Below the pieces are notes generated by a model. It was given only the letters and a program-made list of their open reading frames with translations, ran no database searches and was not told the origin of the DNA. Of a stretch of DNA of 28,535 bases, positions 1 to 28,535 are shown piece after piece. Numbering within the stretch: the first letter of the stretch is position 1; each line of letters starts with the position of its first letter. Both the position numbers and the translations under genes were made by a program. Source of the DNA: a virus; IMG/VR virus record IMGVR_UViG_3300032271_000842, positions 1-28,535 of that record; one strand, given 5' to 3'.

Positions 1-760
1 CCAGATCTGAGTCCACAGACTTTGTAACTGCGATATCACCTGTTGGATCAGGTTCTGTTGTTGTCTTATCTGTCATAGTTTTATTTTCACCTTCTTCCCG
101 AATATAATATTCAACATGAGAATCATTGTGCGGTGTTTCACTAATACTGCTATAATTCCCAATAGTTTTTTTGACGGAACTTAACGTATCCATCTTGTGC
201 CCAACCAAAGTTTCGGTTGGCTTTCCATCTTTATAAACTCTAATTAATACTGCTGGATTGTCTTTTGTTCCTGTAATTGTAAAACTAGAATCTGGAACTT
301 TGATAGAACCATCTCTTACTATTCTTACAACTTTTCCCTTAGCTTTACCGCCACTGGAATTCCAAGAAACCATTTTACCAACTTTAATTTTTTTATTAAA
401 GCTTTTTACTGCTTTCTCTAACTCTTCCATAATCATTTTTTTAATTGTATGCTTTACTTTAGAGCGGGCAAAAGCAAATCCTGCATCTCCGCCCCACAAA
501 TCCCAGGCAACTCTGCCTGGACTTGGGTATCCTTCTTCACCAGAATTAAATCCTGTTGCTTTTTTGTCTACCTCGTGACGTGAGAAAAAAGAATACATTC
601 TTTTTACGGTACTATCAGACAGAGATTCATTAGCAACAATCTGGTTTGCTCGTGCAAGACCTACAGAGGTCCCTCCACGCTTTCCTTCTTTATGCCAATC
701 TAATGCTCTTTGAGCAGCACTCTTCATGCCACTTGTTGGTTTATGTCCTTCGTCTGCCAT
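1..760 (-). CDS. XkdF-type prohead protease/capsid maturation protein, N-terminal part (runs off the left edge)
   Basis: 253 codons are readable from ATG at 760 (good ribosome site AAAGGAG) to the window edge, without a stop. Residues 12-100 hold a module seen in phage capsid-maturation proteins: an ALDWHKEG..RGGTSVGLARA stretch, then TVKRMYSFFSRHEVDK, then GYPSPGRVAWDLWGGD. Residues about 125-195 (KVGKMVSWNSSGGKAKGKV ... LVGHKMDTL) look like a DUF2945-type TUDOR domain. The end (residues 245-253, VTKSVDSDL) is where XkdF-like serine protease domains usually begin, so the catalytic part probably lies outside the window. The assignment rests on family recognition; protease residues are not visible here. 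It lies 15 bases after the preceding small gene and is probably co-transcribed with it in the structural operon. Confidence 0.6.
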   Translation of the reverse strand, partial: MADEGHKPTSGMKSAAQRALDWHKEGKRGGTSVGLARANQIVANESLSDSTVKRMYSFFSRHEVDKKATGFNSGEEGYPSPGRVAWDLWGGDAGFAFARSKVKHTIKKMIMEELEKAVKSFNKKIKVGKMVSWNSSGGKAKGKVVRIVRDGSIKVPDSSFTITGTKDNPAVLIRVYKDGKPTETLVGHKMDTLSSVKKTIGNYSSISETPHNDSHVEYYIREEGENKTMTDKTTTEPDPTGDIAVTKSVDSDL

Positions 761-775
761 AATAATATCTCCTTT

Positions 776-1012
776 TTAGTTAGGTCCTGCTTCACCTGTG
801 ACAATTGGTCCACCTGCTGGCTGTGCGATTGTCATAGAAGCATCCTGTCCACCACCAACATTACTTGGGAAACTTGCAATATTTACTGCTTCGTTTACAC
901 CAAGATCCGTTACGCTAGGAGTAATATCTCTAGCTGGGTCTGTTGCACTAACACCTGTTGATGGGTTAGCTGACGGCTGTACAACTGTGTTATTCTGTAA
1001 GTTGTTATCCAT
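776..1012 (-). CDS. Small hypothetical protein, N-terminus like another phage protein here
   Basis: 78 aa, rich in Asn, Pro, Ala and Gly, with no hydrophobic segment, probably disordered. It starts MDNNLQNN, which resembles the MDNNQQDG start of the 77-aa protein at 8464-8697. The ATG is preceded by GAGGTG, a clear ribosome site. It is the first gene of a transcript that probably starts near 1053 and runs into the XkdF-type gene. Position suggests a small structural or scaffold-associated protein, but I recognise no family. Confidence 0.65.
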   Translation of the reverse strand: MDNNLQNNTVVQPSANPSTGVSATDPARDITPSVTDLGVNEAVNIASFPSNVGGGQDASMTIAQPAGGPIVTGEAGPN

Positions 1013-1037
1013 TAAATTAATTCACCTCGTTTCGTTT

Positions 1038-1065
1038 TAGGGTATAAAACCCTATCTATATTATA
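1038..1065 (-). promoter_or_regulatory. Promoter -10 with 5'-end hairpin ahead of the structural genes
   Basis: On the minus strand TATAAT lies at 1065-1060. About 7 bases further is a perfect 6-bp hairpin, TAGGGT-TTTAT-ACCCTA (1054-1038), which would sit at the very 5' end of the transcript. The ribosome site GAGGTG and ATG (1012) follow. No good -35 box is present 17 bases upstream. The gap between genes is only 65 bases. Confidence 0.5.
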
Positions 1066-1077
1066 CACTAAAATCCA

Positions 1078-1221
1078 TTATTCTACGCTTTTTTCTAGCG
1101 TTACCCACATTGTTTGAGTTTCTTCAATTAATAAAGAAGCCTCTAAAAGTGTCATTTGCAAGAGTTCCTCTGGATTTAATCCTAATTTCTCTGCATATCT
1201 AATAAGTTTGTTAATTATCAT
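1078..1221 (-). CDS. Small hypothetical protein (47 aa)
   Basis: Starts MIINKLIRYAEK and is mostly helical with leucine- and glutamate-rich segments. A longer reading from 1272 is possible, but the start at 1221 is better: it gives the TAATG stop/start overlap with the upstream phosphatase gene and a GGAG ribosome site. No family recognised. Last gene before the promoter at about 1060. Confidence 0.6.
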   Translation of the reverse strand: MIINKLIRYAEKLGLNPEELLQMTLLEASLLIEETQTMWVTLEKSVE

Positions 1222-1634
1222 TAAAAATCTCCATAGTCTACCTGCAAGCAAGTAAGCCCAATAGAACGCCACATATCAACAACCTTTTGCCTATCATCAA
1301 ATACGGCTACAACATTATATTCTGGCTGGATATTTTGTTCATAAATTTCTCTTTTAACTACGCCATCTGACCTAGTATCTCCAGATTTACGCATATGTAG
1401 TGTAACAAAAGGCGGGCAATATTTGCATAACCAGGCATAGGTATCATTAAAGCATGAATCATCACGAGCAGATACAAAGATAATTTTATATCCCGCCATC
1501 CACATAGCCAAAAGTACCGAGATTACATCTTGTTTTGGGGCATCGTCTAATACCTTAGAATAATCAAATGGTGTTCTATTTGTGCGTGTAGCCACAGTTC
1601 CATCAATATCTACAATAATTGCTTTGTTGTTCAT
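1221..1634 (-). CDS. Stand-alone polynucleotide 3'-phosphatase (HAD, PNK phosphatase-domain type)
   Basis: 137 aa. HAD motif I is VDIDGT (nucleophile D9, acid D11), motif II is the FVSAR stretch, and the C-terminus has FDDRQKVVDMWR and ends LQVDYGDF. This matches the 3'-phosphatase domain of T4-type polynucleotide kinase/phosphatase closely, but the P-loop kinase half is absent and no kinase is encoded nearby. The family removes 3'-phosphates from nicked DNA or RNA so that ends can be religated, in phages often tRNAs cut by host defence nucleases. That role is inferred; no RNA ligase is visible in this window. Overlaps its upstream neighbour by ATGA. Confidence 0.85.
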   Translation of the reverse strand: MNNKAIIVDIDGTVATRTNRTPFDYSKVLDDAPKQDVISVLLAMWMAGYKIIFVSARDDSCFNDTYAWLCKYCPPFVTLHMRKSGDTRSDGVVKREIYEQNIQPEYNVVAVFDDRQKVVDMWRSIGLTCLQVDYGDF

Positions 1635-1822
1635 AGTTTGTTTTCTTTCAATAACTTAATAATTTGATCATAAGCAAAGTTGATTGCTTGTACGCCTACA
1701 TCATTTACTTGTCTAAATTTTTCAATATTAGCAATAATACTTGCTCTTTCTTCTTGTCTTGATGTAGTACAACCCCTACATGGACAAGGGTTTTGTGTTT
1801 CATCTACATGATTTGATGTCAT
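1631..1822 (-). CDS. Small CxCxxC-containing conserved phage protein
   Basis: 63 aa. The N-terminal NPCPCRGCTTSRQEER stretch has three close cysteines, and a helical C-terminal half follows. Similar short proteins with a CPCRGC-like motif occur in actinobacterial phages (recalled, not searched). May bind a metal. ATGA overlaps at both ends show translational coupling with its neighbours. Confidence 0.7.
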   Translation of the reverse strand: MTSNHVDETQNPCPCRGCTTSRQEERASIIANIEKFRQVNDVGVQAINFAYDQIIKLLKENKL

Positions 1823-2016
1823 CTTTTACCCAGCATCCCCTTTAATATTTCAATAACAAAAGCAAAATCTTCTACATTGTAGCCTAGTTCTGCTCTTTCT
1901 TCTTTTACCCACTCAATTTTTCTTATAGCAGAAAGTAAAGTATTGCGCCTAACAAAATCATTCGAATTTTCAAGCTCCCGAACACGAGCTTTAAGAAAGT
2001 CGTAATCATCATGCAC
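1819..2016 (-). CDS. Hypothetical charged helical protein, GTG start
   Basis: 65 aa from GTG at 2016, highly charged and probably helical (ARVRELENSNDF ... KIEWVKEERAELG). An ATG at 2070 would add 18 residues but overlap the upstream gene by 62 bases. The GTG overlaps it by only 8 bases and has a GAGAAGAG purine stretch upstream, in line with the short overlaps elsewhere. Function unknown. Confidence 0.6.
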   Translation of the reverse strand: MHDDYDFLKARVRELENSNDFVRRNTLLSAIRKIEWVKEERAELGYNVEDFAFVIEILKGMLGKR

Positions 2017-2221
2017 TTGACTGGCTCTTCTCGTTGATAGACCAACGCTCGTCAATAATTTCAAAAGCATAGGCTACTAAAGATTTCTCATGTTTTTGAT
2101 AGTGGTGTCCACAAAAATACAATTCTCCATTAACACCCTTTACCAATACAAAAGCCTGTGAACCACAACGGTCACACCTATCTGAAACTAATAATTTACG
2201 TTCTTTCAATTCTGCTACCAT
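2009..2221 (-). CDS. DUF7455-like small zinc-binding protein
   Basis: 70 aa. SDRCDRCGSQAFV is followed by GELYFCGHHYQKHEKSL, so CxxC plus CxHH form a probable zinc site. This resembles the DUF7455 family, common in actinobacteria and their phages. Role unknown. The start codon lies right after the upstream TAA. Confidence 0.75.
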   Translation of the reverse strand: MVAELKERKLLVSDRCDRCGSQAFVLVKGVNGELYFCGHHYQKHEKSLVAYAFEIIDERWSINEKSQSSA

Positions 2222-2422
2222 TTAGTCAACCCCTAAAACTCTTAGTACGGTCTGACATGGATCTCCGCCCTCTTCCCATTCAAGCATTTCTTCTTCTGTG
2301 AAATATTGTGTACCACCATCATGTGTTGCACAATATGAGTCACTAACCCAACCTTTAGCAATACCAAATTGAACCCAGTCTGCTCGGTCATTCCAATTTT
2401 TTAATTCTTGTTCTTCAGTCAT
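2222..2422 (-). CDS. Conserved hypothetical phage protein
   Basis: 66 aa, acidic. The order WVSDSYCATHDGG, TEEEMLEWEEGGDPC, TVLRVLG resembles a small protein recurrent in actinophages, recalled without a search. An AGGATT ribosome site lies ahead of the ATG. Two cysteines and one histidine are present but do not form a clear zinc motif. Confidence 0.65.
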   Translation of the reverse strand: MTEEQELKNWNDRADWVQFGIAKGWVSDSYCATHDGGTQYFTEEEMLEWEEGGDPCQTVLRVLGVD

Positions 2423-2432
2423 TTCTATAATC

Positions 2433-2735
2433 CTATTCTACATCATTCTCTGGCATAATACCAGTTTCAGCGTATAACTTTCCCTTTTCACTTATCTTAA
2501 ATCTTGCATTAAGATTCTCATCATATTCAATATCTACTAGACCATGCTTATAAAGCTCCATTAATTCTGAATCAAGGTCTTCTAAAAAAACTTTGTACAT
2601 GTCTGGAGCAACATGTTCTAATACATCAAGATTAAATTTATACATTGGTTGCCCATCATCAGCATACCCTTGTACTGTTACAGCATCTACAGAAATAAGA
2701 TATTCCATATAATCATCAAATTCATCTTCAGTCAT
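2433..2735 (-). CDS. Hypothetical acidic protein, possible winged-helix-like fold
   Basis: 100 aa from ATG at 2735 (MTEDEFDDY), chosen over ATG at 2756 because it lies just after the upstream stop at 2737 with a GGAAAAG ribosome site. The second half (SELMELYKHGLVDIEYDENLNARFKISEKG) reads like a helix followed by a beta wing. That is only a visual resemblance. Function unknown. Confidence 0.65.
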   Translation of the reverse strand: MTEDEFDDYMEYLISVDAVTVQGYADDGQPMYKFNLDVLEHVAPDMYKVFLEDLDSELMELYKHGLVDIEYDENLNARFKISEKGKLYAETGIMPENDVE

Positions 2736-2736
2736 T

Positions 2737-3012
2737 TTACTTTTCCAACTTTTCAATTAATTCAACAAACTGAACAAAAGCATCTGCAAATGTTTCATGT
2801 TCAGCAGTAATGTCTACAATATGAATTGCATTATTTTTGCCAAAACGCTTATCCAGATAGTTCAAAAATGCTTCTGCATATGCTTTTACAAACTGTTCTG
2901 AAGTTGTATACTTGTGGGCTTTACTCTGAATGTCTCCATAGGTAGTCCCCGTTTTTGTTTTGTTGGCATACTCGTGTCCAAGTTGCGACCATTTATTTTC
3001 ACTATAGCTCAT
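2737..3012 (-). CDS. Hypothetical protein just downstream of the tmRNA
   Basis: 91 aa, mixed helical, no recognised motif. The ribosome site AAAGGAT lies 6 bases from the ATG. The start is only 14 bases after the mature tmRNA 3' end, so this gene is probably on the same primary transcript, with RNA processing freeing both. Confidence 0.65.
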   Translation of the reverse strand: MSYSENKWSQLGHEYANKTKTGTTYGDIQSKAHKYTTSEQFVKAYAEAFLNYLDKRFGKNNAIHIVDITAEHETFADAFVQFVELIEKLEK

Positions 3013-3025
3013 TTTTTATCCTTTG

Positions 3026-3257
3026 TGGAGATGGGCGGATTTGCACCGCCGTCTTATATGTTTTCAATTATACATTATTACAGTATTTTTGTCTAGAGTT
3101 TTATTACTTTATTTTTATGCAAATTTCTGTTCCCAACTAATTGCGAGTCGGCTTGTGGCTTAAGCAGCCAGAGCGAGGGTATTTTTAGATACGCCGTTTA
3201 TTTTTATTTTATTACTGATGTATAAGAGTCTGCATACAATCGAAACTGTTCATCCCC
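3026..3257 (-). ncRNA. ssrA: Compact transfer-messenger RNA (tmRNA)
   Basis: The RNA starts GGGGATGAACAGTTTCGAT (3257 down), the typical tmRNA 5' end. The 3' end has a T arm, GGCGG-TGCAAAT-CCGCC (3050-3034), then CATCTCC (3033-3027) and discriminator A (3026). The acceptor stem GGGGATG/CATCTCC pairs over 7 bp and includes G3:U70, the alanyl-tRNA synthetase identity element. P2 is supported by a perfect 8-bp helix, TTATACAT (3225-3218) with ATGTATAA (3075-3068). The tag frame lies at 3195-3160. A hairpin TGGCT/AGCCA (3170-3156) encloses the tag stop, followed by a possible pseudoknot (CCGACT/AGTTGG at 3151-3133, with loop GCAA pairing to TTGC at 3122-3119). CCA is not encoded. At about 232 nt it is much shorter than usual bacterial tmRNA (about 350 nt). 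Confidence 0.92.
3160..3195 (-). other. tmRNA tag reading frame, GVSKNTLALAA-stop
   Basis: From the resume codon GGC (3195-3193) the frame reads G V S K N T L A L A A and ends TAA (3162-3160). It is preceded by AAAAATAAAC, like the A-rich context ahead of other resume codons. With the alanine carried by the RNA, the appended tag would be A-GVSKNTLALAA. The C-terminal ALAA is the usual degron for ClpXP-type proteases in actinobacteria. The exact resume codon is inferred from this context. Confidence 0.85.
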
Positions 3258-3398
3258 TTATTTAATTTTACCACATTTGGTGCATGAACTATTTACATAT
3301 TCATGCTTGTGATTAGCTTTTTTGGGTCTAGGTTTAGCTTCAACCTTTTTTCTTCTACCCCGAATTACTTCGTCATCTGGATCAATCCAGTTTTTCAT
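3258..3398 (-). CDS. Small basic protein with a C-terminal zinc-binding motif (46 aa)
   Basis: Starts MKNWIDPDDEVIRGRRKK, has a Lys/Arg/Pro-rich middle, and ends HKHEYVNSSCTKCGKIK. The HxH plus CxxC suggests a small zinc site. It overlaps the glycosyltransferase stop by ATGA. Its own TAA is the last base before the tmRNA 5' end, so the two are exactly adjacent. Possibly nucleic-acid binding from its charge. Confidence 0.65.
   Translation of the reverse strand: MKNWIDPDDEVIRGRRKKVEAKPRPKKANHKHEYVNSSCTKCGKIK
3265..3273 (-). promoter_or_regulatory. Possible extended -10 for the tmRNA
   Basis: The minus strand reads TGGTAAAAT, an extended -10 form, ending 7 bases before the first G of the tmRNA. 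Transcription from it would start at or next to the mature 5' end. There is no matching -35. The alternative is read-through from the promoter near 5.7 kb followed by 5' processing. Confidence 0.35.
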
Positions 3399-4522
3399 AA
3401 CCCTTTTGCTTTCTTATAAATTTCAATAATGGTATCTGACCACTCATGTATCTTAGTTTGAAGATTGTATTTTTCTATAACAACTTCATAACCTTTTTGT
3501 GCTTCTGCCCTTCTAACATCTTGATCTAGATAAGACTCTAAGTGCTTAATCCATTCTGCAGGTTTTGTTGCAATTCTTCCTGCACCATCTTGATTAAGCA
3601 ATTTGTATTCTTTAGTTCCTGATGCAATAAATGGAATACCAGACATAGCATATTCAATTCCCTTAAGACTTGACTTTGCTTCATTAAATGGAATCATATC
3701 TAAAGGAACTAAACCGATATCCATATTTAATAAAATGTTGCCGTAATTCCAAACATTGGTTCCAGTAACTTCAACAAGACGCTCTGGGTCCATTTTAGTA
3801 AGTTCTGCAAATTGTTTTGGCTTATCCATTAACATACCTGCGTGATAAAACATTAAGTCATGCTTTTCTACAAATGGTCCAATAATTCCTTGAAGTTTTT
3901 CTACATCATGTTGTCTCCACAACATAATTCCTACCCAACCAATTGTAGGATACTTTCCTGCACGATCAAATCTTTTTAAAAATAAATTTGGGTCAACAGA
4001 ATTACGAACAATATAATTATTTTTATTCTGCTTTCCATAATTGTTTGCAAGAAATTCTGTGCTATGAATTAATGCATCTGCAGCCGTATATGATTTATGC
4101 ATGTGGTCACGATTCCATTTATCATCTTTATTTCGGTGAGTTGTATGAAAAGCAATATTAGTTTGTGGCAATCCCATAAACCAATCATCAATGTCAATAA
4201 TAACAACCTGACCATATTCACGAGCCTTTTCAATCATTTCTTGTGCCTTATGCCACATAAACAATTTAATTACAACAACGTCAAGCTTATCAAATGCCCC
4301 CGCAGGATTTTCAATTGGTGCTCTACTATTTTGAGAAAGCCTTAGTGATGTTGGTGCAACAACAAAGCCTTCTCCATCTTTCCAGCCAATTTCTCCACAT
4401 ACTGATTCGTGACCAACTGTGTTTAAGTAATTAGCAATTGACATCATTCTGATCCAAGTGCACCCACCTGGAGAACCTACTTGAAAGTCAGCCCAATCTG
4501 AACTGATAAAACCTATTCTCAT
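3395..4522 (-). CDS. GT4-like glycosyltransferase (GT-B fold)
   Basis: 375 aa, normal length for GT4. The N-terminal domain opens MRIGFISSDWADF with a glycine-rich GSPGG at about 17-21. The C-terminal half has GWVGIMLW and an FNEAKSSLKGIEYAMSGIPF stretch, whose E-x7-E arrangement fits the nucleotide-sugar binding region of GT4 enzymes. It probably moves a sugar from an NDP donor to a phage- or host-derived acceptor in the cytoplasm. Overlaps the epimerase by ATGA, so the epimerase may supply its donor. Confidence 0.8.
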   Translation of the reverse strand: MRIGFISSDWADFQVGSPGGCTWIRMMSIANYLNTVGHESVCGEIGWKDGEGFVVAPTSLRLSQNSRAPIENPAGAFDKLDVVVIKLFMWHKAQEMIEKAREYGQVVIIDIDDWFMGLPQTNIAFHTTHRNKDDKWNRDHMHKSYTAADALIHSTEFLANNYGKQNKNNYIVRNSVDPNLFLKRFDRAGKYPTIGWVGIMLWRQHDVEKLQGIIGPFVEKHDLMFYHAGMLMDKPKQFAELTKMDPERLVEVTGTNVWNYGNILLNMDIGLVPLDMIPFNEAKSSLKGIEYAMSGIPFIASGTKEYKLLNQDGAGRIATKPAEWIKHLESYLDQDVRRAEAQKGYEVVIEKYNLQTKIHEWSDTIIEIYKKAKGL

Positions 4523-5418
4523 TTATTCAAACCTATCCAATTTTTAAGTTCCACTTCTGGGGTCCAACCAATTAATTCAAATATTTTGGTTGTGTCTGCA
4601 AGACTTTCTTTTGCTTCCCCCTGTCTTGGAGGAACATTTACTTGATTATCTGATATCATATCTGCAATTTCATTTACAGAATAATTTACTCCAGTACCCA
4701 CATTAAAGACAGTTCCATAGTGTTCTGGACTTATTTCTGCGGTTGAAGCCATAATATTTGCTTTTACAATATCCTTAACATAAACATAATCTCTTCTTGC
4801 TTCACCGTCACCTACAATGGTAAGTGGTTCGCCAGCATTTTTTTGCCTAATAAATACTCCAGTTACTGGAGCATACTGACCTTTAATTGGTTGCCTTTCG
4901 CCATACACATTAAAATATCTAAATACAATAGTTGGCAGTTCAAAAAGATCACTATACATCTTGCATATTTTTTCACCTGCAACTTTAGAAACAGAATAAG
5001 GATTTAAGCAATCATCTGGCTGAGATTCAATATTTGGAATTTCATTTTTCAATCCGTATCCAGATGATGTTGATGAATACATCACTCTTTTTACTTTAGC
5101 TTCTCTAGAAAATTGTAGAACTTTTGATGTTCCAACCACATTGGTAATAATAGTTTCTACTGGATTAGCAATAGATTTGGGTATTCTAGATTCTGCAGCC
5201 ATATGAAAAACATAATCTACACCATTGTATAGGTCTTTTGTTTTTTCATCACATATATTTAACTTATAATATACTGCTTTGTCGTTATAATAAAAATTTT
5301 CGTGAGATTCCGAGCTTTCGTCATCTATAACAATTACTTCATAATCTAAATTAATTAATTCATCCACCAAATTAGATCCGATAAAACCTGCTCCACCAGT
5401 AACTATACATTTTGTCAT
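4519..5418 (-). CDS. NAD-dependent nucleotide-sugar epimerase/dehydratase, GalE-like
   Basis: 299 aa extended short-chain dehydrogenase. The Rossmann motif GGAGFIGS is at 8-15, the catalytic YSVSK at 141-145, and SSTSSGYG at about 115-122 precedes it. FRYFNVYGERQ and RRDYVYVKDI match UDP-hexose 4-epimerases and relatives. It probably converts an NDP-sugar, such as UDP-Glc or UDP-GlcNAc, for the adjacent glycosyltransferase. The exact substrate cannot be read from sequence. Overlaps genes on both sides by ATGA. Confidence 0.85.
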   Translation of the reverse strand: MTKCIVTGGAGFIGSNLVDELINLDYEVIVIDDESSESHENFYYNDKAVYYKLNICDEKTKDLYNGVDYVFHMAAESRIPKSIANPVETIITNVVGTSKVLQFSREAKVKRVMYSSTSSGYGLKNEIPNIESQPDDCLNPYSVSKVAGEKICKMYSDLFELPTIVFRYFNVYGERQPIKGQYAPVTGVFIRQKNAGEPLTIVGDGEARRDYVYVKDIVKANIMASTAEISPEHYGTVFNVGTGVNYSVNEIADMISDNQVNVPPRQGEAKESLADTTKIFELIGWTPEVELKNWIGLNK

Positions 5419-5687
5419 TTATTTAACTTTCTTTTTTTCTTTAAATATTTTCTAATTCTTTTAATACGGTATTCTTGTAACCAACCGTAAAGGTTATTAA
5501 TTAAAATTGTGCTATACAAAACGGATCCAAAAATAAATCCGTATTGATTTGTTATAACAGCGTAGACTAACCATAGTATTTCATTTACTATGCCTATTGC
5601 CCAGCCCCGCCAATCTTTTTTACCAGCAAGGTAAATGCCAAAGCCACCCAGACAAGATAATGCCCATGACCAATATTCGTTATACAT
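5415..5687 (-). CDS. Small membrane protein, PnuC-like fragment
   Basis: 90 aa from ATG at 5687, chosen because AAAGGA lies 7 bases upstream; an in-frame ATG at 5717 lies upstream of the likely transcript start. It has about three hydrophobic segments (WALSCLGGFGIYLAG, WAIGIVNEILWLVYAVI, FIFGSVLYSTILINNLYGW) and a very basic tail (RIKRIRKYLKKKRKLNK). The NLYGW pattern recalls nicotinamide-riboside transporter PnuC, but the protein is too short for a full transporter. Could also anchor the sugar enzymes encoded after it. Confidence 0.65.
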   Translation of the reverse strand: MYNEYWSWALSCLGGFGIYLAGKKDWRGWAIGIVNEILWLVYAVITNQYGFIFGSVLYSTILINNLYGWLQEYRIKRIRKYLKKKRKLNK

Positions 5688-5708
5688 TAATATTCCTTTG
5701 TTTGAAAC

Positions 5709-5737
5709 ATTATACAATTATTATTATTATTTATCAA
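5709..5737 (-). promoter_or_regulatory. Promoter for the second sugar cluster
   Basis: On the minus strand TTGATA (5737-5732), a 17-base AT spacer and TATAAT (5714-5709). The start would be near 5702, just ahead of AAAGGA and the membrane-protein ATG. It probably drives the membrane protein, epimerase, glycosyltransferase and zinc protein, and perhaps reads into the tmRNA. The -35 box overlaps the last codons of the HNH gene. Confidence 0.75.
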
Positions 5738-6195
5738 GCAGATGCGCTATTTTTTTCTAACTGTGCCTTAGTAATAACTTCTGCTGCTGCGAGAGAATTA
5801 TACTTCCTAAATCTAAGAGATTCCCAAAGTGGGGCGGGCATCGAATGGATACCGTAGTGTGTCCTATGATGTGCAGCACACAAGACTTCTAAATTTCCTG
5901 GACCCTCTAACCATTGCTGAAAATCTTCATCTGATTCAAAATGCAATCCGAAGTATTCTTCGATACGTTTTGGGTCTGTATTATTAATTTGTGAAAATTC
6001 AATATGGGTATGATGTAACTCCATTTGTCCTGCACATAAATCATCATTAATTGCACATTTCCAAAGTCCCGCTTTTTTAATACGCTTCTTTGCTGCATTA
6101 AAATATTTATAATGCGGATCATTTCTTCTAGGCTCATGTTCTGGAACATGTGCAATAATATGAAGAGTCATATTTTGATCATGTGCTGCTGTCAT
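5734..6195 (-). CDS. HNH nuclease-like protein
   Basis: 153 aa. A zinc-type HNH domain is visible: CAINDDLC (C47, C54), MELHHTH (H61, H62), then GNLEVLCAAHHRTHYG (N101, C106, H109, H110, H113). In phages such stand-alone HNH proteins act in packaging, DNA nicking or homing; which applies here is unknown. ATG at 6195 is preferred because an extended -10 lies 6 bases upstream, giving a leaderless mRNA. A second ATG at residue 9 has no ribosome site either. It directly follows tRNA-Thr. Confidence 0.75.
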   Translation of the reverse strand: MTAAHDQNMTLHIIAHVPEHEPRRNDPHYKYFNAAKKRIKKAGLWKCAINDDLCAGQMELHHTHIEFSQINNTDPKRIEEYFGLHFESDEDFQQWLEGPGNLEVLCAAHHRTHYGIHSMPAPLWESLRFRKYNSLAAAEVITKAQLEKNSASA

Positions 6196-6201
6196 AAAAC
6201 C

Positions 6202-6210
6202 ATTATATCA
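6202..6210 (-). promoter_or_regulatory. Extended -10 promoter giving a leaderless HNH mRNA
   Basis: The minus strand reads TGATATAAT, a full TGnTATAAT. Only six bases separate it from the ATG at 6195, so the first transcribed base is probably the A of the start codon. There is no ribosome site, as expected for a leaderless message. Confidence 0.65.
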
Positions 6211-6216
6211 CATTAG

Positions 6217-6289
6217 AGCCTCTTATCCGATTTGAACGGATGACATCTTCATTACAAGTGAAGCACTCTACCAACTGAGTTAAAGAGGC
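6217..6289 (-). tRNA. tRNA-Thr (anticodon TGT)
   Basis: Acceptor GCCTCTT/AAGAGGC pairs perfectly. The D-loop sequence AGTTGGTAGA is standard. The anticodon arm CTTCA-CTTGTAA-TGAAG places TGT at 34-36. The T arm is ATCCG-TTCAAAT-CGGAT. Discriminator T, no encoded CCA. It reads ACA codons, which suit an AT-rich phage. Confidence 0.95.
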
Positions 6290-6295
6290 ATTGTG

Positions 6296-6339
6296 CCAGT
6301 TTGCCACGCCATAAATCGTGCGAGGATACATGCAACTGG
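6296..6339 (-). other. Possible structured RNA in the tRNA spacer
   Basis: On the minus strand CCAGTTGC and GCAAACTGG can pair over 8 bp with one bulge, enclosing a smaller CACG/CGTG stem. It lies between tRNA-Asn and tRNA-Thr and would be in their shared precursor. It may be a processing element or a decayed tRNA-like gene. Only the pairing supports it. Confidence 0.3.
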
Positions 6340-6356
6340 TTAACATATATCGCTTG

Positions 6357-6431
6357 CTCTTGGTGCAGGAATCGAACCTGCAGAAAACAAGTTAACAGCT
6401 TGCCGTAACTGCCAATAGTTACCCACCAAGA
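6357..6431 (-). tRNA. tRNA-Asn (anticodon GTT)
   Basis: Acceptor TCTTGGT/ACCAAGA (U1-A72, as in bacterial tRNA-Asn) with discriminator G. The D stem is GTAAC/GTTAC. The anticodon arm GCAAG-CTGTTAA-CTTGT gives GTT, with one G:U pair. The T arm is GCAGG-TTCGATT-CCTGC. CCA is not encoded. It lies after the secreted lysozyme-like gene and is probably cut from that transcript. Confidence 0.95.
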
Positions 6432-6492
6432 TTAGGCATGTGTTCTAATTCTATGACAAGGCGAGCAGTTTTAGTCATACTCAGGACTTTTT

Positions 6493-6954
6493 TTAATACC
6501 AACCGAAACGATAAGAATGACCCAGTGCATTACAGGGACTTCCATACCTCTTCTTGATGTAATTTAGTCCCCATTTAATTTGCACCGATGGGTCGGTTCT
6601 CCAATTTCTTCCGTATTTTGCCATTTTTGAACCTGGCAATGCTTGTGGTATTCCATGTGCACCAGAGGAGTTATGAGCATTTACTCTCCAACCGCTTTCT
6701 CTATTCCACAATGTTGTTAAACAGGATACTTGCTGTCCACACCATCCATATTTACTGGACATATATGCTTGAGCAAATCTTTTATTATACGCAGGACTTG
6801 CATAAGCAACCCTAGTATAACTTCGTGTAGCAGTTGCTACACACCTGTTCTGTCTTTCATTAGCGTTGGCTTGATTCTGGGCTATTGGTAGCGATACAAG
6901 AAAACTTGTAAGAAGCGCAATAGCGGGAACCAAAACCTTGGTTTTGAATCGCAT
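6493..6954 (-). CDS. Secreted transglycosylase/lysozyme-like protein
   Basis: 153 aa. A Sec signal peptide is clear: MRFKTK, a hydrophobic core at 7-25, and a likely cleavage after ANA (29-31). The mature part has four cysteines (C38, C72, C78, C141) and an SLT-like fold signature: TLWNRESGW with probable catalytic E86, then SSGAHGIPQALPGSK, and a WGLNYIKKRYGSP end. Actinobacteria carry many such exported lysozyme-like proteins. It would cut peptidoglycan from outside, so it may be a signal-type lysin or a cargo gene affecting the host wall. It sits between tRNA genes under its own strong promoter. Confidence 0.8.
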   Translation of the reverse strand: MRFKTKVLVPAIALLTSFLVSLPIAQNQANANERQNRCVATATRSYTRVAYASPAYNKRFAQAYMSSKYGWCGQQVSCLTTLWNRESGWRVNAHNSSGAHGIPQALPGSKMAKYGRNWRTDPSVQIKWGLNYIKKRYGSPCNALGHSYRFGWY

Positions 6955-6961
6955 TACTTCT

Positions 6962-6990
6962 AGTATAGATTATTTTTTAAGTTATGTCAA
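6962..6990 (-). promoter_or_regulatory. Consensus promoter giving a leaderless lysozyme mRNA
   Basis: Minus strand TTGACA (6990-6985), 17-base spacer, TATACT (6967-6962). The ATG at 6954 lies 7 bases after the -10, so the message starts at or one base ahead of the ATG. No Shine-Dalgarno sequence is present. Confidence 0.8.
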
Positions 6991-6997
6991 GAATTTG

Positions 6998-7070
6998 CGC
7001 CCCATGAGCGATTCGAACGCCCAACCTAATCGGTAGAAACGATTTGCTCTATCCGTTGAGCTAATGGGGC
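6998..7070 (-). tRNA. tRNA-Arg (anticodon TCT)
   Basis: Acceptor GCCCCAT/ATGGGGC is perfect, discriminator G. The D arm reads TAGCTCAACGGATAGAGCA. The anticodon arm AATCG-TTTCTAC-CGATT gives TCT, reading AGA codons. The T arm is GGGCG-TTCGAAT-CGCTC with one G:U pair. No CCA encoded. AGA is frequent in this AT-rich genome, so the tRNA probably offsets a host shortage. Confidence 0.95.
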
Positions 7071-7081
7071 ATATTATCTTA

Positions 7082-7555
7082 TTAGATAAATATACCAGAC
7101 CAAACGGTCTTTGTCAATATATTATTTTGAATATTTTCTGGCTTCTTTGTACGAATGCCCAAAGTTTGAACTGCTTTTCTAGCAGGTTTACTGTTGTCAA
7201 TAAATAGGACAACATTGTACTGATTCATAATTTGGCGTACTTGTTCTGCTTTCCAAATACCATGAGGATTTGTTGCTCTACCGCCATGATTTACATCTAC
7301 AAATTGTTCCATAATTATATCGGTATATGGAATACCTAGATCCCGCATTTGTTTTACAGTAAATTCTCGTTCATTTTCTACTCTTGCGGTAAGTAAAATA
7401 ATCTTTGTAGTTTGTGCTTGATTTTTAAGAAATTCAATTACATTCCAAATCGGTGCGTAATCTGGTTCCATGATAATAGTATCATCAATGTCACAAACAA
7501 TTACAGGCTCATGCATATACTGCTTTAAATCAATGTCTGGTGTTTGATGGGTCAT
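7082..7555 (-). CDS. HAD-superfamily phosphatase-like protein
   Basis: 157 aa from ATG at 7555, chosen because it follows the Dps stop (7557) closely; an upstream in-frame ATG would overlap by 20 bases. Motif I is VCDIDDT (D22, D24), motif II is LLTAR, and the C-terminal LFIDNSKPARKAVQ fits the acidic HAD motif IV. It differs from the PNK-type phosphatase at 1221-1634. The substrate may be a nucleotide or a nucleic-acid end. Its last codons contain the promoter for tRNA-Arg. Confidence 0.75.
   Translation of the reverse strand: MTHQTPDIDLKQYMHEPVIVCDIDDTIIMEPDYAPIWNVIEFLKNQAQTTKIILLTARVENEREFTVKQMRDLGIPYTDIIMEQFVDVNHGGRATNPHGIWKAEQVRQIMNQYNVVLFIDNSKPARKAVQTLGIRTKKPENIQNNILTKTVWSGIFI
7089..7117 (-). 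promoter_or_regulatory. Promoter for tRNA-Arg
   Basis: Minus strand TTGACA (7117-7112), 17-base spacer, TATATT (7094-7089), inside the 3' end of the HAD gene. The predicted start near 7082 leaves a 12-base leader before the tRNA 5' end at 7070. Confidence 0.75.
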
Positions 7556-7556
7556 T

Positions 7557-8006
7557 CTATCCCCATCCCCATTCAAATGATGCTTTTATTTGCCATGCCC
7601 AGAACTGGTGCTGGGAAATGCGAGCAGCAACATCATTACAAATTCCTTGCTCGTTTAATTCATTAGCCTTATCAAATAATGATTTAAGGCTATCTAAAAC
7701 AACTTGATTTGTTTTGTATAATTCATTTAGCATGTCAAATGGCTTTAGGTCTAAAGTATCATTAATTTCAACATCTGAAATCTGTAACATATTTGCTGCA
7801 CCAAATGGGGCATACTTGCCAATCTTACGTTGCATTTCTGCATACAAATCAATAGAATCAAATACATCTTCGTAAATCTCAAGAAAAAATGCGTGGAACT
7901 GCTTAAAATGTGGACCTACTACATTCCAGTGATATCCATGTGTCTGAGAATACATTTGAAATGCATTTGCTTGTGCTTTTCTAAGTAATAGAGCTAAATC
8001 ATCCAT
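7557..8006 (-). CDS. Dps-like ferritin (DNA-binding/iron-storage protein from starved cells)
   Basis: 149 aa, a typical length. The ferroxidase ligands of Dps are all present at the exact family spacing: H26 (in GYHWNVVG), H38, D53 and E57 (in SIDLYAEMQRKIG). Dps dodecamers oxidise Fe(II) with peroxide, store iron and can protect DNA. The N-terminus is short, without the Lys-rich tail used for DNA binding, so iron and peroxide detoxification is the safer reading. Dps genes are rare in phages. The first codon is 6 bases after a TATAAT, so the mRNA is probably leaderless. Confidence 0.88.
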   Translation of the reverse strand: MDDLALLLRKAQANAFQMYSQTHGYHWNVVGPHFKQFHAFFLEIYEDVFDSIDLYAEMQRKIGKYAPFGAANMLQISDVEINDTLDLKPFDMLNELYKTNQVVLDSLKSLFDKANELNEQGICNDVAARISQHQFWAWQIKASFEWGWG

Positions 8007-8012
8007 ATGTAT

Positions 8013-8018
8013 ATTATA
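8013..8018 (-). promoter_or_regulatory. -10 element ahead of dps (leaderless arrangement)
   Basis: Minus strand TATAAT at 8018-8013, six bases before the ATG at 8006. No good -35 or TG extension. An AAGG lies upstream, but 15 bases from the ATG, too far to act as the ribosome site of a leaderless mRNA. Confidence 0.5.
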
Positions 8019-8023
8019 CCTTA

Positions 8024-8152
8024 TTAACGCTTTTTAGCGTATCCCGTTTTCTTTTTATTCATAGAGCCAGGCATTTTAAACCCGCCTTTATTTGGACAGG
8101 CAGCTTTTCTGCCTTCTAATGCTTTTAATACTTTATCGTGGTGCTTACCCAT
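8024..8152 (-). CDS. Small basic protein (42 aa)
   Basis: MGKHHDKVLKALEGRK, then a GFKMPGSMNKKKTGYAKKR end; about a third of residues are Lys or Arg. The ribosome site AAGGAG is 5 bases from the ATG, which makes it convincing despite its size. Probably nucleic-acid binding, or a small virion component; unknown. Its last codons contain a small ACGCT/AGCGT palindrome. Confidence 0.65.
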   Translation of the reverse strand: MGKHHDKVLKALEGRKAACPNKGGFKMPGSMNKKKTGYAKKR

Positions 8153-8160
8153 TTTTCTCC

Positions 8161-8457
8161 TTATAAATCTGTTTGTTTTGAAAAGTTATCTGGCGGTAAT
8201 TCATAAAACGCCTTCAAAGTTTTTCTGTCTTCTATTCTTTGTACCTGATCTCCAACACCAATAATGGTCATTGCAGTTAATATTAGCAACTCTGCTGGAA
8301 TTTCAGGAAATTTTCTTACAACATATGTAGCAATTACTGCTAAATAACTATAAATTCTAGCGGGATTTGTGTAGGTATATCTACGAAGTGCAGTAATATA
8401 TTTTCTAAACCCTTTTAGATTTTGATCAATCTTATCATATGTTGATTCATCATACAT
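8161..8457 (-). CDS. Holin-like membrane protein
   Basis: 98 aa. Two hydrophobic segments at about 34-48 (IYSYLAVIATYVVRK) and 55-70 (AELLILTAMTIIGVGD) with a short turn between, then a charged tail QVQRIEDRKT. Small two-segment proteins with a similar tail occur near the lysis genes of actinophages. It lies downstream of the M23 peptidase, which supports a role in membrane permeabilisation at lysis. No direct proof. Confidence 0.55.
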   Translation of the reverse strand: MYDESTYDKIDQNLKGFRKYITALRRYTYTNPARIYSYLAVIATYVVRKFPEIPAELLILTAMTIIGVGDQVQRIEDRKTLKAFYELPPDNFSKQTDL

Positions 8458-8463
8458 ATGCCA

Positions 8464-8697
8464 TCACTGATTGCTGTAGCCGTAGCCACTCTGATTTCCG
8501 TAGCCCGCCGTAGGCTTTCCATCACGGTTTGGTGGGGCGTTGTATGTAGAAACTGGTCTTGCATCCTGATCCTGTGAACCAAATACTGGTGCAAGAGAAC
8601 CTGTCCAATCCATTAATGCACCAATACCTTCTTGTTCTGATAGGTTAATACTTGGTGAGGGTACTTCTGGAGTACCATCTTGTTGATTGTTATCCAT
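8464..8697 (-). CDS. Hypothetical disordered protein
   Basis: 77 aa from ATG at 8697 (TAATG overlap with the upstream stop); a longer reading from 8748 would overlap by 52 bases. Rich in Gly, Asn, Gln, Ser and Tyr, ending YGNQSGYGYSNQ. The start MDNNQQDG is similar to that of the protein at 776-1012. Possibly a minor virion-associated protein. Confidence 0.65.
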   Translation of the reverse strand: MDNNQQDGTPEVPSPSINLSEQEGIGALMDWTGSLAPVFGSQDQDARPVSTYNAPPNRDGKPTAGYGNQSGYGYSNQ

Positions 8698-9119
8698 TAT
8701 CTTTTCACCGCCCCATTGCCATACATTGGCGCAAATGCTCCATCCCAAAATGAAGATCCATAGTCTTTGTTTTCTTCAATGCCTTTTTCTTCATAGCCAT
8801 CAACTTGTACAGTAAGTGCTGCAAGTGCTTCTTTAGCTTCCTCTTCTGTATTGTATGAACCAACTACCTGGGCATTATTTTCTTTACAGACAGCCCATTT
8901 TCCTTGTGCATCTGGAACATTATATTCAATATAAAAAGGTGTTTTGGCACCATGCCCAAATTGCATTTTTTGTACATCCTTTACATTTGCATAAAGCGCA
9001 GCAAGGTGCGCCTTAGCATCATCTTTAGTTTTATGACATCCGACAACTTCGCTTGTTGAATCTAATACAACAGCGTAACCAGAACAACCCTTTGCGCTAT
9101 CTGATATGTGCCAAGGCAT
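8697..9119 (-). CDS. Hypothetical protein with two copies of a small domain
   Basis: 140 aa. Copy 1 (about 12-46): CSGYAVVLDSTSEVVGCHKT then DDAKAHLAALYANV. Copy 2 (about 74-107): KWAVCKENNAQVVGSYNT then EEEAKEALAALTVQV. Both read as a two-strand segment followed by a helix. A GYAVV...VVGCHKT...A..ALYANV unit is known to me from the ends of actinophage capsid-maturation proteins, so a virion link is possible. The remainder is acidic. Confidence 0.65.
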   Translation of the reverse strand: MPWHISDSAKGCSGYAVVLDSTSEVVGCHKTKDDAKAHLAALYANVKDVQKMQFGHGAKTPFYIEYNVPDAQGKWAVCKENNAQVVGSYNTEEEAKEALAALTVQVDGYEEKGIEENKDYGSSFWDGAFAPMYGNGAVKR

Positions 9120-9121
9120 GA

Positions 9122-9532
9122 TTAAGCCTTAAACAAAAAGTCTGGATTAATATCTGTTGTTACATCCCAGTGTGAAACTGTATGAACTTCAAAGTGTAGG
9201 TGTGGACCAGTTACATGACCCTCAGCACCTGATAGAGCAATTTTTGCGCCCTTCTTTACTTTATCGCCAACCTTGACAAAATCTTTTGAGCAGTGTGCGT
9301 AAATTGCCCAGAAGTGCTTTCCGTCAACTGTGTACTGCACAACTACTTGATGATTTCCAAAGTTTGGACCCCATACCTGACCTACGCCAGCAACAACTCC
9401 ATCAGCGACTGATAGGATTGGTGTTCCTACTGGAACTGGAAAATCTGCACCCTGATGATGACCAGCCATCCAAATTGAACCTGGCTTGCCGTAGGGCGTT
9501 CCGATCTTTCCGTTTTTAATTGGTAATGCCAT
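9122..9532 (-). CDS. M23 (LytM-type) peptidoglycan endopeptidase, probable endolysin
   Basis: 136 aa, essentially one M23 domain. Zinc ligands are visible: HHQGAD (H26, D30) and HLHFE (H111 and/or H113), with Y78-A-H80 completing the site. No signal peptide or wall-binding domain. It would cleave peptide cross-links after a holin opens the membrane. It could instead be a virion-associated lysin, as the terminase precedes it and small structural-like genes follow. The ribosome site AAAAGGAA is about 11 bases from the ATG. Confidence 0.82.
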   Translation of the reverse strand: MALPIKNGKIGTPYGKPGSIWMAGHHQGADFPVPVGTPILSVADGVVAGVGQVWGPNFGNHQVVVQYTVDGKHFWAIYAHCSKDFVKVGDKVKKGAKIALSGAEGHVTGPHLHFEVHTVSHWDVTTDINPDFLFKA

Positions 9533-9576
9533 TTTTGCATCATTCCTTTTTTATTATTTTAGCTATCGCTACTTAT

Positions 9577-9585
9577 ATTATATCA
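9577..9585 (-). promoter_or_regulatory. Extended -10 promoter for the M23 gene
   Basis: Minus strand TGATATAAT, the same 9-mer as ahead of the HNH gene. The start near 9570 gives a 38-base leader with an AAGGAA ribosome site, so this message is not leaderless. Confidence 0.6.
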
Positions 9586-9592
9586 TTTTTTG

Positions 9593-9698
9593 AAAAAAAG
9601 TGCGGGCATGGTGAAATCCACTGCATTGACGTAGCTGAAACGCTTGCTCATACCATGAACTTATATAATGTAACTACCCATCCTAAGTCCATGCCCGC
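9593..9698 (-). ncRNA. Candidate free-standing small ncRNA with own promoter and terminator
   Basis: About 100 nt between the terminase and the M23 gene. The predicted transcript begins GCGGGCATGG (9698) and closes with CCATGCCCGC (9611-9602), a perfect 10-bp end-to-end stem (11 bp counting the flanking T:A). The next bases are AC, then seven T (9599-9593), so the closing stem may also act as terminator. Inside, GACTTA/TAAGTT can pair (one G:U), and a second CATGGT could compete with the 5' arm for ACCATG. No reading frame or ribosome site fits. I do not recognise it as a known riboswitch, ribozyme or 6S RNA. Confidence 0.65.
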
Positions 9699-9704
9699 AA
9701 ATTT

Positions 9705-9733
9705 AGTATATTATAAGATTGTAAAATTGTCAA
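9705..9733 (-). promoter_or_regulatory. Consensus promoter of the candidate ncRNA
   Basis: Minus strand TTGACA (9733-9728), 17-base spacer, TATACT (9710-9705). The predicted start (+7) is G at 9698, the first base of the ncRNA stem. The -35 and spacer lie in the last codons of the terminase gene. The boxes and spacing equal those of the lysozyme promoter at 6962-6990. Confidence 0.8.
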
Positions 9734-11543
9734 CATAACCCTGTTGTGGGTCATCTGGAACATCCATAGATAGGAACGAGCGGAGATCATTTGGCATTTC
9801 CCTAGCCTGTGGAATTTCAATTGAACGCCACTTGTCTCCACGACCATCTTCTTCCTCTGCTGGAACATAGGTGTCATAATTATAAACCTGAACTTCTTGA
9901 TCAAAGTTTCTAGGGGTATGAGCAACTGCATTATAAATAGCACCACACACAGCATCGGATAAGTCCTTAGAACCTTTTCTTGGGTGGTCTACTTTATCAC
10001 GCTTTGTAATTCTTAATTGCAATAATTCATCAATAAGCAATTTAATACTTGGACCGACCAATCTTTCTTCAGTTACAATTAAAGCCATATCATCATAATG
10101 TTTTTTGGCAACCGAAAGAATTTCAGATTTCATTCCATATGCATTCATTTGTTGCATCATGTCATGTGAATTCCAACGGTCAAATGTAACAAGTTTGATA
10201 TTAAATCCACGAGAACGAAGCGATAAGATGTAATCTCTAACTTCAGCAAAATCTACAGACTTTGTGCTTGTAGGTGTCCACCATTTTACTGCATCTACTA
10301 CGACTTTGGGTGCAGCATCTTTCATCTGTCCCGCCACTTTCATAGATACCCAATGATCAACATGTGCAATTGCAACTGCACAATGGTCATGCTTTTGAGC
10401 AAGGTCAACGTGAACATAGTATGACTTGTCCTCTTCTGGAACAAACCAATTTTCAAACATTCCATTATCTCCTACACCGTTGTAAGAAACAAATGCTGCT
10501 TCAATTTTTTCACGAGACTTAAAGAAAGCATCGATAGCTTCAGGGGGCATGCATGCAAAACGAGAAAGAGCATCTAGTGGGTCTGAATAAAAATCAATTA
10601 AGAAATCATCAACTTTACGAGTTGGGTTGATATCCCAAGTTGGTCTTTTGAGAGCAAATACTCTTGGGACTTTGTATGAAATAATGTGATCCTCTTCCCA
10701 TTCAATACTAAAAGTATTGCCTTCACCGTCTGGCAAATCTGGATCAAGTTTGAAATCATGTGTTCTAATAATTGTTTCTTTTTCAGCAACAACTTCATCA
10801 TATCTTTGCTGAATATAGTCATTCTTAAATCGGGGAAAAGAAAGAAGAATAATCTTTCCAACATCAGGAAAACGAGAAGATACAGATGCACGATACATCT
10901 TGTAAATAGCATCAGCAGTTTTAGCAGATGCATGACCAGTATTTGACTCAAGTTCAAAACCAGAAATCTCATCAAGGATAACCATAATAACATTGTATCC
11001 CTCCCAAGATTCTCTTTGTGAGTGTCCAGAGTGAACAGTAATAGATTTAGGAAATGCTACGGAAGCAACCTTGTCATCATATTTACCTGCAAACCAGGGT
11101 GACTTTTCAATACGAGTAAGAAAGCCTTTGAAGAATACTCGCTTTGCCTGTTCAGCGTTAATAGCAATATTAATAATATCAATAGCATCTCCAGGTGGCT
11201 TACCAAAATATTTTGCGGGGTCTTTAAGGCAGAGCAAAAGATAAACAACATATGAGCAAGCAATTGTAGACACATAGTCCTTGCCCGAACCTTTGCCTAA
11301 TTGAAAAATAACTTCATTACAAGTTTGTTTAGAACGCTTCAAACCTTCTTCTTCGCCATAAAGTTTAATTAAGGTTTCTCTTTTATAAACTTGTGTTGAT
11401 GCTTTAATCATTGTGTACTGATATTCAGAAAGGGGCGGAAGATGCAAAAAATCCTTACTGGTGACAAACTCTTCAATGTCAACAGGTCTTTCTTCAAATT
11501 CATCTTCTTCTAATATACTTAGAAAATCGCCAAAATCAGTCAT
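9711..11543 (-). CDS. terL: Terminase large subunit
   Basis: 610 aa. ATPase: Walker A GKGSGKD at 83-89 and Walker B VIMVILDE at 185-192. RNase H-like nuclease: YYVHVDLAQKHDH (D380), VTFDRWNS (D455) and GSKDLSDAVCGA near 540-550 supply the acidic residues. It is the motor that translocates genomic DNA into proheads and cuts it. The start overlaps the small-subunit gene by 8 bases. No intein or intron. Confidence 0.95.
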   Translation of the reverse strand: MTDFGDFLSILEEDEFEERPVDIEEFVTSKDFLHLPPLSEYQYTMIKASTQVYKRETLIKLYGEEEGLKRSKQTCNEVIFQLGKGSGKDYVSTIACSYVVYLLLCLKDPAKYFGKPPGDAIDIINIAINAEQAKRVFFKGFLTRIEKSPWFAGKYDDKVASVAFPKSITVHSGHSQRESWEGYNVIMVILDEISGFELESNTGHASAKTADAIYKMYRASVSSRFPDVGKIILLSFPRFKNDYIQQRYDEVVAEKETIIRTHDFKLDPDLPDGEGNTFSIEWEEDHIISYKVPRVFALKRPTWDINPTRKVDDFLIDFYSDPLDALSRFACMPPEAIDAFFKSREKIEAAFVSYNGVGDNGMFENWFVPEEDKSYYVHVDLAQKHDHCAVAIAHVDHWVSMKVAGQMKDAAPKVVVDAVKWWTPTSTKSVDFAEVRDYILSLRSRGFNIKLVTFDRWNSHDMMQQMNAYGMKSEILSVAKKHYDDMALIVTEERLVGPSIKLLIDELLQLRITKRDKVDHPRKGSKDLSDAVCGAIYNAVAHTPRNFDQEVQVYNYDTYVPAEEEDGRGDKWRSIEIPQAREMPNDLRSFLSMDVPDDPQQGYVDNFTIL

Positions 11544-12063
11544 CTATGCTTACAGCTTCTACCTTACCTGTAACTTCTGTCAATCTTCTTGCTACCTCAA
11601 ACTTACAATGATCACAATTAGATGTTACATCTCTTAGGATACCCATAAGTATCTCTTGCTTACGTTCAGTTTCAACAAGTTGATCTCCAACTTCGTTATT
11701 TTCTAGAAGCCCCGCTTTTTGGAGCATATCAATTCTTTTGCCTTCAACATCAGCAATAAGTTTAAGAGATTGTGCTTTAATATTTAATTGATCATTTGCA
11801 TCTGCTTGCTCCACAGTTTCCCATGCACGATTAATAATCATTGCATAGTGCTGGTCTGCAGCACCAAGTGCTTCTTTGGCACGTTCACGAATAGAGTTGT
11901 CACCTTTAACCAGACTTTTCCATGTATCAAGATGATCTAAAACTTCAACTCTTTTAATTCCAAGCTCTCGTGCGACCTGTGTCGGAGTGTTTCCCTTAAG
12001 GGTTTCCTCAACAACACGATTCATTTGGTCAAACTTGTCGGCAATTTCAATATCAGACGACAT
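11536..12063 (-). CDS. terS: Probable terminase small subunit
   Basis: 175 aa. An N-terminal helix-turn-helix-like segment (about 27-48, NTPTQVARELGIKRVEVLDHL) is followed by long helices and a C-terminal CDHC. The position immediately before terL and the DNA-binding segment fit a small terminase that recognises the packaging site. The sequence itself is not a firm match to one family. Confidence 0.7.
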   Translation of the reverse strand: MSSDIEIADKFDQMNRVVEETLKGNTPTQVARELGIKRVEVLDHLDTWKSLVKGDNSIRERAKEALGAADQHYAMIINRAWETVEQADANDQLNIKAQSLKLIADVEGKRIDMLQKAGLLENNEVGDQLVETERKQEILMGILRDVTSNCDHCKFEVARRLTEVTGKVEAVSIDD

Positions 12064-12331
12064 TTTTCTTTCTCCTAAACTTTTTAGGTTTAATCTTTCT
12101 TACATCTTCAATACGAAAAGATCTAAACCCATCAGGACCTACAACATCAAACCATTCTGTTTTTGTTTTTGAGTTATAAACATGACGAATAAAATTGTAT
12201 TGTCCACGAATAAACTTAACCTTAACTTTATCGCCTGGAACAAGTGTGTCTTTTCCAAGTGGGTACTCTTCAGTAACAACCCAATTTGGATTAAGTTTAA
12301 TTTCTACCTTGCTTTGTTTTTTTGTAGCCAT
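12053..12331 (-). CDS. Conserved small actinophage protein, SH3-like beta fold
   Basis: 92 aa. TLVPGDKVKVKFIRGQYNFIRHVYN, then EWFDVVGPDGFRSFRIEDVRKI, then a basic tail KPKKFRRKKNVV. The pattern of short strands around a PGDKVKVKF start suggests an SH3/KOW-like barrel. Similar proteins lie near terminase genes of actinophages (recalled). The basic tail suggests DNA or RNA contact. Confidence 0.65.
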   Translation of the reverse strand: MATKKQSKVEIKLNPNWVVTEEYPLGKDTLVPGDKVKVKFIRGQYNFIRHVYNSKTKTEWFDVVGPDGFRSFRIEDVRKIKPKKFRRKKNVV

Positions 12332-12499
12332 TTATCTCCAGCCTCCTGCTGTGGGTGCCCAAACCATGCCACCAAATGTGATTTGCCTTTCAACAGGGCT
12401 ATCACACTCTTCGCATTTTTGGTTATCTCGTTCATCAATAGAGACTATTCTAGCAAAATCTTTTTCGCAAGTCAAGCATTTATAATCGTAGTTTGGCAT
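12332..12499 (-). CDS. FmdB-like zinc-ribbon protein (55 aa)
   Basis: MPNYDYKCLTCEKDF, then SIDERDNQKCEECDSPVERQ, ending ITFGGMVWAPTAGGWR. The two CxxC pairs (C8/C11, C29/C32) and the start and end match FmdB-type small zinc ribbons. The ribosome site AAAGGA lies ahead of the ATG. It sits in the packaging operon. Role unknown; possibly nucleic-acid or protein binding. Confidence 0.8.
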   Translation of the reverse strand: MPNYDYKCLTCEKDFARIVSIDERDNQKCEECDSPVERQITFGGMVWAPTAGGWR

Positions 12500-12501
12500 A
12501 T

Positions 12502-12837
12502 CTATCCTTTGTTTCTATCTATTATACCACTTTTCTTGGCTTTTTTCAGAAGCAAGTACCCAATAAGGTCATCTTCATCATTATCTCCATCAAACAACTT
12601 TTTATTTTTAATTCTATTTAATTTATCATCAATGCGAACATTTAACTGTTCCATATCATTTGCATCACTGAAAATACGAATAGGATTAAGAGCTGAGTTG
12701 CCATAAGCAATATTTTTAGCCAGTAGCATAGATGTAATATCTAGGCAAGCATTAAGTATCTCAATTCCTGCGGGGGCTTCAAAAGCCATTTCTAACATTG
12801 CTGAAATTTGTAAATCTAAATCTTTCATTTTACCCAT
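12502..12837 (-). CDS. Conserved phage protein (DUF1599/DUF6378-like)
   Basis: 111 aa from ATG at 12837, which makes a TAATG overlap with the glycosyltransferase stop. The core LLAKNIAYGNSALNPIRIF, then EQLNVRIDDKLNRI and DDLIGYLLL is a widespread phage sequence I associate with the DUF1599 nucleotide-modification-related domain; the exact family is uncertain. The conserved KN-x-YG, RIDDKL and D-L-x-GY residues suggest a nucleotide-binding or hydrolase role. Confidence 0.65.
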   Translation of the reverse strand: MGKMKDLDLQISAMLEMAFEAPAGIEILNACLDITSMLLAKNIAYGNSALNPIRIFSDANDMEQLNVRIDDKLNRIKNKKLFDGDNDEDDLIGYLLLKKAKKSGIIDRNKG

Positions 12838-13379
12838 TACCAAGTCATTCCTTTTCTTGAATAGTTTGTGTCATGGAAGTTATATTCCCATGTCACATTG
12901 TTTATTTTATTAAATCTTGCACCATTACTAGCAAGTTTCTTCCACATTAGCCAGTCGCAGTCTTGTCTTCTATCAAACCCGCCCACACCTAGCATTAGTT
13001 TTCTTTTTACTAAGGCTGTAATGGGAACAATGGATTCTTTTTGCAGTCTATTATAATCAAACTCTGATTCATAATTAATAATACCTAAAGGGTCTTGAAC
13101 CTTTGGATTGCTATAAATAACATCATATCCTTCTGAATTTTTAATAAGTTTTTCTAAATGATCGGGATACAAAATATCATCATCATCTAAATAACAAACC
13201 CATTCAGTATTAGCCATATGCAAAAGTTTTTGATATGTATCAAAATTACCTTGCTTTTTTACATCGACTAAAACAATATGGTTTGCAGGTTTTATCTTTT
13301 GCTCTGATACAGATTTTATAGCATTAACCACCATACTAGACCGCTCTGGTATGGTGGCTGTTAGAACAGTTATGTTCAT
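12837..13379 (-). CDS. Family-2 (GT-A) glycosyltransferase
   Basis: 180 aa from ATG at 13379 (MNITVLTATIPER), again a TAATG overlap with the upstream gene. The metal-binding acidic stretch LDDDD sits near residue 64, followed by ILYPDHLEKL. The C-terminal GGFDRRQDCDWLMWKKL is the usual acceptor-side motif. Compact, with the catalytic GT-A core only. Confidence 0.82.
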   Translation of the reverse strand: MNITVLTATIPERSSMVVNAIKSVSEQKIKPANHIVLVDVKKQGNFDTYQKLLHMANTEWVCYLDDDDILYPDHLEKLIKNSEGYDVIYSNPKVQDPLGIINYESEFDYNRLQKESIVPITALVKRKLMLGVGGFDRRQDCDWLMWKKLASNGARFNKINNVTWEYNFHDTNYSRKGMTW

Positions 13380-14392
13380 TAAAGCTTGAGCCACTCTGGG
13401 TGCGCTATTGTCCACTCAACCGTTCTCTTTATAGATTCTTCAAGTGGAATTGGAAGTGACCAACCAGTTTCAGAAATTTTTGTTCCATCAAGAGCATACC
13501 GCAAGTCGTGACCTGGGCGAGATGAATGAAAATCTACTAATTCATAATTAAGCGGTTTTCCTACTGCATCAGCAATCATTTGTGCCATTTCAAGATTATC
13601 TACCTCACGTTCTCCAACAATGTGAAAACGCTCTGGCATATCCACTTCACCATAAAGGGGAAAGTGCTGGTTAAGAACATGCAATAGTCCGTCTGCTTGA
13701 TTGCGAGCATGTAGGTAAAAACGGCTTCCAATCTCACCTGTTGGTGATGCATGGATAGTCATCCTTTCTCCACTAAGAACACGCTTAATTGTCATGGGCA
13801 TAAACTTCTCTGTGTCCTGCGTTTCACCAATAATATTCATTGTATTGGTAATAGCCAGCGGGATTCCATAAGTACGCCAATAAGAAAATGCAATGTCCTC
13901 TTGTGCTGCCTTTGATGCAGAGTATGGATTACTTGGAAAATGCTGGTCTACCCATTCACGGTGAGCGTACCCTGCTGGTGCTGGACCATAAACTTCATCT
14001 GTTGATACCTGCAAAAACTTTTCTGGTTGTGCAATTCTAGCCCAATCAAGGAGATGACAAATTAATGATACATTGTTAATAATAAATGGTGCGGGATAAT
14101 CAATGCTGCGGTCCACATGGCTTTCAGAAGCCACATTAATTACATAATCAATTTTGCCAAATTCGTGTGCGGTAACTACAGAAATTGGAGCAGTAAAATC
14201 ACAACGAATAACTTTAACACGCTTATATGCATCATCAATACCGTCACAGGCAACTCTAATTCTATCTGTTAATCCTTTGTGAGTAAATGTTGTTGGGCAA
14301 ACAACTTCCCAATTTGTATTTACTAAAATGTGTCGTAGCACATGGCTACCTACGAAACCCGAGGCTCCTGTGAGTAATACTCTTTTTGTCAT
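13379..14392 (-). CDS. dTDP-glucose 4,6-dehydratase-like (RmlB-type) enzyme
   Basis: 337 aa extended SDR. Rossmann motif GASGFVGS (9-16), SESHVDRSID (89-98), the STDEVYG signature (130-136, with D132 and E133) and YSASK (157-161) are all present, as is SRPGHDLRYALD. It removes water from an NDP-hexose to give the 4-keto-6-deoxy sugar, a precursor of rhamnose-like sugars. No RmlA, RmlC or RmlD is in the window, so the final sugar is unknown. Good ribosome site AAAGGA and own promoter. Confidence 0.88.
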   Translation of the reverse strand: MTKRVLLTGASGFVGSHVLRHILVNTNWEVVCPTTFTHKGLTDRIRVACDGIDDAYKRVKVIRCDFTAPISVVTAHEFGKIDYVINVASESHVDRSIDYPAPFIINNVSLICHLLDWARIAQPEKFLQVSTDEVYGPAPAGYAHREWVDQHFPSNPYSASKAAQEDIAFSYWRTYGIPLAITNTMNIIGETQDTEKFMPMTIKRVLSGERMTIHASPTGEIGSRFYLHARNQADGLLHVLNQHFPLYGEVDMPERFHIVGEREVDNLEMAQMIADAVGKPLNYELVDFHSSRPGHDLRYALDGTKISETGWSLPIPLEESIKRTVEWTIAHPEWLKL

Positions 14393-14415
14393 TACAATCC
14401 TTTTCTATTTGTATA

Positions 14416-14444
14416 ATTTTAACATTTTTTATTTATTATGTAAA
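14416..14444 (-). promoter_or_regulatory. Promoter ahead of the RmlB-like gene
   Basis: Minus strand TTTACA (14444-14439), 17-base spacer, TAAAAT (14421-14416) with a TG extension (TGTTAAAAT). The start near 14409 gives a short leader with AAAGGA. It lies in the only clear gap of the sugar and packaging region and would drive genes from here through terminase. Confidence 0.65.
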
Positions 14445-14447
14445 GAA

Positions 14448-15035
14448 TTATTTTATTCCTTTTCCAAGCCTACCAGGTAGGTGTGGTCTAACATCATATA
14501 GATGTTTTTTATACCAGCTAACAGAGTGACCGTTCTTAACAATATTTTCTACATGATAGAAATCTGTCAATCCTATGTCGGGACTCATGTTTGAATAAAA
14601 TGGGTAATTTTTTAAAACTTCAGTTTTGTATGTTGGTACAGCAACATTACCTGCATAAAGACCGTCATTCATGCAAACCATATGTCCATCGTTATATCTT
14701 AAACCTGGGATCCAAATATCAATACTTGGTTCTGAATTAACAATAACATTCATATACTGTCCAGCACCTTCAACATATTCATCGTCATCATCTAACAAGC
14801 ATATGTATTTTGTATTACAGTTTTGTGCACCTAAATTTATTGCTGCCCCGCCGTATAAATCAATTTTTTCTGTAGTCTTTAAATATGTTGCTTTAATTGG
14901 CAAATTTAAAAAATCTAAATCTACATTGTCAGCAACAACAATAACATTATTAAATTCTTTTATGGCATTTTTTATTGCATTAGCAAGAGTTTCTCTACCA
15001 ATTGTTCTGATTAATACTGTAATATTATTTTCCAT
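14448..15035 (-). CDS. Family-2 glycosyltransferase-like protein
   Basis: 195 aa from ATG at 15035 (MENNITVLIRTIGR); an in-frame ATG at 15074 would overlap the neighbour by 50 bases. Acidic motif LDDDDE at 81-86, preceded by NLGAQNCNTKYICL, the typical GT-A layout. Ends near WYKKHLYDVRPHLPG. Last gene of the run that starts near 18 kb; a gap with a promoter follows. Confidence 0.78.
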   Translation of the reverse strand: MENNITVLIRTIGRETLANAIKNAIKEFNNVIVVADNVDLDFLNLPIKATYLKTTEKIDLYGGAAINLGAQNCNTKYICLLDDDDEYVEGAGQYMNVIVNSEPSIDIWIPGLRYNDGHMVCMNDGLYAGNVAVPTYKTEVLKNYPFYSNMSPDIGLTDFYHVENIVKNGHSVSWYKKHLYDVRPHLPGRLGKGIK

Positions 15036-15888
15036 TTTTATACTTTTTATACAATGATGAAACGGAATCATCAAATACCAACTTCACCACAGTTCCGTCT
15101 AATCTATGCATCTTGCCATCTGTTTCACTATTTGCTTGCCACTCTTCAATTAAGTATCCAGAATTGAATTGTTTTGCATACCTTTGAACATGCCATCCGT
15201 GACCTTCTGGGTATCCCGCATCAATTAATCTTTGTCCCTGTTCTGCCTTAATTCTTAAAGCAACATAAGATCTTAAGGGAATATGATATGCAGCAAAATT
15301 TTCATCTGTAGAGTAATCTTGTGACTGACCTGAAAAAGAATGCGCTCCAGGGGCAATAGATAAGTTTGGAGAAGTTCTAACAATATACTTATAAAAGGAT
15401 GGATTTTCTAACATGGACCTGCTTCCATTAGAAATTTCATCAAGTGTAGGTTTGATATCTGTTACACATCTCCAGTTTACAGTTTCATATGTATCTTTTC
15501 TTGGGTCTAGCATTGCACTAGACTGAATAAAATCTGTCAGCTTCACTCTAACTGCTGAATTATTTATATTTTTTAAATCCTCCGCCAAAGTATTTTTTGA
15601 AAACCATATTTCATCTGCATCAAAAGGTACAACCCATTCACAGCCAGCATTGTAAGCCATTGATGATAAAAAATTAATTATTCTTTGTTGATGAAATTGA
15701 CCATCATCTTTATACAAAATAATTTTAGAATCTGTTTGTGCTCTTTCTTGCAGGTATTCTAGTGTGCCATCTGTGGATCCATTGTCACAAATAAAAATAT
15801 AATCTAACCCTTGCGATAAATGATGGTCTAAACAAAATTCAATTACATCTACTTCATTTCTTACCATTGTTATTCCAGCAATTTTCAT
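15025..15888 (-). CDS. Family-2 glycosyltransferase (Glyco_tranf_2_4-like)
   Basis: 287 aa. MVRNEVDVIEFCLDHHLSQG, CDNGSTDGT and FDADEIW (89-95) match the GT2 group in which DxDE binds the metal and nucleotide sugar. The second half includes a conserved H-rich stretch (APGAHSF, AAYHIPLRSY). This is one of the clearer enzymes of the island. ATGA-type overlap with its upstream neighbour. Confidence 0.85.
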   Translation of the reverse strand: MKIAGITMVRNEVDVIEFCLDHHLSQGLDYIFICDNGSTDGTLEYLQERAQTDSKIILYKDDGQFHQQRIINFLSSMAYNAGCEWVVPFDADEIWFSKNTLAEDLKNINNSAVRVKLTDFIQSSAMLDPRKDTYETVNWRCVTDIKPTLDEISNGSRSMLENPSFYKYIVRTSPNLSIAPGAHSFSGQSQDYSTDENFAAYHIPLRSYVALRIKAEQGQRLIDAGYPEGHGWHVQRYAKQFNSGYLIEEWQANSETDGKMHRLDGTVVKLVFDDSVSSLYKKYKNGK

Positions 15889-16568
15889 CCGTATGTTCCT
15901 GTTCTAATATGTCCAATATGTTCTACTTTATGGGTATCAAAGATAGCTCCTAAAAAGGCTGAGTATAAATTATTATTATTACTAAATAATCTATTGCCAA
16001 ATTCTCCCTCTGTAATCAATTCTGAAGAATTTTCATAAATTGGCTTTGCATACCTTCTTAATCTTTCAACATTCATAAATGAAGGATTTGTTGTAAAAAA
16101 CTCTCTATGCTCAAACCAGCCATCTTTTTGAATGAAATTAGATCCATTGTAGATTCTTTCTATCATCCCGCCAGCAGCAACTTCTTCTTGCGACCATGCT
16201 TGTCTCTTTAAGCAAAGCTGAATAATATTATCATTATTATCTAAAATATTTAATATTTTGTCAACATCAATATTTTCTAATAACAAAAAATCATCTTCTA
16301 GTAGCAACAAGTACTTTGATTCAAATTTTAAATTAGTTAACCATGTTTTCATAAGAAAAGAAAATCCCATATTGTTTTCTCCCAGTGGCATAATAGTAAA
16401 GTCTGGGAATGTTTCAGACAACCAGTCTCGATATTCTTGATTTCCTGAATCATCAATAATAATTTTATTATTGATATTAGAATCAATAAAATTCTTCCAC
16501 GAATTTATTGTTGGAAGAATATATTCTTTTCTCCCATTTGTTGTTATAATTAAATCAATTTTTTTCAT
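15885..16568 (-). CDS. GT-A glycosyltransferase-like protein
   Basis: 227 aa. MKKIDLIITTNGR opens a GT-A fold; LLLLEDDF (EDD at 91-93) is the acidic motif. It ends EHIGHIRTGTYG. Notably rich in Asn, Ile and Leu, consistent with local AT-richness. Donor and acceptor unknown. Confidence 0.72.
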   Translation of the reverse strand: MKKIDLIITTNGRKEYILPTINSWKNFIDSNINNKIIIDDSGNQEYRDWLSETFPDFTIMPLGENNMGFSFLMKTWLTNLKFESKYLLLLEDDFLLLENIDVDKILNILDNNDNIIQLCLKRQAWSQEEVAAGGMIERIYNGSNFIQKDGWFEHREFFTTNPSFMNVERLRRYAKPIYENSSELITEGEFGNRLFSNNNNLYSAFLGAIFDTHKVEHIGHIRTGTYG

Positions 16569-17356
16569 TATAGTTCTAGCCTTCTCTTCATTTCATTACT
16601 TGAAAATGACCATTGTGGTGAAACTTGTGACAAATAATAATTATACTCATCTTTTGTCATTGGTGGCTGATAATACCAGCCATAGTGTTGTGCAGTAAAG
16701 TTTCCACCAATTCTTACGCACCTATCTTTTACCTGCATAGGTGCATCGTATGGAGTAAAAAACTTTTTATTTACTAAGCAAAATGTTGTATCAATTGCTG
16801 CAAGATAAATTGGGTCTGCTGTTTTAGTAAAACCAATTTGATTAGCATAGAATTGTTTTTCCCACTGATACATTGTAACATTTTGTGCAAACATAATATC
16901 TTTTATGTTTGAATTACCTTTTAAATTTTCCATTTCAATATCTAAGGCAAATCCAACCTTGTACATAGAATATTGTTCAGAAACATCTGAAAGAATTTCA
17001 ACAAAATTATGTGGAATATTGGGATTGATACCAATATCTGGGTCGGTTAAAATAAACTTTTCTGGCAACCAATTAAATAAATCTTTATTCTTGTAATATT
17101 CCCTTGGACCATCATTGGTAAATTTTTTAACAACATGGCACCCGAACTTTTTTGCAGCATGATTTAGCATCTCCTGCATTATTGGACTTTTTGAAAAATT
17201 GTCTAAAATAATAATATCCTGATATTCAAAACCAAACATTCTCAACTGCTCTATCATATTACACATATATGTTGGATTATTAAATGTTGGAATGATTACT
17301 GGAAGTTCAGGACTTTTAGCTTCTTTAACCATTTGTCTAATTGTATTATAAATCAT
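16568..17356 (-). CDS. GT-A glycosyltransferase-like protein
   Basis: 262 aa. LPVIIPTFNNPTYMCNMIEQL is a GT2 start, IIILDNFS a middle strand, and FILTDPDIGIN the DxD-like acidic motif. A later IYLAAIDTTFCLVNK and HYGWYYQP fit the acceptor half. Overlaps the upstream gene by 11 bases. Confidence 0.75.
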   Translation of the reverse strand: MIYNTIRQMVKEAKSPELPVIIPTFNNPTYMCNMIEQLRMFGFEYQDIIILDNFSKSPIMQEMLNHAAKKFGCHVVKKFTNDGPREYYKNKDLFNWLPEKFILTDPDIGINPNIPHNFVEILSDVSEQYSMYKVGFALDIEMENLKGNSNIKDIMFAQNVTMYQWEKQFYANQIGFTKTADPIYLAAIDTTFCLVNKKFFTPYDAPMQVKDRCVRIGGNFTAQHYGWYYQPPMTKDEYNYYLSQVSPQWSFSSNEMKRRLEL

Positions 17357-18047
17357 TATTAAAATTCCTAATCTTTTCTATATCTAAATGCTTATTATCA
17401 TTCATGTAGTTAGTAAATTTTTGTTGATCAATCATCATTCTATTTGAAATTTCATTTGATATGTGATCGTGACTATCCTTACCAACACTGGGATGCATAT
17501 GTTCCATAATAGTGTGAGGAAAGTATTGTAATTGACCAACTTCTCTTACAATGTCCATCCAATAATTATCAAAATAATTATGTTCTAGGGCGGGGCATCC
17601 AAAAAATCCCACCGCTTTAATCATATTGCTAGTAATACATGGATGGGTGGCAAGTCTTTCTCCATGCACAAAATCATTAGCGTAAGCTAAACCATAGTCT
17701 ACATTTGACAGGAATTCAATAAAATTAGATTCCCAACTTGTTCTAAAAATAATATCATCACCGATAAAAGCAACATACTTATATTTTTCCGCTAAATCCA
17801 CAGAGATAGAATTAATTTTTTGCATAAGAGTTATTCCAGCATCGGCAAAATGAATATGTAAAACGTACTCAGGAATGTTTTCAAATAAAACCTTATAGTT
17901 TTCAATATCATCATAGTCAACAATAATATGAATATCTGATAAGCCTTCTGTAAAAAGTTTATATGATTCTAGACAACGCATTAATCTTGCTGACCTACCT
18001 GTGCCAGCATCACGAACTGGAAGAACTACTGCAATTTTATCTTTCAT
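17346..18047 (-). CDS. GT-A glycosyltransferase-like protein
   Basis: 233 aa. IAVVLPVRDAGTGRSARLMRC opens the fold and FIGDDIIFRTSWE carries the acidic motif. The second half contains PALEHNYFDNYW and MEHMHPSVGKDSHDH, a His/Asp-rich segment that may complete the active site. First enzyme of the island; TAATG overlap with the HTH gene upstream. Confidence 0.75.
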   Translation of the reverse strand: MKDKIAVVLPVRDAGTGRSARLMRCLESYKLFTEGLSDIHIIVDYDDIENYKVLFENIPEYVLHIHFADAGITLMQKINSISVDLAEKYKYVAFIGDDIIFRTSWESNFIEFLSNVDYGLAYANDFVHGERLATHPCITSNMIKAVGFFGCPALEHNYFDNYWMDIVREVGQLQYFPHTIMEHMHPSVGKDSHDHISNEISNRMMIDQQKFTNYMNDNKHLDIEKIRNFNNDL

Positions 18048-18196
18048 TAACGCTTCCTAATAAGACCGAATTTTTCTAATGCCCGCTGAATTGTCATGTG
18101 ACTGCATCCAGCTTCTTTAGCAATGTCTACAATATTTTTTCTTTGTACAACATATCTACTATAAAGCCAGTCACGAGACTCATAAAGTTTTGCCAC
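18047..18196 (-). CDS. Small helix-turn-helix protein, GTG start (49 aa)
   Basis: From GTG at 18196: AKLYESRDWLYSRYVVQRKN, then IVDIAKEAGCSHMTIQRALEKFGLIRKR, a clear helix-turn-helix with recognition helix SHMTIQRALEK. The GTG shares its G with the upstream TAG, and an AGGGGAA ribosome site is in place. It could regulate neighbouring genes or be a remnant of a mobile nuclease's DNA-binding end. Confidence 0.7.
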   Translation of the reverse strand: MAKLYESRDWLYSRYVVQRKNIVDIAKEAGCSHMTIQRALEKFGLIRKR

Positions 18197-18756
18197 TATT
18201 CCCCTGCCATTTCACTTACCGCATACCATGCAATGCCTGTAGCATCTGCAACATTATCATTGGTGGTACTGACTCCAAGACTTTTAACAAAGTCAATTGT
18301 TCTTTGCTTTCGTCTTTCTCTGATCTTTCCCTTGTACCAATTGTCCGACTTTCCTGGAAACTCATCTCTAATCGCCTTCTTTTCTGCTGTTGTAAAATTC
18401 TTATTTCCAATAAAAGACTGCCAAGTGATAGGGTGTACTTCCTTAACAATCACCCCATCGTGAATAAGTTCTCCAAGAATTGCTCCAAACACATATGCCA
18501 TTTTTAAACCAGTTTGTGCCGATCTAACCATAACTGCTGCTTCAAGTGCTATAAAATCATAGTCCAATTCAGCAACAAATGCTCCGACTTTTCTTTTTGC
18601 ATCTAATATTCTATCATATATTGTGTTTCCTGTAAAGGTGATTTCTCCCCATTGAATTGGTTTTTTTCCATCCATTAGGCAAAAAGCAATGGTATTGGTG
18701 CTAGCATCAACGCCTAAAACTTTATGATGTTGTTTCTTTAATTTAGCTAATGACAT
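18196..18756 (-). CDS. RuvC-like Holliday-junction resolvase
   Basis: 186 aa, RNase H-like fold. Catalytic acids fit RuvC: GVDAST (D17), IALEAAV (E72) and the DxxDA element DNVADATG (D167, D171). In phages such enzymes resolve branched DNA before packaging. It may also be a RuvC-like nuclease of different specificity. Confidence 0.82.
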   Translation of the reverse strand: MSLAKLKKQHHKVLGVDASTNTIAFCLMDGKKPIQWGEITFTGNTIYDRILDAKRKVGAFVAELDYDFIALEAAVMVRSAQTGLKMAYVFGAILGELIHDGVIVKEVHPITWQSFIGNKNFTTAEKKAIRDEFPGKSDNWYKGKIRERRKQRTIDFVKSLGVSTTNDNVADATGIAWYAVSEMAGE

Positions 18757-19030
18757 TTCTTAACATTTCTAATAGTTCTTGTTGCTCTTTTTTCTTTTCT
18801 GCACTAATACAACTCTCACAAATATCTCCTGAGTTATATCTACTTAGCTTATATTCACAATCTTTTGTTTTACAGACTCTTACAGCTCCCGCCAAACGAG
18901 CTTTTTTATCGTAATACTTTTGTTTAATTTTTGCATTAGTGGCTTCTCTACAGCACTCATCTGAACAATATTTCATATTATGAGTTTTAGGCTCAAACTT
19001 ATTGGTGCATCCTTTATTTGAACAAATCAT
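18743..19030 (-). CDS. Double zinc-ribbon-like protein
   Basis: 95 aa. Two cysteine clusters: CSNKGC ... YCSDECC in the first third and CKTKDC ... GDICESC in the second, then a Lys/Glu helix. This looks like two small zinc knuckles. ATGA overlap with the exonuclease gene suggests a partner role in recombination; not proven. Confidence 0.7.
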   Translation of the reverse strand: MICSNKGCTNKFEPKTHNMKYCSDECCREATNAKIKQKYYDKKARLAGAVRVCKTKDCEYKLSRYNSGDICESCISAEKKKEQQELLEMLRNVIS

Positions 19031-19806
19031 TTAGGTGGTACCAACGCTCTGATTTCGACTTCGCCATCATCAAGTTCTTTCCAGCAAACTTTTTTAACTG
19101 GACAATACTTGCAAGCAGATTGTGTTTTAGTAAATGGGCGATTAGGAAGAGTTTGTGCTTGCCAGTTAGCATGCACCTCTCGTAACCAGTCCCACGCATC
19201 ATCAATAATTTTTGTATTTCTTTCATTCATATTGATAGGAATGATAAGAAATTCTTGAGTATCTTTATTTTCATAATAAAAGAACCCTTGTTTAATTCCA
19301 CGATTTTTCATGTAAGACAATAACTGTAGTTGATGATAACCTGGAGCAGACATTGATGCTTGACGAAGTGCATATCCCTCAGACTTAATAGTCTTAATTT
19401 CTCCTGCAACATCTTCGCCATTCCATTCAATAAGGGCATCCATAAAACCACGAATAGGCGGATCTTCATTAAGAATTTCAGTTTCAGTTTCTTTTAGAAT
19501 GCCTGTCTTGCCCATAACTTTTTGAATTCGGTCATGTGCAGCAGTACCATTATCCATATTGGCTCTAGCCATAGCATCAAAATTGTCATCAAACTCTGCA
19601 CCATCAAATGCAATAAACCAGTATCTGGCACAATTACCGTGTCCATATCCAATTGTTGATGGGCTAAAAGTTTTCTTTTGCGTAAAAGAATCACGCTTGT
19701 TTTCTGAAACATATGCCTCTTCAATCATTTTTGCAAAAGCGTGTGGATCAAATCCACCCTCTTGCACCTTTTGAAACTTTAAATTTCCAATAATATTTCT
19801 ACCCAT
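19027..19806 (-). CDS. Cas4/RecB-like PD-(D/E)XK exonuclease with an iron-sulfur site
   Basis: 259 aa. Four cysteines in the Cas4/AddB arrangement: C59, then C232, C235 and C241 (CKYCPVKKVC), which would hold a 4Fe-4S cluster. Nuclease motifs: H91 (GTAAHDRIQ), D123 (GFMDALI), E136-x-K138 (GEIKTIK) and Q159 (YHQLQLLSY). It would process DNA ends for RecA-mediated recombination. No CRISPR array or Cas1/Cas2 is visible, so there is no reason to link it to CRISPR. Confidence 0.88.
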   Translation of the reverse strand: MGRNIIGNLKFQKVQEGGFDPHAFAKMIEEAYVSENKRDSFTQKKTFSPSTIGYGHGNCARYWFIAFDGAEFDDNFDAMARANMDNGTAAHDRIQKVMGKTGILKETETEILNEDPPIRGFMDALIEWNGEDVAGEIKTIKSEGYALRQASMSAPGYHQLQLLSYMKNRGIKQGFFYYENKDTQEFLIIPINMNERNTKIIDDAWDWLREVHANWQAQTLPNRPFTKTQSACKYCPVKKVCWKELDDGEVEIRALVPPK

Positions 19807-20129
19807 TATAATCCATATCTCGCTAAATATTTTACACTGTCTACAAGCTTATCAAGAGCGTCTGATACGGTATAGTAAACATTTTTCTTTTTTGAAGATT
19901 CCCCGCCCTTTTCAAATGTTGTGTAGTATCTAGACAACATTGAAAATTTTGCACTAAGTGCTTGTAACCTTACAATAAGCTCTGGTGATTTTCCTGCTGG
20001 AACATCAGGTTTCATAATTAATTTAATAATTAGGTCCAAAGCTTCATCTAGTTCAGGATCATTCATAAATTCTTTCATGTCATTAAATTCTGTGACACTA
20101 CTAACTGTTTCAAGAATGTTATCTGCCAT
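19806..20129 (-). CDS. Hypothetical helical protein
   Basis: 107 aa, mostly helical (ELDEALDLIIKLIMK ... ELIVRLQALSAKFSMLSRYY). Ribosome site GGAGGAAAAG. Placed between exonuclease and RecA genes, so perhaps a recombination accessory factor, by position only. Confidence 0.65.
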   Translation of the reverse strand: MADNILETVSSVTEFNDMKEFMNDPELDEALDLIIKLIMKPDVPAGKSPELIVRLQALSAKFSMLSRYYTTFEKGGESSKKKNVYYTVSDALDKLVDSVKYLARYGL

Positions 20130-20205
20130 TCTTTTCCTCCAAGTACTTCTTTACATTAACATAGCAATTAATCCATACTCCAAGCATTATTATAATTTCA
20201 ATCAT
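20119..20205 (-). CDS. 28-aa single-span membrane peptide
   Basis: MIEIIIMLGVWINCYV is a hydrophobic helix, followed by NVKKYLEEKNGR. The GGGAGGAA ribosome site is one of the strongest in the window, so translation is likely despite the size. Overlaps the next gene by 11 bases, which could couple their translation. Function unknown. Confidence 0.55.
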   Translation of the reverse strand: MIEIIIMLGVWINCYVNVKKYLEEKNGR

Positions 20206-20506
20206 TATGTTCCTCCCAACATTCTACCAATTGTTCTAGCAAATCCCATTCAATTACTGCAAGACGAGTTTTTGCATTATCCTTACCCAAAATTATTTTT
20301 AGTAATGGAAACTTTTCTCTACTAACTTTAAAAGTATCCGTACATATTTTTGCCCAAATGCTTTGGGAAATAGAGATTGATTTTTCATACTCTTTGTAAT
20401 CAACCACAAACATGCGCCAAAGAGCGTCACCTTTTTGATATTGCCCCCGACCCGAATTTTTTTGTTGTTTTGCGCCATCTCTTTTTGATTCCGACCTTTC
20501 TGACAT
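20198..20506 (-). CDS. PD-(D/E)XK-like nuclease or resolvase family protein
   Basis: 102 aa from ATG at 20506 (TAATG overlap). The order QKNSGRGQYQKGDALW, then FVVDYKEYEKSISIS, then a helix and FPLLKIILG resembles small phage PD-(D/E)XK proteins in which KGD gives the first acid and (E/D)xK the second. Here that element is D-Y-K (VVDYKEY). The match is by eye. Confidence 0.5.
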   Translation of the reverse strand: MSERSESKRDGAKQQKNSGRGQYQKGDALWRMFVVDYKEYEKSISISQSIWAKICTDTFKVSREKFPLLKIILGKDNAKTRLAVIEWDLLEQLVECWEEHND

Positions 20507-20691
20507 TAGCCCACCTGAATGGTTGACTTGTGTTTTTGAGAACAATACCAGAACATTTCGCCTTTTGATTCATCAAAATAAGCAACTGGTGTATATTGCT
20601 CACAATATTGACACCCATAGTTGCCATCTAATTTTTGAAATTTTGATACTTCTTCTGAACCTTCATTAACAAATTCATCAAACTTTGTCAT
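20506..20691 (-). CDS. Small zinc-ribbon-like protein
   Basis: 61 aa. YGCQYC (C27, C30) and FWYCSQKH (C50, H54) provide four possible zinc ligands. Overlaps the recA end by 14 bases and the next gene by TAATG. Role unknown. Confidence 0.68.
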   Translation of the reverse strand: MTKFDEFVNEGSEEVSKFQKLDGNYGCQYCEQYTPVAYFDESKGEMFWYCSQKHKSTIQVG

Positions 20692-21682
20692 AAATCTTTT
20701 TCCTAATCTTTTCTACAACATCAGGGTTGTTTTTTAAATATTCTACAGCCTTTGCACGACCCTGTAAACGCTCTTCCTCAACTGTATACCAGGCACCACC
20801 ACGCTGGACAATGCCCATCATTTCTGCTACATCAAGAACTTCTCCAACTAGGTCTACTCCTACAGAGTCTCCTTGGTAATAGAAATCGTACTGTCCTGAT
20901 AAATTGGGCGGTCCGAGTTTGTTGTAATCAATAATCCAATTGACTGGTCTGCCCACTTTTTGTTCAATAATCTTGTCGCCAACATTAATGCCAGCTTTAA
21001 TAGCATTAGCCTCAGCTTCTGACGACCAAAGTTTAATAACGGTACTGCTGAAAAACTTGACCGCCATTCCTCCTGTTGGAATGTGGCTCGCATGCATAGA
21101 TCCAAATTGATTTCTTTGTTGAGAGATAAGTACCAGTAGTGTATCTTTGTTTGCATAATTTAACATCTTGACCGCATGGGTCATGTCCTTTGCCTCTGCA
21201 CCAATTTGCTTGGTGTCTTGTAGGTCTTTTAATTCGTGACCATCTTTTTCAAAATAAATAGCGGGAAGCAATGCTGAAATAGAATCAACAACAATTAAAT
21301 CTATTCCTGCTTCCATGAGTTGAACGGCAATATCAACCATATCATTAATTGTTTTTGCAGGAGAATAAATAAGTGCAGATGAATCTACACCTAGTTTTTC
21401 TGCCCATTCTGCCGAATATGATGCTTCTGCATCAATCCATGCACAGGTCTTACCATTCTTTTGTGCTTCTGCAATCATTTGCAAACAAAATGATGATTTA
21501 CCTGCAGACTTGTTTCCCCAAATAAGAACTTGGCGACCAAAGCCCAGTCCACCTTTAAGGGCGAGATTTAGACCTATGCTTGGTGTTTGCTGTTTTTGTA
21601 CGTCTACTTCTGTTGCTAGTTGAACCCTTTGTCTTGTTTTTGGATCCAACTTCGCCAGAATGCTTTCTGCTACCGTTGTCAT
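20678..21682 (-). CDS. recA: RecA recombinase
   Basis: 334 aa, near the usual 340-350. Walker A GNKSAGKSS at 56-64 and Walker B LIVVDSISAL at about 130-140. The loop region after it (SQQRNQFGSMHASHIPTGGMAVKFF) and a short basic C-terminus fit phage RecA/UvsX-type enzymes. It forms filaments on ssDNA and catalyses strand exchange. The unusual point is a 128-base overlap of its start by the upstream reading frame. Confidence 0.93.
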   Translation of the reverse strand: MTTVAESILAKLDPKTRQRVQLATEVDVQKQQTPSIGLNLALKGGLGFGRQVLIWGNKSAGKSSFCLQMIAEAQKNGKTCAWIDAEASYSAEWAEKLGVDSSALIYSPAKTINDMVDIAVQLMEAGIDLIVVDSISALLPAIYFEKDGHELKDLQDTKQIGAEAKDMTHAVKMLNYANKDTLLVLISQQRNQFGSMHASHIPTGGMAVKFFSSTVIKLWSSEAEANAIKAGINVGDKIIEQKVGRPVNWIIDYNKLGPPNLSGQYDFYYQGDSVGVDLVGEVLDVAEMMGIVQRGGAWYTVEEERLQGRAKAVEYLKNNPDVVEKIRKKIYDKV

Positions 21683-21836
21683 TTAAACTCTCTTCTAATA
21701 TAACTGCCAGTTCTTTCATCCATTTTGAGCGACTGGTACTCAGTCTATCTATAATTGCTATGATAGACTCTCTATCTTTAGTTTTAATAACTAGAAGGTA
21801 CTCTTCTTCGATACCCTCTAAGATGTAGGCATCCAT
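21555..21836 (-). CDS. Hypothetical protein overlapping the recA start
   Basis: 93 aa. Residues 1-52 (MDAYILEGIEEEYLLVIKT ... LAVILEESLN) look like a real helical protein. The last 40 or so residues (DNGSRKHSGEVGSKNKTKG ...) have almost no hydrophobics and run in a different frame through recA, so they may not be natural. At the boundary the frame reads T-TTA-AAT, a slippery heptamer; a -1 slip there reaches TGA at once, overlapping the recA ATG as ATGA. A sequencing indel could have the same effect. Promoter TGGTATAAT lies 7 bases before the ATG. Confidence 0.5.
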   Translation of the reverse strand: MDAYILEGIEEEYLLVIKTKDRESIIAIIDRLSTSRSKWMKELAVILEESLNDNGSRKHSGEVGSKNKTKGSTSNRSRRTKTANTKHRSKSRP

Positions 21837-21843
21837 TACCTAC

Positions 21844-21852
21844 ATTATACCA
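21844..21852 (-). promoter_or_regulatory. Extended -10 promoter for the recA operon (leaderless)
   Basis: Minus strand TGGTATAAT, then seven bases, then the ATG at 21836. The transcript should begin at or next to the start codon. No -35 consensus. It lies in the 17-base gap after the MazG-like gene. Confidence 0.6.
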
Positions 21853-21853
21853 T

Positions 21854-22213
21854 TTATGCAAGATTTCCATGCATGGGTGGTCTTGATTTATTTTTTGCCA
21901 TCTTTTTGCTATAAATATCATCTAATGATGACTCTACCCAGCCAGATAGTTTTGCTCCTTGATAAAAGTCAAGCAAGCGGATAAGAACATCTGCAATTTC
22001 TTCAACAATCTTTTCTTCTCCCTGTTGCTTACGCATAGCTTCTAGCACTTCGCTAATTTCAGAATGAACTAATGCTAATTTGGCAAGCATAAAATCAATA
22101 TCCTGTTTGGGCTTAGGTTTATTTTTACCTAAGAACTTTTTATTATATAACTTATCCCAAAAACCTTTAGACAAAGAGATTTCGTGAATTTCTTCTGCAA
22201 GTTTATTCAGCAA
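21854..22213 (-). CDS. MazG-like nucleotide pyrophosphohydrolase
   Basis: 119 aa. The MazG helix motif ALVHSEISEVLEAMRK is followed by KIVEEIADVLIRLLDFY, giving the E-x3-E and E-x2-D Mg2+ ligands, and an end KMAKNKSRPPMHG seen in phage relatives. It would hydrolyse (d)NTPs or an alarmone, adjusting the nucleotide pool during replication. Confidence 0.85.
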   Translation of the reverse strand: MLNKLAEEIHEISLSKGFWDKLYNKKFLGKNKPKPKQDIDFMLAKLALVHSEISEVLEAMRKQQGEEKIVEEIADVLIRLLDFYQGAKLSGWVESSLDDIYSKKMAKNKSRPPMHGNLA

Positions 22214-22415
22214 CTTCTTGCTCCTCTACCTGATTTAAATCTACAAGACCAATTGTGATCTTGCCATCTTCTACTGGTGAAACAGCAATTGCATACTGTG
22301 AATAATTTTCTAACAAAGCTTCCTGTTGCATTTCAACTGGTCCTGCAATTGCAAGAACTGCAGCAAAGATTTGTTCTAGACCGATTTGAACATCGGGTGT
22401 ATTTTCTTCTGTCAT
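22203..22415 (-). CDS. Small acidic hypothetical protein
   Basis: 70 aa, acidic (pro-helical start MTEENTPDVQIGLEQIF, then AVSPVEDGKITIGLVDL). Ribosome site AAGGAAA. Between DnaE and MazG-like genes with overlaps at both ends. No family recognised. Confidence 0.65.
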   Translation of the reverse strand: MTEENTPDVQIGLEQIFAAVLAIAGPVEMQQEALLENYSQYAIAVSPVEDGKITIGLVDLNQVEEQEVAE

Positions 22416-25400
22416 AATATTTCCTTAACAAATATAGTTGTATCATCTACTTTAATTACAGGCTCACATACTTGACCCGCCCGCATTTTTCCTAGAGCCT
22501 TAGAATAAAGACTTGGAAAAACAATGACACGCTGTAGATTTTTATCTTTATCAGACGTAATAATATGTGCCATCATTTTGTTTGCTTTAGTTTTATATGG
22601 TGTAAAGTCAATCACCAATTTTTTGTCACCAATTTCAAATCCATCTGAATACAGATAGTCAACAAACATATCATCTTTATGATTTGCAACATCTTCAACA
22701 GCAACATATCGGTGAATACGGTTATCTCCAACCAGGAAGAAGTACATGTTTCCTGTTTCAATTTGTGTATTTTCACTATGGAAGATACCAATTGCACCTG
22801 TATCATCTACAAGTTCTACACGACTCCAGCCCTTGCCCTTTTTAATAGAACGAACCATAGCCATAAGAACAAAACATCCTTCTTCAAGAAAATCTTCTAG
22901 TGGATTAATTTGAGCTTTAATCTTTGCTGTAATGCCCTGAATGTCAAACTTAGGAATAGTAAGATATTCATAAAGATTTTCTCCCTCTCTACCTGTTCTT
23001 GGATTATCATCAAAAGCTGCTGCACCAATTGCATTAAGAGATTGAATTGCACGACTATTAATACCACTGCCCTTAGCCTTAGCAATTTCTTGCAAATGCT
23101 CATAACTCTTGTATGGTTTATTAGCAATAATTTTTGACGAAATGTTGTCAGAGATATATTTAATATCACTTAGTCCAAATCTAATAGAGTTTCCCTGAAT
23201 GCTAAATCCTGCTTCTGATTCATTAACATGTGGCAACAAAACTTTAATTCCTAGTCGTTTTGCTTCCAGTAGGTACTCTGTTCGGGCATCCTTATCTTTT
23301 TCATTTTTAAGAATGGAATAGATGAACTCAAGCGGATAATAATGTTTAAGCCAAGCAGTCCAATAGGAAAGCATAGAATAAGCAACAGCGTGGGAACGGT
23401 TAAAAGAATAACCAGCATGAGCTTCAAAATCATGCCACAGATGTTCTGCATCTTCCTTGCTAATATTTTGAGTTGCACCTTGAATAAACTTATCTCTAAA
23501 TATATCAAATTCACGAGCATCTTTCTTCTTACCAATAATCTTACGGACCTTATCAGCTTCCGCCCAAGTCATTTTGCCTAAATGCACACATGCTTGCATA
23601 ACTTGCTCTTGATAAATAATAACACCATATGTATTTTTTGTAAAGTCCTGCATAATAGGATGAACATATTGTACCATTTCGGTTCCACGCTTACGACCAA
23701 CATACGCAGCACCCACAGTATTCATAGCACCTGGGCGAACAAGAGCGTTAGAAGCAACTAAGTCCTCAAATTTGTCAACACCCATTTTAATCAACAAATT
23801 GGTATATGGTGTTGCTTCAGCCTGAAACACACCTCGTGTAAATCCATCTGATAAATCCCTAAAGATTTTGGGGTCATCTAGTGGCAAGGAATGTAAATCA
23901 ATTTCAATGCCTGTATTAATTTTAACTGTATCGATAGTATCCTTAATAACTGATAAAGCTTTTAAGCCTAGGGCATCAAGTTTAATTAGACCAATATCAG
24001 CAGCTTGCTCCATGTCGTAGCCCACAACTGGGATGCGACCTGATACAGAATCATCTGGATCTTTGCGAGTTTCAATTGGAACATAATTAGAAATTGGTTG
24101 ATTAGCAACAACAACACCAGCAGCATGCATACCGACAGCACGAATTTTTCCACGAAGCATATTTGCGTATTGCATAACCTCTGGATACTTTTCTCTAAAC
24201 CATTCCGAGTTAGGATTAGTTTCAAAATCTTCAAATGTTTCAATGCCCTTTAGAGCTTTATTGATTTCACCCAGGGGTACATCAAATACACGACCCACAT
24301 CTCGGACTACACCCTTATCTTTAAAATACTGAAATGTAGAAATAGATGCAACATTCTTAAACTTGGTGCGAAGATATTCTTTTACTTCCCCTCGCCGTCT
24401 GTCCATAAAGTCCGTATCAATATCTGGAAAGTCATTACGCTCTGGATTAATAAAGCGGAAAAACAAAAGGTCGTACTGAATAGGGTCTACATCTGTGATA
24501 CCTAACAAATAACAAACTAAGGATCCAGCAGCGGAACCACGACCTGGACCAACCATAATGTCTTGTGCCTTTGCCCAGCCAACCATGTCAGCAACAACAA
24601 GGAAGTAAGATGCAAAATCTTTTTCCTTAATAACTTGAAGTTCTTCTTCTAACCTGTTAGAATAATCTGTTCCATACGCTGTATCTAAAATAGCAAGCTT
24701 GTCAAGTGCTTCTTCACAGAGTTTACGCAATTCATCATTAGCATCATTTTTTGGTTTAGGTAGGAGTTCTAGCCCCTCATAAAATTCATATTCTTCAATC
24801 TTGTTTAAAACATCTAGAGTATTATCATAGATATCTTCACGGTCAACACCTTGCTTGAGCATAGACTTTTTAATCTCATCCCGCCCTTGAATATAAACAT
24901 CAATCTCTTCAAAAGAAATTGGGCGGTCTGGGTACAAATGATTTAAACGCTCAAAAATATTTTTATGCTTCTTACCTGAATCAAAGTCGGTATCTTTTGC
25001 CTGACTAGGCTTAGTTGAAATAATAAGCAAAATCTCTTCAAGTGCTCGTTGGTCTGGTGTGTCAAAATGTGCATCAGATGTAACAACAGGCTTGACATTA
25101 AATTCATCAGCCAATTCTAGCAACTTGTAATTTAGGTCTGCTGGATTATGTGCTTGAATTTCAATATAGAAATCATCAGCAAATCTATTCTTAAACCAGC
25201 GAACATATTCACGAGCTTTTTCTAGGTCCCCTCGTTCAATTGATTTGGCAATAAGACCATTCATACAACCTGAAACAACAATAATTCCATCACCATGATC
25301 ATTTAACAATTCCATGTCAATGCGTGGCTTATGATAATATCCTTCTGTCCAAGCAATCTCGGACATAATCTGTAAATTCTTTAGTCCTGCCTGATTTTTG

Positions 25401-25693
25401 GCGAGCAAAATAATGTGATTATAAACAGATGTGTTGTCGTCACGCTTTTTAACATCACGCTTGTCAAAGCGGTCAGTTGCAGAAATATATGCTTCAAGAC
25501 CTAGAATTGGTTTCATACCTAATTCTTTTGCAGCAATTTGCATGTCTCGGTGAGATGATAGTGTCCCATGATCGGTAATCGCCATAGCAGTATGTCCTAG
25601 TGCTTTTCCAGCAACAAGTAATTCGTGTGGGGTACATAGACCATCCATCAAACTGTAGTGGCTATGAACATGTAAATGTACAAAATCAGTCAT
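22412..25693 (-). CDS. dnaE: DNA polymerase III alpha subunit, phage replicase
   Basis: 1093 aa, close to bacterial DnaE1 (about 1160-1180). An N-terminal PHP domain begins FVHLHVHSHYSLMDG, with further metal ligands at AITDHGTLS and TSDAHFD. The palm has GPGRGSAAGSL (383-391) and the catalytic pair in PDIDTDF (D424, D426); the third Asp is probably in LIKLDALGL. A C-terminal OB-fold-like stretch (FVLMAMVRSIKKGKGWSRVELVDD) follows. No 3'-5' exonuclease of epsilon type is seen nearby, so proofreading may rest with the PHP domain. No intein. Confidence 0.95.
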   Translation of the reverse strand: MTDFVHLHVHSHYSLMDGLCTPHELLVAGKALGHTAMAITDHGTLSSHRDMQIAAKELGMKPILGLEAYISATDRFDKRDVKKRDDNTSVYNHIILLAKNQAGLKNLQIMSEIAWTEGYYHKPRIDMELLNDHGDGIIVVSGCMNGLIAKSIERGDLEKAREYVRWFKNRFADDFYIEIQAHNPADLNYKLLELADEFNVKPVVTSDAHFDTPDQRALEEILLIISTKPSQAKDTDFDSGKKHKNIFERLNHLYPDRPISFEEIDVYIQGRDEIKKSMLKQGVDREDIYDNTLDVLNKIEEYEFYEGLELLPKPKNDANDELRKLCEEALDKLAILDTAYGTDYSNRLEEELQVIKEKDFASYFLVVADMVGWAKAQDIMVGPGRGSAAGSLVCYLLGITDVDPIQYDLLFFRFINPERNDFPDIDTDFMDRRRGEVKEYLRTKFKNVASISTFQYFKDKGVVRDVGRVFDVPLGEINKALKGIETFEDFETNPNSEWFREKYPEVMQYANMLRGKIRAVGMHAAGVVVANQPISNYVPIETRKDPDDSVSGRIPVVGYDMEQAADIGLIKLDALGLKALSVIKDTIDTVKINTGIEIDLHSLPLDDPKIFRDLSDGFTRGVFQAEATPYTNLLIKMGVDKFEDLVASNALVRPGAMNTVGAAYVGRKRGTEMVQYVHPIMQDFTKNTYGVIIYQEQVMQACVHLGKMTWAEADKVRKIIGKKKDAREFDIFRDKFIQGATQNISKEDAEHLWHDFEAHAGYSFNRSHAVAYSMLSYWTAWLKHYYPLEFIYSILKNEKDKDARTEYLLEAKRLGIKVLLPHVNESEAGFSIQGNSIRFGLSDIKYISDNISSKIIANKPYKSYEHLQEIAKAKGSGINSRAIQSLNAIGAAAFDDNPRTGREGENLYEYLTIPKFDIQGITAKIKAQINPLEDFLEEGCFVLMAMVRSIKKGKGWSRVELVDDTGAIGIFHSENTQIETGNMYFFLVGDNRIHRYVAVEDVANHKDDMFVDYLYSDGFEIGDKKLVIDFTPYKTKANKMMAHIITSDKDKNLQRVIVFPSLYSKALGKMRAGQVCEPVIKVDDTTIFVKEIL

Positions 25694-25880
25694 GTGTTAT
25701 TCCGTGTTCCTTATCAATATCTGCGTGTACCTGCTCTTGAATTTTAGGCAGGATATATTTTTTAAATACTACTCTGTATAGCAATCCAACTATAACAAAA
25801 TCTTGAATTATTGTCCAGAGTAATTCTGCAATAATGTGATTGTGGTCTGTAAATATAGTCCACCAGGTTTCTTTACCCAT
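25686..25880 (-). CDS. Small membrane protein
   Basis: 64 aa with one hydrophobic helix (about 16-38, IIAELLWTIIQDFVIVGLLYRVV) and a charged cytosolic-type tail KKYILPKIQEQ ... DIDKEHG. Overlaps both neighbours by 8 bases. Single-span membrane proteins of this kind are common in phages. No role assigned. Confidence 0.7.
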   Translation of the reverse strand: MGKETWWTIFTDHNHIIAELLWTIIQDFVIVGLLYRVVFKKYILPKIQEQVHADIDKEHGITHD

Positions 25881-26283
25881 AATTAATTTCCAAAACCTTG
25901 CACCTAGTTACATCTACTTCAATAAATTCTTCATTCTTGGTGTAAATGGTTGATTTAATTATCTTGGGAGATGTTAAAAACTGTTCTCCATTTACTAACA
26001 TAGCATGAGTTCTCTCGTGATTAAGCATTACAAAAATAGAGTCTGGGTTGGCAAACTTCAATTTGCGAGCAGGAAAGTGAACTTCTTTATATGGGAATTT
26101 TTCACCCTTCCAATTATGCTTAACCTCAACCTCGTATTGCCAACCAGTTTCAGATATCAAATCAATTCCGTAATCATTGGGGTTGACCCAAGCTTTAACA
26201 CCCCTAGATGCAAGCCATTTGATAATAAGTTGTTTAGCATCATCATCCTTGTCATACAGGCTTTGACTAAATGGTTTAGTCAT
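25873..26283 (-). CDS. PD-(D/E)XK-like nuclease
   Basis: 136 aa. YGIDLISETGWQYEVEVKHNW gives a D-(x)n-E-x-K core, and EVHFPARKLKFANPDSIFVMLN resembles the next strand-helix pair of small restriction- or resolvase-like nucleases. The specific role could be DNA repair, junction cleavage or host-DNA degradation. Confidence 0.6.
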   Translation of the reverse strand: MTKPFSQSLYDKDDDAKQLIIKWLASRGVKAWVNPNDYGIDLISETGWQYEVEVKHNWKGEKFPYKEVHFPARKLKFANPDSIFVMLNHERTHAMLVNGEQFLTSPKIIKSTIYTKNEEFIEVDVTRCKVLEINYG

Positions 26284-26777
26284 TAAAATTCCTTGTTGTC
26301 AATTAGTTTGTGAGTAAACCAGTAATAGTTGCAAGTATCACAGCATACATTATTACGAATCTTTTTAGACTCCCGATAAAATTCAAAGTAGTATTCTGGA
26401 TCCTTGTTGTACAGATTACCACGATGGGTAGTCTCAATCTTTGTAGCAATTAATTCGTCTTGCATCCATGCTGGAATCATAAGATTCTCTCCACGACTCC
26501 AATTAGATTCGTGTAGGTCTTCAATGGCAGCCCAGTTTTTTTCAGTTGCAATACCACGCTTCTTGCACTCACGCATAATAGCGTATAAATATTTGTAAAG
26601 CATGTTCTCGTGATTGCGCCACATACGAGTAGCTGGATGATTTACCCAGCCTTTGGTGCGACCCATAAGTGCTGCGTAAATTTGTCGACCTTCAAGCAAT
26701 TGCTTGTTAAGTCTTTTGTTGTCTAAGGCTTGTGCCGATAAGTCAAAATTATAAACATATGGTAAAAAAGTTTGCAT
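26283..26777 (-). CDS. Pyrimidine-dimer DNA glycosylase-like protein (MSMEG_6728-type)
   Basis: 164 aa. MQTFLPYVYNFDLSAQALDNKRLNKQ, GWVNHPATRMWRNHENMLYKYL and REC KKRG-type segments match a family often annotated as pyrimidine dimer DNA glycosylase. It would remove UV damage by base excision, useful to a phage in sunlit water. The C-terminal CCDTC may bind metal. Promoter and a 13-bp inverted repeat lie just upstream. Confidence 0.7.
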   Translation of the reverse strand: MQTFLPYVYNFDLSAQALDNKRLNKQLLEGRQIYAALMGRTKGWVNHPATRMWRNHENMLYKYLYAIMRECKKRGIATEKNWAAIEDLHESNWSRGENLMIPAWMQDELIATKIETTHRGNLYNKDPEYYFEFYRESKKIRNNVCCDTCNYYWFTHKLIDNKEF

Positions 26778-26796
26778 TGTTTTCCAATCTATTGTG

Positions 26797-26836
26797 CTAG
26801 GGGACTAATATAGCATTAGTCCCCTAGTCTTGTCAA
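26797..26836 (-). promoter_or_regulatory. Promoter overlapped by a 13-bp perfect inverted repeat
   Basis: Minus strand TTGACA (26836-26831), 18-base spacer, TATATT (26812-26807). The arms CTAGGGGACTAAT and ATTAGTCCCCTAG (26827-26815 and 26809-26797) pair perfectly around a 5-base loop, and the -10 lies in the loop and arm. As DNA it could be an operator; as RNA it is a strong hairpin after the ssDNA-binding protein gene, but no T run follows it on this strand. Confidence 0.65.
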
Positions 26837-26839
26837 TAG

Positions 26840-27508
26840 TTACCACTCAACCGAGGATGATGTGGCTACCGATTCTTCTGATGATGAGCGACCAAGATAA
26901 AAATCTTCCTGCTCTGTGTAAAGTACATCACGAACTGCGACCTTTTCAAGATCTAGCAATTCATACTTATCAAAATCAATTGCTTCTGTTTGTGCAGTAG
27001 GCAATGGAATAATGCTATAGTTTGTATCTGTCTTTTCACCTGTACGCTTCAAACGCCAAGTTACATTACTGATGCTACCTGTTTCGCCAGCGTACTGGAT
27101 AATCTCTGGAGTTGCAGATTTTGCACCTGCACCCTGCGAGAAAATAGCTACATATGGCTCTTCTGTGCCGTCATCAACAAGAATGTTAATGTATAGGCGA
27201 CTACGACCCTTCCAACCAGCCTTTGGGTCACGGCGATGCATCTCGCAACCAAAGCAACGACCTTGATCTTCAATGCTACACAATGCCTTACGGCGATAGT
27301 CTTGTGGGTTTGTGTGTTCAACTGCAATAAATCCTAGACCAGCCTTTTCACTGAAGTCTGTTGAGTCTGGATCTAATTCCTGCAGGAATCGAATTTTGAC
27401 ACTCTGTCCATCGTTAAGCTTTAGCCAACGACCCTTTGGTGTGTCTGAATGTGATGTAGGCTTGTCAAGAGCCTGATTTAGTGCTGATAGACCTTTTACG
27501 AGTCCCAT
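26840..27508 (-). CDS. Single-stranded DNA-binding protein, T4 gp32-like
   Basis: 222 aa. A zinc site H65-x11-C77-x7-C85-x2-C88 is close to the gp32 pattern (H-x12-C-x9-C-x2-C). The N-terminus is basic/polar, the middle is OB-like (SRLYINILVDDG) and the C-terminal tail is acidic and Ser-rich (SSSEESVATSSSVEW), used in such proteins to contact replication partners. It coats ssDNA for primase, DnaE and RecA encoded nearby. Ribosome site AAGGAG. Confidence 0.82.
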   Translation of the reverse strand: MGLVKGLSALNQALDKPTSHSDTPKGRWLKLNDGQSVKIRFLQELDPDSTDFSEKAGLGFIAVEHTNPQDYRRKALCSIEDQGRCFGCEMHRRDPKAGWKGRSRLYINILVDDGTEEPYVAIFSQGAGAKSATPEIIQYAGETGSISNVTWRLKRTGEKTDTNYSIIPLPTAQTEAIDFDKYELLDLEKVAVRDVLYTEQEDFYLGRSSSEESVATSSSVEW

Positions 27509-27556
27509 GTTTTTCTCCTTAGTGTAATGGGCTATAATATGCCCTGTGTTATTCTG

Positions 27557-28513
27557 TTATACTAATGCATATTCATAATGCGGGATTGCATTAATAATGC
27601 ACTGGCGAATTTCTTCTGGAGTTAAGTCTCCAGCATCTTTCGCACCATGTGGATATATTGTATCATAATTATACGAACTCCACAAGAGATTTTTATTATT
27701 TAAATTTTTAGCAATATTATTGCCTAATTTACGCCCTGCTTCATCATTATCTGTCATAATAATAATTGTAGATGAATATCTATTTAACAATTGAATTTGT
27801 TCTTTTGATAAATGTGCCCCTAGTGTAGCAACCACATTTGGAAATCCCGCCTGAGCAATTAGAATTGCATCAAAAGACGACTCACAAACAATAATCTTTC
27901 CTCCATGCTTTTTAGCAGAACTAAGATTAAATAATGTTTTATTACGGGGTAAGTCTGTACTATTCTTAAAACGCTTATCTTCAATAGACCGCCCAATAAT
28001 TCCCACAGACATTCCGTCAGGTGCCGTTAGGGGAACTGTAACCATATCCTGACCCTCAGAATATCCTAAATTAAAGGTTCTCATAGAATCTTCGTTAATT
28101 CCCCTGGATAAAAAGTACCCCCTAGCCCTTTCATTTTGCCACAGGGCTTCTGAGAGCCTCTGAAGGGTATTTGCGGGGAATTCTACAAAGTCTGGCTTCT
28201 CATCTAGGATATCTGCCAAATAATCATCAAATCCATTATCTTTACCCTTATGGGTCTGAATAAAGCGTACAGCTTCATAGTAGTTCCGCCGACTGGTTTC
28301 TTGAACCAAATCAACTAGATTTCCCCTAGAACTACATACTGGATTAAAGCAAAAATACAATCCTGTCTGAAAATTAACTTCAAAAGACGGGGTATTGTGA
28401 TTAGCATGAAATGGGCATAAGCACAAGAAGTCATCTGTCATTGTGCTGCATACTTTAATATTCAGGGCATGTAAAACAGATCGGATTTCCGACTGTGTGT
28501 AAATAGTTGTCAT
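27557..28513 (-). CDS. dnaG: DnaG-type DNA primase
   Basis: 318 aa, shorter than bacterial DnaG because the helicase-binding C-terminal domain is missing. A CHC2 zinc finger is present (C33-P-F-H36, C55, C60), then the TOPRIM fold: VCESSFDAIL (E211) and MTDNDEAG (D255, D257). It makes RNA primers for the phage replicase. No helicase gene is in the window; it probably lies to the right. Confidence 0.9.
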   Translation of the reverse strand: MTTIYTQSEIRSVLHALNIKVCSTMTDDFLCLCPFHANHNTPSFEVNFQTGLYFCFNPVCSSRGNLVDLVQETSRRNYYEAVRFIQTHKGKDNGFDDYLADILDEKPDFVEFPANTLQRLSEALWQNERARGYFLSRGINEDSMRTFNLGYSEGQDMVTVPLTAPDGMSVGIIGRSIEDKRFKNSTDLPRNKTLFNLSSAKKHGGKIIVCESSFDAILIAQAGFPNVVATLGAHLSKEQIQLLNRYSSTIIIMTDNDEAGRKLGNNIAKNLNNKNLLWSSYNYDTIYPHGAKDAGDLTPEEIRQCIINAIPHYEYALV

Positions 28514-28535
28514 TTTGTACCTATCTAGGAATAAA

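Follow-up and report, generated by a model that had tools for sequence, protein, structure and literature searches.

The window analysed here, a stretch of viral DNA 28,535 nucleotides long, encodes a compact, one-piece, phage-borne transfer-messenger RNA (tmRNA), the RNA that releases stuck ribosomes, at positions 3257–3026 of the minus strand. We regard it as highly probable that this is a functional, streamlined tmRNA of a large actinophage, most likely acting in ordinary trans-translation with host AlaRS, EF-Tu, SmpB, RNase P and proteases. A chance resemblance is excluded because a full-length match to Rfam RF00023, the z-score of the minimum free energy (MFE) and 17 homologues with compensatory changes all support the gene. 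Phage tmRNAs as a kind are well established; what is new is a modest variant, a form without PK1 and with a single pseudoknot, as judged against a survey published in 2005.

Detection and architecture of the tmRNA gene

When the window was scanned with all Rfam models (cmscan), RF00023 covered the whole tmRNA (model positions 1–374 of 374; 44.8 bits, E = 2.1e-16). The score falls about 2 bits short of the gathering cut-off of 47, which is a curation threshold rather than a biological feature. The model for permuted, two-piece tmRNAs, RF04321, reached only 19.3 bits, where the cut-off is 47, and the order of the acceptor strands is that of a one-piece, not a permuted, molecule. Folded as a single strand, the RNA had an MFE z-score of −3.1, with none of 200 dinucleotide shuffles as stable. 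A covariance model of its own lineage, whose training set includes the window, scored it at 237 bits.

The default Rfam scan and ARAGORN at default settings returned only three tRNAs from the window and not the tmRNA, an annotation gap in which this copy escapes ARAGORN and falls outside the Rfam cut-off. Both programs had been proposed as checks in the preliminary description: Infernal with Rfam yielded the full-length, sub-threshold match given above (E of 2e-16), and ARAGORN was negative for the window copy and positive for the homologues L115 and L118, in which it called the tag GVSQNTLALAA. With loosened scores, ARAGORN produced 55 and 116 low-scoring tmRNA candidates in 28.5 kb, none of which was used. 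The positions (3026-3257) and minus strand given in the same description proved correct, G1 lying at 3257 and the discriminator A at 3026, and its estimate of about 232 nt agrees with the measured 232 nt, against about 350 nt in most bacteria. It would have abandoned the reading had covariance models found no match and relatives shown no conservation; both a match and conservation were found.

Table 1 Features of the tmRNA gene and its surroundings. Positions refer to the window; tmRNA nucleotide k corresponds to window position 3258 − k.
Feature	Positions	Strand	Remarks
tmRNA gene	3026..3257	−	G1 at 3257, discriminator A at 3026; 232 nt; RF00023 match and 17-homologue alignment
Acceptor stem, 5′ strand GGGGAUG	3251..3257	−	pairs with 3027-3033; 7 bp
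Acceptor stem, 3′ strand CAUCUCC	3027..3033	−	discriminator A at 3026
T arm GGCGG-UGCAAAU-CCGCC	3034..3050	−	100% paired; 2/5 pairs changed on both sides
P2a UUGUAUG/CAUAUAA	3233..3239 with 3054-3060	−	nt 19-25/198-204; 7 bp; 4/7 pairs changed on both sides
P2b/c UUAUACAU/AUGUAUAA	3218..3225 with 3068-3075	−	nt 33-40/183-190; 8 bp; 99.3% of cells paired
P2d CAGU/ACUG	3214..3217 with 3081-3084	−	nt 41-44/174-177; 4 bp
A-rich linker in place of PK1	3196..3213	−	18 nt, ends AUAAAC; unstructured, MFE 0.0 kcal/mol
Tag frame GGC...GCU-UAA	3160..3195	−	peptide GVSKNTLALAA
P5 hairpin with stop codon	3152..3173	−	nt 85-106; 95.1% of cells paired; 1 pair changed on both sides
H-type pseudoknot at PK2 position	3119..3150	−	CGACU/AGUUG (nt 108-112/120-124) and GCAAUU/AUUUGC (nt 114-119/134-139)
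Promoter-like TAGACA-17-TATAAT	3067..3095	−	inside tmRNA, overlaps P2 3′ strand and CUAGAC motif; 11/12 against sigma-70
Small ORF	3258..3398	−	46 codons, starts ATGAAAAACTGGATT; UAA stop abuts tmRNA G1
Downstream ORF	2737..3012	−	AAAGGA ribosome-binding site starts one base past the last base of the tmRNA
Glycosyltransferase-like gene	3395..4522	−	upstream of tmRNA; phrog_7162

The elements named in the preliminary description, namely a 7-bp acceptor with G3:U70 and discriminator A, a T arm, an 8-bp P2 helix and a tag frame ending in ALAA, were all recovered (Table 1). The tRNA-like domain comprises the acceptor with G3:U70 (positions 3255 and 3029), the T arm and a reduced D region. All seven acceptor pairs are unchanged in 17 of 17 sequences, and the D-region motif GUUUCGA is conserved across their alignment. 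The discriminator A is followed by CAA, so that CCA is not fully encoded. In the T loop, a G occupies the place where the second U is usual, a rare substitution shared with the permuted Caulobacter tmRNA (PMC1168896). Between the tRNA-like and mRNA-like domains lies a long P2, in which the P2b/c helix is flanked by P2a and P2d, and compensatory changes are found in all three. A terminator-like site at 3034-3050 was rejected, being simply the T arm read from the opposite strand.

The mRNA-like domain combines a resume signal, a tag with a hydrophobic-Ala-Ala end and a stop codon within P5. The resume codon GGC (Gly) stands at nt 63 and is preceded by AUAAAC; the UAA stop occupies nt 96–98. The frame spans 11 codons in every one of the 17 homologues and always ends in [LF]ALAA, and the AUAA-preceded Gly codon is conserved among them along with the tag. 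Variable tag sites number 6, 2 and 5 at first, second and third codon positions, the last corresponding to 5 of 11. Comparative work identified AUAA or AUAG before the resume codon as the preferred signal (PMC4236655), and a Gly resume codon was recorded in 30 of 274 tmRNAs (PMC1168896).

Homologues, loss of PK1 and comparison with known tmRNAs

Because BLASTN with the window tmRNA against isolated phages yielded nothing useful, relatives were reached by other routes, and 16 further compact copies were gathered via the terminase, RF00023 searches of whole records and two DNA patterns. The 16-nt pattern AATAAACGGCGTATCT retrieved mostly contigs that yielded no tmRNA, accompanying one only in L082, L110, L115 and L118. 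A longer tag-region motif was not found in bacterial genomes, and the T-arm/acceptor pattern occurred there in scattered Patescibacteria, Clostridia and one Ancillula, with no clear source of the gene. Short RF00023 matches of 10–23 bits in related records, which resemble tRNAs or T-arm matches, were left out.

In the alignment of 17 sequences (A6), 48 pairs, including the pseudoknot, are formed in 96.9% of cells. Changes on both sides were observed for 13 pairs, against 0–2 in controls slid by 1–3 columns; many of the sequences are closely related, so that shuffle-based figures cannot be read as probabilities, whereas the slid controls preserve this relatedness. Where the contig covers it, the terminase is 61–67% identical to that of the window in sister phages and 84% in L019. 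With this gene, an uncultured actinophage lineage is added to the phage tmRNAs.

A 17-nt gap at PK1 is common to five sequences of the 17-sequence alignment (the window, G018, G005, G009 and L110; 231–239 nt). The same 17 nt in the 12 sister copies form the ACAAG...CUUGU stem, the first of PK1, and supply the 5′ half of its second stem. The linker of the PK1-less copies measures 18–20 nt and has no predicted structure, compared with 36–37 nt for the corresponding segment in sister phages. P2d has been kept despite the deletion, CAGC/GCUG in the sisters becoming CAGU/ACUG or AAGU/ACUU with a compensated pair; one of the four pairs is A-G in both G009 and L110. Inspection showed PK1 in Streptomyces phage Gilson and in the longer tmRNAs of L083–L085, and its absence is therefore regarded as the derived state. 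PK2 is retained, with 4 of 11 pairs changed on both sides and its two helices paired in 85.9% and 98.0% of cells. Nothing resembling the helices of PK3 or PK4 was apparent, by inspection and MFE, in the A-rich region between PK2 and P2. The four-pseudoknot architecture, which is typical and not required, is represented by PK2 only, and the molecule appears from its sequence to be left with one pseudoknot after a 17-nt deletion in PK1.

Pseudoknot number varies among tmRNAs (PMC1168896). In E. coli tmRNA, pk1 has been replaced by single-stranded RNA with tagging still efficient (PMC4236655), and a natural PK1-less tmRNA would therefore be expected to work. The 2005 survey listed only Oenococcus oeni and a partial Pavlova sequence without a pk1 pseudoknot, both having lost helix 4 alone, whereas both PK1 helices are gone in the window; its shortest ORF-bearing tmRNA was that of Synechococcus PCC7009, at 250 nt (PMC1168896). 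By 2025, the tmRNA database held 97,179 sequences (PMC11915505). We tentatively propose, with rather less than even confidence, that the window encodes a natural minimal tmRNA, that is, a one-piece, PK1-less, single-pseudoknot molecule that would perform full trans-translation, rank among the smallest tag-bearing tmRNAs known and have arisen via a traceable 17-nt deletion. A natural series of steps runs from PK1 plus PK2 (Gilson-like) through a small PK1 plus PK2 (sisters) to PK2 alone (window), allowing the dispensability of tmRNA parts to be tested on natural molecules; the PK1-less form is of interest mainly to tmRNA specialists.

One survey recorded tmRNAs in 402 of 18,146 phage genomes (PMC9004378). 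The preliminary description had stated that some large actinophages encode tmRNAs, and such genes are established for mycobacteriophages of cluster C1 and for BE2 Streptomyces phages (PMC9583779, PMC13191466); its proposal of a compact, phage-encoded tmRNA is likewise supported by cultured Streptomyces phage relatives with annotated tmRNAs at the corresponding place. The annotated tmRNA of Gilson, 268 nt long, lies about 13 kb downstream of the terminase, and BLASTN with it retrieved 35 Streptomyces phage records, many of them annotated, ANSNFALAA and ANSKNASAYALAA being among the tags. Gilson and its relatives (Stanwilliamsviridae, Loccivirinae) share with the window a one-piece tmRNA, a homologous terminase (67%) and a similar gene order. 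The Gilson tmRNA also resembles that of the window in its place downstream of the terminase, its short tag ending in ALAA (ANSNFALAA) and the absence of SmpB from the phage. It differs in its size, higher GC content, Ala resume codon, ordinary UUCGA T loop and the presence of PK1 (CUUCUU...AAGAAG with GGUC/GGCC, by inspection).

The sister contigs L131–L145 from IMG/VR have the T loop, Gly resume codon, P2, P5 and PK2 of the window and tags of the form G..Q..[LF]ALAA, whereas they measure 246–253 nt, possess a small PK1 and score 66–85 bits, above the Rfam cut-off. Bacterial one-piece tmRNAs (RF00023, E. coli ssrA type) likewise contain a tRNA-like domain, P2, tag frame, P5, PK2 and AUAA signal, but in most bacteria carry four pseudoknots in about 350 nt, compared with one in 232 nt. 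Plastid and some cyanobacterial reduced tmRNAs parallel the window in the reductive loss of pk3 and pk4. The two-piece tmRNAs of Melnitz-type marine phages (PMC9004378), which are also aquatic phage tmRNAs, have a permuted gene order, unlike the window (RF04321, 19 bits).

Two further arrangements were observed in related phages. In Streptomyces phage TunaTartare (NC_070784, L188:1191-1969), an unannotated tmRNA is split by an HNH/endonuclease VII ORF of about 500 bp inserted after PK2 and before the 3′ part of P2; the RF00023 match extends across the insertion at 50.5 bits, and no group I intron model was among the matches listed. The tmRNAs at L083:1501-1794, L085:1504-1800 (minus strand) and L084:1501-1784 are 284–297 nt long, with long tags (e.g., GTFITESALRNKIAEFVRVPVAA) ending in VAA; the L084 tag was apparently misread by ARAGORN.

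Proposed function and alternative explanations

The tmRNA would be transcribed within a phage operon, after which host RNase P and 3′-processing enzymes would trim the ends and the host would add CCA. The ORF stop at G1 and the ribosome-binding site after the 3′ end suggest such a release from a longer transcript. Host AlaRS would charge the molecule through G3:U70, an identity element that is present, and host SmpB and EF-Tu would bring it to ribosomes stalled on broken mRNA. On a scaffold of P2, P5 and one pseudoknot, translation would switch to the GGC that the AUAA(A)C signal marks and would add A-GVSKNTLALAA, both signal and frame being conserved. The ribosome would be released at the UAA in P5, and host proteases reading the C-terminal LAA may then degrade the tagged fragment.

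A search for SmpB (PF01668), positive in 10 control bacteria, was negative for the window and for all 19 related records; Gilson is represented by its complete genome, the window and most other records by fragments. On this sampling, no self-contained phage system for trans-translation is indicated, and host SmpB would therefore have to serve. Full replacement of host trans-translation, one of two roles offered in the preliminary description, is accordingly unlikely, whereas the other, a supplement to the host system, is plausible. The phage may benefit from the rescue of ribosomes stalled on mRNA broken in infection, or when host tmRNA is short.

The missing SmpB and lost pseudoknots would also suit a small decoy RNA that obstructs host trans-translation by binding SmpB, EF-Tu or AlaRS, for which a parallel exists in the tag-less tmRNA-like RNA of mycobacteriophage DS6A, an inhibitor of endogenous tmRNA in E. 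coli (as cited in PMC11915505). This role is improbable because the tag is under constraint: the frame, resume signal and stop hairpin, all needless for a decoy, are kept in 17 of 17 copies, and codon changes preserve [LF]ALAA. The small size, missing PK1 and sub-threshold Rfam score might instead be read as signs of a decaying passenger, a copy of a host tmRNA that is becoming a pseudogene and loses its pseudoknots on the way. Decay is very improbable, however, given that P2, PK2 and the T stem show compensatory changes, that the tag is open in every copy and that the tmRNA is retained across phages whose terminases are about 61–67% identical; the deletion, moreover, spares P2d with a compensated pair.

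A chiefly regulatory element, with the embedded TAGACA-17-TATAAT as promoter of the downstream gene and the likeness to tmRNA secondary, could draw on the presence of this promoter-like sequence in 17 of 17 copies, with a spacing of 17 in 16 of them and 11 of 12 consensus positions matched. Variants comprise TTGACA in L135, L141 and L145, a spacer of 18 in G009 and TATACT in G005. Yet the RNA accounts for both boxes, CUAGAC being similar to a conserved tmRNA motif and TGTATAAT forming half of P2, and a promoter leaves the covariation of the whole molecule unexplained; we consider this reading extremely improbable. Within a functional tmRNA gene, the promoter-like element could still drive the downstream ORF.

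Phage identity and gene neighbourhood

The window encodes a DnaE-type polymerase, RecA, primase, SSB, terminase, several glycosyltransferases and a transglycosylase. The terminase shares 67% identity with its counterpart in Gilson (Stanwilliamsviridae), the polymerase is 55% identical to those of Streptomyces phages such as Wakanda, and the gene order is similar to theirs. By these comparisons, the window appears to be part of the genome of a Stanwilliamsviridae-related actinophage, and the matches in terminase, polymerase and gene order to Streptomyces phages indicate that the host is probably an actinobacterium. The GC content of the window is 36%, far below that of Streptomyces.

The layout of ORF stop, tmRNA and ORF ribosome-binding site is retained in G018, G005 and G009, in which the end of the abutting ORF, AAATTAAATAA, is identical. 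The downstream ORF, for which no PHROG match was found, is syntenic in L082, L110, L115 and L118, and the glycosyltransferase-like gene, 77–86% identical, adjoins the tmRNA in L019, L110, L115 and L118. In L135, L136, L139, L141, L142 and L145, a TATAAT lies about 6 nt upstream of G1; transcription in these sister phages, unlike in the window, might begin right at the 5′ end of the mature tmRNA.

Elsewhere in the window, glycosyltransferase genes cluster with one for a nucleotide-sugar epimerase at positions 12837-18047, possibly serving glycosylation of DNA, the virion or the host surface. Positions 6493-6954 encode a transglycosylase-like protein with a likely signal peptide, which resembles an actinobacterial resuscitation-promoting factor or a lysis enzyme.
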